From: Ignavibacteria bacterium
Lineage (GTDB): Bacteria > Bacteroidota > Ignavibacteria > Kapaibacteriales > UBA2268
Length of the DNA stretch: 64,000 nt
Direction: 5' to 3'
Assembly: GCA_026417135.1 (NCBI GenBank)
Contig: JAOADV010000001.1
Span: 1 to 64,000 of the forward strand
Shown: positions 1 through 64,000 of the stretch, in pieces
Layout of the letters: each line of letters starts with the position of its first letter
Position numbering within the stretch: the stretch's first letter is position 1
The notes under the pieces: model-generated
Told to the model about the DNA's origin: nothing
Seen by the model: only the letters and a program-made list of their open reading frames with translations
Database searches by the model: none
Position numbers and translations under genes: made by a program

Positions 1-3000
1 GTCATAACACCGGTCAATGTTCGTCCATTAGCTACTAATCGATAAATATAATTACCACTTGGAGCAAGATTACCATTCAAGTCAGTACCATCCCAAACGA
101 AGGAGTTGTAGTTGCCAGCAGGTAAGTCCTCGTCGACAAGTGTTTTGACAACCTTGCCATAAACGTCAAGAATTTCGAGTCTAACCCTACTATCGACAGG
201 GAGAGTGAATGGTATAGTTGTAGTTGTTGCAAATGGATTTGGTGCATTTTGGAAGAGTTCCAACTCCCCGATACCAAGATATTTGATTGTGATAATTTGA
301 GAATGAGTGAAGTTTGCACCAGTTCCATCATTGTCAACTTGTCGCAGCCTATATTGATAAGTAGTGTTCGGTACTACGTTCTTATCGAAGAAAGAATACC
401 GAGTTGGTGCAGTTGAAAAGCCAGCACCTTTGACAAAACCGATATCTTTAAATTCGGTAGTTTCGTCAGTTCCAACTCGTCTTTCGATAAAGAATCCGTA
501 GTTATTCCTTTCCGAAGAAGTTTCCCAGAAGAGGTCAATTCCAGCGTCGCGAGCACGTCCATCAAAGGTAAGAAGTTCAACTGGGTCGTGTACCGCCTCG
601 AGTCTTAGGAACCATCTGTTACCTAAGTATGGTCGAATGTAAGGTATCCAAGTTCCCCGGGAAAGCGTAGCAGTGTAGTTGTCAGCAGGTGTAATACCAA
701 AATGATGTAGGTGCCCATAACCCGGATTGCCGATAGTTGGCATAAACTGTACCCAGTTTCCACTTCCACGTGTATTTTCATAAGCAAAGACATTGTCGTT
801 CACTAAGTTCAGTGTTGGGCTAAGCTTACGAAAATCTTTCTCAATCATAAGATGATAGCCAGAACCACCTACTGGACCACCCGATGTTACTGGAGGTGGA
901 ATATAGATGGATGTTATTCTCATACCCATACGATATTTAGAAGCACCGAGTTCAATTGGGTCTTGCCCCAATTGGGATATAGAAACCCAATATGTACCAG
1001 ATTGAAGAATAACAGGTTTCGTGAGTAAATAAGTTAGTATTTTATTAGGAGCAATGCTATCACCTTTGAAATCCCAGGCTCGAAGAGTATAGAGCAATGA
1101 ACCACCTATCTTGGTACTTGGCTGGTCTGTTCCTCTGTAAACCTCGAAAGATATCATATCTGGGCTTTGGTTCTTTTCTCCAAATAAGGCTTGATAACCA
1201 TACAAAGTATCTTGCTGATAAAGTGTAAAGCGCATAGCAATTTGCCCAGAACCAGAGCCAGCTAAAACTCCCGCAGCCCAATCGGTCGAATAACCAGAGG
1301 ATGGACCGCTTAATCTTCCACTACCTCCTTCTGCGAATCCGAACAAATTCAAACCACGACCGATAACTCCAGTAAATTGATTATCAGGAACATCGTTACG
1401 AATATTAGTGGGATTATCATAAGCAAAGAATTCTCCAAAGTTGAGAGTAATATCGATATAATTTGTATCGTTTATTGGTTCGATATCACCGCCCGGAATA
1501 GTAACCCAAGCATAAATACGGTACTCGCCAGGTCCATAGAGTCGAGCATTGAAATCGGGCATTGCAAGTTCGTGAGTAGTAGCAGGCAACATACCGGGTA
1601 GCTGAGATGTTCGTTTGTAAACTGCAAGCCTTTCTCCGGGTCTATAAATCATAACTGTTACGAGGAATCCCGGTGCTGGAACCCCAGTATTATTACTCAA
1701 TTTAACTCGCACAGGTACCTTTATAGCTTGCGAAGCAGGCACAACTTTGTAAGGCCAAACAGTTCTTACAGTGGTTAGTTCGATATCTGTAATTTCTGTT
1801 GGGAACAATAGTTTAACATTGTCAACGTAACAAACGTCATCGTCATCAGGAATACAGGTAATACATTTTCTGTTGTTTCTTGCATACATTTTGATTCGGA
1901 AGCGGAAGTTTTTCGCTCCTTCTTTTTGATATCTTAGCACTGTATCTGGAATTGTAACAAATGCTTTTACATAGTCAAAATCAATTCCGTCGTCAAATAA
2001 TCTTGGACGAAGTCCATTAAGATTGGGTGCTGAGGGTTGGGAAAGAGCAGAATCCTTATCAGTTTCAAGATAACCAATTAAGTAGCCCCCTGCACCGAAG
2101 AGTGAATATGCTGGCATATCAGTTACAGGGCGTGCGCCACCGCGTCGAGGATGGTTTCGCCAACGTCTTTCATCTATGTTGCATATTTGGGTAATACCAT
2201 CGTCACTTGGTAAAGCCCAATCAATGGCAATTTCGTCGGGGGGATTGGATGCTGCCCCGCCGTAACCAGTCCAGTTTGAGAAAACATCGCCGTTAACAAC
2301 AGACCTTGGTTCCATCCCAACTAATTGGTTGTCGCACCAACCTCTATCCCAACTATCTTGTTTAGTCGCACGTTGGAAACCGACAGAAATAACAGCAGTT
2401 TTCTTATTAAGAAGATTAATTGGGAAGGAACGAATCTCGTCGCCACCGGGTGAAGTTGCTGGCTCTTGACGTTCCAAAGTTAAACGATTCATTCTAATAA
2501 CTGGAGAGCGGAGTTTAAATTGTGTATAATCGGGTGTCTTTATGTTGAAATCAGGATTATTGGTAGCTGCATATTCACCTCTTGGAGGCAGTGGATAATA
2601 AGATACCTCATCTCCGGAAGCAACTTCAGCATCAATATTTACCCACTTCAGAGTAGATGGCATAGGTGTTCTTTCTGCAATATGAAACGAGGTTACATCA
2701 TCACTGAAATCTTCCAAGCGTTTCATAACGAAAAGTCTGACGAAACCTGTATCATCAAACGGCCAAGTATCTCCCCAACTCTCTTGAGTTCTTGGATTTC
2801 GAGGTTCGGCAATTATGTATGCGCGCAAACGACCAATTTGGTTAACAGCCACGTCACTTGGTTCGAAAGGAGGAAATCTGACTTGAACAAAACCATAAGG
2901 TGGTATACCATTATAACGTTCAGTACCAGGGAAAGGCAAAGGTGTCACATTAATTGCGCCACCAGTTCCAGTAGTAACTCTAACATAAGTTACCTTTGCC

Positions 3001-4673
3001 ATTGGGTCACCCATACACTGTTCGAGAAGTGTATCACGAAAACCTAGGGCAAGGCAAGTACTATCGATTGGAACGAGGTGATTATAAACTTTCCTATCAC
3101 TTGCAACATTTACAATAAGGAACCGTGCAAAGAAAGTAAATTGTTGTGGCTGGTAGTTAACACCTTGTGGTCCTTGTATGTTATTTGAAAGATTTTGCAA
3201 AACAGCAACTGGTTGAATAGCACCTAATTTTTCGTCGCCCGCAAGCAATTCGTAGTTATTTACTTTGTCAGGTGGAACTCTCTCGGTAAATTCAATACCT
3301 GCTCGGGGGTCGGGTTTTCGAGTCAAGTACTCAATGAAAACAACACGGCAAGTATTTTTCCATTGTTTAAATTTGATTGCTAATGAATTTCTCGGATAGT
3401 CAACATTTGGATTAGATAAACGCATAAAGTAATGAGTATATTGCTGATATTCACCAGCCCAAGGATATGTGGGTCCGCCAGGTTGACCAAAATTAACGTG
3501 ACGAGCAAAACCTGTAACTCCTACTGTGGTATTATAACGGAAAACAACATGCGATGGAACTGCACGACCCGAAACAACCGCAACACCATCGAACCGCTCG
3601 TAAATTATGGTTATACTACTATCTCTTTTATCTAAAATAACTTGAGCGTTTGCAGAAATATAATTTGATTCACCAAATCGACCATCAGTGGGTGCAGTAA
3701 AAGTACCAAGAGGTGTGCTCATACTTCCCAAAGGTGCCGCATTAACAAAATAAATGATTAAACGGTCGGCAGTTACAGTTCGTTTGAAATAAACTTTTCC
3801 ATAATCTTCAGGCATTGCAACAGTTTTATTAAACTGAGAAAGATGGAGTTGTCCCCAGAAAGGTGCGATAAGTGCAGCTCTATAAGAAGAAATAAAGCCG
3901 GGTGCTGCCGAGCCACCTAAGGCACCTCCTCGCGAACGAATACCAGCTTGTGGACTAGTTCTATCATTACCAAGAGCAACAAATTGATAACCCCAATTAT
4001 CTGCTGTTGCATCGGTCAATCCATCCCCAGTACGACCCCGTGTAAACCAATCCATACTCATTGGGTCGTAACAACTTGTAGCACCTGTTGGAATTGTCCT
4101 ATTTCCAGCAGCATCGTAGAAATACCTTCGATTGGAAAGGGCTATTAATCCATTGGTAGTGACGTAGAAACTGTCGTATCGTATTCCGTTGAAGTAAAAA
4201 TTAAATCCGATAGGTATAGGACCAGCAAATGCATCATCAGTAGAATCTGTTGCGCCCTCGAAGAAATTTCCATCGGATGGATAAGCTGGATTTCGGAAAA
4301 ATCTCAAACCTTCCTCTGGATACTGGGACCAGTATGTTCTTGGTAATATTCTAGGACCAGGAACGATTCTCCGCCATAGCCCTGGCTCTTCGTTAGTGTC
4401 GTAGATAAAAACGCTGGGACGCCAATAGTCAGGAGCATCGTCATCGCTATCGACGAAGTAGTATCCAGTTGAAATTGATGGTTGCGTTATTGGATTATCC
4501 AAGGCTGAAAAGGGTCTTGGATAGCTCGAATTCTCATAAAAGGGACTCGGTTCGAAGAATTGACTTCTTCGGAGTGGCTCGTCTCCTTCATTTTTGTTGT
4601 CATCTGCTAAGGTATTAAAACCATAAAGCAGTATGGCAAACAAAATAGGCCAAAATAGAAAGCGTTGTTTCAT
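1..4673 (-). CDS. Giant T9SS-secreted surface protein, 3' end cut by window edge
   Basis: An uninterrupted reading frame of 1557 codons runs from the ATG at 4673 to the window edge without a stop. The start has an AAAGGAGAG ribosome-binding sequence about 7 nt upstream. Residues 1-22 form a signal peptide (basic MKQR, hydrophobic core, cleavage after FNTLA). Around residues 150-175 is a beta-sandwich pattern (PIGFNFYFNG, VTTNG) common in Bacteroidota surface proteins. Around 1044-1075 is a CARDB-like stretch, and around 1360-1440 a fibronectin-III-like domain (FWETSSERNNYGF, YQYRLRQVDNDG). From about residue 1470 the pattern LFQNAPNPF, GKVVKTLVD, PSGNYIYRL is that of a type A T9SS sorting domain; only its last few residues lie outside the window. 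It is therefore expected to be exported by Sec and then T9SS and anchored or released at the cell surface. Substrate or ligand is unknown. It starts 51 bp after the upstream Rossmann-fold gene and may be co-transcribed with it. Confidence 0.85.
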   Translation of the reverse strand, partial: MKQRFLFWPILFAILLYGFNTLADDNKNEGDEPLRRSQFFEPSPFYENSSYPRPFSALDNPITQPSISTGYYFVDSDDDAPDYWRPSVFIYDTNEEPGLWRRIVPGPRILPRTYWSQYPEEGLRFFRNPAYPSDGNFFEGATDSTDDAFAGPIPIGFNFYFNGIRYDSFYVTTNGLIALSNRRYFYDAAGNRTIPTGATSCYDPMSMDWFTRGRTGDGLTDATADNWGYQFVALGNDRTSPQAGIRSRGGALGGSAAPGFISSYRAALIAPFWGQLHLSQFNKTVAMPEDYGKVYFKRTVTADRLIIYFVNAAPLGSMSTPLGTFTAPTDGRFGESNYISANAQVILDKRDSSITIIYERFDGVAVVSGRAVPSHVVFRYNTTVGVTGFARHVNFGQPGGPTYPWAGEYQQYTHYFMRLSNPNVDYPRNSLAIKFKQWKNTCRVVFIEYLTRKPDPRAGIEFTERVPPDKVNNYELLAGDEKLGAIQPVAVLQNLSNNIQGPQGVNYQPQQFTFFARFLIVNVASDRKVYNHLVPIDSTCLALGFRDTLLEQCMGDPMAKVTYVRVTTGTGGAINVTPLPFPGTERYNGIPPYGFVQVRFPPFEPSDVAVNQIGRLRAYIIAEPRNPRTQESWGDTWPFDDTGFVRLFVMKRLEDFSDDVTSFHIAERTPMPSTLKWVNIDAEVASGDEVSYYPLPPRGEYAATNNPDFNIKTPDYTQFKLRSPVIRMNRLTLERQEPATSPGGDEIRSFPINLLNKKTAVISVGFQRATKQDSWDRGWCDNQLVGMEPRSVVNGDVFSNWTGYGGAASNPPDEIAIDWALPSDDGITQICNIDERRWRNHPRRGGARPVTDMPAYSLFGAGGYLIGYLETDKDSALSQPSAPNLNGLRPRLFDDGIDFDYVKAFVTIPDTVLRYQKEGAKNFRFRIKMYARNNRKCITCIPDDDDVCYVDNVKLLFPTEITDIELTTVRTVWPYKVVPASQAIKVPVRVKLSNNTGVPAPGFLVTVMIYRPGERLAVYKRTSQLPGMLPATTHELAMPDFNARLYGPGEYRIYAWVTIPGGDIEPINDTNYIDITLNFGEFFAYDNPTNIRNDVPDNQFTGVIGRGLNLFGFAEGGSGRLSGPSSGYSTDWAAGVLAGSGSGQIAMRFTLYQQDTLYGYQALFGEKNQSPDMISFEVYRGTDQPSTKIGGSLLYTLRAWDFKGDSIAPNKILTYLLTKPVILQSGTYWVSISQLGQDPIELGASKYRMGMRITSIYIPPPVTSGGPVGGSGYHLMIEKDFRKLSPTLNLVNDNVFAYENTRGSGNWVQFMPTIGNPGYGHLHHFGITPADNYTATLSRGTWIPYIRPYLGNRWFLRLEAVHDPVELLTFDGRARDAGIDLFWETSSERNNYGFFIERRVGTDETTEFKDIGFVKGAGFSTAPTRYSFFDKNVVPNTTYQYRLRQVDNDGTGANFTHSQIITIKYLGIGELELFQNAPNPFATTTTIPFTLPVDSRVRLEILDVYGKVVKTLVDEDLPAGNYNSFVWDGTDLNGNLAPSGNYIYRLVANGRTLTGVM

Positions 4674-4724
4674 TAGAAATCTCTCCTTTAATTGTTTAAC
4701 ATAACACATTTTAATTTAATAAAA

Positions 4725-6416
4725 TTATCTTTTAAATCTCCAACCTTTGTCTTCGTTTTCGAAAATCCAAGCTATTAGCTTTCCCTCATTTATTTCATTG
4801 AAATAATTCCAATATTCGTTTGAGTAATTGTAACAACTACTTGTATCGTCTTTACCCTGAGATTCGACTTGCGAGATTATTTGCTGAATACGAAATTGCC
4901 ATTTTTGGAAATTTTGGGGTCGGAGGTCAACCCAGCCTTCGTAGCACCACTTTTCTAAATTTTCATCGTTAAAATCCCATTCGCCTGAAAAATTCTGGAC
5001 GGGAATTTTAACTTCTTTCCCCCTTAGATATGTTTTTCCATCGGGCAACAAAATAACCAACCCTATTGATAACATCTCGGAACGCAAATTAACATTTTCT
5101 TTAATAATTTCAAAAGAACGCAAAGAAAGTTCTTCGGGGGTCAATAGCAAAACCTTTTTCAAAGTTCCAGCTACCCTTTTAATCAAGTTTGCTTCGAAAA
5201 GCAACTTCGAAAGTCTTGGAGGTCCTAACAACTCGAAAGCAATGCTTTCAATTTGCATTTTCTCTTCAAGTCTCCTCAACATTTTCAAAGCATAATGTTG
5301 TAAAAAACCGCCACGGTATGTTGGTCCAAGAGTAAACGCATCCAAACCTTGAATTACATCTTTGCCAGTATTACCTCCAAGAATTTCGAAAATAGAATAA
5401 AGTGCAATTTCTTCTGGGGTTACAACTTCCATCTGTCCTAACGCACTAATTGCCTCGAACTCTGCACGAGAAAAAATACCATTTTCTCCGGTATCGATAT
5501 AAACAGACCGAAAGTTGTCATTCAATTCGATTATTCCTTCAAAATCAGAAAATTTAAATTTTCCACCAATGGATTTAGCCTTTTCAACAGGCATATCTAC
5601 TAATTGAATAGGCTTACCTTTCCTATAAACTTCGCCATAATCAATTTTTTTCCAAGCAATTACAGCAGTTGGTTTTATTTCTTTAATAATTGGCCCATTT
5701 GGAGACCTTGCCATTAAATATAGCAAAAGAGTCTGTGCTCCAGCAACTGCAGATTTAGCGAGAAGAACGCGAGAAGGTCTCTCTTCGCTATGAGTGTAAG
5801 GTATGTTCAAACCCATACCGCCAGTTCCGCTCGTTCCAATCTTCAAATACATTTTAGTTTCGGAATCAACAAGGGCACGATACAATATTTGTATATGCCT
5901 AATTAATTGCGGTATATAAATACTTGCAATCAATCGTTCTACATCCTCTACTTGAAGGTTTCCGTTCATTATTTCTGCACGAACAGAATTCACTCCTTTG
6001 TAAATATCTTGGTAAGCAAAGGCAGTAGCAGTGTTGATACAGTCAATGACTATATCTGGCTTTGTTTCATTAATTAAACTATAAAGAGCGGAATTTTCAA
6101 GTATTTCATTTGTCAAATCATCATAAATGTCCGATACAATCTGCTTTCTCCATATCGCGTTGGACAGAACTTCGTTCCAATCCATATCTTTCCACTCTGT
6201 TCGTGAAAAAATGTTGCCCCATCTTGCTTCCAAAATTTCTGGCGAAACTTCGGGAAAGTCTTTTAGCAATTGTTCGACAGCTTCTTTGGCTTCGGAGCTC
6301 CGAAGCGAGGAAATGACTAACTTCGCTGGGGAATGCTTTAACAATTCGCGACAAATGGCAAGTCCAACAAGTCCCCATCCTCCAAGAACAAGAATTCGTT
6401 TACCACGTATTTCCAT
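4725..6416 (-). CDS. NAD(P)-binding Rossmann-fold (SDR-like) protein of unknown function
   Basis: This 563-residue cytosolic protein opens with a beta-alpha-beta dinucleotide-binding fingerprint (RILVLGGWGLVGLAI, residues about 6-20) typical of extended short-chain dehydrogenases. No other catalytic motif stands out: I do not see a YxxxK in the usual place. It is far longer than a normal SDR (250-350 residues), and the C-terminal half (about 350-563) matches nothing I recognise. The ATG at 6416 was chosen; a TTG one codon upstream is possible. The giant T9SS protein follows 51 bp downstream on the same strand. A dehydrogenase or reductase acting on a large or linked substrate is conceivable, but substrate and pathway are not shown by the sequence. 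Confidence 0.6.
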   Translation of the reverse strand: MEIRGKRILVLGGWGLVGLAICRELLKHSPAKLVISSLRSSEAKEAVEQLLKDFPEVSPEILEARWGNIFSRTEWKDMDWNEVLSNAIWRKQIVSDIYDDLTNEILENSALYSLINETKPDIVIDCINTATAFAYQDIYKGVNSVRAEIMNGNLQVEDVERLIASIYIPQLIRHIQILYRALVDSETKMYLKIGTSGTGGMGLNIPYTHSEERPSRVLLAKSAVAGAQTLLLYLMARSPNGPIIKEIKPTAVIAWKKIDYGEVYRKGKPIQLVDMPVEKAKSIGGKFKFSDFEGIIELNDNFRSVYIDTGENGIFSRAEFEAISALGQMEVVTPEEIALYSIFEILGGNTGKDVIQGLDAFTLGPTYRGGFLQHYALKMLRRLEEKMQIESIAFELLGPPRLSKLLFEANLIKRVAGTLKKVLLLTPEELSLRSFEIIKENVNLRSEMLSIGLVILLPDGKTYLRGKEVKIPVQNFSGEWDFNDENLEKWCYEGWVDLRPQNFQKWQFRIQQIISQVESQGKDDTSSCYNYSNEYWNYFNEINEGKLIAWIFENEDKGWRFKR

Positions 6417-6594
6417 CAAATATCTTTTTTTGTTTTTAACAAAAAATAAAGAACAAAATAATTAAATTTTTTTTCAAAACAAAAGATTTTTTCCCGACGA
6501 TGCCCCCGATTTTCAAAGAACTTTCTCATATTGTTGTTTTTCTACGATTAAAGACACAAAATTTTAAAAAAAGTCTCACTTTCAAAGTAATTTT

Positions 6595-7929
6595 TCAAAA
6601 CTTGACTAACTTTTTGATAAAAATCTTCATATCATTGTTAAGAATTAGTAAGCAGTAAACACCTTTGGGTAAATTTTCCAATATCTCTTCTTCGTTAAGA
6701 CGAGAGTTAGGAAAAGAATACTCAAAAGTTTTTACCTTTTCACCTAAGATATTGAAAATTACAATTTTTCGCGGGATAGATTCAACATTAAAATCTCGTG
6801 GTTCGACATAAAGGAGATAATCTTTAAAATTTCTAAAAATCGCACCATCAACTCCAAAAGCATAAATTTCGAAGTTAAATTTCTTGTAATTCAATTCTTG
6901 ACCCCCGTTCGAAAAAATAATCAAAGTTAGAAAAGAAAAAATCTCTGCATCAGAAAATTGATAAGTAGATTTGGGCGAGTAAACTGAATACTTTTTAGTT
7001 GAGTCATTGTAAAATAGTATTCTACCTTTATTATCCACAACACAAACCGCTTTGTCCTCTCCTACTGCAATAGCTAAAGGCTGATTGGTTATTTGTTCCA
7101 AGTAATGTGTTTCAAATGAATATGTCAAAGGGTCAAATTTCCAAATACATAAAGTATCGTCGTTTGTACCAACATAATACGATAATTGTGGAGTTAAAGT
7201 ATCGAAAACATTAATAGAAAAATCGACCAAGTTTACCCCTTGCCCAAAATCTTTAAAGTCTTTCAGTAACTGCCAAGTTCGAAGGTTATCGTTCGAGAAA
7301 AAAACCTTAGTTTGAAGATTATACTTTTTGCCACCCAGAATATAAAAAAGTGCTTTTTCCTCTCCATCTTTAACAATAAAAGAAACTTTAATTTCCGAGA
7401 AGACTAAATTTGAATCTATCAATACCTTTTTCCAAGAATTTTCTTTTACAGAGTAGATGAAAACCGAGCCACCATATCCACAGAAATATAAATTCTCATA
7501 ACTGTCTTCTTCGAAATCAAAGAAACTTTTACAATATGGAAGCAATTCACCATCGAAGAGAAAGTTTTTCAACTCATTGCCGTTTATATCAAGGAAAGAG
7601 ACCTGGGCACAGTCGTAAGCAAAATTATATCCTGCAATGATAACTAAATTGTCATCTTTTCTTAGTGAAAACTTACCTTTAAATGGGAAAATATTTGATA
7701 GTTCGTAAGTTCTCCAAGTTCTGCCTTTGTTTGAGGAAAAGAAAACAGCACCGCCAGTGTAAGTTGAACCTACTGCTAAAAGGGAGTCGTCAGCCTCATA
7801 GACATTAGAAATTAAAGGGGCAAGGTCTATTGAATAAATTTTTTCCTTACGATTTTGTATAGAAATATTCTCCCACTCGGTTGCAAACATAACCGAGAAA
7901 TTGAACAAAAAAAGAATAAAAATCAACAT
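6595..7929 (-). CDS. T9SS-secreted protein with BNR/propeller-like repeats
   Basis: The protein has 444 residues. The N-terminus is a signal peptide (MLIFILFLFNFSVMFA). The body carries Asp-box/BNR-like signatures (FFSSNKGRTW near residue 65, FFSNDNLRTW near 210) of the kind found in beta-propellers such as sialidase-like and YCF48-like proteins. The last 65 residues (PRKIVIFNILGEKVKTFEY, then LPKGVYCLLI and a basic IKKLVKF end) form a T9SS type A sorting domain that is fully present here. It should thus be exported and delivered to the cell surface or medium. Catalytic residues of a sialidase are not evident, so a binding or scaffold propeller is more likely. purE lies 39 bp upstream on the same strand. 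Confidence 0.75.
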   Translation of the reverse strand: MLIFILFLFNFSVMFATEWENISIQNRKEKIYSIDLAPLISNVYEADDSLLAVGSTYTGGAVFFSSNKGRTWRTYELSNIFPFKGKFSLRKDDNLVIIAGYNFAYDCAQVSFLDINGNELKNFLFDGELLPYCKSFFDFEEDSYENLYFCGYGGSVFIYSVKENSWKKVLIDSNLVFSEIKVSFIVKDGEEKALFYILGGKKYNLQTKVFFSNDNLRTWQLLKDFKDFGQGVNLVDFSINVFDTLTPQLSYYVGTNDDTLCIWKFDPLTYSFETHYLEQITNQPLAIAVGEDKAVCVVDNKGRILFYNDSTKKYSVYSPKSTYQFSDAEIFSFLTLIIFSNGGQELNYKKFNFEIYAFGVDGAIFRNFKDYLLYVEPRDFNVESIPRKIVIFNILGEKVKTFEYSFPNSRLNEEEILENLPKGVYCLLILNNDMKIFIKKLVKF

Positions 7930-7968
7930 TTTGGGGTTGTCATTCTACATCAAAAATTTACTATGATA

Positions 7969-8457
7969 TCAAAATGATTTTTTGAAATATTCTTTAGTAT
8001 TTTTATTTCTGGACTCTTCTGCAAGTTTTACTTTATAATTTTCTAATTTCTGATTAATATCTTCATTGAACAATCCAATAATTTGTAGAGCTAAAAGACC
8101 TGCGTTTTTTGCTCCATTAATAGCTACACTGGCAACTGGTACACCGGGAGGCATTTGCACAATTGAAAGAAGAGAATCTAAGCCACCAAGCGACTTTGTT
8201 TGTATGGGAACACCAATTACTGGTAATGTAGTATAAGCAGCACAAACACCCGGAAGATGTGCGGCACCACCAGCCCCGGCTATTATCACCTTGATTCCAT
8301 TTTGTTTTGCTTTTTTAATATAGTCTGCTACGTCGGTTGGGGTCCTATGTGCAGAGGCAACAAAAATATCATAAGAAACTCCAAACTCTTCAAGCACATC
8401 AGCTGCTTGCTTCATTATTTCATAATCAGAATCACTACCCATTATAATTGCAACCAT
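7969..8457 (-). CDS. purE: N5-carboxyaminoimidazole ribonucleotide mutase (PurE, class I)
   Basis: Interconverts N5-CAIR and CAIR in de novo purine synthesis, in the cytosol. The 162-residue length is that of class I PurE. The signatures are clear: MGSDSD at residues 6-11 (substrate phosphate and carboxylate binding), ASAHRTP with the catalytic histidine, [10 protein letters not shown], and PVIGVPI. The start is the ATG at 8457. No purK, its usual partner, is adjacent; the next gene downstream on the strand is the propeller protein, an unrelated neighbour. Upstream is a near-match TTAATTTG promoter element in the 8490s. The assignment is secure. Confidence 0.95.
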
Positions 8458-8612
8458 AATTTTACCTTACTTTTTGAAAAAAAGCAAATTAATAATTTGC
8501 TAGGTAAAAAACCAAAATCAAGAAATTCGTAAAACTTCTCTCTAAAACAATTTTCTCACACAAATGAAGACTTGGCTAAAATCTTAAAAACATCAATTAT
8601 CCATTAAGGCTG

Positions 8613-8639
8613 ATTGTTAACCATTTTAAACTTAACAAT
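8613..8639 (-). terminator. 8-bp inverted repeat, possible terminator
   Basis: ATTGTTAA (8613-8620) and TTAACAAT (8632-8639) are perfect inverted repeats around an 11-nt loop. They lie about 50 nt downstream of the small membrane-protein gene. The stem is AT-rich and no clear U-tract follows, so its role as a terminator is only a suggestion. Confidence 0.3.
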
Positions 8640-8686
8640 TTGCAGAAGTAAAAAATGGACTTTCCCCAAGAAAATTTAATTTAGTT

Positions 8687-8821
8687 TTATTGGACAAGAT
8701 ACCTCAAAATAAAAAAAAGTGCAAACAATCCAGCAAAAGAAACTATTGCCCAAATTAGTAATTTCACTTCAATTCGAAGAAGAGGTTCGTATTTAAGCTT
8801 TTTGCTTTGTTTCTTGTTCAT
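8687..8821 (-). CDS. Small single-helix membrane protein (44 aa)
   Basis: A 44-residue reading frame begins MNKKQSKKLKYEPLL and ends FFILRYLVQ. The first ten residues are strongly basic. Residues about 20-42 form one continuous hydrophobic helix (LLIWAIVSFAGLFALFFIL), so an inner-membrane protein with its basic N-terminus in the cytosol is expected. A perfect TAnnTTTG box (TAAATTTG, 8831-8838 on this strand) sits 10 nt upstream of the ATG, which supports real expression with a very short leader. I see no ribosome-binding sequence. It lies alone between purE and dut. The function is unknown and I recognise no family; such proteins are often accessory subunits or stress peptides, but nothing here shows that. 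Confidence 0.55.
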   Translation of the reverse strand: MNKKQSKKLKYEPLLRIEVKLLIWAIVSFAGLFALFFILRYLVQ

Positions 8822-8830
8822 AAGGTAAAA

Positions 8831-8838
8831 CAAATTTA
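8831..8838 (-). promoter_or_regulatory. Bacteroidota-type -7 box for the 44-aa membrane protein
   Basis: TAAATTTG on the minus strand matches TAnnTTTG exactly, 10 nt before the ATG at 8821. No clear TTTG -33 element is seen. Confidence 0.45.
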
Positions 8839-9052
8839 AAAAAACAGATTACAATTAGCTTCAACATCTAAAGATACCCTATTCTAACTGATTTTTGACT
8901 ATGAACAAAAAACCATAGAATTGCATTGAGGGGTTTCACAAATGAACACAATGGTTACGAAGTAACGCAGAATTAGTTATAAACAAAATTTGCTCATCCT
9001 GAAATTGAACCAAATTACCAACATACCAAATACAAAGAATATCGGTGTTATT

Positions 9053-9496
9053 TTATAAACCCGTGCTTCCAAAACCACCTTCGCCTCGTTCAGTTTGGGA
9101 CAAGCTTTCAACTTCCTCCCACTCAACCTTTTCATATCGAGCAAAAACAAGCTGGGCAATTCGGTCGCCACGATGAATTTCGAAAGGTTTCTTCCCGAAA
9201 TTCGCTAAAATAATTTTAATCTCACCTCTGTAATCATTATCAATCGTTCCAGGAGAGTTAAGAGCAAATACCCCGTGACGATAAGCCAATCCACTGCGTG
9301 TTCTAACTTGACATTCATAACCATCTGGTATTGCAATTGCTATGCCTGTGGGTACTAAACTAACTCCACCTGGCTCAATTATTAAAGTATCTTCGACTGC
9401 TGCATATACGTCCATTCCAACAGAACCCGCAGATTGATAGTTCGGCAATGGTATATCAGCAAATTTTTTGCTAAGCCTCGTTATTTGCACTTTCAT
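9053..9496 (-). CDS. dut: dUTP diphosphatase (dUTPase)
   Basis: Hydrolyses dUTP to dUMP and pyrophosphate, keeping uracil out of DNA and feeding thymidylate synthesis; homotrimer, cytosolic. All five trimeric dUTPase motifs can be read in order: motif 1 GSVGMDVYA (about 24-32), motif 2 RTRSGLA, motif 3 NSPGTIDNDYRGEI with the catalytic Asp, motif 4 GDRIAQLVF, and the C-terminal motif 5 RGEGGFGSTG that closes over the substrate. The length of 147 is normal. The ATG at 9496 is the first Met. rqcH is divergent, 91 bp away; that gap shows no clear TAnnTTTG box for either gene. Confidence 0.95.
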   Translation of the reverse strand: MKVQITRLSKKFADIPLPNYQSAGSVGMDVYAAVEDTLIIEPGGVSLVPTGIAIAIPDGYECQVRTRSGLAYRHGVFALNSPGTIDNDYRGEIKIILANFGKKPFEIHRGDRIAQLVFARYEKVEWEEVESLSQTERGEGGFGSTGL

Positions 9497-9587
9497 AAGT
9501 AATTCTCTTTAAAACAACTTGAAATTTAATAAATTTAGAACTTAAACAAGTAATAAATCGTCTTTTAAAAATAAAATTTAGACTTCA

Positions 9588-11216
9588 ATGTTGAATAATT
9601 ATTACTTATTGTACCATCTACGAAAAGAATTTCTCTCAATTGTCGATGCAAAAATTGTCGATTGCTTTACCCAAACGAAAGGGATTCTTACATTAGTATT
9701 TAACAACGGAAATGAAGAATTCTGTCTTCAATTTTCCACATTGTCTGGTTTAGAATGCATTTTTTTAGCTCCAAGTTTTCCACGTGCAAAATCGAACACG
9801 AAAGATTTCTTTCCTGAAATCTTAGGTGAAAAGATTATTTCTATTAATCTCAAAGATAATGACAGAATTCTTCAATTCGAAACAAAAAGCTACGATATAT
9901 ATTTTGTCTTATTTGGTGGGTCGAAAACAAACGCTTTCCTTTCCGACAAAGCTGGAAAAATTCTCTCGTCGTTTAAAAGCGTTAAAGTAAATTTAATCGA
10001 CAACATTAATGAAATAATAATAAAGAAGACAGACAAGGAAATTAAAACTTGTTTCGATTATCTTTCGAAAAACTTTGGTTTTGGCAAATTTTACTCAGAA
10101 ATATTACTAACTCAAGCTGGGTTCGAAAAAAATTGTGAAATAAAAAGTTTAACATCAACCGATTACAATAAATTACTTTCTTTAGCAAAGGATTTTAAAG
10201 AAAACTTGTTAAATGCAAAGAATTTTTTTATTTATTTAAATAAGGAAGAACTACAGTTTTCCCTATTAGAGCTGACTAATTTTGTTACATATTATAAATC
10301 AGAGTCCCCTTCGGAAGCTGTACGAACATATTTTAGAACATTCCACCGTATTCAGAAAATGAATAATGAAATTGAGGGATACAAAAAATACTTGACAAAC
10401 GAGTTAAAATATTGGAGTAGCTTGCAAAAGAAAATAAACGAGGTGGAAGAAGTAAAAAACAAAGTCGTAAAATACAAACACTTCGCTGATTTACTGATTT
10501 CATACCAAGAATTAAATCAAAGAGGATTAGATAAAATTTCCCTTGAAGATTTCGACGGCAACAATATAGAAATTCCACTTAAAAAAAGCAAAACGATAAA
10601 AGAAAATGCAATGGACTATTACGACAAAAGCCGCAAAGCGAAAGAAGCGGTTGAAAAACTTATTAATTCGAAGAAAGAAATTGAATCGAAAGTTCTCGAA
10701 TTACAAAATGCTTTGCTAAATTTAGAGAAACTGGAAAACCCATTAAGTTTGGACGATTTTAGGAAGGATTTCTCGCACATTCTCCCACCAGAAAAAGTTA
10801 AGGTAACGAATACCGAAGAAGACATAAATTCGAAGTTCAGACGATTCGAAATTGATAAGAATATATATCTATATGTTGGAAAAAGTGCAGTAAATAACGA
10901 AGAATTGACATTTAAGTTTGCAAATCCAAACGATTTTTGGTTTCACGCAAAAAACTCTGCAGGTAGCCACTGCGTATTGAAATATCCAAAAGGGAAAGTT
11001 CCACCAAAAGAAATATTCGAAAAGGCAGCAAAAATTGCAGCTTATTTTTCAAAAGCAAAGAATTCAAAATATGTTCCTGTTTCAGTAACTCAAAAAAAAT
11101 ATATACGCAAGGCAAAGGGCACCACCCCTGGAACAGTTTTACTTATGCGTGAAGAAGTTATATTTGTTGAGCCGTTTACACAACACGAGATTAAGAACTT
11201 TATTTCCATTTCTTGA
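9588..11216 (+). CDS. rqcH: RqcH/NFACT-family ribosome quality-control protein
   Basis: Bacterial homologue of eukaryotic Rqc2/NEMF. It binds obstructed large ribosomal subunits and recruits tRNA-Ala to add C-terminal alanine tails that mark stalled peptides for degradation. An NFACT-N domain covers roughly residues 1-170 and includes an Asp-Arg pair (DNDRIL, D92-R93) that I align with the D97/R98 pair needed for tailing in Bacillus subtilis RqcH. A coiled coil follows (about 255-390, rich in Lys and Glu). The NFACT-R domain lies at about 430-530 (DFWFHAKNSAGSH at about 447, then RKAKGTTPGTV). At 542 residues it is near family length. It converges with the OmpA gene and overlaps its end by 17 bp. 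Older annotations call this family fibronectin-binding protein A. Confidence 0.9.
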   Translation: MLNNYYLLYHLRKEFLSIVDAKIVDCFTQTKGILTLVFNNGNEEFCLQFSTLSGLECIFLAPSFPRAKSNTKDFFPEILGEKIISINLKDNDRILQFETKSYDIYFVLFGGSKTNAFLSDKAGKILSSFKSVKVNLIDNINEIIIKKTDKEIKTCFDYLSKNFGFGKFYSEILLTQAGFEKNCEIKSLTSTDYNKLLSLAKDFKENLLNAKNFFIYLNKEELQFSLLELTNFVTYYKSESPSEAVRTYFRTFHRIQKMNNEIEGYKKYLTNELKYWSSLQKKINEVEEVKNKVVKYKHFADLLISYQELNQRGLDKISLEDFDGNNIEIPLKKSKTIKENAMDYYDKSRKAKEAVEKLINSKKEIESKVLELQNALLNLEKLENPLSLDDFRKDFSHILPPEKVKVTNTEEDINSKFRRFEIDKNIYLYVGKSAVNNEELTFKFANPNDFWFHAKNSAGSHCVLKYPKGKVPPKEIFEKAAKIAAYFSKAKNSKYVPVSVTQKKYIRKAKGTTPGTVLLMREEVIFVEPFTQHEIKNFISIS

Positions 11217-13311
11217 TAAGTTCGATATAAACAGTTCTCGACAAAAATCGCTCGGCTGGTGTAAGATAAGATGTTATTCCTGGTGGAAATTGCGAAGAGC
11301 CTAATCCTTTAATATCAATTATTTCAATATTTGGGTCAATATTTTTTACCAGTTCCATAGTTTTCTCTGCCCTTTTTCGGGACAAAGAATAATTGAAATC
11401 CCTATCGCCTAAAATATCCGAAAACCCAAGTATTCTTGCTTGTGTCAGTTCAGAATTCACTGAAAGAAATTTGGTTATTTCATCTCTTGCAGCGGACGGA
11501 ATTTCCGAACTCGAAACTTTAAAAAGTATTAAGGAAAGGCGTTGAATCTCAATTTCATTCGTGTCGTTAACTATCGCAATTTGCTTTTTGTCGATAGAAA
11601 CATTTCCTTCATCATCCTCGAGTTTAAATTCAACATAAAGTGTCTGATTTTCTTTTAACAAACTTACAATCTTTTCGTTTATTTCTTCGCTGATTAACTT
11701 AGGTTCTCCAATTCCTTTATGCTCACTTAATATTGTTGTTTCAGTAGAAACTTTAAGAGACCAACTTTTAACTCCAATTGTTAAAGATTTGCTTGGGTCG
11801 AAATTCAAAACCTTGGGAGAAAAATCAAGAACTTCTAAAAAGCGTTTTTTGGATATTGGTTGTAAGACCTCTGGGTCATTCGAAATAATTTGAATTCGAC
11901 GGTTTTCGGAAAACCCACTGTCATTTTGAGTGATGGTCCTATCTTTTGGATAACAATTCTTTTTTTCTGTATGTATTGCTATCCGCTCGGGCTCAATCTG
12001 CCAGACCCGTATCAAATAATTTTTTACAGAAGTTGCTCGTCGAAAAGCTAAGTTGCAATCTGCCATTTCTGACGTGGAATCGGAATATCCTATTATCTTT
12101 ATTTTTGATTTGGGTTTCTCTTTTAATCTATATCCAATAATGTTCAGTATTTGTTTGTTCAATTCAAATGGATTAACTGGTAGCTTCTCATAATTGAAGT
12201 CAGTTGGATTTTCAATTTTGGAATAAATTTCCAAAATTTTTTCAGAATTATTTTCGAAAAAAACAATAGGCAACAATGGAAATGCTTGTGTTACAAACTG
12301 GGTCTCCAGTTTAATACTTGCTGTGTTAGTCTCAATAGTAGCAATTGGTTTTGGTTTTTTGAAAATTGTATCCGTACGGCGAATTTTTTCGATTATAGTT
12401 ATTTTGTTTCCACCATCAGAAACAGTAGTGTCAATTTTCTCAATTCCTAAAACGAAGTGTGTCTTTTTGATATTTAAGTTTTCTATTACAATTGTATCAA
12501 TCAAGTACCTTTTTAAATATTCTTTCTCGGGTGGTTTGGGCTTTTCAATCGTTTTTGGTACATATTTTATTGAAATAGCAAGTTGCAAAGTGTTGACTTT
12601 CCACTTAATTCCACGCACCAAATCGTTCAAACCAAAGCGAAAAGAAAACAAAGGCATTAAAAAGAAACTTTTGTTTCTATCCAAAGGAATATCGTAGCCC
12701 ATTCCAAAATGGAAATCGGATTGGACTGGTTTAATTTCGGGAATATCACCAGAATATTTATTTCTAATCCTTGTTCGAGTATCGACAAAAACGCCTCTGT
12801 CTTTGGGTTCAACCAATTCCTCCCATTGATTATATTTCTTAGTTACAATCAATCCTACTTTACCACCAACAAAAAGATTAAACCTTTCGAAAACTTTGAA
12901 CCTAAAATAAGGTTCTAAAGCAATAATATCGATTTGAGATTTCAAATTATGTTCAAATAAACCGGAAACATAGTTGTTGTTTAACCTAACCCAAGTGCTT
13001 TCGTGTTCTTTAAGCCAACCATTTAACTGAGAAAAAGATGTTCGCAGACCAGCAAAAAGATTGTATGGTAATGGCATTTCAATGAAAACACCAGCTGAAA
13101 TACCTGTACCAAAACCGTTCGTAAAGCCTTGACAACAATTGGGAATGCCTGGTAGCTTTTGAAAATTTGGGTTGTGGTCATTGAAACCAAAACCAAGGAA
13201 AGCACCAAACTGACGAAGAGTGTCTTTGTTTTTAGCAAAAATGAAGAAATCCTCGAAAAATTGATTTTTTGATAGCAATTGAAAATTTGAAAAAGATAGT
13301 AGAATAAGCAA
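11200..13311 (-). CDS. Outer-membrane barrel protein with two OmpA-like domains
   Basis: Residues 1-17 form a hydrophobic export signal. Up to about 230 there is an aromatic, glycine-rich region (AGLRTSF, RFKVFERFNLFVGGKVGL) that reads as an outer-membrane beta-barrel. A linker follows, then a first OmpA-like peptidoglycan-binding domain at about 385-480 (IGYSDSTSE, NRRIQI). A second, more divergent one occupies about 585-700 (ILGFSDILGDRDFN, LSRKRAEKTMELV). Tethering of outer membrane to cell wall is the likely role. The start is unusual: the frame has no ATG. A TTG at 13311 falls inside the hydrophobic segment. Upstream the frame continues through a basic stretch (RKVLKSRKIYPF) to an ATT at 13350, which would give a much better signal peptide; an in-frame stop lies at 13357-13359. 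A TAAATTTG promoter box is at 13385-13392. Confidence 0.75.
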   Translation of the reverse strand: MLILLSFSNFQLLSKNQFFEDFFIFAKNKDTLRQFGAFLGFGFNDHNPNFQKLPGIPNCCQGFTNGFGTGISAGVFIEMPLPYNLFAGLRTSFSQLNGWLKEHESTWVRLNNNYVSGLFEHNLKSQIDIIALEPYFRFKVFERFNLFVGGKVGLIVTKKYNQWEELVEPKDRGVFVDTRTRIRNKYSGDIPEIKPVQSDFHFGMGYDIPLDRNKSFFLMPLFSFRFGLNDLVRGIKWKVNTLQLAISIKYVPKTIEKPKPPEKEYLKRYLIDTIVIENLNIKKTHFVLGIEKIDTTVSDGGNKITIIEKIRRTDTIFKKPKPIATIETNTASIKLETQFVTQAFPLLPIVFFENNSEKILEIYSKIENPTDFNYEKLPVNPFELNKQILNIIGYRLKEKPKSKIKIIGYSDSTSEMADCNLAFRRATSVKNYLIRVWQIEPERIAIHTEKKNCYPKDRTITQNDSGFSENRRIQIISNDPEVLQPISKKRFLEVLDFSPKVLNFDPSKSLTIGVKSWSLKVSTETTILSEHKGIGEPKLISEEINEKIVSLLKENQTLYVEFKLEDDEGNVSIDKKQIAIVNDTNEIEIQRLSLILFKVSSSEIPSAARDEITKFLSVNSELTQARILGFSDILGDRDFNYSLSRKRAEKTMELVKNIDPNIEIIDIKGLGSSQFPPGITSYLTPAERFLSRTVYIELIKKWK

Positions 13312-13384
13312 AAAAGGATAAATTTTTCGAGATTTTAATACTTTTCTAATGAATTTTTAACCCTTATTTCTTTTCATAAGAATT

Positions 13385-13392
13385 CAAATTTA
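13385..13392 (-). promoter_or_regulatory. -7 promoter box for the double-OmpA gene
   Basis: TAAATTTG on the minus strand is an exact TAnnTTTG. It lies 35 nt upstream of the ATT candidate start at 13350 and 74 nt upstream of the TTG at 13311. Confidence 0.4.
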
Positions 13393-13658
13393 AAAAAGTA
13401 AACACAAAAAATGTGCTTTTTTCAATTAACATATTCTAACGAAGCGAAAAATTTTTAACCAGAAACGCAAGATTTATATGCACCAGTCTAAAATTAAAGA
13501 CAAAAGTTAAAATTTAAAAAAAACCAAAATATAACCCAATTCGATAGAATTTTTCGTTTGAATTGAGTCTAATAAATGAAAAAAACTAAATTTCCAAAAT
13601 TGCAAAGAAAAGTTGCTACAAAGATTTAAAAATATTAATTTTTCATTTAGTTTTTTCT

Positions 13659-13666
13659 TAATTTTG
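13659..13666 (+). promoter_or_regulatory. -7 promoter box for the S1-like gene
   Basis: TAATTTTG matches TAnnTTTG and lies 40 nt before the ATG at 13707. No convincing -33 TTTG is seen. Confidence 0.45.
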
Positions 13667-13706
13667 TATTTTTATACTTTCAAAGCATTTCTAATTAGGT
13701 GAGCAT

Positions 13707-15245
13707 ATGGAACAAGACAAAACTAACGCTTCGACTAACATCGTAAACCCTTTCGAAGAGAAAGTTGAAAATCAAGAAAAAAATCTTTCCTCGAACACTC
13801 CAGAAGAAAGCATTTCATCTTTGAGCGAAACAGAAAAAGTTGAAGCTTCAATTAATCAGGAAACTGCACCAGTAGTAGAAGAAAACACAAGCCCGCCTTC
13901 TTTTGAACAACCTACAACCTCCTCCACAGAAACAACATCCCAAGCAACTTCGGTAGAAACAACATCAAGCGAAGCTACAATTTCTACCTCTGCTTTGGAT
14001 GTCAAGGAAGCAATTGCAAGAGCACAAGAAGAAAGAGAACAAAGAAGAACCCGAAGGGCGCGAATAATTCAAGCTTTTGCAGAAGTAAAAAAGGCATACG
14101 AAGAACAAAAGCCTATCGAAGTTCTTGTTTACAGCCGTGTGCGTGGAGGCTTACGAGTTTTTTACAAAGGTGCTCCTTTATTCCTACCAGCTTCCCACTT
14201 CCATTTAAGTAAATCTCCGACCGACGATGAATTGGCCGAAGTTGTTAACAAGAATTTGTTAGTTATGGTCCACGAAATCCAAGAATATGATGAAGGCAGT
14301 ATGGCGGTAATTGTAAGCCGAAAAAAATTACTCGAAGAAGAATTTTGGAACAACCTCCAAGTTGGGCAAATAGTCGAAGGTCCAATTAGTTCAATTGCCA
14401 GCTTCGGGGTTTTTATAAATTTGGGTGCTGCCGAAGGATTAATTCATATTTCTCGGCTCGCACCATACAGAATAGCAAATCTATTCGAATATTTTAAAAT
14501 TGGCGATACCCTTAAAGCGCGTGTAATTGAAATAGATAAACAGAATAAAAGAATATCACTTAGTAGGAAAGAATTCGTAGAAACTGAGTGGCCCGCAAGC
14601 GAACAAAAGTATTCTATTGGTTCCCGACATTTTGGAATTGTTCGTAGAATGACCGACTTTGGAGCTTTTGTGGAGCTTGAACCTCTTGTCGAAGGTTTAT
14701 TGAGAACTTCGGAAATTTCTTGGACTCGGAGGCTACGCCGTCCCCAAGAAGTTCTGAAAGTTGGCGATAAAATTGAGGTTGTAGTTACCTCGTTCAATGC
14801 AGAGAAAAAGACAATTGGGTTAAGCATTAAAAGATTAACTGAAAACCCTTGGCCAAAACTACACGAAAAATACCCTATTAATTCTGTTTACGAAGGAAAA
14901 ATCGTCCAAGTTGTCCCGCAAGGCTGCGTAGTTTCTATTAGCCCAGAACTCGATGGATTCCTTCCCAGAAGCAAAATGAAAAAAACATTGCGAGCAAATA
15001 GAATTCCATTCAAGAGCGGCGACAAAATAAGGGTGTTCATAAGCGACATCGTCCCACAAGAAGAATCACTGATTCTTGGATATGCCGAAGAAGAGGAATT
15101 TACAAACCCCAAACCTCAACAACCCAAAAAAGCAAGCTTATCTGAAAAAAATATTGAAACCAAACCCTTAAGCTCCGGTATTTCGATAATGGATATGCTA
15201 TCCGAAGAACAAAAAGAAAATCTTTTGAAATCGCTCAATAAATAA
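13707..15245 (+). CDS. rpsA: 30S ribosomal protein S1-like RNA-binding protein
   Basis: S1 helps the small subunit capture mRNA and start translation. Four S1 (OB-fold) repeats are visible in this 512-residue protein: a degenerate one at about 136-206, then 217-288 (VGQIVEGPISSIASFGVFI), 302-375 (GIVRRMTDFGAFVELEPLVEG) and 391-462 (VYEGKIVQVVPQGCVV). The GxF/FGAF and HISR/TSEIS landmarks of S1 folds are clear in repeats 2 and 3. The first 100 residues are low-complexity, rich in Ser, Thr and Glu, and probably disordered; a short Arg-rich segment follows (EREQRRTRRAR). The start is the ATG at 13707 with AGGTGAG 5 nt upstream. Canonical S1 has six repeats in E. coli and four to five in other phyla, so this is either the main S1 or a close paralogue. 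Confidence 0.8.
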   Translation: MEQDKTNASTNIVNPFEEKVENQEKNLSSNTPEESISSLSETEKVEASINQETAPVVEENTSPPSFEQPTTSSTETTSQATSVETTSSEATISTSALDVKEAIARAQEEREQRRTRRARIIQAFAEVKKAYEEQKPIEVLVYSRVRGGLRVFYKGAPLFLPASHFHLSKSPTDDELAEVVNKNLLVMVHEIQEYDEGSMAVIVSRKKLLEEEFWNNLQVGQIVEGPISSIASFGVFINLGAAEGLIHISRLAPYRIANLFEYFKIGDTLKARVIEIDKQNKRISLSRKEFVETEWPASEQKYSIGSRHFGIVRRMTDFGAFVELEPLVEGLLRTSEISWTRRLRRPQEVLKVGDKIEVVVTSFNAEKKTIGLSIKRLTENPWPKLHEKYPINSVYEGKIVQVVPQGCVVSISPELDGFLPRSKMKKTLRANRIPFKSGDKIRVFISDIVPQEESLILGYAEEEEFTNPKPQQPKKASLSEKNIETKPLSSGISIMDMLSEEQKENLLKSLNK

Positions 15246-15273
15246 TTGTTAAGTAAGAAAAAAAGGTTGAATT

Positions 15274-15306
15274 GTCGTACTTCGAGGTAGGACAAGCATC
15301 TTGCCT
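15274..15306. terminator. Two mutually exclusive small hairpins between convergent genes
   Basis: GTCGTAC/GTAGGAC (15274-15280 with 15287-15293, one G-G mismatch, loop TTCGAG) overlaps a second hairpin, AGG-a-CAAG/CTTGCCT (15289-15306, one bulge, loop CAT). They lie between the ends of the S1 and glycosyltransferase genes. A terminator role is plausible, but no long U-tract follows. Confidence 0.25.
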
Positions 15307-15427
15307 TTAAAAATAAATCTATGCAGTATAAATTAAAGATAATAAAACTTTATCAAGTGAATTTGAGTGGATGAATTACCAAAACTAAATAATCTCAGGA
15401 AATCGAGTAGAGATTTATGCAATAAAA

Positions 15428-17146
15428 TTACACATTGACCTCATTTCCATCTTTATGAATTTTTTTAGTTTTCCTACCAAATAAAATGTAATTTGGGGTT
15501 ATTTTAATTATTTCTCTTGATTTTGCAATTTCCAACAAAATTATCGTTGACGGAAATCTTACGCTGGAAACATAATAAACAATATATTTATCGGGAAAGG
15601 AATCTAATGCTCGAAGCTTCTCCAATCCTATTTGGGCATCTTGTAAAGGTAGAAAATATACCTTCCCTTTTTTTTTACTTTGCCCAAAAAATTTATTTCG
15701 AAAATGCCAAGCTAATTGTGGATTTAAAGTGTCCGAATCATTAACTTTATGGAAAACATAAACAAATGAATCTACATTGTGACTATTTAGAAAATCGACT
15801 ATAATCTTTCCCCCGAAAACATTTCCAGCTGGTTTATGGCTTTCAAAAGTTATATTCAAAGCAACTAAATATACCGAAAAAAAGTAAACTATAACTTCGA
15901 GCGATAAGTAAAAAGTTTTACCTTCTTTTTTTCTTTCAAAAATTTCAATTATCACTAATAAAAATATCAAAACTAAAGCGACAAAAATGAAAATAGGAAA
16001 AACTTCGAAGGTGAAGTTGGAAAGAGATTTTCGAAATTGAGGGGATAAATACCAAGCTATTGAAAGCAGTAAAAAAGAAAAAACGAGTAGCTTCTCATTC
16101 GAAGACAATTTACCGTATTCGAACGAAAGAAAATGTAAAGACAGAATCATTGCTGGTAACAAAATATAAAGATTGTAATGTGGAAGTTTCGTTGGAGCTA
16201 ATGAAAAAATCAAAAGAGCAAGAATGAACCAAGCAATAAAAAAATCAACCAAAAGAATGCCAGAAAAAAAGGATTTTGAAAATTTTATTTGCTTAATTCT
16301 ATAGAAGATTGAAAAAAAAGCAAGTACAGCAATAGGGTTAGCAATTATCAATTGATTCACATAGTAGAAAACTCCAAGACTTTTCGTGTTTCCTTCGACA
16401 ACATAAAATAAGTGCGGGGGAAATAAAGCACTTAAAAATTCGCTCCCATATTTAAAAGCCATCGTCAAATACCAAGGCAGAGCAAAAAACAATCCAATAA
16501 GAAAAAAAATCGTTAAAATCACTACTTCTTTTCGTCGACGGCACCTTAGAAAATTATATATAAGGAAAAGTATTGGTATAAGTGAAATTACAATTTTAGT
16601 CATTAAACATAATGCAAAGGAAATTGAAACAAGGAACCCCCAAAAAATTTTGCGATTCGAAGTTCGATTTTCTAAAAAAAAATATGAAGCAAGAATAGTA
16701 GAAAAGATGAAAAAAATTAATGGAATATCTGTCATTCCCTGACGAGAATAGAAAAACCAATGATATGAAAGTAAAAGATTTAGAGCAACAAGGAAAGTTT
16801 TTTGATAGTCATATATTTTTGAAAAAAACAAAAAAAACAAAGTAATTAACAGAACCGAACACACAACAGAAAAGAACCTAATAGAGAACAAATTTTCGCC
16901 AAATAATTTTATGTTCAAAGCAATAGCCCAAGGAACCAAAGGTGGATAGGTTGAAGAGTATAATCCTCCTAACGAAATTTGCGTTTGGTCCCACCAATTT
17001 CCAGATTCCAGAATACCACGGGCACGATACGCATATAAACCTTCATCCCAAGGCTGAATTTCTCCTTTTTGTATATTAAAAAGCAAAAGTAAAGAGGCAA
17101 GAATAAAAATAGCAAAGGTAACTGAAATGTTTATATCATTCCTCAT
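15428..17146 (-). CDS. GT-C membrane glycosyltransferase (ArnT/PMT family)
   Basis: A 572-residue polytopic protein with about ten to twelve hydrophobic segments. The first periplasmic loop holds the acidic motif of the family (QPWDEGLYAYRARG, residues 31-44), where the Asp-Glu pair is expected to act in transfer from a polyprenyl-phosphate sugar. This matches the PMT_2/ArnT group, which adds sugars to lipid A, proteins or other envelope acceptors on the periplasmic face. The acceptor here is unknown. It begins directly after the stop of the Omp28-like lipoprotein gene, so it is the last gene of the TPR / DUF6029 / Omp28 / GT operon. Confidence 0.85.
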   Translation of the reverse strand: MRNDINISVTFAIFILASLLLLFNIQKGEIQPWDEGLYAYRARGILESGNWWDQTQISLGGLYSSTYPPLVPWAIALNIKLFGENLFSIRFFSVVCSVLLITLFFLFFSKIYDYQKTFLVALNLLLSYHWFFYSRQGMTDIPLIFFIFSTILASYFFLENRTSNRKIFWGFLVSISFALCLMTKIVISLIPILFLIYNFLRCRRRKEVVILTIFFLIGLFFALPWYLTMAFKYGSEFLSALFPPHLFYVVEGNTKSLGVFYYVNQLIIANPIAVLAFFSIFYRIKQIKFSKSFFSGILLVDFFIAWFILALLIFSLAPTKLPHYNLYILLPAMILSLHFLSFEYGKLSSNEKLLVFSFLLLSIAWYLSPQFRKSLSNFTFEVFPIFIFVALVLIFLLVIIEIFERKKEGKTFYLSLEVIVYFFSVYLVALNITFESHKPAGNVFGGKIIVDFLNSHNVDSFVYVFHKVNDSDTLNPQLAWHFRNKFFGQSKKKGKVYFLPLQDAQIGLEKLRALDSFPDKYIVYYVSSVRFPSTIILLEIAKSREIIKITPNYILFGRKTKKIHKDGNEVNV

Positions 17147-17992
17147 CTACTCAATCAGCTTCTTTTCGTCAACTTGAATTATTTGAAACGAATTGTCTTT
17201 ATCGTGAACAAAAGCAATTACTTTCAATTTCTCGGGCCGCCAATTTTTGTCTGAAGGAATTTTGTAAGTAAATTCTCTTTGTATAGTGGTTCCTTTTACA
17301 ACATTATTAGCAGAAAGTTGAACTCCCCAAGTTGAAGTTATTCCATCGCGAAGTACATTATCGTGGACAAAGTCCTCGATATCTGGGGGTACTTTCCTAT
17401 CGTCTCTTTGATACTGAACAATACTGTCTTCTGCTAAATAAACACACAAATGATAATTAGGAGATGAATCTTCGAGGTATTTTACAGTAACGTTAGCAAA
17501 TATTTCCTTAGTCAGATTATTGTAAGCAACAGATAATCCAAGATGAATTTTTGGTTTTTGTTTCAAAAGCTGTTTAATAACCGGTTCCCATTGACCTTCT
17601 CGAAGAATATGAGTTTTATTCGGATATCCAAATCTGTTTACCATTCCATTTGGATTACCAGCCTTACTGCAACCAAAGAAAAGGTCAAGTTCGTCCCCAA
17701 TTACGGTTCGAAAATCATAGGTTCTTGTCGAAGTAGGCCTCGCATAGCTACCCGAATGAACAGAAAGCAAAATCAAATTATTAGGATACTTTTTTCGCAG
17801 TGAATGGGCAATTTCAATTGCTTCGGGACAATTGCCACATCTGAATCCAGTAAATTCTTCCAAGAGAATTTTCTGAGAATATTTAGTAGTGTCATCAATT
17901 GTGTTATTTTCGATGTACGGGGGTTTTATTATATCACAGGAGTTTAAAAGTACAATGAAAACAATATATCCGACAAAAAACAAAATTCTCAT
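17147..17992 (-). CDS. Omp28-related lipoprotein with thioredoxin-like CxxC
   Basis: A lipoprotein of 281 residues: signal peptide with lipobox VLLNSC and lipidation site Cys19. Residues 44-56 (LEEFTGFRCGNCP) form a thioredoxin-like active-site region with Cys52 and Cys55. It is followed by HSGSYARP and by a beta-rich C-terminal half, the layout of Bacteroidota Omp28-related proteins. It probably sits at the outer membrane; whether it is redox-active cannot be told. It is sandwiched between a DUF6029-like barrel (10 bp upstream) and a membrane glycosyltransferase (no gap), which suggests one transcription unit for envelope biogenesis. Confidence 0.75.
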   Translation of the reverse strand: MRILFFVGYIVFIVLLNSCDIIKPPYIENNTIDDTTKYSQKILLEEFTGFRCGNCPEAIEIAHSLRKKYPNNLILLSVHSGSYARPTSTRTYDFRTVIGDELDLFFGCSKAGNPNGMVNRFGYPNKTHILREGQWEPVIKQLLKQKPKIHLGLSVAYNNLTKEIFANVTVKYLEDSSPNYHLCVYLAEDSIVQYQRDDRKVPPDIEDFVHDNVLRDGITSTWGVQLSANNVVKGTTIQREFTYKIPSDKNWRPEKLKVIAFVHDKDNSFQIIQVDEKKLIE

Positions 17993-18002
17993 AACTTACC
18001 TC

Positions 18003-19652
18003 TCAAAATGAAGTCATAACTGAAAAATTTAAACCATAAGATATTGGTAGATAGCGACAAATTCCTCCTATACAAACAATGCCACCAGCTTCCCGCCCAA
18101 AACCCAATGATAGTCTCGTCGATTTATGTGTATATGTAAAGATTAATTTCAAATAGTGTACACGAAATTTTGAATTTTGGTTCCCATAATTCCATTGGTC
18201 AGAAAATGTAATAAACCAATGTGGAGCAAAAGAATGTTCGATTAAAAAAGCAAACCAATTGCCATTTCTCCTATCGTCAGAACTCGCAGTGCTATCATTT
18301 TTCGACCACATATGTTGCAACTCGAGCCTGAGTGTATTTTTGGGGTCGAAAGAATAATAAATCTCCGAAGCGATAGTGGTTGACTTAACTTTTCCATATA
18401 AAGGTGAGCCTTGATTTTCCATTACATCCTTGTTATAAATTGAGTTAATCAAGCTTCCTTTTATTTCAATTGCCTTAGAAATCTTACGATGAAAATCCAC
18501 AAAAAAATCTTGATAAAATATCTCTTTGCCAATTCCCGGAAACGGTGAACTATATGTAAATTCGTCGACACTCGTCGTATCGAGGGAGTTAATCCGAGAA
18601 AAACCTAAAGTTATGTTAGTTTCATATTCACCTAAAAGCGGAGTATTTGCGGGTATTGTATAGGTTAATTCGGTCTGAAATCCAATTTCACCATTGCCTT
18701 GCGTTGATGGAGAGTAAAACGCAGGTAAAGAATACGTATGCTGTTTGGTTAGAGGTGGAAGATAGTTTAAAAATAGTTCTAAGCCTTTAGCTTCTCGTTC
18801 GGCTCTAAATTCAATATTATCATAACGATGAGCATTAAGTAAAAATGAGAAACCCTCTGTAAATGTTGCCAAGTTAATATTTACTCCACTTCCACCGTTA
18901 TACCTAAACTTATTTTGAAAATTAGGGTCGTTGTATTTATGAGCATATTCTAAAAAAACAGAAAGCCAAGAAAGTTCCGCCGAAACCCTTGTCGATAAAG
19001 CTAATACATTTTGAGGTAAACGAAATCGCGAATCCAAATCTGGTTGATATCTACTAACAAAACTATTCCCAAAAATCAAAGTAAAGTCATTGAAAATTTT
19101 TGGGAAAAGAGTAGATAGTTGAATTTCAAAATCTGCACCACGAACCAAGGACTTACTTTCGCCCCAAAAGAATCTTTGTTTTCCAAAAAGAGCTTTGAAA
19201 TTGATTCCTTCTGCTGGTTTAAAATAGATTTTAATGCCATCAAAAGAATTATCTATCCCCAAATTTCTTTCTTCGAAACTTCTAAGAATCATTCCAGAAC
19301 CAAACTGTTCATAAAAATTCCCAGCGGTGATATCGATAAAATCTGATTTATAGGAAAACCCACGAAAAGCTAGACCATTACCACTATATCTCGGGTCGAA
19401 ACCAAGAATCGGATTGAAATAAGCTTCGTAGCGTAGGTCGAAAGTAAAATTACCAAAAGAAGCATTCAAAAAAAGGTAATTATTGCTCATTATTTTCTCG
19501 GGAGTTTGTGCAGATTCAATAACAGAATCTGGAAGGTAATAGTAAGAATCGGACTGAAAATTTCCGCCAATTTGAAAATTATTCAGAAAGTCCCCAGAAA
19601 TAGAATCAAATATCGACAAAAAGAAAAAAATAAAAAAAAAGAGAAATTTCAT
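18003..19652 (-). CDS. DUF6029-like outer-membrane beta-barrel protein
   Basis: A signal peptide (MKFLFFFIFFFLSIFDSISG) precedes a long run of alternating aromatic/polar beta-strands to the C-terminus; the mature protein has about 530 residues. The N-terminal part (FGNFTFDLRYEAYFNP, GFSYKSDFIDITAGNFYEQFGSG split over 75-135) is how I recall the DUF6029 family of Bacteroidota outer-membrane proteins. The start is set at the ATG at 19652, one base after the stop of the TPR gene. A longer frame exists, but it would overlap that gene by about 50 bp and lacks a signal peptide start. Transport or structural role unknown. Confidence 0.7.
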   Translation of the reverse strand: MKFLFFFIFFFLSIFDSISGDFLNNFQIGGNFQSDSYYYLPDSVIESAQTPEKIMSNNYLFLNASFGNFTFDLRYEAYFNPILGFDPRYSGNGLAFRGFSYKSDFIDITAGNFYEQFGSGMILRSFEERNLGIDNSFDGIKIYFKPAEGINFKALFGKQRFFWGESKSLVRGADFEIQLSTLFPKIFNDFTLIFGNSFVSRYQPDLDSRFRLPQNVLALSTRVSAELSWLSVFLEYAHKYNDPNFQNKFRYNGGSGVNINLATFTEGFSFLLNAHRYDNIEFRAEREAKGLELFLNYLPPLTKQHTYSLPAFYSPSTQGNGEIGFQTELTYTIPANTPLLGEYETNITLGFSRINSLDTTSVDEFTYSSPFPGIGKEIFYQDFFVDFHRKISKAIEIKGSLINSIYNKDVMENQGSPLYGKVKSTTIASEIYYSFDPKNTLRLELQHMWSKNDSTASSDDRRNGNWFAFLIEHSFAPHWFITFSDQWNYGNQNSKFRVHYLKLIFTYTHKSTRLSLGFGREAGGIVCIGGICRYLPISYGLNFSVMTSF

Positions 19653-19653
19653 T

Positions 19654-20280
19654 TTATTCCTCGGGCTGTTGAAGTATATTGATAAGTCGCTGAGTCTCGT
19701 TGGCAAGATTATCTTTATTACCGCTAATCTTCAAGTACTTGTCGAAGTCAGCAAGAGCCTTTTGCTTATTCTTAAGATGGTAGTAAACGGCACCTCGAGC
19801 ATAGAAAGCGAGACCAAAATTAGGGTCGATTTCCAATGCTTTGGTAAAATCGTTTGCAGCTTGCTCCCATTTTTGTTGGAAATAATAAATCAAGCCTCTT
19901 GTATAATAGTACTCGGGTTTCGTTTTAATATTATCAATTGCAGTATTAATTGAAAGTAAAGCACTTTCGTTCAATCCCATCTTAATTTCGCACAAACATT
20001 TAGCGAAATACGCATCAATAACAGATTTGTCGAAAGAAATTGCTCGTTCGAAATCAGCTATCGCAGCTTTACAATTTTCTAACTTAGCATATGCTAATCC
20101 CCTTCCGTAATAAGCAGGAGCATACTTGCTATGTTTTTCTAAAATTTTTGAATACAACTCAATCGAAGTTTTGTAGTCTTTTTTATTGAATGCCTCGTAT
20201 GCTTGCCGTATTATTCCTTGCTCTTGTGAGAATGTACAATAAATAATCAAAGAAAAAAGCAGAAAAATAATTTTTTTCAT
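19654..20280 (-). CDS. Exported TPR-repeat protein
   Basis: A protein of 208 residues. Residues 1-18 are a signal peptide (MKKIIFLLFSLIIYCTFS). Four to five tetratricopeptide repeats follow, recognisable by the W/Y-G-A-Y-F-A-P spacing (AYYGRGLAYAKLENCKAAIADFE is split about 57-79; TRGLIYYFQQKWEQAANDF; YARGAVYYHLKNKQKALADF). TPR proteins act as protein-protein scaffolds; with a Sec signal, this one works in the periplasm. It is the first gene of the operon running through the DUF6029 barrel, the Omp28-like lipoprotein and the glycosyltransferase, so it may help assemble those envelope partners; that is inference. Confidence 0.75.
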   Translation of the reverse strand: MKKIIFLLFSLIIYCTFSQEQGIIRQAYEAFNKKDYKTSIELYSKILEKHSKYAPAYYGRGLAYAKLENCKAAIADFERAISFDKSVIDAYFAKCLCEIKMGLNESALLSINTAIDNIKTKPEYYYTRGLIYYFQQKWEQAANDFTKALEIDPNFGLAFYARGAVYYHLKNKQKALADFDKYLKISGNKDNLANETQRLINILQQPEE

Positions 20281-20378
20281 ATTATCACCAAAATTTAAAC
20301 AAAAAATTATAAAAAATTCCCCAAAGAATTATTAAGATTAAAAACTGTGTTCAATTTTTTTACTTCAAACAAAATTAT

Positions 20379-20386
20379 TAATTTTG
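20379..20386 (+). promoter_or_regulatory. -7 promoter box for tRNA-Cys (and perhaps efp-acc)
   Basis: TAATTTTG, an exact TAnnTTTG, ends 10 nt before the tRNA-Cys 5' end, as expected for a start a few bases upstream of the mature tRNA. Confidence 0.5.
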
Positions 20387-20396
20387 TAAACTAAAT

Positions 20397-20467
20397 GGTG
20401 CCATGGCCGAGTGGTTAGGCTGAGGTCTGCAAAACCTCCTACGTCGGTTCGAATCCGGCTGGCACCT
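20397..20467 (+). tRNA. tRNA-Cys (anticodon GCA)
   Basis: The cloverleaf can be folded by eye: acceptor GGTGCCA pairs with TGGCACC, anticodon stem GAGGT/ACCTC carries the loop CTGCAAA (anticodon GCA), and the T-arm is CGGTTCGAATCCG. The discriminator base is T (U73), the conserved identity base for cysteine. CCA is not encoded. efp begins 36 nt downstream. Confidence 0.95.
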
Positions 20468-20502
20468 CTTTTTTATGTTGAATTTAAGATTAGGTTAAAA
20501 AA

Positions 20503-21075
20503 ATGCCAATGGGAACAACTTCGGACCTAAGACCAGGGGCTGTTATTAATTTTAATGGTGAGTTGCATCTTGTTCTTGAATCTGAGCACCGTACTCCGGG
20601 CAACTTAAGAGCCTTTTACCAAGTAAAAATGCGTAATATGAAAACTGGGCGGTTGAGCGAATATCGTTTCCGTTCTGGGGAAACGATTGAATTTGTTTAT
20701 GTTGAAAGAAAAGATTACCAATACCTTTATCGAGATGGCGATAATCTATACTTTATGGATACAGACACATACGAGCAGATTCCAATTGAGCTTCAACTTG
20801 TCGGTGATGCATTGGATTTCCTCATTGAAAACCAAGAAGTGCAAATTGCATTTGTTAATGGTCAACCGATAGGAGTTGAACTACCTGCTCACGTTAATCT
20901 ACGAGTTGTCCATACAGAACCCGGTGTCAGAGGAGATACTGCCACTAATGTTATGAAACCAGCTGTCTTAGAAAGTGGAGCAACGATTCAAGTTCCACTT
21001 TTCATCAACGAAGGGGACCTCATACGCGTCGATACTCGCACTCACGAATATGTTGAACGTGTCAAAGAAAATTAA
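20503..21075 (+). CDS. efp: Translation elongation factor P, atypical loop (N34)
   Basis: EF-P binds between the P and E sites of stalled ribosomes and speeds peptide bonds at polyproline stretches. The 190-residue length and three-domain sequence are typical: N-terminal KOW-like SDLRPGAVINFNGE, central domain with YLYRDGDNLYFMD, and the C-terminal OB-fold signature (VVHTEPGVRGDTATNVMKPA, VPLFINEGD, VDTRTHEYVERV). The tip loop of domain I reads EHRTPGNLRAF. Aligned one-to-one with E. coli EFVKPGKGQAF, Asn34 replaces the lysine that is beta-lysylated in E. coli or otherwise modified elsewhere, and there is no Arg of the rhamnosylated type at that position. It heads the efp-accB-CADD-accC run, an arrangement also seen in other bacteria for efp-accB-accC. 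Confidence 0.95.
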   Translation: MPMGTTSDLRPGAVINFNGELHLVLESEHRTPGNLRAFYQVKMRNMKTGRLSEYRFRSGETIEFVYVERKDYQYLYRDGDNLYFMDTDTYEQIPIELQLVGDALDFLIENQEVQIAFVNGQPIGVELPAHVNLRVVHTEPGVRGDTATNVMKPAVLESGATIQVPLFINEGDLIRVDTRTHEYVERVKEN

Positions 21076-21090
21076 TTTTTAGGCCATAAA

Positions 21091-21576
21091 ATGGACTTAA
21101 ATTATTTAAGAAAAATTTTGAAAATTTTCGACCAAAGCTCTCTAACAGACTTAACCATCGAAGAAGAAAATGTCAAGATTTCACTTTCACGTAAACCACC
21201 TCCATCTATGGACTCGATTTCTTTGGTCAAAAACCTTCATCCAGAAACCATTCCAACTTTAAAGATTGAACCTTCTCCAGAAAATAAAGAGAAATTACCC
21301 GAACCCGAAGAGCAAAAACCTTCGATAGCCACTACCTACCACAAAATTAATTCACCAATTGTTGGTACTTTCTATCGTGCTCCGTCGCCCGGTGCCGACC
21401 CATTTGTCGAAGTAGGAACTCACGTTGTTCCGGGGCAAACTCTTTGTATTGTCGAGGCAATGAAAGTTATGAATGAAATTGAAAGCGACGTCTCTGGAAC
21501 AATTGTCGAAATCTTGGTTGAAAATGGGAAACCGGTAGAATACAACCAAACTCTTATGTTAGTCAAACCAGATTAG
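21091..21576 (+). CDS. accB: Biotin carboxyl carrier protein of acetyl-CoA carboxylase
   Basis: Carries the biotin that shuttles CO2 between biotin carboxylase and carboxyltransferase in malonyl-CoA formation. It is 161 residues long. The N-terminal helix region ([20 protein letters not shown]) is the AccB type. A proline/glutamate-rich linker runs from about 50 to 85. The biotinyl domain covers about 86-161 with [19 protein letters not shown] and the biotin acceptor Lys125 in [10 protein letters not shown] (Val in place of the more common Met after the lysine). It starts 15 nt after efp. accC lies downstream, but an unrelated diiron-type gene is inserted between them. Confidence 0.95.
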
Positions 21577-21598
21577 ATGTTTAAACTTATGAGGAAAA

Positions 21599-22237
21599 AT
21601 GGAAAAACTATCAGAGAAAATAGACAAAATTGTCTTGCAGAAAAGCCTTCTCAAACACCCTTTTTACCAGAAATGGAATGAAGGAATTCTTACTTTCGAA
21701 GCTCTTCGCGGATATTCAAAAGAGTATTTTACTTTTGTAAAATCTGTTCCACAACTTCTTTTGAAAATAAAAAGTTATTCTTCCGAAAGTTCCAATAACG
21801 GAATTGAACAAAATATTTCCGATGAAATAGAACATATATCTCTTTGGAAAGATTTTGCTTTTTCCTTGGGGGTGAAAGAAACTGAGCTTGAATCTTATCC
21901 AGGCTTACCCAAAACACAATTAGCCTTGAAAAAGCTCGATGAATTAATAACATCTTTAGAAACTGGCTCTGCATTAATGTATGCTGTCGAAAAAGAAATT
22001 CCAACCATAAGTCTAAGTAAAATTGATGGCTTAATTAAGTTTTACGATTTTAAACCAGATAAATCTATTCAATACTTTATCCGACACCTCGATGACGATG
22101 TGCGCCATTGCGAAACTTGGAAAACAATTCTAAATAAAATAAATGAAGAAAGACATCATAGCTTAAAGTTGGTAGCAAACGAAGCTCTCGATTCAATGAA
22201 CCTATTGCTTGACGCTTGTTTAGAGGAATATTGTTAG
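21599..22237 (+). CDS. CADD/TenA-PqqC-fold diiron protein, candidate self-sacrificing pABA synthase
   Basis: The 212 residues read as a heme-oxygenase-like all-helical protein and align well, from memory, with Chlamydia CADD (CT610), which makes 4-aminobenzoate by sacrificing its own Tyr27 with help from Lys152. The equivalents are present: Tyr23 in HPFYQKW, and Lys141 in EKEIPTISLSK. So are the metal ligands Glu131, His163, Asp167 and His170 (HLDDDVRH). The first-helix-pair ligands appear as E76/E78 with His79 (DEIEHISLW), three residues shorter than in CADD. The start is the ATG at 21599 with GAGG 5 nt upstream. It sits between accB and accC with 22- and 52-nt gaps, so it is probably co-transcribed. 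Alternatives are a thiaminase-like TenA or another N-oxygenase of the fold; the Tyr and Lys argue against TenA. Confidence 0.75.
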   Translation: MEKLSEKIDKIVLQKSLLKHPFYQKWNEGILTFEALRGYSKEYFTFVKSVPQLLLKIKSYSSESSNNGIEQNISDEIEHISLWKDFAFSLGVKETELESYPGLPKTQLALKKLDELITSLETGSALMYAVEKEIPTISLSKIDGLIKFYDFKPDKSIQYFIRHLDDDVRHCETWKTILNKINEERHHSLKLVANEALDSMNLLLDACLEEYC

Positions 22238-22289
22238 TTTTCCAACATAATTTGTCTTTAATTTTACAATCAATTCAGGGCATTTTGTA

Positions 22290-23633
22290 ATGTTTAATAA
22301 GATTTTAATTGCCAATCGAGGAGAGATTGCATTAAGAATAATTCGAGCTTGCAAAGAACTCGGTATTAAAACAGTTGTTGTTTATTCGGAAGCTGATATT
22401 TATTCTTTGCCTGTTAAATTTGCAGACGAAGCTGTGTGTATTGGCCCACCACCATCATCTAAAAGTTATCTTTATATACCCGCTATCATATCTGCCGCCC
22501 AAATAACTAATGTAGATGCTATTCATCCCGGTTACGGCTTTCTTGCAGAAAATGCAACATTTGCAGAAATTTGCGAAGCTTCTGGTTTTGTCTTTATTGG
22601 ACCAAAACCAGATTCAATATCAAGAATGGGAAACAAATCTGTTGCGAAGGAAACAATGCAAAAGGCTGGTGTTCCAGTAATACCGGGAAGTCCGGGTGTC
22701 GTTCATTCCTTAGACGAAGCTGTTTCAGTTGCTGATTCAATAGGATATCCTATCATTATCAAGGCTTCGGCTGGGGGTGGGGGTCGCGGTATGCGTGTAG
22801 TTAACAACCGTGAAGAGCTAATTCGCTCCTTTGGAGTAGCTAAAGCCGAAGCTGGTAGTTTTTTTGGTAGTTCAGATGTTTACATAGAAAAGCTTCTTGG
22901 GAAATCGAGACACATTGAGTTTCAAGTTTTTGGGGACAAATATGGAAACGTTGTCCACTTAAACGAACGAGAATGTTCATTACAACGCCGCCATCAAAAA
23001 CTAATCGAAGAAGCTCCGTCGCCAATTATGACTTCAGAGTTAAGAGCAAAAATGGGCGAATCTGCAATAAAAGGTGCAAAGGCAGTGAATTATTTAGGGG
23101 CTGGAACTATAGAATTTCTTGTTGACGAAAACTTTAATTATTACTTTATGGAAATGAACACACGTATCCAAGTTGAACATCCCGTTACAGAAGAGTCTTT
23201 GTGTGTCGATTTGGTCAAAGAACAAATCCGAGTCGCTGCTGGAGAACCCCTGTCTGTCCAAGTGCAAGAACCAAAGTTTTGGTCAATTGAATGTAGAATA
23301 ATAGCGGAAGACCCATATAATGATTTTCGCCCCTCGCCCGGTAAAATTACCAGCCTTCATCTTCCAGGTGGATTTGGTGTCCGTGTCGATACACATATTT
23401 TTCAAGAATATCAAGTTCCACCATACTACGACTCTTTACTTGCAAAACTTATTACTTGGGGAATGAGCCGTGAAATTGCTATTTCGAAAATGAAACGTGC
23501 ATTGGAGGAATTTGTAATCGAAGGTATAGCGACAACTATACCTTTTCATTTAAAAATGATGGATAATATAGATTTTCGAGCTGGTAATTTCGATACAAAA
23601 TACCTCGAAAGGGTCGACTGGCGAAGTATTTGA
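22290..23633 (+). CDS. accC: Acetyl-CoA carboxylase biotin carboxylase subunit
   Basis: ATP-grasp enzyme that carboxylates the biotin on AccB. The 447-residue length is normal. Signatures in order: N-terminal [32 protein letters not shown], the glycine-rich ATP lid [11 protein letters not shown] (about 159-169), [25 protein letters not shown] with catalytic residues, and [14 protein letters not shown], all as in AccC. It is the last gene of the efp-accB-CADD-accC unit. The accA/accD carboxyltransferase genes are not in the window. A short AT-rich hairpin lies between it and the convergent PLP enzyme gene. Confidence 0.95.
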
Positions 23634-23778
23634 AACAATTCCATCAAAATAAATTACCAAACAAAAAATTGAAACCTAAATTTGAAGTTTTGACAAAATC
23701 CATAATCTTATTAGATTAAACCTTGATTTCTCAAAAATTCTTCCTTTAATAAATCATTGGTGGAATTAGGAAATAGCA

Positions 23779-24882
23779 CTATGACATATGGTCAATAAAT
23801 CCAAATCCGGGAATTAAATAATTCCTAAAACAGTCCGCAGTCAAACAAGAATGAACTGGAAGTATTCCAATTAAATCCCCTACTTTGAATTTTTTTAATA
23901 AGCTGTAGTCTATTTTCACTAACGAATGCTCTTGATAAACTTCGCGAACATAAGAGTTTTCCAATGGCAAACCCCAAGTATTATTTTGTAATTCGACAAT
24001 TAAACCATAAACTTTTGCCTCGCCGAGTGAAAAATGCTCTTTGGAAAGATGAACAGAACCAGCGTAACATACTATTTCACTTCGATTGTGATAGATAGCT
24101 ACAATCGGAGCGGCGACACAAACAGCAATTTCATTAACAGAGCAAGAACCTATCTGCGTTTGCATTACATCGTAAAAGACAAAATTACCCGGACGAAGTT
24201 CGTCAACTGATGGAAATTCCTCGCAAATTGATATCGAAGGGGTATCCCCTACAGAAAGAATTACTTCGAAACCATTGTCAAGGAAGAAAGATTTCAACTC
24301 TGCTAATTTCGAAAGAAAAATATTATTGGATTTAATCACTCCTTCTTGGGAATTTTGTAAATATGTTTGATTATTGTGAGCAAGCAATCCAATAAGCACC
24401 AGGTTTGGATTTTTTTTAAATATCTTAATAGCCTTTTCAATTTCGAAATAGTTCTCAATGTCGAAACCGGAACGAGTGGCATTTACATCGATTTCTAAGT
24501 AAAACTTAATGGGAAAGTTCGTTACGTTATTTAGATATTCAAGAACAGATATATCTGATATCGTAAATTTTATTTCAATTAATTCGGAAAGCTGCAATGC
24601 TTCGTCGAATGAACGTAAATTTAATGGGAATGCAATGAGTATATCTTTCCAATTCGCTTGAGCAAAATACTTCGCCATTTTTAAAGACGAGACCGCAATC
24701 TTTTCGACACCAAATTCTTCAAACCAATTAGCAATATGTTTCGATTGATGTGTTTTGAAGTGGGGACGAAATTGAATTCCTAACGAATTAACTTTTTCAA
24801 TAACTTTCTGAATGTTTGCTTTGCATTTCTTTTCGTCAAGTAGAAGAGTTGGTTCAGAAATTTCACTTAACGAATAGCTCAT
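23779..24882 (-). CDS. D-threonine aldolase / D-serine dehydratase-like PLP enzyme
   Basis: A fold-type III (alanine-racemase-like) PLP protein of 367 residues. The Schiff-base lysine is Lys43 in RPHFKTHQS. The phosphate-binding VGDTPS is near residue 218, and the C-terminal metal site PVHSCLTADC is the Zn/Mn-binding His-x-Cys pattern of DSD1-type D-serine dehydratases and D-threonine aldolases. It should cleave or dehydrate a D-beta-hydroxy amino acid; which one cannot be decided from sequence. The ATG at 24882 is chosen, 2 nt after the rmlA stop; a TTG six bases upstream would overlap rmlA by 4 bp. Coupling to rmlA suggests co-transcription, though no shared pathway is evident. Confidence 0.8.
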   Translation of the reverse strand: MSYSLSEISEPTLLLDEKKCKANIQKVIEKVNSLGIQFRPHFKTHQSKHIANWFEEFGVEKIAVSSLKMAKYFAQANWKDILIAFPLNLRSFDEALQLSELIEIKFTISDISVLEYLNNVTNFPIKFYLEIDVNATRSGFDIENYFEIEKAIKIFKKNPNLVLIGLLAHNNQTYLQNSQEGVIKSNNIFLSKLAELKSFFLDNGFEVILSVGDTPSISICEEFPSVDELRPGNFVFYDVMQTQIGSCSVNEIAVCVAAPIVAIYHNRSEIVCYAGSVHLSKEHFSLGEAKVYGLIVELQNNTWGLPLENSYVREVYQEHSLVKIDYSLLKKFKVGDLIGILPVHSCLTADCFRNYLIPGFGFIDHMS

Positions 24883-24884
24883 AT

Positions 24885-25748
24885 TCAATACTCATCTAAA
24901 ACTTTTAAACAATAATTTTTATATTCTGAATTTGGCATTGAGCTTATCCAGTCAAATAATTTATCCTTGGCTACATACCCTTGTGCTAAAGCAATTTCTT
25001 CGAGGCAGCCAATTTTTCTTCCTTGTCGTTGTTCAATTGCACGCAAGAAAAGCGCTGCTTCAACTAAATTATTAGGTGTTCCCGTATCTAACCAAGCAAC
25101 TCCTCGACCAACCAGAACTACATCTAATTCAGAATTTTCAAGGTAAATTCTTAGTAGGTCTGTAATTTCTAACTCGCCACGTTCACTTGGAGTAAGAGAT
25201 TTAGCATACTCAACAACACGCTCATCAAAAAGATAAAGTCCGGGTATAGCGTATTTTGAAATATGTTCCTGTGGCTTTTCGACAATTTTAATAGGCTTAT
25301 TATTTTTATCTAACACTACAACTCCGTAATCCTTTGGATTATCAACTTCATATGCAAAGATTGTTGAACTTCGTAAATTCGACATTGCATTTCTAAAAAA
25401 ATCTAACTTTCCATAAAAAAGATTATCACCAAGAATAAGGCAAACTTTCTTACCTTTGATAAACTTCTCTGCTATTAAAAATGCTTGTGCTATTCCATCG
25501 GGCTTTTCTTGAATTAAATAATTAAAAAATAACCCCCATTGCGAACCATCCAAAAGCAATTCTTTATACTGATTAAAATCTTCTGGTGTTGTAATAATGT
25601 TAATTTCTCTTATTCCACCCAACATTAGGGTCGAAATTGGATAATATATCATTGGTTTATCGAAAATAGGCAAGAGCTGTTTGCTAATAACTTTTGTAGA
25701 TGGATATAATCTTGTTCCTTTGCCACCAGAAAGAACTATTCCAACCAT
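24885..25748 (-). CDS. rmlA: Glucose-1-phosphate thymidylyltransferase
   Basis: Forms dTDP-glucose from dTTP and glucose-1-phosphate, the entry step to dTDP-rhamnose and other deoxysugars for envelope polysaccharides. The nucleotidyltransferase signature LSGGKGTRLYPST (residues 6-18) is followed by KQLLPIFDKPMIYYP, the metal-binding GDNLFYG, EKPQE and WLDTGT, all standard for RmlA/RfbA; 287 residues is the usual length. rmlB, rmlC and rmlD are not in the window. An exact -7 box lies 20 nt upstream of the ATG at 25748. Confidence 0.93.
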   Translation of the reverse strand: MVGIVLSGGKGTRLYPSTKVISKQLLPIFDKPMIYYPISTLMLGGIREINIITTPEDFNQYKELLLDGSQWGLFFNYLIQEKPDGIAQAFLIAEKFIKGKKVCLILGDNLFYGKLDFFRNAMSNLRSSTIFAYEVDNPKDYGVVVLDKNNKPIKIVEKPQEHISKYAIPGLYLFDERVVEYAKSLTPSERGELEITDLLRIYLENSELDVVLVGRGVAWLDTGTPNNLVEAALFLRAIEQRQGRKIGCLEEIALAQGYVAKDKLFDWISSMPNSEYKNYCLKVLDEY

Positions 25749-25768
25749 TTTCTTTGAAAAGAAAACTA

Positions 25769-25776
25769 CAAAATTA
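25769..25776 (-). promoter_or_regulatory. -7 promoter box for rmlA
   Basis: TAATTTTG on the minus strand, an exact TAnnTTTG, 20 nt upstream of the rmlA ATG. Confidence 0.45.
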
Positions 25777-25828
25777 TAACAAACTTTTGGAAATTAATCT
25801 ACGGGAAATCCAAAATTATTAAAATGCT

Positions 25829-25996
25829 TTATTCTTTCTCGAAGCTTTGGTTTTGTTTCTCGTCTTCTGGACCATACTTTCGTGAACTTTGTTCCCCATC
25901 GACTTTACAGCCACACAAAACAGAAAGGAAAAAATTTTCTGGATTAAATAAATCGAATTGTTCCTTCGTCTCGCAAGAACATTTATGTTTCTCCAT
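25829..25996 (-). CDS. Four-cysteine miniprotein (55 aa)
   Basis: A 55-residue frame beginning MEKHKCSCETKEQFDLF. It carries two Cys-x-Cys pairs, C6/C8 and C28/C30 (LCGCK), spaced C-x-C-x19-C-x-C, a geometry that could bind Zn or an Fe-S cluster. The C-terminal 25 residues are highly charged (many Glu, Lys, Gln) and probably disordered. An exact TAnnTTTG box (26027-26034) lies 31 nt upstream of the chosen ATG. A longer frame starting at 26029 would begin inside that box, so it is rejected. No ribosome-binding sequence is visible, and other frames overlap here, so the gene call rests on the promoter and the cysteine pattern. It lies between mutA and rmlA on the same strand. I recognise no family. 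Confidence 0.45.
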   Translation of the reverse strand: MEKHKCSCETKEQFDLFNPENFFLSVLCGCKVDGEQSSRKYGPEDEKQNQSFEKE

Positions 25997-26026
25997 TTTG
26001 CTTCTAAAGTTTGATGAAACAAAAAG

Positions 26027-26034
26027 CAAAATTA
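26027..26034 (-). promoter_or_regulatory. -7 promoter box for the four-cysteine miniprotein
   Basis: TAATTTTG on the minus strand, an exact TAnnTTTG, 31 nt before the ATG at 25996 and just downstream of the mutA stop. Confidence 0.4.
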
Positions 26035-26056
26035 AAAAAAACTAAAAAAATAAAAA

Positions 26057-28114
26057 CTAAGTGAGTTTTTCAAAAATTTCACTAAAGAACTTAACCACAT
26101 TTGTGCGAAGATGAATAAAGTAATCCACACCTGCATCTTTATATTCTTCTTGAAGGTCTTTGGGCAAACCAGCAAGAACACATAAAATTGAAGGATTTTC
26201 TTTCTTGACTTTTTTTGCAAGCTCGGGTACAAAACTGGGATAAAGGTCGTCCGAAGAGCAAAAAACAACAATCTTTGGAGAATGATGAAGAATAAAATTA
26301 AAAGAATCTTCAAGGTCATTGAAGCCTATATTTGGAGCAATAACCTCAAACCCAACCAACAAAAAGAAATCTTTTGAAAACTCAACTCTTGGCATATATT
26401 CCGAAAGCTTTCCAAATGGCAAAAGCAAAACTTTTGGAACAATGTTCCGTTTGTTTAAATTTTTCGTTCTTTCTCTAAGATTTTCGAAAACTTCTGCTTC
26501 GCGATAAATTTTCAATTTCTTAACTTGTTTATTATAATCGGCATTAGATTCTTTAAACAAAAACAAAGGATGGCGCCTACGAATAAGCTCCAAAAGTTTA
26601 TCTTTGGACTCTTCTTCGCCTTCTAAGTAACTTGAAATATCGATGTTTTCCGCCACAAAAGTGGAGAATAAATCCCTTTTTTCGCGAACAAGCCTATTAA
26701 CTTTCTCTAAGTATAAATTAACATCGACATCCTCAATTTTGTCTTCAACATAAGGGAACTTGTTAACCCCAACTCGTATAGTTTTCCTTTCTGCCATATC
26801 TGATTCTCGCTTGGCAACGATATTGGCTATCTCATCTTGGACAATGCCATTAATTACCGATTTCAAAAAACCCCCGTTTTGTTCGAGTCTTTTAAAAACT
26901 TCGAGAGATTGCCTAGCCAATTCGAATGTTAAAGACTCCAAATACCAAGAACCTGCTACTGGGTCGATAGTATCAATTAAATTGTGCTCTTCGAGCAAAA
27001 CTAATTGTGTGTTCCTTGCATTTCTTAAAGAAAATGGATTTAAAGGATTTACAAGATGGTCAAATGGAAGTACTTCGACATAATCTGCTTCGCCGACGAC
27101 AGAAGCAAAAGTTTCGATAGTATTTCTTAGCATATTGACGTAAATGTCGAGTTTGCTTTTGTTCCTTTGTAAGGTTTGCGTGAAAATCGAGACTCGATAC
27201 GAATCTGGTGCAAGATTAAATTCCTTTAGAATTCTTGCCCAAAGCAAGCGGACTGCTCTTAATTTGGCAATTTCAAAAAAAATCTCTGTCCCAATACTAA
27301 ATTTAAAAATCAACTTAGAAACAACTTCTTCTGGTCTTATTCCCTTTTGCACAAGCAATTTCAAGTACTCCACTGCTTGGCTTAATGCAAATGCAATTTC
27401 TTGAACTGTATTCGAGCCTGCCTCGGCAAAAATTGAAGCATCGACATTTAGAAATTTACTATTTGGAAGAAGTTGAACAAGATTATAAAAAACTCTATAA
27501 ATCTCTTTGTAAAAGTATTCCAAGTCGTTGGGAGCTTCGCCATTGATTAAGATTTTATTAAAAGGAGCATAAAAAAACACTATATCTAAATTCCTTGGGT
27601 TAATACCCTTTTCCGTTAAAAATTGATTTAGGAGTAAAGAGAATAAAACTGGCTGGTTTGTGTGGACGAACAATGAAATTTCCCCCAGATTGACTGTTTC
27701 AAGAAGTTGGTAGAAATCATCAATTGTTTCGATGATAATACCTGGATGTAAAGAAGGTTCATTACTATCGCAATGTTGAACGATTATACCATTTGCCCCA
27801 TTTTCCAGCATTTGCTTAATTATTTTATTTGCCTCTTTTGGGTTTGGTTCTATTACCCTTTGGCAAATTTTCCAGGGTTGAAGAGTATATCCTGTTACCT
27901 TACTACTCCGCAAAAAATTAGGAAGGCCTGGGAACTCATTCTTAATAAATCCAATATTTTCCAAGTCGCTTATCGTATACAAAGGTCTAATCATAAATCC
28001 TTCGTATGTTGGAGTGAAAAGTTTGTCAAAAGGTTTACCTTTTAGAAAAACTTTCGCTTGCCTTTCCCATTCTTCATAAGAAATAGGCTCGAATTCAGAG
28101 AAAAACCTTTCCAT
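26057..28114 (-). CDS. mutA: Methylmalonyl-CoA mutase small (beta) subunit
   Basis: Partner of the catalytic MutB in the B12-dependent conversion of succinyl-CoA and methylmalonyl-CoA. The 685-residue protein has the TIM-barrel N-terminal half of the family (ITQTLQRNKSKLD-type region SIFTQTLQRN, then EVLPFDHLVNP, ARNTQLVLLEE, DPVAGSWYLE). The C-terminal flavodoxin-like half (about 560-685) lacks the DxHxxG cobalamin-binding motif, which is the hallmark of the non-catalytic small subunit. The ATG at 28114 is chosen, because the upstream TTG at 28135 would fall at the predicted transcription start. mutB is not nearby; the epimerase gene mce lies in this window, about 32 kb away. Confidence 0.88.
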   Translation of the reverse strand: MERFFSEFEPISYEEWERQAKVFLKGKPFDKLFTPTYEGFMIRPLYTISDLENIGFIKNEFPGLPNFLRSSKVTGYTLQPWKICQRVIEPNPKEANKIIKQMLENGANGIIVQHCDSNEPSLHPGIIIETIDDFYQLLETVNLGEISLFVHTNQPVLFSLLLNQFLTEKGINPRNLDIVFFYAPFNKILINGEAPNDLEYFYKEIYRVFYNLVQLLPNSKFLNVDASIFAEAGSNTVQEIAFALSQAVEYLKLLVQKGIRPEEVVSKLIFKFSIGTEIFFEIAKLRAVRLLWARILKEFNLAPDSYRVSIFTQTLQRNKSKLDIYVNMLRNTIETFASVVGEADYVEVLPFDHLVNPLNPFSLRNARNTQLVLLEEHNLIDTIDPVAGSWYLESLTFELARQSLEVFKRLEQNGGFLKSVINGIVQDEIANIVAKRESDMAERKTIRVGVNKFPYVEDKIEDVDVNLYLEKVNRLVREKRDLFSTFVAENIDISSYLEGEEESKDKLLELIRRRHPLFLFKESNADYNKQVKKLKIYREAEVFENLRERTKNLNKRNIVPKVLLLPFGKLSEYMPRVEFSKDFFLLVGFEVIAPNIGFNDLEDSFNFILHHSPKIVVFCSSDDLYPSFVPELAKKVKKENPSILCVLAGLPKDLQEEYKDAGVDYFIHLRTNVVKFFSEIFEKLT

Positions 28115-28140
28115 TTTTTCTAAATGATATTTCAAAAAAG

Positions 28141-28148
28141 CAAAATTA
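28141..28148 (-). promoter_or_regulatory. -7 promoter box for mutA
   Basis: TAATTTTG on the minus strand, an exact TAnnTTTG, 27 nt before the ATG at 28114; it decides the start. Confidence 0.5.
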
Positions 28149-28214
28149 CCAAGAAAAATATTGACAATGGAAATATAAAATTATTTGCACCAACAATTTT
28201 TTTATCAAATTAAT

Positions 28215-28222
28215 TAATTTTG
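28215..28222 (+). promoter_or_regulatory. -7 promoter box for the small barrel protein
   Basis: TAATTTTG, an exact TAnnTTTG, 25 nt before the ATG at 28247; it overlaps and so excludes a TTG start at 28220. Confidence 0.5.
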
Positions 28223-28246
28223 TTTTTTTATCAACAAAGGTGTGTT

Positions 28247-28795
28247 ATGATTCGTAAGTTTTTCCTTCTTTCTGCATTGTTTGTATTTTCTACATCTCTG
28301 CTATTTTCACAAGAAACCAAACCAAAAGTTCCAATTCAAACCTGGGGCATTGGTGTAGAAATCCAAACGAGAGACATTTTCGGCGGGACATTAGCTTTTG
28401 CTTTAAACGCAGATATGCACATTGGCTTAAACTTAGGATTATTATTCGACGACATCGCAAGTAGCTCAAGCAGCGGTGTTTCCACTTATTTAACTTTCGG
28501 TCCATTTCTTAAATACTTCATTTCTACAATGAGAGTTCGTTCATTTTACCCTTACATAAAGACCCAGTTTCTTGTATCGACTGAATCAATCGCCTATAAG
28601 GACCCGTTCACTTCTACCACCAAACGAAAAACCGAAACTGAAACCAAAGTTATTGGCTTCTTTGGTTCAGAATGGTTTCCTATCCCTTCGTTTGGAATTT
28701 ATGGTGGATTAAGAGTTATTGAAATAAACCTCGACCCCTTTGCAATAGGCTTTGGAACTGGCGGTGTTACGATTGGCGTTGAATGGTTCTTTTAA
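28247..28795 (+). CDS. Small outer-membrane beta-barrel protein, function unknown
   Basis: The 182-residue protein has a signal peptide (MIRKFFLLSALFVFSTSLLFS) and a short linker. The rest alternates glycine and aromatic residues in strand-like runs (GGTLAFALNADMHIGLNLGL, FGPFLKYF, FGTGGVTIGVEWFF). It ends in a terminal Phe, the usual signal for insertion by the BAM machinery; six to eight strands fit the length (OmpW/OmpX-sized). The ATG at 28247 has AAAGG 6 nt upstream. No specific family recognised. It is a single gene between divergent mutA and a convergent lipoprotein gene. Confidence 0.7.
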   Translation: MIRKFFLLSALFVFSTSLLFSQETKPKVPIQTWGIGVEIQTRDIFGGTLAFALNADMHIGLNLGLLFDDIASSSSSGVSTYLTFGPFLKYFISTMRVRSFYPYIKTQFLVSTESIAYKDPFTSTTKRKTETETKVIGFFGSEWFPIPSFGIYGGLRVIEINLDPFAIGFGTGGVTIGVEWFF

Positions 28796-28829
28796 AATAT
28801 TTGATTGTCAATTCGACTTACAAAAAAAT

Positions 28830-29249
28830 TTATCTCATTATCTCTTCGAACCTGAGAATAAACCACTGGTCATCTAACTGCTTAGTTAGAAAATAGTACT
28901 CGAAAATATAGTCAAATTCAACTAAAACTCTGTGCTCTGCTAAGCTGAGAGTATCAACTTTAAAATGTGTTATAGAACGAGACGAAATTAAGCTCGAAAG
29001 CCGTTTAAGTTTGTCTTCAAGTTCAAAATAATTATCGGTGCTTATATTCGTTGTATTGCTGAGAAATAATTTTGTCGCTCCTAAAAAGTTGTTTTTCTCC
29101 AATTCTTTCTTCAACAAAATTACAACTCCAATTGATTTTGCTGGGTCGGGACTATGATTTGTTGGAGCTTTTTCGGTTATCCTTATCAACTCGCATCCGA
29201 TAAATAAAAGAAAGAGTAACGACATAAAAAATATTAAAAGAGTTCTCAT
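28830..29249 (-). CDS. Small lipoprotein, function unknown
   Basis: The 139-residue protein has a signal peptide ending in the lipobox LLFIGC with lipidation at Cys19. The mature part, about 120 residues, has an NTF2-like or SnoaL-like feel (VLVEFDYIFEYYFLTKQLDDQWFI near the C-terminus, read in two strands), but I do not assign a family. Its ATG overlaps the stop of the upstream hydrolase gene by 4 bp (ATGA), so the two are translationally coupled. Last gene of the ATP-grasp / M28 / hydrolase / lipoprotein operon. Confidence 0.7.
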   Translation of the reverse strand: MRTLLIFFMSLLFLLFIGCELIRITEKAPTNHSPDPAKSIGVVILLKKELEKNNFLGATKLFLSNTTNISTDNYFELEDKLKRLSSLISSRSITHFKVDTLSLAEHRVLVEFDYIFEYYFLTKQLDDQWFILRFEEIMR

Positions 29250-30157
29250 CGAGTTAGGAATTCAATTGTTAATGAAATAACAAGTTCAAGCGATTCTGAT
29301 GAAGTCCTAAATGGATGCTCAATCCCAAAAGTATGACCAGCGTTGGCTATTATATTAAGTTCTATCAAAGGGTTGATGGCAAGCGCAATAGCCTTTTGTA
29401 TTTCTTTAAGAGGAACTGTCAAATCTTCGGAACCATGCACAAATAGAGTAGGAATAGAAATGTTTTGGAGAAAACGCTCGATGTAATATCCATTGTCAAT
29501 TAAATCCTTATAGTAAGAAAAATTTAATTTTAATTCTTGACCAGTTCGGCTATTTTCGAAAGTTAATGCGCCTTTCGTTTCCCACTCAGCAATTTGTCTT
29601 TTTGTGTAACGAAAGAAAGTCCCAACAGCTCCAATAAGAACTAATTTAGTGATTTTAGGGTACTTAGCAGTATAAATTGACGAGATTCCACCACCAAGAG
29701 ATTGTCCTATTAAGAACAACCTTTTTGAATCAACAAAAGAATATAAATCTACAGGGAAAATTTCTTTTGTTACAGTTTTAGTAATTAGAAAATTTAACTC
29801 TTCCAACGCACCAGAAATTGTAAAAGATGCGAATTTTTCTACGTTTGTAAACCATTCAGTTTGTGGGTCAACTTCATCAGTAGAAAAATTAAAAACAATT
29901 GAAATCATTTTCTGTAAAGCAATCCGTTCAGCGAAATATGGTAAAAATCCCCAGTTTTTATGCCCAGTGAATCCATGAACAAAAATTACTATTGGAAGAG
30001 CTTCGTCTAAAAAATTTGGACAGAAACGAATGTCCCCAATAATTTTTTTATTATTATCCGAAACTATCTCAAATTCGAATTGAGTAATTTGTGTTTCTAC
30101 ACGTGTTCTTGAATTAACGGGAGACAAGTTTGACCTTAAAAGAGATTTCCTTTCCAT
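29246..30157 (-). CDS. Alpha/beta-hydrolase (esterase/peptidase-like)
   Basis: About 303 residues. An oxyanion-hole segment VIFVHGFTGHKNW (near residue 57) is followed by the nucleophile elbow GQSLGGG with its Ser. The Asp of the triad is in HGSEDLTVP and the His in NAGHTFGIEHP, so a complete Ser-Asp-His triad is visible. There is no signal peptide, so it is cytosolic and probably an esterase, acyl-hydrolase or prolyl-peptidase-like enzyme. The ATG at 30157 lies 44 bp inside the end of the M28 gene; a TTG at 30127 would reduce that overlap, and the true start is uncertain. Confidence 0.8.
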   Translation of the reverse strand: MERKSLLRSNLSPVNSRTRVETQITQFEFEIVSDNNKKIIGDIRFCPNFLDEALPIVIFVHGFTGHKNWGFLPYFAERIALQKMISIVFNFSTDEVDPQTEWFTNVEKFASFTISGALEELNFLITKTVTKEIFPVDLYSFVDSKRLFLIGQSLGGGISSIYTAKYPKITKLVLIGAVGTFFRYTKRQIAEWETKGALTFENSRTGQELKLNFSYYKDLIDNGYYIERFLQNISIPTLFVHGSEDLTVPLKEIQKAIALAINPLIELNIIANAGHTFGIEHPFRTSSESLELVISLTIEFLTR

Positions 30158-31943
30158 CTCGAATGACAATTACCTCAACTACATCATTAGGCTTAAACTC
30201 ACGCAACAAATATGTTAAATCTTGCAAATTTTTTACATTTTTTCCACCAAATTTAGTAATTATATCGTCGCCTTTTAGACCAGCCTTTTCAGCTGGACTT
30301 CCGGGACTAACACCAGTAATTCTTAAGCCCAAGGGATTATCCTCGAAATTTGGAATAATACCAAACCAAACTTTAGCATAACCTGGGGCACCATTTCTAT
30401 CGTTTTTTTTCTCGACAGGGACCACAATATAGTCTGGCTTTTCGTAAGAATTACCGTATCTTTCAAGTATTTTATAAGCAAAATTGACCACTTTTTCTAT
30501 TCCGTCGCAATTAATTTTTTCTGCATCATCGGTAGGTAAATGATAATCGCTATGCGCACCAGTAAATAGGAACAAAACTGGAACTTTTGCAGCATAGAAC
30601 GAGGCGTGGTCGCTTGGTCCATATCCTTCGGAACCTTTAGAAAGAAGAAGTGTATCTAATAATGCAAGGGAATCGATAACTTTATCGAATGTAGTTGAAG
30701 AACCAGTCCCAAAAACGTTAAGTTTATTCCCTTGCATTCTTCCCACCATATCAAAATTTATCATCAAGACGGTGCTTTCAATTGGTTTAAGAGAATTTTT
30801 TACATAATAAGACGAACCTCGCAGGCCTTCCTCTTCAGCATTAAAAGCAATAAAAATAACAGAACGTTTTAGCGGGTTCCTACTGACTTTCTCTGCCAAA
30901 GATAACAAAGCGGAAACTCCAGAAGCATTGTCGTCAGCACCATTGTGAATTTGTGGGACACGGCCCCGATAAAGACTATTCTCCGAGCCCCATCCAAGAT
31001 GGTCAAAGTGAGCACCAACAACAATATACTCATTCTTTAACACTTGGTCAGTGCCATTCACCATCCCGACAATATTCGGTATTTCAACTGTTTCCTTCTC
31101 TAAACTTACAGAAATAGTAATTTTAGTATCGGGTATTAGAAAACTTTTGGGTTTTTTAGTTTTTTGCATTTCCATCTCTACTGGGTACAAGTTCGCATAT
31201 TTAGGGAAAAATTTAGCGATTTCTGTTCGTTTTGCTTGAATTGCTAATATGCCCGAGGATTTAGTTAAAGATGATATTCGCAAAGGGTAAAAAACGTTTG
31301 CAGAATCACTTTGGACTTTTACGAAAATAATTCCAATCGCACCATGTTCTCTTGCATTCATTGCTTTGTAGCTTAATTTCGAGTATGGTAAAAATCTTTC
31401 ATCTTTGGGTTGTCCCTCTGCCGAATCTGTCAGAACTATAACAATTTTCCCAGTAACATCTATACCCTCGTAGTCGTCGTAACCAATATCTTTTGCTGTA
31501 ATTCCATAACCAGCAAAAACAACTTCTGCTGTGATGGTCCCATTCTCACTTAAAGGCATTGGTTGAAACTCTTCGCCTACATTCCACTTTTTGGGTATAC
31601 TTTTCCACATTTCCCGAGGAATTCCCGGTCGTTCAATAAGTTTTTCCCAAATCACATAATTTTCGTCCTTAAGCTTGAATCGAACTGGAAACGAAAAATT
31701 CTGACGGTAAGAACCATTTTTTAAGGGGATTAGGCCAAAAGAACCAAATTTTTGCTCAATAAACTCAGCTGCTTTATAATTACCGGGTGTTCCGGGATAT
31801 CTACCTTCTAACTCGTCGGAAGCAAGAAAGCGAATGTAGTTAGCGATTTTTAACGCTTCGTCTGTGGTTGCCAGTTGCGAAAAGGAGTAGCAAGAAAGAG
31901 AAATTAAAAAAACAGCATTTAGAAAAAATTTTATTGTTTTCAT
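30114..31943 (-). CDS. Exported M28-family zinc aminopeptidase with PA and PDZ domains
   Basis: The 609 residues are a signal peptide (MKTIKFFLNAVFLISLSCYSFS), a PA domain in the insert (VFAGYGITAKDIGYDDYEG, about 145-260), the M28 catalytic domain (about 310-530) and a C-terminal PDZ domain (about 535-609, GSPAEKAGLKGDDIITKFGG). The zinc and catalytic residues can be read: His in GAHFDHLG, Asp in HNGADDNASG, Glu-Glu in NAEEEG, Asp in NFDMVG and His in DYHLPTDD. It should remove N-terminal residues from peptides in the periplasm or outside the cell. It lies one base after the ATP-grasp gene and overlaps the hydrolase gene. Confidence 0.9.
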   Translation of the reverse strand: MKTIKFFLNAVFLISLSCYSFSQLATTDEALKIANYIRFLASDELEGRYPGTPGNYKAAEFIEQKFGSFGLIPLKNGSYRQNFSFPVRFKLKDENYVIWEKLIERPGIPREMWKSIPKKWNVGEEFQPMPLSENGTITAEVVFAGYGITAKDIGYDDYEGIDVTGKIVIVLTDSAEGQPKDERFLPYSKLSYKAMNAREHGAIGIIFVKVQSDSANVFYPLRISSLTKSSGILAIQAKRTEIAKFFPKYANLYPVEMEMQKTKKPKSFLIPDTKITISVSLEKETVEIPNIVGMVNGTDQVLKNEYIVVGAHFDHLGWGSENSLYRGRVPQIHNGADDNASGVSALLSLAEKVSRNPLKRSVIFIAFNAEEEGLRGSSYYVKNSLKPIESTVLMINFDMVGRMQGNKLNVFGTGSSTTFDKVIDSLALLDTLLLSKGSEGYGPSDHASFYAAKVPVLFLFTGAHSDYHLPTDDAEKINCDGIEKVVNFAYKILERYGNSYEKPDYIVVPVEKKNDRNGAPGYAKVWFGIIPNFEDNPLGLRITGVSPGSPAEKAGLKGDDIITKFGGKNVKNLQDLTYLLREFKPNDVVEVIVIRDGKEISFKVKLVSR

Positions 31944-31944
31944 A

Positions 31945-32895
31945 TTATTTACCCAAATTATTTTTTCGATTTAATATGTTATGCCACGGCGTTTTATAGT
32001 TAGGAGTTTTAGGATTTTCTGCAACAGAAATAAGAAAATCGCTTGTGTTGATAACAAGCCATTTATAATCTTCATCTGAAATACTATTTCTTTCGAGCCG
32101 TGGTGCAGTATTGTAGAAATTTATGACATAAACATCATTATTCTCTAAAATCCCAAAATCAATTGAATTAAAATCTAAGTCGAATGCATTACAAATTAAC
32201 AAAGAAGTTTCTTCTAAATTTTTACGAAGTTCCGTGTCCAATTTAACTTCTTCTTTAGAATATCTTGAATTGAATGGTTTGTCTGGGTCGTAGGTAAAAA
32301 TCTTGATGTACTTTTTTCCAATAACAAAAACACGATAGTACGATGAACAATCTAAGGATTGCTGCGCAATCATTTGATGTGAACCAGTTGCATCGTATGC
32401 TGAGAAAAATTCCATTGGATTATAAACTTTGTAAGAATACCCAAATGCGGAAACGGAATTTTGTCTTAAAAACATAGGAAAACCAATATGGTCGAATAAC
32501 TGGCTCCAATTAAGAGGGTAAATTAAGTTTTTGTATGTTTCAGACGTTGTTCCTTCGGAATGTAGTTTTGTTGGGATTAAAGCTACATTAGGACACTTAA
32601 CCCCCAATTTTTTTGCAACAGAGTACTGAAAAAACATATCTTCTAGACATTTCAAATATGGATTATTAATAACTGTAACGCCAGAAAGTGCAACGGTTTT
32701 TAAAATAGATTGATACATTGGAACTTCGTGGCTAACTCTATCGAAAATAATATCGTATTCTAAAGCCTCGTTCAGCTTAAAAAAACCAATTTTAATTAGT
32801 TCTGCTTTAATTTCTTTCTCCATTGCATTGATATAATCCATCAAAGAAAATGGAAAATCTGATTCACTTCCTAAAAGGATTCCAATTTTTTTCAT
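31945..32895 (-). CDS. ATP-grasp ligase-like protein, substrate unknown
   Basis: The 316-residue protein resembles the RimK/glutathione-synthase-type ATP-grasp group. The N-terminal preATP-grasp region (GILLGSESDFPFSL) leads to DRVSHEVPMYQSIL and TVINNPYLKCLEDMFFQY, as I recall from a conserved family of uncharacterised ATP-grasp proteins. The segments GFPMFLRQNS and DFGILENNDVYVINFYNTAP resemble the lysine and metal-binding strands of the ATP site. It should join a carboxylate to an amine or thiol using ATP. Its coupling to an exported peptidase and a hydrolase hints at peptide-like chemistry, but that is inference. Confidence 0.7.
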   Translation of the reverse strand: MKKIGILLGSESDFPFSLMDYINAMEKEIKAELIKIGFFKLNEALEYDIIFDRVSHEVPMYQSILKTVALSGVTVINNPYLKCLEDMFFQYSVAKKLGVKCPNVALIPTKLHSEGTTSETYKNLIYPLNWSQLFDHIGFPMFLRQNSVSAFGYSYKVYNPMEFFSAYDATGSHQMIAQQSLDCSSYYRVFVIGKKYIKIFTYDPDKPFNSRYSKEEVKLDTELRKNLEETSLLICNAFDLDFNSIDFGILENNDVYVINFYNTAPRLERNSISDEDYKWLVINTSDFLISVAENPKTPNYKTPWHNILNRKNNLGK

Positions 32896-32917
32896 CGAAT
32901 TACCCTAATTATTTTTT

Positions 32918-32925
32918 CAAAATTA
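32918..32925 (-). promoter_or_regulatory. -7 promoter box for the ATP-grasp operon
   Basis: TAATTTTG on the minus strand, an exact TAnnTTTG, 23 nt upstream of the ATG at 32895. Confidence 0.45.
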
Positions 32926-33030
32926 AAGAAGAAAATTCAAAATATTCTTATGAAAAGAAAAAAATAATGCTTTCCAAGTTCATATTCACTTTGGGAACAT
33001 TTGATTGTTTTAAAATTGAAAAAATTTATA

Positions 33031-33038
33031 TAATTTTG
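33031..33038 (+). promoter_or_regulatory. -7 promoter box for the tRNA-Ala/tRNA-Asp pair
   Basis: TAATTTTG, an exact TAnnTTTG, about 32 nt upstream of the tRNA-Ala 5' end. Confidence 0.4.
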
Positions 33039-33069
33039 AATTTTAAAATAACGCGGAAAAAAATGATTT

Positions 33070-33142
<73 letters not shown>

Positions 33143-33146
33143 CTTT

Positions 33147-33221
33147 GGGGTCGTAGCTCAGTATGGTTAGAGCGCCAGTCTGTCACACTGGAGGTCGCGA
33201 GTTCGAGCCTCGTCGGCCCCG
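33147..33221 (+). tRNA. tRNA-Asp (anticodon GTC)
   Basis: Acceptor GGGGTCG pairs with CGGCCCC; anticodon stem CCAGT/ACTGG with loop CTGTCAC (anticodon GTC); discriminator G, the aspartate identity base. It follows tRNA-Ala after only 4 nt, so the two are co-transcribed. Confidence 0.95.
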
Positions 33222-33664
33222 CTTCCATACAAATTACTTCCTAAGATTATTATTTCAAAGAATTTAGTTTCCTGCAATTTTTTAACTCAATAAATTTAGA
33301 CTAACCTCTTCGAGAATTATGTTAAATTACTAAATGTAAAGTTTATTGCTATAAATTCACTTTGAAGGCAGATTCCTAAATATACAAAAAAAAATTGTTT
33401 CCAGACTCTTTTATGAATCAGCAACAAAATCCCTAAGTCTAAATTAAGCTTTTGCAACTTGAACAGAAGATAATTTGTTTGTAAACGAACTCGCTGTCTA
33501 AACCCTCAAAGCAAATTTTTAAACTAAGAATTGAATTTTTGAAAATTAATGAATAAGCTTCTAAATTACAGATGTATCCAGAAATCTGAATATCTGTTCA
33601 ATGCTTTAAAAATATACTTACTGTAGTAAAATTGTTTCGAAAAATTTTATGTGATTCGATTTAC
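33222..33664. other. 443-bp AT-rich intergenic region with no recognised gene
   Basis: Between tRNA-Asp and the end of serC. All frames are short or broken, no cloverleaf or conserved RNA pattern was found, and the only structure is the weak hairpin near serC. It may hold decayed sequence or the 3' regions of the flanking transcripts. Confidence 0.5.
33627..33649 (-). terminator. Weak AT-rich hairpin downstream of serC
   Basis: TAAAATT (33627-33633) and AATTTTA (33643-33649) can pair around a 9-nt loop, just past the serC stop. The stem contains only A-T pairs; possible terminator. Confidence 0.25.
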
Positions 33665-34750
33665 CTATCTGTTTTCTTTTGTAAATTCTTCCATAAACTT
33701 TACTAAATCTTCAATCCATTCAATCGGACAAGCATTATAGGATGATACTCGAATTCCCCCAACACTTCTGTGACCTTTAAGATTTGTCATATTGTGTTTG
33801 CTTTTTGCCTCCTCGACAAATTTGTTTTCAAGTTCGGGCGTTGGTAAATTGACGACAATATTCATTAGCGAACGGTCTTCTTTATTTTTGACTGGGGTTA
33901 TCCAAAAATCTGAATTAGCATCGAAGAAATCATACAAGAGATTAGCTTTTTTTAAATTAGTTTGATAAACGGCTTCGACTCCTCCTTGCTTTTTTATCCA
34001 TTTTAATGTTCGGTTAACAACAAAAATATTTACACAAGGTGGAGTGTTGAACAGTGAATTTTCTTTGACGTGAGTAGAATAATTGAGCATAGTAGCAACA
34101 TTAGGATTTCCTTTTTCCTCGAGCCATTTCCTTTTAATTACGACGACAGTAACACCAGCGGGACCAACGTTTTTTTGTGCCCCAGCATATATTAAACTAA
34201 AACGCTTGAAGTCACGGGTAATTCCAAGAAAATCACTAGACATATCTGCAACTAATGGAATATCTCCAGTGTCTGGAATTTCCTTCCATTGAGTTCCAAA
34301 GATTGTATTGTTTGTAGTTATATGAACATAATCGGCATTTGGAGTGAACTTTATATCTTTAGGAATGTAAGTGAAGTTAGCCTCCTCGCTCGAAGCAACA
34401 ACATTGGTTTTTCCAACCCACTGAGCCTCCTTTATTGCTTTTTTCGACCAGTAACCAGTCGAAACATAATCAGCTTGCTCGCGTAGGAAGTTCAACGGCA
34501 CCATAAGAAACTGCAAACTAGCGCCACCTCCTAAGAACAAGACAGCATAGTCATCGGACGACAAACCCATAAGCTCAAGAGTAAGCTGTTGTGTTTCTTT
34601 AATTAATGCATCGAAATCTTTCGAACGATGACTAATTTCCATTATAGAAATGCCCAAGTTGTTAAAATCCAAAACTGCTTTACTTGTTTCCTCCAAAACT
34701 TCAATTGGAAGAACTGCTGGACCCGGTGCAAAGTTATACGCTCTTTTCAT
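33665..34750 (-). CDS. serC: Phosphoserine aminotransferase
   Basis: PLP enzyme converting 3-phosphohydroxypyruvate to phosphoserine (serine synthesis) and acting in the pyridoxal-phosphate pathway. The N-terminus YNFAPGPAVLPIEVLEE and ISIMEISHRSKDF are the family hallmarks; GGGASLQF binds the cofactor phosphate, and Lys193 in GAQKNVGPAG is the Schiff-base lysine. The C-terminal GHRSVGGIRVSSYNA completes the signature. 361 residues is the usual length. It is divergent from hpnC; the shared 157-bp upstream region holds a concentric palindrome. serA and serB are not in the window. Confidence 0.96.
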   Translation of the reverse strand: MKRAYNFAPGPAVLPIEVLEETSKAVLDFNNLGISIMEISHRSKDFDALIKETQQLTLELMGLSSDDYAVLFLGGGASLQFLMVPLNFLREQADYVSTGYWSKKAIKEAQWVGKTNVVASSEEANFTYIPKDIKFTPNADYVHITTNNTIFGTQWKEIPDTGDIPLVADMSSDFLGITRDFKRFSLIYAGAQKNVGPAGVTVVVIKRKWLEEKGNPNVATMLNYSTHVKENSLFNTPPCVNIFVVNRTLKWIKKQGGVEAVYQTNLKKANLLYDFFDANSDFWITPVKNKEDRSLMNIVVNLPTPELENKFVEEAKSKHNMTNLKGHRSVGGIRVSSYNACPIEWIEDLVKFMEEFTKENR

Positions 34751-34814
34751 AAATGACCAAAATAAATTAAGACAATATGCAACTTAATAAATCTACCACG
34801 AAAAACAAAGTGAA

Positions 34815-34849
34815 TACAAAATCTCTACAAATATTGTATTTATTTTGTA
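34815..34849. promoter_or_regulatory. Concentric 35-bp palindrome, operator-like
   Basis: Outer arms TACAAAAT (34815-34822) and ATTTTGTA (34842-34849) share the same centre (34832) as the inner palindrome TACAA-ATA-TTGTA (34826-34838). The TACAA half-sites repeat 11 bp apart on each side, about one helical turn, which is what cooperative binding of a dimeric regulator would need. It lies between divergent serC and hpnC. A cruciform or terminator is a weaker alternative. Confidence 0.45.
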
Positions 34850-34937
34850 GTTATCCCACTCTTTTCCATCTTCAATTGTATTTGAAATTTCCGTTCCGTT
34901 TATTATTTTGTATTTTATTTATTACCACAAATTTATT

Positions 34938-35864
34938 TTGGTAGAATTGGGTTCCAGTTTATTTTCACCAATTGAAAAGTATTGCCTACTTGAATCGGAG
35001 ATTTTCGAAAACTACAACTTGGATAAAGCTTACAATTTTTGTGGAACAATTGCTAAAAAACACTACGAAAACTTTCCAATCGCCTCTTTTTTCCTTCCAA
35101 AAGTTGAAAGGCGTTTTTTGTATAGTGTATATTCTTTTGCGAGATTAGCAGACGATATCGCCGACGAGACTAATCTTATTTTTTCTAATCAAAGTAAACT
35201 TGAACTACTTAATAACTTGCGAGAAAATTTATTAGGAATAGAGGTTGCAAATAATATAAACAATCCAATTTTTTTAGCTTTAAAGGATACAATCGAAAAA
35301 AAAAATATACCAAAGGAACCCTTTTTAAAGCTAATCCACGCATTCGAACTGGATGTAATGTTCGTACAACCAGAAAGATTTACAGATTTGGAAGAATATT
35401 GCAAATATTCTGCAAATCCTATTGGAGAGTTAGTTCTTCATATTTTTGGTGAATTCGATGACAGAAAGTTACAATTTTCAAATTTAATTTGCACTGGGCT
35501 TCAGCTTGCAAATTTTTGGCAAGACCTTTCAATCGACATACCCCGAGGAAGAATATACATCCCATTAGAATTCATCGAAAACTTTAGATTCACAAACGAC
35601 GACCTCATAAACTATCGAGAAAAGGAAAAGATTGAGGTTTGCATCCAGGAATTACTAAAATTAACAAAGAAATATTTTATTAATGGATGGCAACTGATTC
35701 TGTTCCTATCCAACCGCTTGTTAAGATTTCAAATTAATGCTACAATTGCTGGAGGATTAGCAATTTTAAGAAAGGCACACAATCTTGGTCATAAACTTCG
35801 AATTCGAAGACCTCGTTTGAATATTTTCGATTTTTTTTACATTTTTTTAAACTCTATTTCCTAA
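34938..35864 (+). CDS. hpnC: HpnC-type squalene/phytoene synthase family protein
   Basis: In the HpnC-HpnD-HpnE route, HpnC turns presqualene diphosphate into hydroxysqualene. Here AYNFCGTIAKKHYENFPIA and FFLPKVERRFLYSVYSFAR begin the typical HpnC N-terminus. The first aspartate motif is ADDIADE and the second is QDLSIDIPRGRIYIP, preceded by NFWQDL as in HpnC. The frame has no ATG before the conserved region. In-frame TTG codons lie at 34908, 34938 and 34947; the first overlaps a TATTTTG promoter-like element, so a later one is more likely, and the start given is uncertain. hpnD follows after 7 nt. hpnE is not in the window. Confidence 0.85.
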   Translation: MVELGSSLFSPIEKYCLLESEIFENYNLDKAYNFCGTIAKKHYENFPIASFFLPKVERRFLYSVYSFARLADDIADETNLIFSNQSKLELLNNLRENLLGIEVANNINNPIFLALKDTIEKKNIPKEPFLKLIHAFELDVMFVQPERFTDLEEYCKYSANPIGELVLHIFGEFDDRKLQFSNLICTGLQLANFWQDLSIDIPRGRIYIPLEFIENFRFTNDDLINYREKEKIEVCIQELLKLTKKYFINGWQLILFLSNRLLRFQINATIAGGLAILRKAHNLGHKLRIRRPRLNIFDFFYIFLNSIS

Positions 35865-35871
35865 TTAGAAA

Positions 35872-36771
35872 ATGGAATACCTTAGTATCGAAAATTTAGC
35901 AGAATTTGAAAAAGTTAAGCCACCAAGGCTACGCAAGTCGAATTTCTCTTTTGCTTTTAGTCTTTTGCCTAAAGAAGAAAAACAAGCAATTAACTCAATC
36001 TATTCATTCTTTACTTATATAGATAATATTGTTGATTCTGAAGAAGAATCCAAAGAAAGCATTGCATTAAAAGAAAGAAGATTGAACTTTTGGACCGAAA
36101 CAATAAACAAAATTTATCAGGATAATCTTCCAAGTCCAATTTTCTATCCATTATACTATACTATCAAACGTTTTATGTTACCACAGCAATACTTATTAAC
36201 TTTAATTGAAGGATGTCGAAGCGACCTTTATGTAAAACGTTACAAAACTTTCGAAGAGCTTAAAAGTTATTGTTATAGCGTAGCAAGTATAGTAGGATTA
36301 ATTGTTATAGAAATTTTTGGACATCGATACGAAGAAACTAAAAGTTACGCTATCAATTTAGGTTATGCAATGCAATTGACAAATATTTTAAGAGATATAA
36401 AAAAAGATAAAGACCGTGGTTATATCTACTTACCTCTCGAGGACTTAGAAAAATTTGGATATTCAGAAGAAGATTTGATAAACGAAGTTTACAACGACAA
36501 TTTTTGCGAGCTAATGGAATTCGAAACGAAAAGAGCACGAGAATTTTTCCACCGTGCTAGAACATATTTGCATCCCGATGAAAGAGTTTTTGTTTACTCT
36601 GCTGGAGTTATGGATGAGATTTATTACCGACTTTTGGAAAAGATTGAATTAAAAAAATATCGTGTATTTGAATCAGAAATTAAAGTTTCTTGGGCACATA
36701 AACTTGTCATTGCTCTAAAACATTGGTTTTCGACACTCCTTTTTATTAAACCTTTTGCTAAATTTGATTGA
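35872..36771 (+). CDS. hpnD: HpnD-type presqualene diphosphate synthase
   Basis: Condenses two farnesyl diphosphates to presqualene diphosphate, the first step from isoprenoids to squalene and hopanoids. The 299-residue protein keeps both Asp-rich motifs: YIDNIVDSEEE in the first helix pair and RDIKKDKDRGYIYLP in the second, with YAMQLTNILRD between them as is typical for HpnD. The paired hpnC-hpnD order is standard. The FPP supply probably comes from a polyprenyl synthase such as the one encoded at 44.6-45.6 kb. nuoE follows under its own promoter. Confidence 0.9.
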   Translation: MEYLSIENLAEFEKVKPPRLRKSNFSFAFSLLPKEEKQAINSIYSFFTYIDNIVDSEEESKESIALKERRLNFWTETINKIYQDNLPSPIFYPLYYTIKRFMLPQQYLLTLIEGCRSDLYVKRYKTFEELKSYCYSVASIVGLIVIEIFGHRYEETKSYAINLGYAMQLTNILRDIKKDKDRGYIYLPLEDLEKFGYSEEDLINEVYNDNFCELMEFETKRAREFFHRARTYLHPDERVFVYSAGVMDEIYYRLLEKIELKKYRVFESEIKVSWAHKLVIALKHWFSTLLFIKPFAKFD

Positions 36772-36793
36772 CCTTAAAATTTTTGTAAATTTG
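36763..36793 (+). promoter_or_regulatory. Promoter (-33 and -7) for nuoE
   Basis: TTTG (36763-36766), 19 bp, then TAAATTTG (36786-36793): the full Bacteroidota TTTG-N19-TAnnTTTG pattern, 23 nt upstream of the nuoE ATG. The -33 element lies at the end of hpnD. Confidence 0.6.
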
Positions 36794-36816
36794 CTTTTTT
36801 CTTAACAAAAACAATT

Positions 36817-37311
36817 ATGAAAGTCGAATTCAACGAGTATGAATTAGCAAAGGTCGAAGAGTTAAAAACAAAATATCCCGAAACCAAAGCTGCTTTGATG
36901 GGGGTTCTTTGGTTAGCTCAAAAAAAGTTTGGATGGTTATCCGAAGAGGTAAAAGAATATGTATCGCATCTGCTTGGTCTACCTCCCTCTCACGTCGATG
37001 GTGTGGTTAGTTTTTACACGATGTACTTCAAAAAGCCAATGGGTCGCTTCCACATCCAAGTTTGCACGAATGTCTCCTGCTTAATATGCGGAGGAGAAGA
37101 ACTATTCAATCATATTTCGAAAAAGTTGGGGATTGGAAACGGTGAAGTTACTGCCGATGGAACCTTTTCGCTCGAAGAAGTTGAATGTATGGGCGCCTGT
37201 GGTGGTGCACCTATGATTGCTATCAATGAAGACTACTACGAAAACTTAACAATCGAAAAAGTTGACCAACTACTTTTGCAATTAGGCTTAAAAAATGGTT
37301 CACCAGCATAA
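36817..37311 (+). CDS. nuoE: NADH-quinone oxidoreductase subunit E (24 kDa [2Fe-2S])
   Basis: Thioredoxin-like [2Fe-2S] subunit of the NADH-input module of complex I or of a related NAD(P)-dependent dehydrogenase/hydrogenase. The four ligand cysteines are in place: C83 and C88 (VCTNVSC) and C124 and C128 (ECMGACGG). HVDGVVSFYTMY and an N-terminal helical region match the family; 164 residues is normal. No nuoF, nuoG or other complex I gene lies in the window, which is unusual for nuoE. The 3' end overlaps the next gene by 17 bp. Confidence 0.88.
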   Translation: MKVEFNEYELAKVEELKTKYPETKAALMGVLWLAQKKFGWLSEEVKEYVSHLLGLPPSHVDGVVSFYTMYFKKPMGRFHIQVCTNVSCLICGGEELFNHISKKLGIGNGEVTADGTFSLEEVECMGACGGAPMIAINEDYYENLTIEKVDQLLLQLGLKNGSPA

Positions 37312-38161
37312 AAAAATCTCACTTTCGAGGATATTTCTTTTTTTTATTTTGTTATCGCACATAGTATTATTTTTCCTTGGGACAAATATCAGCAATACTT
37401 TTGCCATAAATCCGCATCTGGTTATTTTTAAAATCGAACTCTGGCGTTTATTAAGTTTCCCACTTGTTTCACTATCAATAGCTGAATCTTTTTTGCTTAT
37501 CTACGCTTTTTGGGTGCTTGGACCTAAAGTCGAATCTCTTTTTCGTAAGAACTATTTCACTATTTCATTGATTACATTCATTTTCCTACAAGGTTTGTTA
37601 ACAACTGCTCTATTTGGAAGAGAAAATTTTTATCTTGTTGGTACCGAAGGGCTTTCTTTCTATATAATAACACTTTATTTCTTTATTTATTATAGAATAA
37701 TAAGCCAATACGAGCCAGTCCCAATCCGAAGTATGATACAAACTGCATTAGTTATATTTTTTTGGATTATGGCTGCATCGCTCGATTCATTTATTTATAA
37801 ACGCGATACATTGATAAATTCCTTTTCTTTTGCCCTTGTTGGAATTTTCCTCGGTTTTCTTTCATATTTGCAAAATCGCTCTTTCGCATTGGAGCTAATA
37901 CAAGAAAAATATAAAGATTTCATTGCATTCCGAAAAAAAGTTCAAGAACTGGAAGAAGAAGATTTAGAGGAAATCGCAGAAATGTTTCTCGAACAAGCAA
38001 ACAATTCCACCGCCTCACTCGAAGAAACAAAACATTATACCCTTCCATTTAACGAAGAAACCCTCAACAAAATATTAGATAAAATAAATGAAAAAGGGAA
38101 AGAATCCCTTACCCCCGAAGAAATTCAATTTTTAAAAGATTATTCTAAGAAAGTTAATTAG
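37295..38161 (+). CDS. Rhomboid-like membrane protein lacking the catalytic serine
   Basis: The 288-residue protein has about six membrane segments in residues 10-200, in a rhomboid layout. ELWRLLSFPLVS and FWVLGPKVESLF match the TM1-TM2 loop and TM2 end of rhomboids. The GxSG position reads G116-T-E118-G119, so the serine nucleophile is replaced by Glu; the oxyanion His/Asn of TM2 are also missing. It is thus likely a pseudoprotease. The C-terminal tail has a coiled segment (VQELEEEDLEEIAEMF), and its last 35 residues (LNKILDKINEKG, LTPEEIQFLKDYSKK) resemble the DUF6576 tail of Bacteroidota rhomboids. It overlaps nuoE by 17 bp. Confidence 0.65.
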   Translation: MVHQHKKISLSRIFLFFILLSHIVLFFLGTNISNTFAINPHLVIFKIELWRLLSFPLVSLSIAESFLLIYAFWVLGPKVESLFRKNYFTISLITFIFLQGLLTTALFGRENFYLVGTEGLSFYIITLYFFIYYRIISQYEPVPIRSMIQTALVIFFWIMAASLDSFIYKRDTLINSFSFALVGIFLGFLSYLQNRSFALELIQEKYKDFIAFRKKVQELEEEDLEEIAEMFLEQANNSTASLEETKHYTLPFNEETLNKILDKINEKGKESLTPEEIQFLKDYSKKVN

Positions 38162-38169
38162 GAGAGAAA

Positions 38170-39225
38170 ATGAACACGGAAAAAAGCAAATATCTCGACC
38201 CAACAAAAATTGTCGAACATATCGATATAACTCAATTCAACACCATTGACTTGATAGAAGCAATGGGTAAAATGGCGTTTCAAGCAAGGAATTTGTCGAG
38301 AGCAGCGAAAATTTACGATTTAATGCTTTCCGACGAAAAATGCTCGATTATTTTAACTCTTGCTGGTTCCATTTTTAGTGCTGGGTTAAAAAAAGTAGTT
38401 GTCGATTTGATTCGCCATAATATGGTCGATATAATTGTCTCTACTGGTGCAATTATTGTTGACCAGGATTTCTTCGAGGCTTTGGGTTTCAAACATTATC
38501 GCGGTACACCATTTGTCGACGATAATGAATTGAGAGAATTGCTAATTGATAGAATTTACGATACTTATATTGATGAAGAAGAACTTAGAATCTGCGATTT
38601 TACGATAACCGAGATTGCATCGAAACTTGAACCTAAACCCTATAGCTCAAGGGAATTTATAATTGAAATGGGCAAATATTTAGTTGAAAAGAGAATTGGA
38701 GAGGATTCGGTCGTACGAACTGCTTACGAAAACGATGTTCCTATTTTTGTACCAGCTTTTAGTGATTGCTCTGCAGGTTTCGGTTTAATTTATTATCAAC
38801 ACCATAAGGATGGAGAAAAAGTAACAATTGACTCTGTTAAAGACTTTTTAGAACTAACCAAATTAAAAATTATGTCGGATGAGACTGGGCTTGTTATGAT
38901 TGGTGGGGGCGTACCCAAGAATTTCGCACAAGATGTAGCAGTTGGTATGGACCTTTTAGGTGGCGAAGTCAAAATGCACAAATATGCTATTCAAATTACA
39001 GTTGCCGACGAAAGGGACGGTGGTTTAAGTGGCTCTACTCTAAAAGAGGCTTGCTCGTGGGGAAAAGTTGACACCAGCTTTGAACAAATGGTTTTCTCTG
39101 AGGCTACTATCGCATTCCCTCTACTTGCTTCTTATGCATATCATAAGAGAAGTTGGGAAAATCGAGCAAGAAGACACTTTAATAAATTGCTTCTTCGGGA
39201 GGAGTTAACCGTCTCAAAAACCTAA
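38170..39225 (+). CDS. Deoxyhypusine-synthase-like protein
   Basis: The 351-residue protein has the NAD-dependent DHS fold: LAGSIFSAGLKKVVVDLIRHN, STGAIIVDQDFFEALG, FVPAFSDCSAGFG and GGGVPKNFAQDV. The catalytic lysine region is conserved, EACSWGKVD with Lys299, matching human Lys329 that carries the spermidine-derived imine. In eukaryotes and archaea DHS modifies eIF5A; bacteria lack eIF5A, and bacterial members are thought to act on polyamines (for example homospermidine-type chemistry). EF-P of this organism has no lysine at the tip, so it is an unlikely target. Its start lies 8 nt after the rhomboid-like gene with GGAGAG 5 nt upstream. Confidence 0.8.
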   Translation: MNTEKSKYLDPTKIVEHIDITQFNTIDLIEAMGKMAFQARNLSRAAKIYDLMLSDEKCSIILTLAGSIFSAGLKKVVVDLIRHNMVDIIVSTGAIIVDQDFFEALGFKHYRGTPFVDDNELRELLIDRIYDTYIDEEELRICDFTITEIASKLEPKPYSSREFIIEMGKYLVEKRIGEDSVVRTAYENDVPIFVPAFSDCSAGFGLIYYQHHKDGEKVTIDSVKDFLELTKLKIMSDETGLVMIGGGVPKNFAQDVAVGMDLLGGEVKMHKYAIQITVADERDGGLSGSTLKEACSWGKVDTSFEQMVFSEATIAFPLLASYAYHKRSWENRARRHFNKLLLREELTVSKT

Positions 39226-39294
39226 TAAATTACAAACAAACAAAATATAGGAAAATAAGAATTTGTGTAAAATTGCTTAAAATCAAAATATAAA

Positions 39295-39732
39295 TTAAGC
39301 TCTACCACCAGCAACGTAGCTTTTAAGGTATTTGTTTTCTGTTTGACTTTCTTTCAATTGAAATTTAATTATATCACCTATCGAAATTAAACCAACAAGA
39401 ACATCATTTTGTATAACCGGCAAATGACGACACCTATTCTGTGTCATAATCTGCTCGGCATACTCCAAGTCGTCCTCTGGTTCGACAACTAAAACTTGTT
39501 TTGTCATAACGTCTTTTACTTTTGCAGTTAAGCAACCCTCTGGGTCTGTTGCAAGCTTACGAATTATATCCCTTTCGCTTATAGTCCCGACAACTTTTGC
39601 TTCGAGAGAAAGAACTATCAACAAACCAATATTATTATGGGTAAACATTTTTATTGCGTCTGCAACAGTTTTTTCTTCATAAATGCTAAATACTTCTGGT
39701 CCTTTTTGTTTTAATACATCCTTTACTTTCAT
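39295..39732 (-). CDS. Two-CBS-domain protein
   Basis: A stand-alone pair of CBS motifs in 145 residues: residues about 8-62 (TVADAIKMFTHNNIGLLIV, GTISERDIIRKL) and 73-130 (QVLVVEPEDDLEYAEQIM, HLPVI, GLISIGDIIKFQL). Such Bateman modules bind AMP, ATP or S-adenosylmethionine and sense energy state. No effector domain is attached, and no partner is evident from neighbours (a deoxyhypusine-synthase-like gene converges from one side, a secreted protein lies upstream). Confidence 0.88.
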   Translation of the reverse strand: MKVKDVLKQKGPEVFSIYEEKTVADAIKMFTHNNIGLLIVLSLEAKVVGTISERDIIRKLATDPEGCLTAKVKDVMTKQVLVVEPEDDLEYAEQIMTQNRCRHLPVIQNDVLVGLISIGDIIKFQLKESQTENKYLKSYVAGGRA

Positions 39733-39774
39733 ACTTCTAACACCATTTATCCCACAAACGACTATTATTTGGTG

Positions 39775-40404
39775 TCATCTTTTCTCACGAACTAAGGGTA
39801 TGTTGTTTCTTATCCTTTCTAACATCTCTGTTTCAAGCATACCATTTGATTTCCAGAAATGAACTTGGTGAGTTACATGCTCTTCGAAGCCGCTTAATTG
39901 GCCGCGAAAAGACAAAAATACAGTCCCATCGGGATTTTCAACAACTTTGAAATTATATTGAATACGACCATTAATCCAAATTCCCCCTCGAATAAGTGGC
40001 ATTTCGTAACTATACTTCTTTAGAAGCTTAAAGGTTGTATCCTTGCCAATCGAGAAAACGCAAAAGTCTGAACGTAATGAACCAGAAAATAATCCGTCGT
40101 CGTTTTGCTGAAATTTTTCGTAAGCAATCATACATCCAATATCTTCGAGCGATTTCTTTATTGCACGCCAGATAACATCAAAAGCATCGTTGAATGTATC
40201 TTCGTAGCGTTCTCGATAAAATCGAAGATGTTCGGGGACGTGTTCGATTGTATCTTGTGGCGTTTTGCCAAATTCCTCTTGAAACTGTACTGGTTCTTCT
40301 TCGTATTCCTTTTTTTGTTTTTCTTGTGCAAAGGTTAACACGAAGCCAAAAATAATTCCAAATAAGCAAATTGATAAATAGAAGAATGGCTTATAAACTT
40401 TCAT
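39775..40404 (-). CDS. Exported hypothetical protein (BamC-like feel)
   Basis: The 209-residue protein has an N-terminal signal or anchor (residues 9-26, FYLSICLFGIIFGFVLTF, followed by AQ) and an acidic, Gln-rich linker. Residues 70-200 form an alpha/beta domain starting FNDAFDVIWRAIKKSLEDIG. This start resembles the helix-grip repeats of BamC/NlpB-type lipoproteins, which bind during outer-membrane protein assembly. There is no lipobox cysteine, and the match is only an impression. It has a promoter box 27 nt upstream and no operon partner. Function unknown. Confidence 0.6.
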   Translation of the reverse strand: MKVYKPFFYLSICLFGIIFGFVLTFAQEKQKKEYEEEPVQFQEEFGKTPQDTIEHVPEHLRFYRERYEDTFNDAFDVIWRAIKKSLEDIGCMIAYEKFQQNDDGLFSGSLRSDFCVFSIGKDTTFKLLKKYSYEMPLIRGGIWINGRIQYNFKVVENPDGTVFLSFRGQLSGFEEHVTHQVHFWKSNGMLETEMLERIRNNIPLVREKR

Positions 40405-40430
40405 CTCTTCCCTGCTTTAAGATGTATTTT

Positions 40431-40438
40431 CAAATTTA
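40431..40438 (-). promoter_or_regulatory. -7 promoter box for the exported hypothetical protein
   Basis: TAAATTTG on the minus strand, an exact TAnnTTTG, 27 nt upstream of the ATG at 40404. Confidence 0.45.
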
Positions 40439-40504
40439 CAAAAAAAATTAAAGAATAAAAAACTAAAACAATTTGAAGACGATAGCTAACAAAGCAAAAT
40501 TCAT

Positions 40505-40512
40505 TAATTTCG
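40505..40512 (+). promoter_or_regulatory. Near-match -7 promoter box for the exonuclease/GIY-YIG gene
   Basis: TAATTTCG (one mismatch to TAnnTTTG) ends 17 nt before the ATG at 40529, implying a leader of only about 13 nt. Confidence 0.35.
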
Positions 40513-40528
40513 TTTTTTTACTTTTTAT

Positions 40529-42145
40529 ATGCTTTTGATTTGGGACACTCCTTTTATTGTTATAGATTTAGAAACTACTGGTTCAGACCCTAAAAAAAAT
40601 AATATTATCGAAATAGCATATGTTTTGGTCCAAGGCGGTACCATTTTAGATGAATTTTCAACGTTAGTCAACCCTAAACAACATATTCCCTACTTTATTT
40701 CGAAAATGACTGGTATTACGAACGAAATGGCTTATTCTGCCCCAGAAATGAGTGAAATTCTGCCATTAATAAAGAAGCTTCTCGATAAACAAAACATAGT
40801 TTTCGTCGCTCACAACGCAAATTTCGACTACGAGTTTCTTAAATCTGCCTTCGAAAAAAATCGAGTTCCATTTCCCGCACTTCCAAAGTTATGCACTCTA
40901 AGGCTTGCTCGAAGATTAATCGGACCAGAGCAAAAGAAAAACCTTGGCTCGCTTGCAAATTACTTTCATATTGACTTAAACGAAAGACATCGTGCTTACG
41001 CTGATGCACGTGCAACCGCACAAGTCCTTGTTAAGTTATTAGAAGTTGCTGAATCTGAACATAGAATCACAACCACAGAAGAGATTCTATCATTTCAATA
41101 CAAACCCTATTCAACATATTCACTTTCAAGAAGTCTTAACGAAAGGTTGATACCTTTTATCAACCAAGCACCGGATAAACCGGGGGTTTACTATTTCCTC
41201 GATAAAACCAATAATTATTTATACATAGGAAAGGCAGTTTCTTTAAAGAGAAGAATTGAAAGTTATTTGAGCTCGACAACTTCACTGCACATTCTTCGGC
41301 TTCTTCGTTCGACAAAAAAAATTACTTGGGTCGAAACAGAGTCGGAGCTTTCATCTTTAATACTTGAAAGTAGAGAAATAAAAAAATATCAACCAATTTT
41401 CAATGTTTTCAGCAGAAAATGGCGTTGTTTCCCTTTTATCCAAATTACAGAAGATAATGATTATCCTATTTTCGAAATTACTTACAGTCCCAGCTTTTCT
41501 TCATCTTTTTGTGTAGGTCCATTTAAAAATCGAGAAATTGCTGAAGTAATTATCGAACTAATTAACAAAAAGTTCAAACTAAGAAAATGTAAGAAAGAAG
41601 ATTACAATCGGCAAGGATGTTTATATTCGCAAACTAAAAGTTGTATTGCACCTTGCAACAACACGAGCGAAACAAAAAACTTATATTTCGAAGAGCTTAC
41701 AAAAGCAAAAAACTTCCTTCTAAACTTGGAAAATGGATTAATTAAACAACTCGAACTACAAATGAAATGTCTTTCAGAACAAGAGGAATTTGAATTAGCC
41801 ATTCAAATAAAAAAAGAAATCTCCGAATTAAAAAAGACTTTATCTTATCCTTTTACTGAATTTGCCGATATAAACGAAAGAAACTTTATCATTGTCCATC
41901 CTTTACCAAATCAGCACAAAAACGAAGTAATTTTTATTAAGGACGGTTCTTTGGTGTGGGACAAACTTTTCGAAAATGAAATTGATGTAGATTTACTTAA
42001 TCAAAAAATTTACGAGACATATTATAATGGCAAATCAAACAAGGTTGATTTTTCACCCGAATATATGGACGAGCTAAGAATAATTTCCAATTGGGTTGCA
42101 CTCAAAAGGAACGAAATCAAGATTATCAAAGTATCTCCAAAATAG
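40529..42145 (+). CDS. DEDDh exonuclease fused to UvrC-like GIY-YIG nuclease
   Basis: A bifunctional DNA repair protein of 538 residues. Residues 8-175 are a DnaQ/epsilon-type 3'-5' exonuclease with all three Exo motifs: VIDLETTGSDP (Asp, Glu), HNANFDYEFL (Asp) and HRAYADARAT (His, Asp). Residues about 210-290 are a GIY-YIG endonuclease domain as in UvrC/Cho (GVYYFLDKTNNYLYIGKAVSLKRRI). A UvrC-like Cys cluster follows (CLYSQTKSCIAPC) and then a helical UVR-type region (LSEQEEFELAIQIKKE). The C-terminal UvrC RNase H domain is absent, so it is a Cho-like 3'-incision enzyme joined to an exonuclease, an arrangement known from actinobacteria and some Bacteroidota. It could excise and trim damaged DNA. 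Confidence 0.88.
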   Translation: MLLIWDTPFIVIDLETTGSDPKKNNIIEIAYVLVQGGTILDEFSTLVNPKQHIPYFISKMTGITNEMAYSAPEMSEILPLIKKLLDKQNIVFVAHNANFDYEFLKSAFEKNRVPFPALPKLCTLRLARRLIGPEQKKNLGSLANYFHIDLNERHRAYADARATAQVLVKLLEVAESEHRITTTEEILSFQYKPYSTYSLSRSLNERLIPFINQAPDKPGVYYFLDKTNNYLYIGKAVSLKRRIESYLSSTTSLHILRLLRSTKKITWVETESELSSLILESREIKKYQPIFNVFSRKWRCFPFIQITEDNDYPIFEITYSPSFSSSFCVGPFKNREIAEVIIELINKKFKLRKCKKEDYNRQGCLYSQTKSCIAPCNNTSETKNLYFEELTKAKNFLLNLENGLIKQLELQMKCLSEQEEFELAIQIKKEISELKKTLSYPFTEFADINERNFIIVHPLPNQHKNEVIFIKDGSLVWDKLFENEIDVDLLNQKIYETYYNGKSNKVDFSPEYMDELRIISNWVALKRNEIKIIKVSPK

Positions 42146-42185
42146 TTACTTTACTACATATTCTTTGAACAACTATTTTTTTATT

Positions 42186-42223
42186 TTTTGTAAATTTCTT
42201 AAACCATTTAAAAATTTACAAAA
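42186..42223. terminator. 12-bp perfect inverted repeat between convergent genes
   Basis: TTTTGTAAATTT (42186-42197) and AAATTTACAAAA (42212-42223) pair perfectly around a 14-nt loop; a T-rich stretch follows. It lies between the ends of the exonuclease/GIY-YIG gene and deoC and could terminate both. Confidence 0.45.
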
Positions 42224-42304
42224 TCAACTTTTTTATTTTAACAATGGGTTTAGGAAACAAATTGTAGTAAGCTTCTTTAAAATTCGAATATTGGTTGACT
42301 TAAT

Positions 42305-42973
42305 TTACTCTACCAGCCCTTTGAAAATCTCGACCGAACGGCTGGTTCCAATTCTCGAAACCCCCATTTGTATGTAGCTTAATATTTCATTCAGAGTCTT
42401 AATACCTCCAGAAGCCTTTATTTTAGTTTCTCCCGAAAGATTTTCCTTAATAATTTCGATATCTTTTGGTATCACTCCTCGACTAATCACACCAGTTGAA
42501 GTTTTAACAAAGTCTGCGCCAGCTTGGCATACTAACTGGGTTGCTAAAGCTATTTCTTCGGGTATTAGCAAGCCAGTTTCAATAATAATTTTAATCTTTA
42601 CATTATGTGAATGGCAAATTACGACTGAATTTCTTATTTCTCTTTGAACAAGTTCATAATCTTTATTTACAAAAGCTGGAACGTTCATTACCATATCAAT
42701 TTCATCCACAGCCATTTTTACTAAATTTTCAACCAAAGCAAGTTTAACTAATTCTGGACTTGAACCATAGGGAAAATCAACAACACTGCATACCTTTACG
42801 TTCGTCCCTTTGAGTAAAACGAAAGCATCTGAAACATAATAGGGTTGAAGGCAAACAGAATAAAATCCAAAATCCGCAGCTTCTTTACAAAAAATCCGAA
42901 GCTCTTCCTTCGAGATATTATTGCGTAAATTTGTATGGTCGATAAATCTTTTCAAATTTTCAACTTCATTCAT
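42305..42973 (-). CDS. deoC: Deoxyribose-phosphate aldolase
   Basis: Cleaves 2-deoxyribose-5-phosphate to glyceraldehyde-3-phosphate and acetaldehyde in deoxynucleoside salvage. A class I aldolase of 222 residues. Lys157 in ADFVKTSTG forms the Schiff base, IKASGGIKT supplies the second lysine, and EIDMVMNVPAF holds the catalytic Asp region. The ATG at 42973 is chosen (a TTG two codons upstream is possible); it overlaps the BamA-like gene by 8 bp, so it is the last member of the six-gene operon from cyclophilin. Confidence 0.94.
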   Translation of the reverse strand: MNEVENLKRFIDHTNLRNNISKEELRIFCKEAADFGFYSVCLQPYYVSDAFVLLKGTNVKVCSVVDFPYGSSPELVKLALVENLVKMAVDEIDMVMNVPAFVNKDYELVQREIRNSVVICHSHNVKIKIIIETGLLIPEEIALATQLVCQAGADFVKTSTGVISRGVIPKDIEIIKENLSGETKIKASGGIKTLNEILSYIQMGVSRIGTSRSVEIFKGLVE

Positions 42974-44588
42974 ACTCAAACTCCTCTCCTAAAATTGATG
43001 GCAATTCAAACTTGTGAGATTTAAAAGCAGAAAACAATTGTTCGGAAGTAATAATTACCTCTGCAAATTTCATTTTGTCGAAGTTAAAAGCAAAGTCTAT
43101 TCTAATTGTGCCAACCTTTCCACTTGTCTTATCATTATGTATTCTAATACCAAAACCAAGAGCATTATGCCATTTCGATTTTAAAACTTTTGTGTTTTGT
43201 TTCCAAACACACCCACCATCATAAAAAGCTACCGCAGAAAACGAAAAAATCCAGAAAGATAAATCTGGGAAAAAACGCAATTCCAAATTAGCATTTATCC
43301 TATTATCCCCACTTAAGTCGTTTAATCTATAACCTCGTAAAAAATACTCGTTATCGAGCAGTAATTGTCGAATACCATACCAATTCCAAACACTTTGTTG
43401 CCTAACTTGTGTTACAAATAATACATTTGGGTGAAATCGATAAAACATCAAGCTGGAAAATTCTTGATATGTATTGAATGCATTAGAACTTGCAAACGAG
43501 CTACCGCCAGCCAGACGTGCAAAAAGATACAGCTTATTGTCGGAAGAAAGGTAAGACTTTTCCCCTATTCCAGCTAAATAAAAAGAATTTACACCATCGG
43601 AGCTTATTTTGCGGGTAACCCCAAGAATTGCACTACCCCAACCACCCACAACAATATCTTCGACCGAAAATTTGTTAACTTTCACTAACTTATGATATTC
43701 TTCTGATATTGAAGAGAATGAAAGAAAGAAGCGAGCCGAATTGTCGAAAGCACGTGCAAATTTTTGGTCGCCACGCCAAATCTTTCGAATGTCCAACAAT
43801 GCAGTTACAAAAAGCCTATCTTCCTTAAACCAAGAGTGTGAATACCAAATCTTTCCACCCTTCTCATAAAAATTCATAAGGTCGAAAGTATTTGCAGTGT
43901 GAAAATAAAAATCTTTCCCGAAATGATTAACAATGGTTATTCCATAAGAATTTTCAGTTCTTCTGGAAAAGTAAGGTTTCCAAAAGTTGATATTATGCTG
44001 AGTTCGAAACCTGTTAATAAAAAAATTGTATTTCAAAGAAAAAACAGAGCGAAAAAGCCTCCGTTGAAACAAGCTAACTTCAGTTTGAAGTCGTGTATCG
44101 TTTTCACTTCGATAAATAGTCTCCAATCCAAGATAAGTTCCAAAACCAAGAAAGTTAAATTCTTCGATACGGCCTCCAATTTGAAAAGCTTCGCCGCCAG
44201 TTCCAAAAAGTAAAGAAGGATTTGTTGACCATCGGTCTTTTGTTAAAACATAAATATCACAATTGATGGGGTCGAGCGAATCTAAGCTAATTTCTACTTT
44301 AGAGAAAATATCTAATGCACGAAGATTCTTTTCGGTTTCTAAAATTAAATTCTCGTCGATAATATCTCCTTTCTTGAAAAGCAATTCATCTTCGATGACA
44401 AATTCTCGCGTAACAAAGTGTAAAGAATTAGCAAGAGAAGCAGCAAAAAACCAATCATTACTTGTTGAATCAAATACGTTTAATCTTTGGATAAATATAT
44501 TATTTACTCTAAATTCAGAGCAAATCAACAAAAAAGAAGAAAAAAACAAGATTAAGCAAGGGTAAGTAAATTTAAAAGGTGCGAACAT
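42966..44588 (-). CDS. BamA/surface-antigen-family outer-membrane protein
   Basis: The 540-residue protein has an N-terminal export signal (LILFFSSFLLICS, residues 12-24). One POTRA-like domain spans about 25-115 (ILETEKNLRALDIFSKVEISLD), then a beta-barrel of about 400 residues. The RGY motif of Omp85 proteins reads EYFLRGYRLND, followed by NLELRFFP. With a single POTRA it is smaller than BamA (five POTRAs, about 800 residues) and resembles TamA/two-partner or bacterial surface antigen (D15) variants. It probably inserts or translocates proteins at the outer membrane. The barrel ends some distance before a soluble tail (HKFELPSILGEEFEYE). Confidence 0.8.
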   Translation of the reverse strand: MFAPFKFTYPCLILFFSSFLLICSEFRVNNIFIQRLNVFDSTSNDWFFAASLANSLHFVTREFVIEDELLFKKGDIIDENLILETEKNLRALDIFSKVEISLDSLDPINCDIYVLTKDRWSTNPSLLFGTGGEAFQIGGRIEEFNFLGFGTYLGLETIYRSENDTRLQTEVSLFQRRLFRSVFSLKYNFFINRFRTQHNINFWKPYFSRRTENSYGITIVNHFGKDFYFHTANTFDLMNFYEKGGKIWYSHSWFKEDRLFVTALLDIRKIWRGDQKFARAFDNSARFFLSFSSISEEYHKLVKVNKFSVEDIVVGGWGSAILGVTRKISSDGVNSFYLAGIGEKSYLSSDNKLYLFARLAGGSSFASSNAFNTYQEFSSLMFYRFHPNVLFVTQVRQQSVWNWYGIRQLLLDNEYFLRGYRLNDLSGDNRINANLELRFFPDLSFWIFSFSAVAFYDGGCVWKQNTKVLKSKWHNALGFGIRIHNDKTSGKVGTIRIDFAFNFDKMKFAEVIITSEQLFSAFKSHKFELPSILGEEFEYE

Positions 44589-45558
44589 TTAGCTTATTAA
44601 CAAGATATTCCAACATTTTCGTTCCCTTGTTTTTGGGTAAATGCCCTAATGTACTCAAAGCTTGATTCGAAAAGCGGGTTACTTCTGCTCTGACTTTTTC
44701 ATAAATATTATACTTTTTAAACAAAGCATCGTATTTGGGAATGTCACTATCAACAATTGCATCAGAAGAAAATAATTTATTTATTAATTCAACTTCTTTT
44801 TCATTAGATGCATATTTTTTTGCAAGGAGTACTAAAAGTGTCTTCTTTTTTTCAAGTATATCGTTCCCTTTTTTCTTCCCAAGCCTTACATCCGTACCAT
44901 AAAGGTCTAATAAATCATCTTGAAGTTGGAAAGCAAGTCCAAGATTCAATCCAAATTCCCTTAAAGTGTTTAAATTACTTTCAATAGCACCAGCGCAAAG
45001 CCCCCCAATAACAAGGCTGGTTTGAATTACAGCGGCAGTTTTTTTCTTTATCATTAAGTAATAATCTTCTTCGCTGACCTCATCAATTGAATTGAAAAGC
45101 ATATCCAAAGCTTGTCCTTCGCAAACTTCAATATAACCATAGGTTAGCTGCGAAATGAATTTACCGTAAGTAGTATAATTCGAATAGTAGGAAAGTAGAT
45201 CCAAAGCAATTCCGACCATCACATCGCCAGACAATATAGCAGTTGGAATGTCCCATTTTGTATGAATAGTAGGTTTGCCTCGACGCAATGGGGAATTATC
45301 CATTATATCGTCGTGCACTAAAGTAAAATTGTGAAGCAATTCAATTGCAACAGCTGCATCGATAGCTTCGTAGTAACTTCCCCCACAAGCCTCGCAAGCA
45401 AGTAAGCAAAGCAGTGGGCGAATCCGTTTACCTCCGTCCAAAACTATATAAGTAACTGGTTCATATAGATTAGAAGGTTCCTTATTAGTAGTTACCTCTT
45501 TTAATCTTCCTTCGATAAGCTCCAAATAAGTATTAAATTGTGAGTCGTAATCTTCCAT
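44572..45558 (-). CDS. Polyprenyl (geranylgeranyl/farnesyl) diphosphate synthase
   Basis: Condenses isopentenyl diphosphate onto allylic diphosphates. The 328-residue protein has the first Asp-rich motif DDIMD (83-87) with LRRGKP, and the second motif DDLLD near residue 217 with LGKKKGNDI after it. Phe78, five residues before the first motif, is an aromatic chain-length stop seen in short-chain (C15-C20) synthases. It could supply FPP for HpnD or GGPP for other isoprenoids. It starts 3 nt after dprA and overlaps the BamA-like gene by 17 bp. Confidence 0.9.
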   Translation of the reverse strand: MEDYDSQFNTYLELIEGRLKEVTTNKEPSNLYEPVTYIVLDGGKRIRPLLCLLACEACGGSYYEAIDAAVAIELLHNFTLVHDDIMDNSPLRRGKPTIHTKWDIPTAILSGDVMVGIALDLLSYYSNYTTYGKFISQLTYGYIEVCEGQALDMLFNSIDEVSEEDYYLMIKKKTAAVIQTSLVIGGLCAGAIESNLNTLREFGLNLGLAFQLQDDLLDLYGTDVRLGKKKGNDILEKKKTLLVLLAKKYASNEKEVELINKLFSSDAIVDSDIPKYDALFKKYNIYEKVRAEVTRFSNQALSTLGHLPKNKGTKMLEYLVNKLNVRTF

Positions 45559-45560
45559 AA

Positions 45561-46649
45561 TTATCCTTTTATATAGAATTTTCCAGGTAACTGTTTAACA
45601 AACCCTTGAAATTCAAGATTCAAAAGCCTAAATAAAAGCTCAGATATTTCGATTTGGACTTCATCGGCAATGATATCTATGTGCTTTGGTTCTAATGTTA
45701 AGGAATTCACTATCTTTGTATCGACTTCGTCTTCTAAAGCCACAGGTTTTTCTTGGCCATCGAACTCGAAAGTATCGGATATAAGACCTAAATCCAATAG
45801 AATTTCTTCTGGGGATGCAACCAGTTTAGCAATATCAGTTTTTATCAAATAGTTAGTCCCCCTACTTTTTGGTGAGTTAATATTTCCCGGAATAGCATAA
45901 ACATATCGATTCTGGTCGAATGAAAATCTCGCAGTAATCATTGCTCCGCCTTTTATATCACTTTCGATTACAACAGTAGCAAGAGAAATTCCGCTAATTA
46001 TTCTATTTCTTTGAGGAAAGTATATTGGTAAAGCCTTTACCCCAAACTTATGCTCTGTAATTACGGCGCCACCACTTTCGACTATTTTATCGACTATCTT
46101 TCTGGTAATACTCGAAGTTATGCAATCCAGCCCAGAAGCAAGAACTCCATAAGTCCTACCATTCACCTTAATCGCAGAAAGGTGTGCCAAAGTATCGACC
46201 CCATAAGCTAAACCACTGGTGATTACAATACCACGAGAGGCAATTTTTTCAGCGAAATTTTCAGTTGTCAATTTACCATAAGTAGTGCAATTTCTTGTTC
46301 CTACAATCGATATAGATTTTGCAGTTGGGTCGATATCTCCCATTACAAAAAGCACTAATGGTGGATATTGAATTTCCCTTAACAACTTTGGATAATCTTC
46401 ATCCCAAAAAGTTATTATCGATACGCCCAGATGTTCAGCTTTCGAAAATTGTCTTTCAGATTCATCCTTAGCAAAAAGAAGTTTATCGAAAGAACCAACC
46501 ATTTCGGGCAACAACTGAGAACTTTCATTCTGGCTTACAAACTTCAAAAAATTATCGAAAGTTTCAAAGTTTTCGACAATTTGTTTCAACTTTTGTTGAT
46601 TTGCAATTTTTGAAATGCAAAGTGCAAGTATATCAGACTTGCTCCACAT
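45561..46649 (-). CDS. dprA: DNA-processing protein DprA
   Basis: DprA binds single-stranded DNA entering by natural transformation and loads RecA. In this 362-residue protein a SAM-like N-terminal region is followed by the Rossmann-fold core: SIVGTRNCTTYGK, VITSGLAYGVDTLAHLSAI, FPQRNRIISGIS and YAIPGNINSPKSRGTN, all DprA hallmarks. The C-terminal about 65 residues form the winged-helix DprA_WH part (IDIIADEVQIEISELLFRLL). Presence of dprA suggests, but does not prove, natural competence. It is joined without gap to the SpoU methyltransferase gene. Confidence 0.94.
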   Translation of the reverse strand: MWSKSDILALCISKIANQQKLKQIVENFETFDNFLKFVSQNESSQLLPEMVGSFDKLLFAKDESERQFSKAEHLGVSIITFWDEDYPKLLREIQYPPLVLFVMGDIDPTAKSISIVGTRNCTTYGKLTTENFAEKIASRGIVITSGLAYGVDTLAHLSAIKVNGRTYGVLASGLDCITSSITRKIVDKIVESGGAVITEHKFGVKALPIYFPQRNRIISGISLATVVIESDIKGGAMITARFSFDQNRYVYAIPGNINSPKSRGTNYLIKTDIAKLVASPEEILLDLGLISDTFEFDGQEKPVALEDEVDTKIVNSLTLEPKHIDIIADEVQIEISELLFRLLNLEFQGFVKQLPGKFYIKG

Positions 46650-47444
46650 TTATTTTGCCCTCCGCTGTCTATTTATTTCGTTCAAAAAAACTGCACTGGA
46701 TACAGCAACATTTAGCGATTCAGTTGGTAAGCTGATTGGAATTTTTACGACAAAATCGGACATATCCAAAATGCTTTTATCTATACCTTTCCCTTCGTTT
46801 CCAAAGATAAGAAGCACTTTTCGAGGAAACTTGAAACTATAAATATCTTTAGCAGTTTCCAAAATTTCACAAGAAATAATACAATAGCCATTCCGCTTTA
46901 AGGACAAAATGTCGTCGGCAAAATTTGGCGAATGTCTTACCTTAATGTAAAAAACATTACCCATTGAAACACGAACCGAGCGTCGAAGAAAAGGGCTTGT
47001 CGACCTTTCATCCACAAGGATTGAATCAATTCCAAATGCTCTGCAATTTCGGACAATTGAACCAACATTTTCAGAATTGTTAATTCCATTAAGTCCAACT
47101 ACGACGTCCGAAAATTCCTCAATTTTTACATCTTTAGGCTGGTACCCAATAGCCATAATACCAGAGTGAAGATGAAAACCAACAATCTTTTCCATTATAT
47201 GCTTATCGGCGTAAAATAATTTCTCGTTAGGTATATTTTTTTGCTTTAATAATGTGGCAAATTCATTGTAAAACTTAGGAACTGCGAAAATTGAATCCAC
47301 TCTTAAGTCACTTTCCAAAAGTCTTTGAACAGGACGTGCCCCTTCGGCAACAAATACTTGCGATTCTATATGGGAAATTGGGGTATATCTTAAACTTTTA
47401 TAAAGAACCACACGCGGGTCGTCGATATCTTTTATCTCAACCAT
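46650..47444 (-). CDS. SpoU/TrmH-family RNA 2'-O-ribose methyltransferase
   Basis: A SPOUT-class methyltransferase of 264 residues. The N-terminal substrate-binding region (VFVAEGARPVQRLLE) is followed by motif 1 GINNSENVGSIVRNCRAFGID, motif 2 LIFGNEGKGI and motif 3 IPISLPTESLNVAVSSAV, where the knotted S-adenosylmethionine site forms. The substrate may be 23S rRNA or a tRNA; which one is not shown. It lies between the cyclophilin (9 bp) and dprA (no gap) genes in the operon. Confidence 0.92.
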   Translation of the reverse strand: MVEIKDIDDPRVVLYKSLRYTPISHIESQVFVAEGARPVQRLLESDLRVDSIFAVPKFYNEFATLLKQKNIPNEKLFYADKHIMEKIVGFHLHSGIMAIGYQPKDVKIEEFSDVVVGLNGINNSENVGSIVRNCRAFGIDSILVDERSTSPFLRRSVRVSMGNVFYIKVRHSPNFADDILSLKRNGYCIISCEILETAKDIYSFKFPRKVLLIFGNEGKGIDKSILDMSDFVVKIPISLPTESLNVAVSSAVFLNEINRQRRAK

Positions 47445-47453
47445 CTCAAATTT

Positions 47454-48053
47454 TTATTTCGAAACTTTTCTAATAGTCATTTCGATTTTCTCAACCGGAC
47501 TACTTACTTCAGAAGAATAAGGCTGTTTTTCTACTTTTACCTTTTCTACTTTGTCCAAAACCTCAAAACCTTCGATAACTTCTCCAAAGATAGAGTATTG
47601 GTGGTCGAGCCAGGGTGCCTCTTTGAAGCAAATAAAAAATTGTGAAGTTGCACTATTAGGGTCGTTAGTTCTTGCAGCAGAAATTGTGCCTCGCTTATGT
47701 TTCAAATCGCTAAATTCGGCGGGAATCTTTTTTTGGTTCGGCTGCCCCATCCCCCATTTGTCCTTGGGTAAATTCTTGGAGTTAGGACATCCACCTTGCA
47801 TCATAAATCCCTTAACAACACGATGAAAAGCTGTTCCGTTGTAGAACCCAATAGAAACTAAACTATCGAAGTTTTTGCTATGTAACGGAGCAACATCGGG
47901 GAATAACCTAATTTTAATGTCGCCAAGGATGTTATTCCCAGATTTGACTGAAATTACATAAGTGTAAGAATTGTTTTTATCCTTTGTAAATAGATAGGAG
48001 TTCACATTCAATAGTGCAAAAATAAAGAACAATAACAAAATTCGAGTGACCAT
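47454..48053 (-). CDS. Cyclophilin-type peptidyl-prolyl cis-trans isomerase
   Basis: The 199-residue protein has an N-terminal signal peptide (MVTRILLLFFIFALLNVNS), so it works in the periplasm. The cyclophilin core includes NGTAFHRVVKGFMMQGGC (active-site Arg and Phe), GTISAARTNDPNSATSQFFI and YSIFGEVIEGFEVLD, in family order. It helps fold exported proteins. The ATG at 48053 is chosen over a TTG four codons upstream, because it begins the signal peptide and lies 27 nt after the promoter box. First gene of the operon through deoC. Confidence 0.93.
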   Translation of the reverse strand: MVTRILLLFFIFALLNVNSYLFTKDKNNSYTYVISVKSGNNILGDIKIRLFPDVAPLHSKNFDSLVSIGFYNGTAFHRVVKGFMMQGGCPNSKNLPKDKWGMGQPNQKKIPAEFSDLKHKRGTISAARTNDPNSATSQFFICFKEAPWLDHQYSIFGEVIEGFEVLDKVEKVKVEKQPYSSEVSSPVEKIEMTIRKVSK

Positions 48054-48079
48054 ATAAAACACCAACTAATGTAAAAATG

Positions 48080-48087
48080 CAAAAATA
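48080..48087 (-). promoter_or_regulatory. -7 promoter box for the cyclophilin-to-deoC operon
   Basis: TATTTTTG on the minus strand, an exact TAnnTTTG, 27 nt upstream of the ATG at 48053. Confidence 0.4.
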
Positions 48088-48129
48088 AACCAAAAGAAAA
48101 TAACAAAATGCTATAAGCGGAAAATTTTT

Positions 48130-48137
48130 TAATTTTG
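48130..48137 (+). promoter_or_regulatory. -7 promoter box for tRNA-Leu
   Basis: TAATTTTG, an exact TAnnTTTG, ends 7 nt before the mature tRNA-Leu 5' end, so transcription would begin at or just before the tRNA. Confidence 0.5.
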
Positions 48138-48144
48138 TGCTTTC

Positions 48145-48226
48145 GCGGATGTGGCGGAATAGGCAGACGCGCTAGACTTAGGATCTAGTGGGGTAACCCG
48201 TGGGAGTTCGACTCTCCCCATCCGCA
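48145..48226 (+). tRNA. tRNA-Leu (anticodon TAG)
   Basis: Acceptor GCGGATG pairs with CATCCGC; anticodon stem CTAGA/TCTAG with loop CTTAGGA (anticodon TAG); a long variable arm (TGGGGTAACCCG) marks a class II tRNA; T-arm GGGAGTTCGACTCTCCC; discriminator A, as in leucine tRNAs. CCA is not encoded. Confidence 0.95.
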
Positions 48227-48252
48227 CTTTTTTTGTTTTTTACGAGGGGAAA

Positions 48253-49638
48253 TTGGATTTTAAGATTAACGAAATTGATGGCGCCACAAGAGAAATTCAT
48301 ATCGACATTCCAAAAAACCTATATCAAGAAGAATTAGAAATCGCATTTAGAAATGCTCAAAGCAATATATCATTAAAAGGCTTTCGCAAAGGTAAAGTAC
48401 CAATAAAATTAATAAAGCAGTATTACGGGAAAGAAATTGAAAGCGAGTTAATCAACAATTTGGCAAACAAATTTTTCGCAGATATTGTCGAAAAAAATAA
48501 TATTGACTTCATTGGGAAAGCGATTTTAACAAAATACGAAATTTTAGATGACAAAGTTTTGCTTGTAATTTCTTACGAAGTAATACCAGAAGTGGAATTA
48601 AAAGACTACAAGGGGATACAAATATATGAACCAATCCATAGAGTAACCGATGATGAAATTGAAAAAGAAATTAGGAATCGACTCTTACAATTTGCAATTC
48701 CCAAAAAGGTCGATAAGATTGAAAATGAAAATACAATTATAGAAATTGAAATAACCGAACTGGAAAAGGATACGGGTTTGGAAATAAAAAACTCTAAACC
48801 GAAAAAATTTTCCATAAACCTTTTAGATTATGAATTGCCAGAAACCTTGAAGGTTCAGTTTTTAGGGAAAACTATTGGTGATGAATTTATTTATCAAGAA
48901 AACACATCGGACAGCCAAGCTACTAAAGTTATCAATAAAATTAAAATTCTCGACATTAAAGAATTAGAGCCTCCACAACTTGATGATGAGTTTGTTCGTG
49001 AATATACATTTGGTCGACTCTCTACCGTAGAAGAATTACGAAGAGAAATTGGCTATCAACTTCAAGAAAGGTGGGATATCCAAAGCAACAAAGAAATGGC
49101 AAAACAAATAATAAACGAACTAATCGAAATGCATAAATTTGACTTGCCAAAACGTTTTGTAATGGAAACCTCGATTAAACTCTACGAAAGTTTTATAAAG
49201 AAATATAAGGACAGCTCCACATCCAAACTTCAACTAAATGAAGAAATACTAAAGGAATTTATCCCAACAGCAGAATCTCGCGTTAAATGGTTAGTTTTAA
49301 AGCATAACATCGTCAAAAAAGAAAATATTAAAATCGAAGATTACGACCTCGACCAAATTATTTCCCAATACCAATTAAACACAAATTCAACAAACGAAGA
49401 AGAAATAAAGAAAAAAATTCTAAACAATGCAAATCTCTTAGAAAACTTACTTGAAAAAAAAGTTATCGACCTTTTAACAAGTTTCGCCGAAACATCTGAA
49501 ATAGACTTCGAAGAGTACATCAAAATTTCATCCAAAAATGAGCAACAAATTCTAACCGACAGACATAACAACTTTGCCGATACGGGAATGCCCGAAAAAG
49601 AAATTAAAAAAGTAGGCTACGACGAAACAGTTGACTAA
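48253..49638 (+). CDS. tig: Trigger factor
   Basis: Ribosome-bound chaperone that meets nascent chains at the exit tunnel. The 461-residue protein carries the ribosome-binding signature GFRKGKVP (about 37-44) in its N-terminal domain, a divergent PPIase region (IENENTIIEIEITEL to about 240; poorly conserved), and a long helical C-terminal arm with many Glu and Lys. No ATG is available; the TTG at 48253, just after GAGGGGA, is the likely start, giving MDFKINEIDG. The close spacing of the ribosome-binding sequence leaves some doubt. clpP and clpX, frequent neighbours, are absent. Confidence 0.9.
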   Translation: MDFKINEIDGATREIHIDIPKNLYQEELEIAFRNAQSNISLKGFRKGKVPIKLIKQYYGKEIESELINNLANKFFADIVEKNNIDFIGKAILTKYEILDDKVLLVISYEVIPEVELKDYKGIQIYEPIHRVTDDEIEKEIRNRLLQFAIPKKVDKIENENTIIEIEITELEKDTGLEIKNSKPKKFSINLLDYELPETLKVQFLGKTIGDEFIYQENTSDSQATKVINKIKILDIKELEPPQLDDEFVREYTFGRLSTVEELRREIGYQLQERWDIQSNKEMAKQIINELIEMHKFDLPKRFVMETSIKLYESFIKKYKDSSTSKLQLNEEILKEFIPTAESRVKWLVLKHNIVKKENIKIEDYDLDQIISQYQLNTNSTNEEEIKKKILNNANLLENLLEKKVIDLLTSFAETSEIDFEEYIKISSKNEQQILTDRHNNFADTGMPEKEIKKVGYDETVD

Positions 49639-49669
49639 GAAATGTGATGATATAGTTTCGAAAATTTTG

Positions 49670-49677
49670 TAATTTTG
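49670..49677 (+). promoter_or_regulatory. -7 promoter box for rpmG
   Basis: TAATTTTG, an exact TAnnTTTG, 17 nt before the rpmG ATG at 49695. Confidence 0.45.
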
Positions 49678-49694
49678 TTTTTTTTGGTTCAGAT

Positions 49695-49874
49695 ATGGCA
49701 AAAAAAGAAGTTAGAATAATAGTAACACTCGAGTGCACCGAGGCAAAAAAAGAAGGGAAGCCAGCATCCCGCTACACAACAACAAAAAATAAAAATAACA
49801 CATCCGAGCGTCTCGAATTGAAGAAATATAATCCATTCCTTCGTAGGCATACTATTCATAGGGAAGTTAAATAA
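49695..49874 (+). CDS. rpmG: 50S ribosomal protein bL33
   Basis: A 59-residue basic protein of the large subunit. [16 protein letters not shown], then SRYTTTKNK and [17 protein letters not shown], are the standard bL33 landmarks (the YxTxKN and KKYxPxxRxHxxHxE patterns). It has a single cysteine (Cys14), so it is the zinc-free C-minus type. It stands alone between tig and an outer-membrane hypothetical gene with its own promoter box. Confidence 0.96.
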
Positions 49875-49878
49875 TCCT

Positions 49879-49909
49879 TTTGCTTTTTCTTTATATTTTA
49901 ATAAATTTG
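49879..49909 (+). promoter_or_regulatory. Promoter (-33 and -7) for the 302-aa outer-membrane hypothetical
   Basis: TTTG (49879-49882), 19 bp, then TAAATTTG (49902-49909): full TTTG-N19-TAnnTTTG, 36 nt upstream of the ATG at 49946. Confidence 0.55.
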
Positions 49910-49945
49910 CCTTGCCTTTATTTCCAACAACATAAAAGGTAAAAT

Positions 49946-50854
49946 ATGAAAATTTTGGTGTATTTTATCGTTTTACCATTGTTGGTCGTTTCTTTGCTGG
50001 CACAAGAAGAAGAGGATACGAAAAATTCTGAAAGTGGAACAGAGATAAACGAAGGAATATTTTCTAAGCGAATACTTAAAGTCAAAAACATTTTCAAACA
50101 TCCCTCAATCTCGATTAGTTTCGGGCTAACTTCCCCTTCACACTATGATGTATCATCGGTAAATAATTTCAAAAACCTCAACTTTGCTTCCATTCGACTT
50201 GGCCATACTAGAATTAAAAGAGCTCGAACCGAAAATTCTGGAAGAATTAATCAAATCGATGCAAGTGGGGTATTTTTAGAAAATTCCTCGTCCAAATTTT
50301 TTGCTCCAAACACCAACGGGAATATTGATTTAAAAATCTGGCGTTTTGGCTACAAGGATGGAGACGACGGCTACGGGTATGATTTGGGTAAAAACAGTTT
50401 CTTATTTTTCACCCACGGTTCAACTTTAAATTGGTCGAAAATCGATGTAAGCAATTTAAACCAAATTATTGGAAAAGATAGTCTATTACTTTCTACTCTT
50501 GCTGAGCAAATAAGATTCGGAAACTCTTTCACTTCTGGAATAAGCTTAGTTTTACTCAATTCAATTTCTTTAGATTTTGTTTATGAGCGTTCAATTGTTT
50601 ATCCCGGACATAAGTTTTGGTACTGGTGTGGTAGTATGTTGATTGAAGGTGTTGCCCAATTCCTAATGGATGAATTTATTAATAAAATAATAGAATCATC
50701 CCCAAATGCAGCACCAATTGTGAATGCTATCTTAAAAGGCGGCTTATCCTATGGTATTTACGAGTTGAGAAAATCGAATATGAATTGGCCCTTCAAGACC
50801 TCCGCACCATTTATGAACGATGGTTTTAAATTTGGCTTCACAATACTTTTCTAA
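49946..50854 (+). CDS. Exported outer-membrane hypothetical protein
   Basis: The 302-residue protein has a signal peptide (MKILVYFIVLPLLVVSLLAQ). An acidic linker follows, then a strand-rich domain of about 240 residues with many aromatic and Gly residues (ISISFGLTSPSHY, DGDDGYGYDLG). It ends GFKFGFTILF, with a terminal Phe expected of a barrel recognised by BAM. A hydrophobic, less barrel-like segment lies at about 225-275 (AQFLMDEFINKIIESSP), so the fold is uncertain. No family recognised. The epimerase gene starts 1 nt after its stop, so the two are co-transcribed. Confidence 0.65.
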   Translation: MKILVYFIVLPLLVVSLLAQEEEDTKNSESGTEINEGIFSKRILKVKNIFKHPSISISFGLTSPSHYDVSSVNNFKNLNFASIRLGHTRIKRARTENSGRINQIDASGVFLENSSSKFFAPNTNGNIDLKIWRFGYKDGDDGYGYDLGKNSFLFFTHGSTLNWSKIDVSNLNQIIGKDSLLLSTLAEQIRFGNSFTSGISLVLLNSISLDFVYERSIVYPGHKFWYWCGSMLIEGVAQFLMDEFINKIIESSPNAAPIVNAILKGGLSYGIYELRKSNMNWPFKTSAPFMNDGFKFGFTILF

Positions 50855-50855
50855 T

Positions 50856-51767
50856 ATGAAGAAAGTTTTAATTGCTGGTGCTTCTGGTGGAATCGGAAAA
50901 CACTTGTCAACTTATTTATCCGAAAAAAAATATTCTATAGTTACTCTCAGCAGAAACCCAAATAAAGTAAAATTAGTTATTCCATTTGCCGAAAAACATT
51001 TAAGCTGGGAAGACAACTTATTTAATGAACTCGACACAATCGACTCAATTATAAATCTCAGCGGTGCTTCAATCGGTAAAACTTGGACAAAGACTTATAA
51101 AAATGAAATACTGTTTAGTCGTATTCTAACAACCAGAAGAATCGTCGAATATCTCAACAATTATACCCAAAAACCGATAAAACTTATCAATGCTTCTGCC
51201 ATTGGCTACTATCCAAGCTCAGAAGAAACAGAATTCGACGAGAGGAGCGAGCCGGGAAACTCTTTCCTATCGAAAGTTTGCATTGAATGGGAAGAAGAGG
51301 TAAAAAAACTCAATCCCCCACATTCGTTTGTCATTTGTAGGTTCGGGGTTGTTCTCCGAAAAGGCGACTTACTTTTGAAGAGGCTGCTTCTACCTTTTCG
51401 ATTTGGATTTGGAATTGTAATAGGAACTGGACATCAATGGTTTTCTTGGATACATATCGACGATTTGGTGCGAGCTTTGGAGAAAGCAATTTCAGATGAA
51501 AACTTTACTGGCATTTACAATTTTGTCTCGCCTTCGCCAACTCGCTACTATGAATTGACAAATTCTATCGGAAAAATCTTAAATAAACCTTTTAAACTTA
51601 GTATTCCAGATTATTTGATTAAAATCTTGTTTGGAGAGCAATCATCTTTCATTTTAGCATCGCAAAAAGTTATCCCCAGAAGACTTATTCAAGAAAATTT
51701 TACTTTCATTTACGATACAATCGAAAAGGCAATGAAAAATCTTATTCATTCAACAAATCGGGCCTAA
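50856..51767 (+). CDS. TIGR01777-type NAD-dependent epimerase/dehydratase
   Basis: An extended SDR of 303 residues. The N-terminal Rossmann motif is [14 protein letters not shown] (residues 4-17). [20 protein letters not shown] and the [13 protein letters not shown] that follows are the landmarks of the YfcH/TIGR01777 group (which also gives the chloroplast cell-division protein GIANT CHLOROPLAST). [12 protein letters not shown] carries the YY near the usual active-site Tyr, and [13 protein letters not shown] matches the family. Substrate unknown. The ATG at 50856, directly after the previous stop, is chosen over an earlier in-frame start that would overlap it. Its 3' end overlaps convergent trmD by 26 bp. 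Confidence 0.85.
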
Positions 51768-52437
51768 GTCTTTTAGTTTTTTTCAAAGCCTCTTGGAATC
51801 GCCATTCTTCAATTTTTTTGTGGTCGCCACTCAAAAGCACTTCGGGGACTTTAAGCCCTCTGAATTCTGCTGGTTTCGTATAAATTGGTGGTTCAAGCAA
51901 GCCAGATTGGAAGGAATCTTCGAAAATTGATTGCGAGTCCCCTAAAACCCCTGGTATAAGCCGAATAATTGAATCGAGAAACAACATTGCTGGAATTTCG
52001 CCTCCACTTAAGACAAAATCGCCAACTGATATTTCGCGAGTTACTAATACATCTCTTATTCTTTGGTCAACACCTTTATAGTGACCACACAGCAGAATTA
52101 AATTTTTCTTTTGGGAGAGTTCATTTGCAATGCTTTGATTATAAATTTCCCCATCAGCAGTAAAATATATAACCTCGTCATAATCTCTTTGAATTTTTAG
52201 TTCTTCTATGCATCGAAAAACTGGTTCGCATTGTATTACCATACCTGAACCACCACCATATGGTGTATCATCAATATGACCAAACTTGTCTGTTGAATAT
52301 TTATGGAGATTATGGACATAAATTTCGACTATCCCCTTCTTTTGAGCGATTTTGGGAATACTAACAGAAAGAAAAGAATCGAATATTTCCGGAACAACAC
52401 TAACAATATCAACTCGCATTTTCATATTTTCTTTCAT
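51742..52437 (-). CDS. trmD: tRNA (guanine37-N1)-methyltransferase
   Basis: Makes m1G37 in tRNAs, preventing frameshifts at proline and other codons. The 231-residue SPOUT enzyme has [26 protein letters not shown], the knot residues [13 protein letters not shown], and [14 protein letters not shown], all conserved. Its ATG overlaps the rimM stop by 4 bp, the usual rimM-trmD coupling. rpsP and rplS, which normally flank this pair, are absent here. Confidence 0.96.
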
Positions 52438-52943
52438 TCAAGCAAACCAGGTATTGTCTTAATAAAAACAAATTTTTTGTTTTTATCAATTTTTTTAATA
52501 TATTCTTTAACGAAAGGCACATAACTTGTACCTCTATTGGTTTGGATAAGAAGTAAATCATTCCCCGGATTTGTTTGAAAACCGATAACTTTCCCTAAAT
52601 TTCGACCATCTGAAATGTTTAGAACTTCAAAATTCAAGAGACTGTTAGATAGAAACATACCATAACTGTCAAAATCACCGTAGAATTGAATAAAAACCCC
52701 TTGCTCAACTAATTTTTTTGCATTCTCGAGCGAGTTAATCTCGCTCACCTTGAAGTAATGATACCTTCCAGAGGTTACTTTATATTTCTCTAATGTATAT
52801 TGGTATACAAAATTTGGGGAAAAGCCAATATAAATTTTTGAATTATTTTCTACATCGAAGTAAACTTCTTGGGGAAGCAACTTCAAGGTGCCATCTAAGC
52901 CTTTCGTGCCGACTATGACCCCAATTAAAACTAAATTTCTCAT
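52434..52943 (-). CDS. rimM: Ribosome maturation factor RimM
   Basis: Assists 30S head assembly (binding uS19). The 169 residues contain the RimM N-terminal barrel ([19 protein letters not shown], residues 4-22) and the PRC-type C-terminal barrel ([19 protein letters not shown], then [11 protein letters not shown]). It overlaps the O-antigen ligase gene by 4 bp upstream and trmD by 4 bp downstream, so this ribosome-assembly pair is translated as part of an envelope gene run. Confidence 0.9.
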
Positions 52944-54340
52944 TGCAAGACTGTTTTCTCATTATAATTACGAAGTACAAAATCAACTATTACAATTGCA
53001 ATTACGACCACAAAGTTAAAATCCCTTAGCAGGTAATACTCAAGTGTTGTTTGTGCTACAAAGGCCACAATAAATACCATAATAGAGAACAATACAAAAG
53101 GTTCGAACGGTTGTCCTCGAACTTTCAAGAGCAATTTTACTGAGAAAACAAAGTAAAAGACAAAAAACAAAACATATAGTAAAGCAAGTGGTATTCCAAT
53201 ACGATAAAGTATCGATAGAAAGCCGTTATGAATAACCAAAGCCTTCCAATTTGTAACAGATAAAGGGTCGCGAAACTGAATCTTTGAACCAATTCCAATA
53301 CCAGTCATTGGATTATCGCGGATGCCTTCAAAAAGAACTGGATACTCTGCTACACGAGCAGAAAAAGATTTGTCTTCTACTCCTTTTGCAGAAGAAACTA
53401 AACGATACTCCATTAACTTTAAGACTACGGTAGAATTTGAACCAAAAACACTATATAAAATAGCCAAGGATAAGGAAAAAATAATTCCAAAGTAAAATAA
53501 GTATTGCAGACGTTTTTTCCAACCTATGTAAAGGAAAAGAAGTATCGAACACAAAAGTGTGGACAACCAAAAGGTTCTGCTGACGTTTATTACCAAAGCT
53601 CCAGCGGATAGAAGACCTGTAGCAATCATTAGTATTTTAAGCCAAAGACCCTTGCTATAAACAAAAAAAATAGTTGAAAAAATGAAAGCACAAGAAAAAA
53701 CAATGTGATTAAATTTCGTTTTGGAGCTTGCGAGTTCCCAAGCATATTGTGCAACCTCAATTATGCCGCTTTTGTATTGAACAACAACGAATATCGAGCA
53801 AGCCAGGACAACTAAAAGACTTAAAAACAACAAAATTGCCAGGTCCTTTGAAGTTCTAATGAATTCCCTCATTGGAAAATACATTAGAAGCAACGATAAA
53901 ATCGAAACGCCTCTAATCCAATAAAGCAAATCGACATTATTTAAATAAGCAAAAAGAGCATTAAAAGGGATAAAGAAAAAAAACATTAATATCAGCAAAT
54001 CCGCAGTATGTTCAACTAATCGTCTTTTTTGAACCAAAACACTGTTGTAAAAGTATAGCAATAATCCCCCTACAACACTGATACCAAAAGCAATTTCAAT
54101 TGGACTGACACCTTCGTCAACCAATATTAGCATTGCCCCAAGAAATAGAATTGAGAAATAAACCCAAATTTTAGGTCTGTAAATAAAAATGATAATAGAT
54201 GGGATGGATATAAGTGCTACGAAAAAATATAATTCCAAACCAGCGGATAGAGAAAAATAGAACAAGGGGAAAAGTAAGAGCAAGGGTAAAAATACATATT
54301 GGACGATTGAACTAATCGGAAGAACAACTTGCAACCTCAT
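52940..54340 (-). CDS. O-antigen ligase/polymerase-like membrane protein
   Basis: A 466-residue protein with about eleven hydrophobic segments. The large periplasmic loop region has NPMTGIGIGSKI and the downstream VIHNGFLSILYRIG, matching the Wzy_C/WaaL pattern where a His after the loop is important. It would join or polymerise undecaprenyl-linked polysaccharide on the periplasmic face. The Wzz-like gene lies 72 bp upstream, supporting a polysaccharide role. Confidence 0.85.
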   Translation of the reverse strand: MRLQVVLPISSIVQYVFLPLLLLFPLFYFSLSAGLELYFFVALISIPSIIIFIYRPKIWVYFSILFLGAMLILVDEGVSPIEIAFGISVVGGLLLYFYNSVLVQKRRLVEHTADLLILMFFFFIPFNALFAYLNNVDLLYWIRGVSILSLLLMYFPMREFIRTSKDLAILLFLSLLVVLACSIFVVVQYKSGIIEVAQYAWELASSKTKFNHIVFSCAFIFSTIFFVYSKGLWLKILMIATGLLSAGALVINVSRTFWLSTLLCSILLFLYIGWKKRLQYLFYFGIIFSLSLAILYSVFGSNSTVVLKLMEYRLVSSAKGVEDKSFSARVAEYPVLFEGIRDNPMTGIGIGSKIQFRDPLSVTNWKALVIHNGFLSILYRIGIPLALLYVLFFVFYFVFSVKLLLKVRGQPFEPFVLFSIMVFIVAFVAQTTLEYYLLRDFNFVVVIAIVIVDFVLRNYNEKTVLQ

Positions 54341-54412
54341 TTTCCAAAGGTAAAGTTAATTATTTTAATAGAATGTTTTGGAAACAAATTATCAAAGTAT
54401 CAATATCGTAAA

Positions 54413-55549
54413 TCATTGTTCTTTTGCTAACGAAGTAAAATAATTTCTGGCAGAGTTCCCTACAAGCAAAAAAGTAAGTATCAAGACAAACGAACCAACA
54501 AATGAACCCAATATGATTAATGACCTTTTGGGCCAAGACTTTTGGTCCGGAGGAAGGGCTGGGTCGACAACGATTAAGTATCGCATTTGCCGATTTTCAT
54601 TTATTCGGCTTTCTTCCAGATAAGGAATAAGCAAAGCTTTAACTTTCATTAAGGTTTCGAATTCTGCATAAAGACGAAGGAAATCTGCACCAACTTTTGT
54701 TAGCGATTTCAAGGGGAAATTGCCAAGAAATCCCGGTTTATTTTCAACTTCAGAAAGTTTTTTCTCCAAACCTTGAACCAACGTTTTTTGAGACAATGTA
54801 GTGGGGTCGCTTTCGCCATATTTCTGTTTCAATAACTCATAAAGAACTTCTTGGGTAATTTTAGTTGCTTTCAAATCGATATAGCTTGAACTAATTGCTT
54901 TAGCTTGTTCTTCGGGGGAAAATATCAAAGTCGATTGAGAAAATTTTTGCAAACCATTAATAACCTCAGAAAGTTGATTTTCGATACTTGCCAAACGTTT
55001 TTCTAAATATTCACGGTTAAATCTCGATTCTTCCTGCGAAATCTTTTGAGCTAAAAAGTTCGAAATTGCCACATAATCATTTGCCATTTGAGCAGCACGA
55101 TAAGGGTCTTCGTCTGTAATAGAAATTACGTAATTTCCTTCTGGCTCCAAAATCACATCCAAATTACCTTCGAAGGTTTCTCTCAATTTTGTCATCCGAC
55201 TAAACGGTACCTTATAGACAGTATCCAATCGATATTTAAATATTATGCTATCTTTAACGAAACGACTATCGAGTATAACCAAAAATGAATACGTTGTTTC
55301 GATTTTTGCTCCAAGCTTCGATAACCCAATATCTTTTAAAGATGAAGTCAAGCCAGAAAATAAATTTTCCATCGTAGAAGTCGAAAGTTTAGGTGGGACA
55401 GCACTAACCTTCGCTGTATAACGATTCGGTATCAAGAAAACGATAATAGTAGAACCAATTGTAAATGCAAGTACAAAAAAAACTATTAAAAGTTTATTTT
55501 TCAAAATAATTTTTCCAATATTTAGTTTGTTGTTGTAGCTTGCATCCAT
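54413..55549 (-). CDS. Wzz/GumC-type polysaccharide chain-length determinant
   Basis: A 378-residue protein with membrane helices at about 18-40 and 343-365 and a periplasmic coiled-coil region between. The N-terminal Wzz domain contains PNRYTAKVSAVPP, and the C-terminal LPPDQKSWPKRSLIILG is the Pro-rich motif before the last helix. There is no cytosolic tyrosine kinase domain, so it is the Wzz type rather than a BY-kinase. It should set chain length together with the ligase or polymerase encoded next. Confidence 0.88.
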   Translation of the reverse strand: MDASYNNKLNIGKIILKNKLLIVFFVLAFTIGSTIIVFLIPNRYTAKVSAVPPKLSTSTMENLFSGLTSSLKDIGLSKLGAKIETTYSFLVILDSRFVKDSIIFKYRLDTVYKVPFSRMTKLRETFEGNLDVILEPEGNYVISITDEDPYRAAQMANDYVAISNFLAQKISQEESRFNREYLEKRLASIENQLSEVINGLQKFSQSTLIFSPEEQAKAISSSYIDLKATKITQEVLYELLKQKYGESDPTTLSQKTLVQGLEKKLSEVENKPGFLGNFPLKSLTKVGADFLRLYAEFETLMKVKALLIPYLEESRINENRQMRYLIVVDPALPPDQKSWPKRSLIILGSFVGSFVLILTFLLVGNSARNYFTSLAKEQ

Positions 55550-55559
55550 TGGTCAAATT

Positions 55560-57320
55560 TCAATTTTGCAACATCAAGGGATTTTTTAAATAAGATGGCT
55601 TTTGAAAATCGGACTCTACGGGTTTGAATTCAACATCTTCGAAAAGCAAATCGGGGCAAATAATTGAAGCACCTATCCACCGACTGCCATCAATTCCAGA
55701 AGAAATCGTTGAAACAAGGATATTTAATACATAAGGTTTATTTCCAACAAGGATGATATCTTTAAAAGACTGTGGTGTAATCCCTTTAAGTTCACCTCCC
55801 CGAATTGGTTCCTCTCTTCCGTTAGGATATAGCCGAACAGCTTCAATCACAGCAATATTTGCTTGGTCCCGAGAAAAAAATTTAAAATCTATTGGGGCAA
55901 TACTTTGGATTACCGTGCTCATAATATTTTGATTCATAATCTTTTTTACAACGATTACGAATGGTAAATCCCTTTGTTTTGCAAGCTGAAGAGCCTTTTC
56001 TCTTAGTTTTTGATTCGATTGTGAATATTTCTTCGACGAATTAATTTCGATATTGCTAAACATAGCAGAACCTTCGCGATTACTCCCATTAGATGTGCTG
56101 ACACGTTTAATAGGAGTTCTGCCAGCCAACAAGGTCTTTAGATATCCTTTTTCGACAAGAGTAATATTTCGAGCTGGAACACCTTCGTCATCAATTTCGT
56201 AACTTCCCAATAGTTTTATTCCATTGTAATCTTTCTTCAACGGAATAGAACGAAGAGATAAGAATTCTGGGAGAACCCTACCACCAATTTTTGTTTGAAA
56301 GGCATTAAATCGAGAAAGATTCTGGAAGCCTTGGTCGCTCAGTAGCATTCTTTGAGCAACTAAGTTAGGTGCAAAAACTTGAGCAAAAAGTTCACCAGCA
56401 GCTTGCCCTTCGAAAATTATTGGACCCGAATAGGAATCATCGAGTGGTTTAGCTTCTTTTAGAGCAATCGAATGTAATGTTATTTGTTTAACAGCACTTC
56501 TAAGCGAATCATAAGAAGGTAAATTCGAAGGAACATCAGCATACGAAGAGAAAAAGTTAGTTACTGGCATTCCATCATTTGATTGCAATGTAACAGCAGC
56601 CTCGACACCTGTAAAACTTTCGTATTTTATGTACTCAATTCCTTCTGAATTCACATAATAATTTTCATCCTGCAAAAATTCGAAACTTACACTTGAATTA
56701 TCAATCTCGGGATAATTGCGAATTATACGAGACAAATCTTTTACCAAATCGCAATACTTCGTAAAGTCAATTTTTACAATTTTATAATTCGTATCGTAAA
56801 ATTTATTGACTTCGACCTTCGAAAAATCTGGAATTGTATCTTTAATCAGTCTATTCTTTATCACTGCGAGTTTTTTAGAATACTTTTGAGTAGCCTCTTT
56901 GTACGCGAAATCAATTGCAAGCCAAAGTTCACGCCTTAATGAAAAATAATCAAAATCCTTGGGAACTTGCCTTCGATTACTACCTTCCCCAGAAAACCGC
57001 ATAAAGAACGGAAAGGAGAAATCCAAAAAGTTTGTGTTATCAAGACTATAATCGCCTACTCGAACATTAACATTAACAAAAGCCTGTCGACCTTGTGAAG
57101 TATCAACCAAATTACCAAGAAATGCATATGCTCGATATGAATTTGTAACTTTGAGTTGAACCTCAATGTAATAAGGCTTGGGAAGTGTTTCAATAAATAA
57201 ACTGTCCATAGAGCGTTTGACTTCGTCGCGTAATGCTTGCAATATCTCTTGATGAGACATAGAACCTAAGTCGTAAAATTTCAGTAACAACAAAAGAACA
57301 ACCAAAACAAATTTTATCAT
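55560..57320 (-). CDS. Exported TldD-family paralogue lacking the zinc motif
   Basis: The 586-residue protein has a signal peptide (MIKFVLVVLLLLLKFYDLG) and the full TldD/PmbA layout: SGPIIFEGQAAGELFAQ, GSYEIDDEGVPARNITLVE, EPIRGGELKG. At the site of the metalloprotease motif it reads A313-Q-V-F-A-P318 in place of HExxxH, so both zinc histidines and the Glu are lost. It is probably catalytically inactive, as TldE/PmbA is in the E. coli TldD/TldE heterodimer. It is a paralogue of the active TldD two genes upstream; a secreted active/inactive pair is the likely arrangement. Confidence 0.82.
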   Translation of the reverse strand: MIKFVLVVLLLLLKFYDLGSMSHQEILQALRDEVKRSMDSLFIETLPKPYYIEVQLKVTNSYRAYAFLGNLVDTSQGRQAFVNVNVRVGDYSLDNTNFLDFSFPFFMRFSGEGSNRRQVPKDFDYFSLRRELWLAIDFAYKEATQKYSKKLAVIKNRLIKDTIPDFSKVEVNKFYDTNYKIVKIDFTKYCDLVKDLSRIIRNYPEIDNSSVSFEFLQDENYYVNSEGIEYIKYESFTGVEAAVTLQSNDGMPVTNFFSSYADVPSNLPSYDSLRSAVKQITLHSIALKEAKPLDDSYSGPIIFEGQAAGELFAQVFAPNLVAQRMLLSDQGFQNLSRFNAFQTKIGGRVLPEFLSLRSIPLKKDYNGIKLLGSYEIDDEGVPARNITLVEKGYLKTLLAGRTPIKRVSTSNGSNREGSAMFSNIEINSSKKYSQSNQKLREKALQLAKQRDLPFVIVVKKIMNQNIMSTVIQSIAPIDFKFFSRDQANIAVIEAVRLYPNGREEPIRGGELKGITPQSFKDIILVGNKPYVLNILVSTISSGIDGSRWIGASIICPDLLFEDVEFKPVESDFQKPSYLKNPLMLQN

Positions 57321-57335
57321 AAAACTAACATTAAT

Positions 57336-57869
57336 TTAATTCCTAAAATATTTTTCTGGTATATATTTGTTTAATATTTCCAAAACCATCTTGGGTTGCT
57401 TTATTCCAATCATTAATCTTTTTAAAGAATTCAATTCAATCTGCAATCCATTGCGTCCAGAAATTGTATAAGCGACGCCATTACGTCGAACACTATAACG
57501 AATACCCCAGCCCCCATATTCCAAGATTGGATGGAAAGTCCTAACGGTAAAAGACTTGATTTCGGAAAAACTAATTTTTCTAAATTTTTTGTGAAATGGA
57601 AACAATCTGAAATGAATTCCTTCTGAATTTATCCTTAGTTCTAATTTTATGCTAAGAAACAAGAAAATAATAAAAACTGAAACGAGGATACCAAAAAAAC
57701 CAGCCAGAACGAAAACAAATCTGTCCTTATCTAACCAAAATTCAGAAGTCAAGGGAGGAAATGTAATGAACAAAAAGAAAAAAGAGGCTATCGGTGCGAC
57801 CCCAGCAAAAAGAATTATTAGCCACATCAAGTATTTGTTTATTTTCTGAACTTCATAGTATTCGAGCAT
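57336..57869 (-). CDS. Two-helix membrane protein with PH-like beta domain
   Basis: A 177-residue protein with two hydrophobic helices in residues 14-37 and 48-72. They are followed by a compact beta-rich domain of about 100 residues (LELRINSEGIHFRLFPFHKK, FSEIKSFTVRTFHP, GLQIELNSLKRL) that resembles bacterial PH-like (DUF6141-type) domains. The domain is probably cytosolic, since both helices return to the start side. It lies between the two TldD-family genes with 16- and 21-bp gaps, so co-expression is expected; a link in function is inference. Confidence 0.65.
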   Translation of the reverse strand: MLEYYEVQKINKYLMWLIILFAGVAPIASFFFLFITFPPLTSEFWLDKDRFVFVLAGFFGILVSVFIIFLFLSIKLELRINSEGIHFRLFPFHKKFRKISFSEIKSFTVRTFHPILEYGGWGIRYSVRRNGVAYTISGRNGLQIELNSLKRLMIGIKQPKMVLEILNKYIPEKYFRN

Positions 57870-57890
57870 AATTATCCTTTGCTGAAAATG

Positions 57891-59558
57891 TTAAGGCGAA
57901 GACAAAATTGGTGGTTTTTCCTCCGATTTTGCCTTTTTTTGCACCTCGATTAGCGAAACTAACAAGCTCGGAGAGCAAGCCGAAACAGGAACCCCACCAG
58001 ATTCTGCACCACATATACCATTAAATATTCCCATATCATCTCCAGTAGCAACGACATTTGCGAAAGTAGTAAGTGGAGTTCCAATTAAATCAACGCCACG
58101 AACCAATTCATCTGGACGACCATCAACATAAACTTTATAAACTATTAGTGGCAACACGTTAAAAGCATTGGGTATTGTCCTTCCTGTAAATGTAAAACCT
58201 CCTTCGACCTCAACAAAAAGAAGCCCGTACTCTTTACCTTGTCTTTTGCATTCTTCGATTAGCATTTCGCGAAGTTTTGGAAGACTAACTTGCCGTCTTG
58301 ATTCAACTATTAGGTTTGATTGCCTTGAAACAGCCCGAAAACCAACTTGTTTACGCCCATGTCCATTAGAATTTTTAAACCCTTCGATTGGTGACCTTGA
58401 CATTAAAAACCTACGGAAAATTCCACTATCGACGGATACGACACTTGATGCTTCGACACCTTCATCGTCATACTTATAGTAGCCAGATAAATCCAGGCCA
58501 TTTAATTTCATCCTCGTCGGGTCGAACACAACATTTATAAAATCCGGTAAAACCCTTTTATTAATAAATGATTTAAAAGTTTGAGCTTCGCGTGGGTCCT
58601 TCATTCTATGGCCTTCCACTCTATGCCCAAAAATTTCGTGGAAAAATACACCCGCAGCTTCGCCAGCTAAAATCGCAGGTCCGGAATATGTATCCATCAA
58701 AGGAGCATCCTTCAGCGCTTTCAGAGATGAAACCAAGTCCAATATAGCCTTTCTTAACGTACTTTCGTCAGGTAGCCCTTCTTCGCTAAAAGAAAAGAAA
58801 GTCCTATTGAGATAAAGAACCATTCCATCTTCCGCTTTAGTTCGCGCAAAAGCTACTATTCGAAATTGGGGTTGGTTTTGGCTTATTTCAGAGCCTTCGG
58901 AATTCACAAAAATTTTATAATCATTTTTAAATGAAAAAGAAATATGAGCTTCCAACAACCATTTGTTATCCGAGAAAATCTTCGATACATTGTTTAAAAT
59001 TCTTTCCCATTTGTCCAAATCCACATTATAGAAATTCCTTTTTTCAAAATACTTCGATGGTATTTCAATTGAAAAATCGGCAGAAGTATCTTCCTCCTTT
59101 ACTTTTACCGCACGACTGGTAAGCACATTTCTATATTGTTTAACAGCTTCCTTATAAACTTGCTCCGTAGCGTTCCAAACCGCAGCTCGAATAGCTAATT
59201 CATCGTGTTCAATTGGTAGTTGCCTAAACGAAAAAGAACTACGTGTTAAAAAAGAACCCTCCGTTCGATGCGTGTTATCAAGCTGATAGTTTCCTACTCG
59301 CAAATCAATATCCAAAAAACGGGAAAATGAAGTTCCTTTCGATGAAGTCCTACCAAATACACTTGTTACACCTGCGCTTTGAACTTCTGTTACTTGGTAT
59401 CCTATATAATAAGGTGGATATTGTTCAGAACTTAGCTCCTTCGTAAATCTTTCAATTTCTTTCTTTAAAGCGGAAATTATTACATTTTCGTCAGCCGAAT
59501 AGGCGAAATGAGCAAACAGAAAGATTAAAAGACAATATTTTATTATTCTATTTTTCAT
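57891..59558 (-). CDS. Exported TldD-family zinc metalloprotease
   Basis: The 555-residue protein has a signal peptide (MKNRIIKYCLLIFLFAHFAYS), so unlike E. coli TldD it acts outside the cytosol. The HExxxH zinc motif is intact (H307-E-I-F-G-H312), with GPAILAGEAAGVFF before it and YYKYDDEGVEA after it. The third ligand (a Cys in E. coli TldD) is plausibly Cys in VPVSACSPS near the C-terminus. It should cut unfolded or modified peptides. Its inactive paralogue follows after one intervening gene. gpmA lies 19 bp upstream. Confidence 0.87.
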   Translation of the reverse strand: MKNRIIKYCLLIFLFAHFAYSADENVIISALKKEIERFTKELSSEQYPPYYIGYQVTEVQSAGVTSVFGRTSSKGTSFSRFLDIDLRVGNYQLDNTHRTEGSFLTRSSFSFRQLPIEHDELAIRAAVWNATEQVYKEAVKQYRNVLTSRAVKVKEEDTSADFSIEIPSKYFEKRNFYNVDLDKWERILNNVSKIFSDNKWLLEAHISFSFKNDYKIFVNSEGSEISQNQPQFRIVAFARTKAEDGMVLYLNRTFFSFSEEGLPDESTLRKAILDLVSSLKALKDAPLMDTYSGPAILAGEAAGVFFHEIFGHRVEGHRMKDPREAQTFKSFINKRVLPDFINVVFDPTRMKLNGLDLSGYYKYDDEGVEASSVVSVDSGIFRRFLMSRSPIEGFKNSNGHGRKQVGFRAVSRQSNLIVESRRQVSLPKLREMLIEECKRQGKEYGLLFVEVEGGFTFTGRTIPNAFNVLPLIVYKVYVDGRPDELVRGVDLIGTPLTTFANVVATGDDMGIFNGICGAESGGVPVSACSPSLLVSLIEVQKKAKSEEKPPILSSP

Positions 59559-59577
59559 AAAAATTCACTATATGAAT

Positions 59578-60201
59578 TTAAAGTTGATTTTCTAAAATTT
59601 CTTTCTTGATAATATTTAAATCATTGTCAAGTTCATAAACATACGGGACTCCGGTTGGAATATTTAATTCGAGGACTTCTTCCTTCGATAAATTTTCCAA
59701 ATACATCACGAGAGCTCGCAAAGAATTTCCGTGTGCAGAAATTAAAACATTTTTTCCTTCTCTTAGCAAGGGTTCTATATGTTTCTTATAATACGGCAAA
59801 ACTCTTTCTTGTGTATCTTTCAAAGACTCACCACCCGGTGGAGCTACATCATAACTTCGACGCCAAATTTTTAGTTGGTCGAAACCGTATTTTTCCCCTA
59901 TCTCTTGTTTATTGAGGCCTTGGAGCTGCCCATAATGTCTTTCATTCAAGGCTTGGTCCATCTCGTAATGTAGACCATCTAATCCCAATTCTTGCAAAAT
60001 TATCTCGGTTGTTCTAATTGCCCTTTTCAAAACAGAGGTAAATACAGCGTCGATACGAAAATTTTGTTTTTTCAAGATTTTTCCAGCATTATGAGCTTCT
60101 TCGACACCTCTTTGAGAAAGGTCTACATCAATCCAGCCAGTAAATCTGTTTTGCAGATTCCATTCGGACTCACCGTGCCTAACTAAAATTAAAAGTGGCA
60201 T
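59578..60201 (-). CDS. gpmA: 2,3-bisphosphoglycerate-dependent phosphoglycerate mutase
   Basis: Interconverts 3- and 2-phosphoglycerate in glycolysis and gluconeogenesis. In its 207 residues LVRHGESEWN (His9 is the phosphorylated base) and RFTGWIDVDLS begin the family signature. LNERHYGQLQGLNK and the second histidine in SAHGNSLRAL complete the active site. It is slightly shorter than E. coli GpmA (250) at the C-terminal tail, as in many Bacteroidota. It lies in the bamD-to-trmD run, 26 bp after the epimerase gene. Confidence 0.95.
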   Translation of the reverse strand: MPLLILVRHGESEWNLQNRFTGWIDVDLSQRGVEEAHNAGKILKKQNFRIDAVFTSVLKRAIRTTEIILQELGLDGLHYEMDQALNERHYGQLQGLNKQEIGEKYGFDQLKIWRRSYDVAPPGGESLKDTQERVLPYYKKHIEPLLREGKNVLISAHGNSLRALVMYLENLSKEEVLELNIPTGVPYVYELDNDLNIIKKEILENQL

Positions 60202-60227
60202 AGCATCAATTTATTTTTTCAACATAA

Positions 60228-60629
60228 CTACTTATGCTCACATAATTCGATTAAAACTCCATTTGTAGATTTTGGATGTAGGAAAGCAATTCTCATATCG
60301 TGAGCCCCATCGACTGGATGCTCATTAATTAGCGACACTCCATTGTTACGACAAATTTCAAGATGATTTTCAATGCCCTCGACCTCAAAAGCAATATGAT
60401 GAATTCCTTCCCCACGTTTTTCCAAGAACCTACTAATCGGAGAATCATCAGATACTGGGGTAGTTAGCTCAATTGTAACATTCCCAACAACAAAAGAAGC
60501 CACACGGACTTTTTGCTCGGGTACTTCCTCGAAATGAACTTTATCCAATTCAAATATCTTTTTGAACAATTCAAGACTTGCATCCAGATTTTTAACCGCT
60601 ATTCCTATATGACTAATACCCTTGAACAT
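60228..60629 (-). CDS. mce: Methylmalonyl-CoA epimerase
   Basis: Interconverts (R)- and (S)-methylmalonyl-CoA. The 133-residue protein is a VOC (glyoxalase-fold) double repeat with metal ligands at His7 (SHIGIAV), Glu in the beta strands (TIELTTPV), His in GIHHIAFEV and Glu in VLIELCEHK. It belongs with the methylmalonyl-CoA mutase whose small subunit is encoded in this window at 26-28 kb, though the genes are not adjacent. 12 bp separate it from the upstream sugar nucleotidyltransferase gene. Confidence 0.93.
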   Translation of the reverse strand: MFKGISHIGIAVKNLDASLELFKKIFELDKVHFEEVPEQKVRVASFVVGNVTIELTTPVSDDSPISRFLEKRGEGIHHIAFEVEGIENHLEICRNNGVSLINEHPVDGAHDMRIAFLHPKSTNGVLIELCEHK

Positions 60630-60640
60630 ATCTCATTCTT

Positions 60641-61396
60641 TTAAAAATTAACAGAAGTTTCTAATTCTTTTTCAAGATTAGACAATTCCAAATATGTATT
60701 TATACCAACGAAGTTTCTGTAATTTTCAACAAAATAAGCTCCGACTTTCAAACCATTTGTGCGGTATATTTCAACCAAATCTGTAAGGTAATATTCACCT
60801 TGTGCATTTTTATTTTTTATTAGTTTTAACATATCGAAAACTTTTTCAGTTGAAACAATGTAAGTTCCAGTATTTATTTCGCTTAATTCATCTACCTCAG
60901 AATCAAGGTCCTTATCTTCGATTATCTTAACAAAATCGCCTTCCGAGTTACGAATTATCCGACCGTAACCTTTTGGATTGGGAACTTTAGTAGAAATTAA
61001 GGACAAGTCCAATTTATTTCCGAAATGATATTCTTTGAACTCAAGAAGCATATCTTTCGAAATAAGAGGAACATCCCCAGAAAGAATTAACAAATTTCCG
61101 ATTGCGGACTCAAAATGTGGTTGTAGTTGCAAAATCGCATGTCCAGTTCCAAGCTGTTGGTTTTGTTCGACAAAAACAATTTCGCTACAATTATAGTGAG
61201 TTTGCACAAAATTTTTTACAAGCTCTTTTTTATAGCCTATTACTAAGTATATTTTATACGGGTTAAGCAAAAGGGCTGTATCCAAGACATAAGCCAAAAG
61301 TGGTTTATTTTGTAAGTGAACAAGCACTTTCGGAATCTCTGGATTCATCATCCTTTTTCCTTGCCCCGCAGCAAGAATAGCAACACCAAACTCCAT
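60641..61396 (-). CDS. GlmU-type nucleotidyltransferase, N-terminal domain only
   Basis: The 251-residue protein matches the uridyltransferase half of GlmU: LAAGQGKRM (residues 8-16), PKVLVHLQNKPLL, QLGTGHAILQ, LILSGDVPLI (metal Asp) and INTGTYIV, ending GEYYLTDLVEIY. The left-handed beta-helix acetyltransferase half of GlmU (another about 200 residues) is absent. It could make UDP-N-acetylglucosamine only if GlcN-1-P acetylation is done by another enzyme, or may use another sugar. It is coupled to panD (2 bp). Confidence 0.82.
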   Translation of the reverse strand: MEFGVAILAAGQGKRMMNPEIPKVLVHLQNKPLLAYVLDTALLLNPYKIYLVIGYKKELVKNFVQTHYNCSEIVFVEQNQQLGTGHAILQLQPHFESAIGNLLILSGDVPLISKDMLLEFKEYHFGNKLDLSLISTKVPNPKGYGRIIRNSEGDFVKIIEDKDLDSEVDELSEINTGTYIVSTEKVFDMLKLIKNKNAQGEYYLTDLVEIYRTNGLKVGAYFVENYRNFVGINTYLELSNLEKELETSVNF

Positions 61397-61398
61397 TT

Positions 61399-61791
61399 TT
61401 AATTTCTTCCCACTACCTTTTTTGGCTCTGTCTTATTTGTGATTTCAACAACCTCATTATTTTTATCTAATATAACAATTCTGGGTGAATATTTTGGAAG
61501 TTCCTCTTCTGAAATCACTGTATAAGTTATAATTATTACTTCATCGCCAACAAGACCTTTTCTTGCAGCTGCACCATTTAGACAGAAATCCCTTTTCCCT
61601 CGTTCCCCGGGGATTACGTAAGTATCGAATCTTTCCCCGTTGTTGATATTAACCACACTAACTTTTTCATAAGGTAAAATATTAGCCACTTCAAGCAATT
61701 CCTCGTCGATTGTAAAACTTCCTTCATAATACAAATTTGTTTCGGTTATGCGTGCGCCGTGAATTTTTGACTTCAACAATATCCTTTGCAT
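61399..61791 (-). CDS. panD: Aspartate 1-decarboxylase
   Basis: Makes beta-alanine for pantothenate and coenzyme A. The proenzyme cleaves itself between Gly24 and Ser25 (YYEGSFTID) to form the pyruvoyl group. KIHGARITETNLYY and GAAARKG, GDEVIIITY are conserved; 130 residues is normal, with a slightly extended C-terminal tail. No panB or panC is in the window. Confidence 0.95.
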   Translation of the reverse strand: MQRILLKSKIHGARITETNLYYEGSFTIDEELLEVANILPYEKVSVVNINNGERFDTYVIPGERGKRDFCLNGAAARKGLVGDEVIIITYTVISEEELPKYSPRIVILDKNNEVVEITNKTEPKKVVGRN

Positions 61792-61847
61792 AATAAAAGT
61801 ATTTTAACAACCAGTAAAGACACAATTAATAAAAAAATATTTGAATA

Positions 61848-62834
61848 TTATTTTTCAGTCTTGAAAAGAATTATCTTTTTTTCACCAGTACTTTTAATGT
61901 AGCCCGAAGGCATACCAAGAGTGGTAAACTCCATAACTATATTACAATCCTTATCAATGCCAATAATTCCACCAGTAGCACCCATATCGAATATTTTTTT
62001 AAGAACTTCTTTGACACTGCTTTCCAAATTATAATTTTTGAACTCCATAAGTGCTGAAACTTGAAATGCAGCTGACTGACGAATGAAAAATTCACCCAAC
62101 CCAGTACAAGAAATACCGCAAGTTGAGTTTTTTGCATAGGTACCAGCACCGATAACAGGAGAATCGCCGATTCTTCCGACCATTTTCCCGGCGTAACCAC
62201 CAGTAGAAGTACCCGCTGCGATGTTGCCATACTTATCTAAGGCAACCGCACCAACAGTTCCTTTAGTTTTTGACTTCTGTTCGGACCATCTTTTCTTTTG
62301 CTCTGGGGTAATCAAAATCTCTGGATTGATGGTATCAAGGTTGAACTTTTTTATCAAATTATCAATACCCTCCCCAGCAAAGAACAGATGCGGTGTCTTT
62401 TCCATTACAAGTCTTGCCAAAATAATTGGATTCTTAAAATTTCTAACACCAGCAACAGCTCCAGCACGTAAGTCCTTTCCTTCCATAATAGATGCATCCA
62501 TCTCGACAAATCCGCTGTCGTTTAAAGCAGAGCCTATACCCGCATTAAACAAAGGGCAATCTTCTAAAATTTTTATAGCCTCGACAACTGCGTCAATCGA
62601 GCTACCACCTTCCTCTAAAATTTTGTATCCCCTTTCTAAGGCTAAATTGATAGCCTGGTTAACTTCTTCAACATATTTCTTTTCTCGCGAATAAGTGCCT
62701 GCTCCTCCGTGTACTACTATTGCAAATGAATTAGCAGATTTTGACTCATTTTGTGAACTCATAGCAAAGAACTCACCAACTATTACAAGAAGAAAAAATA
62801 GCAAAACGACTTTTTTTAGCAAATTTGAACCCAT
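61848..62834 (-). CDS. Exported isoaspartyl peptidase / type III L-asparaginase
   Basis: An Ntn-hydrolase of 328 residues with a signal peptide (LLKKVVLLFFLLVIVGEFFA). FAIVVHGGAGTYS starts the mature domain, NAGIGSALNDSGFVEMDAS follows, and the self-cleavage site precedes the nucleophile Thr in KGTVGAVALD (about 192). GRIGDSPVIGAGTYA is the conserved substrate region. It would release isoaspartyl residues or asparagine in the periplasm. It starts 5 bp after bamD. Confidence 0.92.
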   Translation of the reverse strand: MGSNLLKKVVLLFFLLVIVGEFFAMSSQNESKSANSFAIVVHGGAGTYSREKKYVEEVNQAINLALERGYKILEEGGSSIDAVVEAIKILEDCPLFNAGIGSALNDSGFVEMDASIMEGKDLRAGAVAGVRNFKNPIILARLVMEKTPHLFFAGEGIDNLIKKFNLDTINPEILITPEQKKRWSEQKSKTKGTVGAVALDKYGNIAAGTSTGGYAGKMVGRIGDSPVIGAGTYAKNSTCGISCTGLGEFFIRQSAAFQVSALMEFKNYNLESSVKEVLKKIFDMGATGGIIGIDKDCNIVMEFTTLGMPSGYIKSTGEKKIILFKTEK

Positions 62835-62839
62835 AAAAA

Positions 62840-63598
62840 TTAAAAATTTGTCAAATTTTTACTTAAAGTTTCTACCTGGACAATATATTTACCATTAGAA
62901 TATTTCATTTTATATTCTTCCAAAAGTTTCCTTAAATCAAAATAATGCTTTAAGTCGTTATATATATTTATCTTTAACCAAAGCGCCTCTTCGGCATAAT
63001 CGGTATCTTGAAACTCTTTCAAAACGATGTCAGCATAGATAATAGCAGATTTATAGCTCAACCACTTATAGTATAATTCGGCAATAAAATAATTACGATA
63101 TGCAAGTTTGTTTCTTAATTCTTTTTTGTATTTTTCGGCTAATACCGAAAGTGAATCATTAGGATATAAATTAAGAAACTCCGAAAAGCTTTCGATTGCT
63201 TTAAAAGTATATTCTTGGTCTCTATCCGAAGGTGGAGAAAGATTATAATAGCACAAAGCAACCTTAAATGTTGCATCTTTAAAAAAAGTGGAGTTAGGAT
63301 AAGACCGACGCAACCAATTATAATGAAAAGCTGCCATCAGAAATTCTCCTTTGGCAAAACTTATTTCAGCAAGGTAGTATTGAGCATCGATTGCATATTG
63401 ACTTGCTGGATATTGGAGTTTGACCAAATCAAAGAATTTCGTTGCCTCTTCGTAATCTTTCTCTTCGAATTTTTTCTTAGCAGAAGTAAACAAATCGTAG
63501 GCTGTTTTTAATTCCTCAACTTTTGTAGTGGCACAGCCACTGAAAGCTAACACAAGGTTAACCAGAATAACAAAATAAATTTGAATCCTTAATAACAT
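62840..63598 (-). CDS. bamD: BamD-type outer-membrane assembly lipoprotein
   Basis: The 252-residue lipoprotein has its lipobox at residues 18-22 (AFSGC, lipidated Cys22) and TPR-like repeats: FTSAKKKFEEKDYEEATKFF, DAQYYLAEISFAKGEFLMA, YTFKAIESFSEFLNLYPND. These match BamD/YfiO, an essential partner of BamA. The ATG at 63598 is chosen because an upstream TTG at 63637 overlaps the promoter box. It is the first gene of the long run down to trmD. Confidence 0.85.
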   Translation of the reverse strand: MLLRIQIYFVILVNLVLAFSGCATTKVEELKTAYDLFTSAKKKFEEKDYEEATKFFDLVKLQYPASQYAIDAQYYLAEISFAKGEFLMAAFHYNWLRRSYPNSTFFKDATFKVALCYYNLSPPSDRDQEYTFKAIESFSEFLNLYPNDSLSVLAEKYKKELRNKLAYRNYFIAELYYKWLSYKSAIIYADIVLKEFQDTDYAEEALWLKINIYNDLKHYFDLRKLLEEYKMKYSNGKYIVQVETLSKNLTNF

Positions 63599-63619
63599 TA
63601 ACGTATTCTTAAAATAAGT

Positions 63620-63627
63620 TATCTTTG
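63620..63627 (+). promoter_or_regulatory. -7 promoter box for the PolB-type exonuclease gene
   Basis: TATCTTTG, an exact TAnnTTTG, 39 nt before the ATG at 63667; it lies within 10 bp of the oppositely oriented bamD box. Confidence 0.4.
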
Positions 63628-63634
63628 TAATACG

Positions 63635-63642
63635 CAAAATTA
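63635..63642 (-). promoter_or_regulatory. -7 promoter box for the bamD operon
   Basis: TAATTTTG on the minus strand, an exact TAnnTTTG, 37 nt upstream of the ATG at 63598. Confidence 0.5.
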
Positions 63643-63666
63643 AACTTTAAATTTTGAATTAACATT

Positions 63667-64000
63667 ATGTTCGCAGAATACCTCGTCTTCGATATCGAAA
63701 CAGTTCCTTTGGATTGGGATGCTTTTTCTCCGTCCCAACAAGAATATCTTTTAAGGAATTTGTCAACAGAAGAAGAAATTGAAAAAAGAAAATCTGAGCT
63801 TGGGTTATCGCCTTTAACTGCTCAAATCGCTTGCATTGGACTTTTGTTTATCGAAACTGATGGGGATGATGAAAAAACATATCTTCCAGTAGCCTATGCA
63901 GTAAACAATCATTTTAGTTATGAGCAGGAGGAACTTATCGAAACCGATAGCCGAAGAATTTACATTGTCTCCGAAAAAAAAGCTTTGGAACAATTTTGGA
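63667..64000 (+). CDS. PolB-type 3'-5' exonuclease, 3' end cut by window edge
   Basis: The open frame from the ATG at 63667 runs off the window after 111 codons. It starts MFAEYLVFDIETVPLDWD; the FDIETVP box (residues 8-14) is the Exo I motif (Asp, Glu) of the predicted exonuclease family related to the proofreading domain of PolB (COG3298 group). QIACIGLLF and the acidic insert fit that family. The other Exo motifs lie beyond the window. Role in DNA repair or RNA processing unknown. Confidence 0.75.
   Translation, partial: MFAEYLVFDIETVPLDWDAFSPSQQEYLLRNLSTEEEIEKRKSELGLSPLTAQIACIGLLFIETDGDDEKTYLPVAYAVNNHFSYEQEELIETDSRRIYIVSEKKALEQFW

Follow-up and report, generated by a model that had tools for sequence, protein, structure and literature searches.

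We propose that the open reading frame between accB and accC in a 64,000-nucleotide stretch of an Ignavibacteria bacterium contig (this whole stretch is called the window below) encodes a compact, O2-dependent, single-turnover synthase of 4-aminobenzoate (pABA), of the kind of Chlamydia CADD and Nitrosomonas NePabS, and that the gene was acquired from an ammonia-oxidizing archaeon, a reading to which we assign a probability of about 0.7. The reading is based here on family-level homology, the fold, residue conservation, the absence of PabA and PabB, the presence of FolP and the descent near the archaeal forms, while we infer all the chemical steps from CADD and NePabS.

Family, fold and residues of the window protein

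The open reading frame runs uninterrupted from the ATG to the stop codon (Table 1). The best NCBIfam model is TIGR04305 (CADD family, putative folate metabolism), which matches the protein over its full length with E 3.7e-44 and 150.9 bits, the next models being far behind (PqqC, E 2.7e-4 and 20.4 bits versus a cutoff of 240; BesC, E 2.9e-4). As the curated TIGR04305 cutoff is 200 bits, we leave the protein out of the membership of TIGR04305; an archaeal relative scores 158. We file it as a protein that works like a self-sacrificing pABA synthase, with the activity being predicted. In the PDB sequence search, strong full-length matches were obtained only to NePabS (NE1434 of Nitrosomonas europaea; 9pj4, E 4.7e-29) and to CADD (CT610 of Chlamydia trachomatis; 1rcw, E 1.6e-28, and 8va9, E 2.9e-28), the best one being NePabS.

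Table 1. Features of the efp-accB-accC region and predicted functional codons of the inserted gene
Feature	Position	Strand	Basis
efp, conserved start of the efp-accB-accC block	20503..21075	+	
accB (biotin carboxyl carrier protein), flank 5' of the insertion	21091..21576	+	PF00364
Compact CADD-type (TIGR04305-like) putative self-sacrificing pABA synthase, 212 aa	21599..22237	+	profile and PDB sequence matches; model pLDDT 97.2
Tyr23 codon, predicted sacrificial Tyr (CADD Tyr27, NePabS Tyr25)	21665..21667	+	alignment; invariant in 24 archaeal relatives
Glu76-x2-His79, compact helix-3 metal motif (E-x6-H in CADD/NePabS)	21824..21835	+	alignment; continuous model helix 63-89
Glu131 codon, predicted metal ligand	21989..21991	+	alignment
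Lys141 codon, predicted sacrificial amine donor (CADD Lys152, NePabS Lys159)	22019..22021	+	alignment; invariant in A1
His163-x3-Asp167-x2-His170, predicted metal ligands of the later helix	22085..22108	+	alignment
accC (biotin carboxylase), flank 3' of the insertion	22290..23633	+	PF00289/PF02786/PF02785

The AlphaFold2 model, which was built with 24 natural relatives (mean pLDDT 97.2, pTM 0.92), predicts the seven-helix heme-oxygenase-like fold, a broad fold that is common to PqqC and TenA. The model compares with CADD 1rcw at TM 0.92 and Z 29.3, PqqC comes next at Z 27.1 and all others have Z of 22.8 or lower. PqqC, a cofactor-free PQQ synthase, has the same fold and is 18% identical to the window protein. 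Thus, the protein is a CADD-type heme-oxygenase-like dimetal protein, though no close CADD. The proposal of a sequence-only reading of this DNA that the protein is CADD-like stands as far as the type is concerned, by TIGR04305, the fold and the residues, and has to be narrowed as far as closeness is concerned, with the score below the cutoff and the nearest relatives being the archaeal compact forms.

The same reading had listed Tyr23, Lys141, Glu131, His163, Asp167 and His170 as kept, which is borne out by the alignment with NePabS 9pj4 and CADD 1rcw and 8va9. In the alignment, all six members of the predicted set of three His and three carboxylates (Glu76, His79, Glu131, His163, Asp167 and His170) are present and conserved, the first pair being spaced as E-x2-H and not as E-x6-H; the ligands of CADD we take to be Glu81, His88, Glu142, His174, Asp178 and His181. 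In NePabS, Tyr25 and Lys159 are consumed and, like Tyr41, are essential, and Tyr45 and Trp99 strongly affect the activity (Stone et al., PMC11965152). The counterparts of Tyr25, Tyr41, Tyr45, Trp99 and Lys159 in the window protein, as aligned, are Tyr23, Tyr39, Tyr43, Trp83 and Lys141, all of which are kept, and the five are also retained together across the archaeal relatives. Moreover, 43 of the 48 columns that are invariant in the 24 archaeal relatives are kept in the window protein, among them all the predicted ligands and sacrificial residues. The metal choice in NePabS is set by Phe148 and Phe177, and the replacement Phe177Tyr switched the enzyme to Mn/Fe (PMC11965152). Val130 and Tyr159 occupy these two positions in the window protein, and since the tyrosine had that effect in NePabS, some Mn preference is predicted.

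CADD shares with the window protein the fold, the sacrificial Tyr and Lys and the spacing of the later ligands, and the position of its Tyr170 is also a tyrosine (Tyr159) in the window protein. By contrast, the identity is only about 30%, E-x6-H in CADD stands against E-x2-H, CADD Tyr141 is replaced by Val130, and CADD comes from an intracellular pathogen while the window gene does not and is located in efp-accB-accC. NePabS differs by the E-x6-H helix 3 with an extra loop, and by Phe177 at the position of Tyr159.

The compact helix 3, the archaeal relatives and the locus

A deletion around the first metal helix had been singled out in the sequence-only reading as a difference to explain. The deletion is real, but relative to CADD and NePabS it amounts to four residues and not to three; in the relatives labelled Ignavibacteria the spacer between Glu and His is longer still than E-x6-H. 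In the predicted structure of a canonical relative (L070), helix 71-85 ends near Glu84 and is followed by a loop and by a new helix from His91, whereas in the model of the window protein a single unbroken helix, residues 63-89, spans Glu76 and His79. Thus, as judged from the two models, what sets the compact form apart is that no loop separates its first Glu and His ligands, whether it was lost or never present. The E-x2-H spacing is common to all of the aligned archaeal relatives, to those from Peribacteria/Peregrinibacteria and to the short forms of about 185 aa in the host's own family. With compact archaeal proteins as the nearest relatives the deletion is explained, and on the alignment it is a shared trait and not damage. 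We know of no solved structure and no assayed member with the compact site. In several assayed members of the superfamily, helix 3 is reported to be flexible and the cofactor labile (PMC13108848), by contrast with the continuous helix-3 dimetal site modelled for the compact form, and by this comparison the continuity of the helix could be relevant to metal binding.

It is noted that other variants of the family occur. The proteins of about 185 aa (L020 and L022-L030, in the host's family f1 and in family f4) have HPFY, the Lys and E-x2-H, with H-x2-E-x2-H replacing H-x3-D-x2-H; a PF00425 gene is found in none of the f1 genomes that carry them, and they are possibly a further compact form of pABA synthase. 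In Peribacteria/Peregrinibacteria (L049, L050, L052-L054, L059 and L066), the CADD-like proteins are compact, keep the Tyr and Lys and have shorter versions of both ligand helices; most of the carriers have genomes of about 1.1-1.4 Mb and no PF00425 gene. A protein of the canonical type (L005, in G055) has a ligand Glu changed to Lys and an insertion in the last ligand motif, and is possibly a degenerate or repurposed copy.

The best matches in named genomes come from Cenarchaeum, Nitrosopumilus, Nitrosarchaeum and Nitrososphaeraceae, with 38-45% identity. We sampled 81 genomes of the order to which the Nitrosarchaeum genome belongs, and found a strong CADD-like match, with identity up to 52%, in 33 of them. 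All 30 AmoA-positive genomes in this sample carry the compact gene, the remaining three of the 33 are without AmoA, and the other 48 genomes gave two weak matches or none. Note that since the association between AmoA and the CADD-like gene reflects shared descent, these numbers indicate universality in the clade and do not constitute an independent functional test. The compact archaeal proteins (e.g., L094-L113 and L043-L048; 38-52% identity) are, like the window protein, about 210 aa long, and have the same E-x2-H, H-x3-D-x2-H and sacrificial residues. In the literature searched we found no biochemically characterised archaeal compact member.

In the host's phylum (395 genomes), the window protein is the only compact full-length form, the other matches being canonical or short. 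In the trees it falls inside the archaeal set, with supports of 100/94 and 100/99, and this nesting points to capture of the gene from such an archaeon. Its branch is long (1.2-1.4), so that some change of function is possible, and in the AU test the topology with the archaea held together without the target and Peribacteria gave a borderline p of 0.056. In view of the long branch and this p value, we regard the gene's transfer from an ammonia-oxidizing archaeon as likely rather than proven. The base composition was uninformative as a sign of transfer (G+C of 33% in the gene, 39-41% in its neighbours and 35% in the window). An 8-bp repeat ATGTTTAA (21577-21584 and 22290-22297) was discarded as an insertion footprint, since chance alone yields many repeats of 8-9 bp in this stretch.

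That the gene is inserted between accB and accC is confirmed by the domains of the two flanks (Table 1). The gaps are 22 bp from accB and 52 bp to accC, with efp lying upstream of accB. In all four other genomes of the genus the efp-accB-accC block is present without the insert, with about 10 bp between accB and accC in three genomes and 236 bp in one; the 236-bp spacer (L033, 2839-3074) contains no ORF of at least 100 aa. With the window protein as the query, no match was found in these four genomes, that is, the gene is present in one of the five genomes of the genus, and the insertion is private to the window's genome. The archaeal relatives that were examined are solitary genes with nuo, polyprenyl synthase or radA-type genes nearby, by contrast with the window gene in its efp-accB-accC block. 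An insert that is private to one genome and that has archaeal relatives beside unrelated genes gives no support to a functional tie to acetyl-CoA carboxylase, such as the earlier idea that the step is tied to the fatty-acid carboxylase operon. The gene is probably linked to fatty-acid synthesis by its position alone, and what it gains from lying in the acc operon is probably no more than expression.

The need for pABA in the host and in ammonia-oxidizing archaea

No PF00425 gene (PabB/TrpE/MenF) was found in the window's genome or in its four congeners, while the control genomes were positive in 14 of 14 cases. For PabA/TrpG (TIGR00566), the only matches in the window's genome stayed below the cutoff and lay in ORFs as long as GMP and CTP synthases (519-561 aa). 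FolP is present with 311.7 bits. As far as covered by the searches for PabB, PabA and FolP, this is the pattern expected for a replacement of PabABC, with no PF00425, no TIGR00566 over the cutoff and FolP present. The earlier suggestion that pABA is made here without PabABC is upheld by the lack of PabA and PabB and the presence of FolP, but it was worded too broadly for "this lineage", as all four other genomes of the genus are without the gene. The four congeners lack both PabB and the CADD-like gene, and FolP is over the cutoff in three of them. Therefore, members of the genus must be able to scavenge pABA, which weakens the argument from need; uptake of pABA or another source may be sufficient. 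It is also noted that in one genome of the genus (G004) no dihydropteroate synthase reaches the TIGR01496 cutoff, while its four congeners each have one that does, and that with no PF00425 gene in any of the five genus genomes (G000-G004), TrpE is absent like PabB. Within the host's family, a tendency of CADD-like genes and PF00425 to exclude each other (0 of 8 versus 10 of 28, Fisher p 0.076) was too weak to be used.

In the ammonia-oxidizing archaea, each of the 30 AmoA-positive genomes has at most one PF00425 gene and none has a second. In a complete archaeal genome (G516), the sole PF00425 gene lies within the trp operon and DHPS is over the cutoff with 210.6 bits. MptG (TIGR00144) was considered as the consumer of pABA, and as none was found over the cutoff in the AmoA-positive genomes, the archaeal demand for pABA is argued from DHPS in this one complete genome. 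Several deep non-AmoA members of the archaeal order have MptG, but carry at most one PF00425 gene and lack a CADD-like gene. No relevant paper on pABA in ammonia-oxidizing archaea was found in the literature searched. Extending the reading from the single bacterial gene, we consider it somewhat probable that the compact CADD form is the pABA synthase of the ammonia-oxidizing archaea as a group, O2-dependent, suicidal, folate-supplying and with a continuous helix-3 site, the window gene being a bacterial capture of it.

The proposed pathway and other explanations

By analogy with CADD and NePabS, the pathway would be as follows. After acquisition from an ammonia-oxidizing archaeon and insertion between accB and accC, the gene would give a protein whose reduced dimetal site (Glu76, His79, Glu131, His163, Asp167 and His170) activates O2. 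The oxidizing equivalent would then move via the aromatic residues Trp83, Tyr43, Tyr39 and Tyr159 to Tyr23, the Calpha-Cbeta bond of which would be cut, so that its side chain becomes the pABA ring. The ring fragment of Tyr23 would be oxidized to the carboxylate, with Lys141 giving the amine. The protein would be spent after the one turnover, and the pABA would go to FolP.

A different possibility, which we consider unlikely, is that the protein is a dimetal oxidase of the same superfamily whose substrate is a separate small molecule, as for UndA, BesC and HrmI; it would then have no more than its ancestry in common with CADD, and Tyr23 and Lys141 would be structural. This would be consistent with the compact helix 3, which is unlike that of every assayed CADD-type enzyme, with the score below the TIGR04305 cutoff and with the variation of the second ligand helix in the Peribacteria and short forms as well. 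However, UndA and HrmI are structurally remote (Z about 22 versus 29), as is BesC (Z 21.1), which is also remote in sequence (E 2.9e-4 versus 3.7e-44), and Tyr23, Tyr39, Tyr43, Lys141 and Trp83 are retained jointly across the archaeal relatives. Moreover, the homologue that is without Tyr and Lys occurs where PF00425 genes exist: in this canonical-like protein (L021, in G057) the Tyr is changed to Phe (HPFF) and the Lys also to Phe, and the genome has two PF00425 genes, a contrast that is suggestive only, because two PF00425 genes also occur in some genomes whose canonical gene is intact.

Still less probable is that the gene, recently transferred, is decaying or without a role, with pABA or folate obtained from neighbours, as presumably in the four congeners. 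While its presence in only one of the five genus genomes, the lack of PabB in the other members too and the long branch would agree with this, the frame is intact, the 43 of 48 archaeal-invariant positions and every predicted functional residue are kept, and a long branch together with retained active-site residues fits purifying selection and not drift. That the protein is of the TenA or PqqC type (a thiamin pyrimidine hydrolase or a PQQ synthase), as its Pfam match to PF03070 (TENA_THI-4/PQQC) might suggest, is very improbable, since that match is at the clan level only, the PqqC model gives no more than E 2.7e-4, no TenA or PqqC match reaches the equivalog level, and the six-ligand set of CADD and the sacrificial Tyr and Lys are kept.

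Finally, we return to the compact pABA synthase and what it would imply. If the proposal is true, archaea that rank among the most abundant aerobic ones, together with one or more bacteria that acquired their gene, would produce a universal vitamin precursor at the cost of one protein molecule for each pABA, with O2 as an obligatory reagent. A gene would also be assigned to a step that has no candidate in the archaeal genomes, where TrpE is the only chorismate-binding enzyme found. In addition, mechanistic studies would gain a dimetal site that is possibly stiffer, in a superfamily with a reportedly flexible helix 3 and labile cofactor and with NePabS turning over poorly in vitro.
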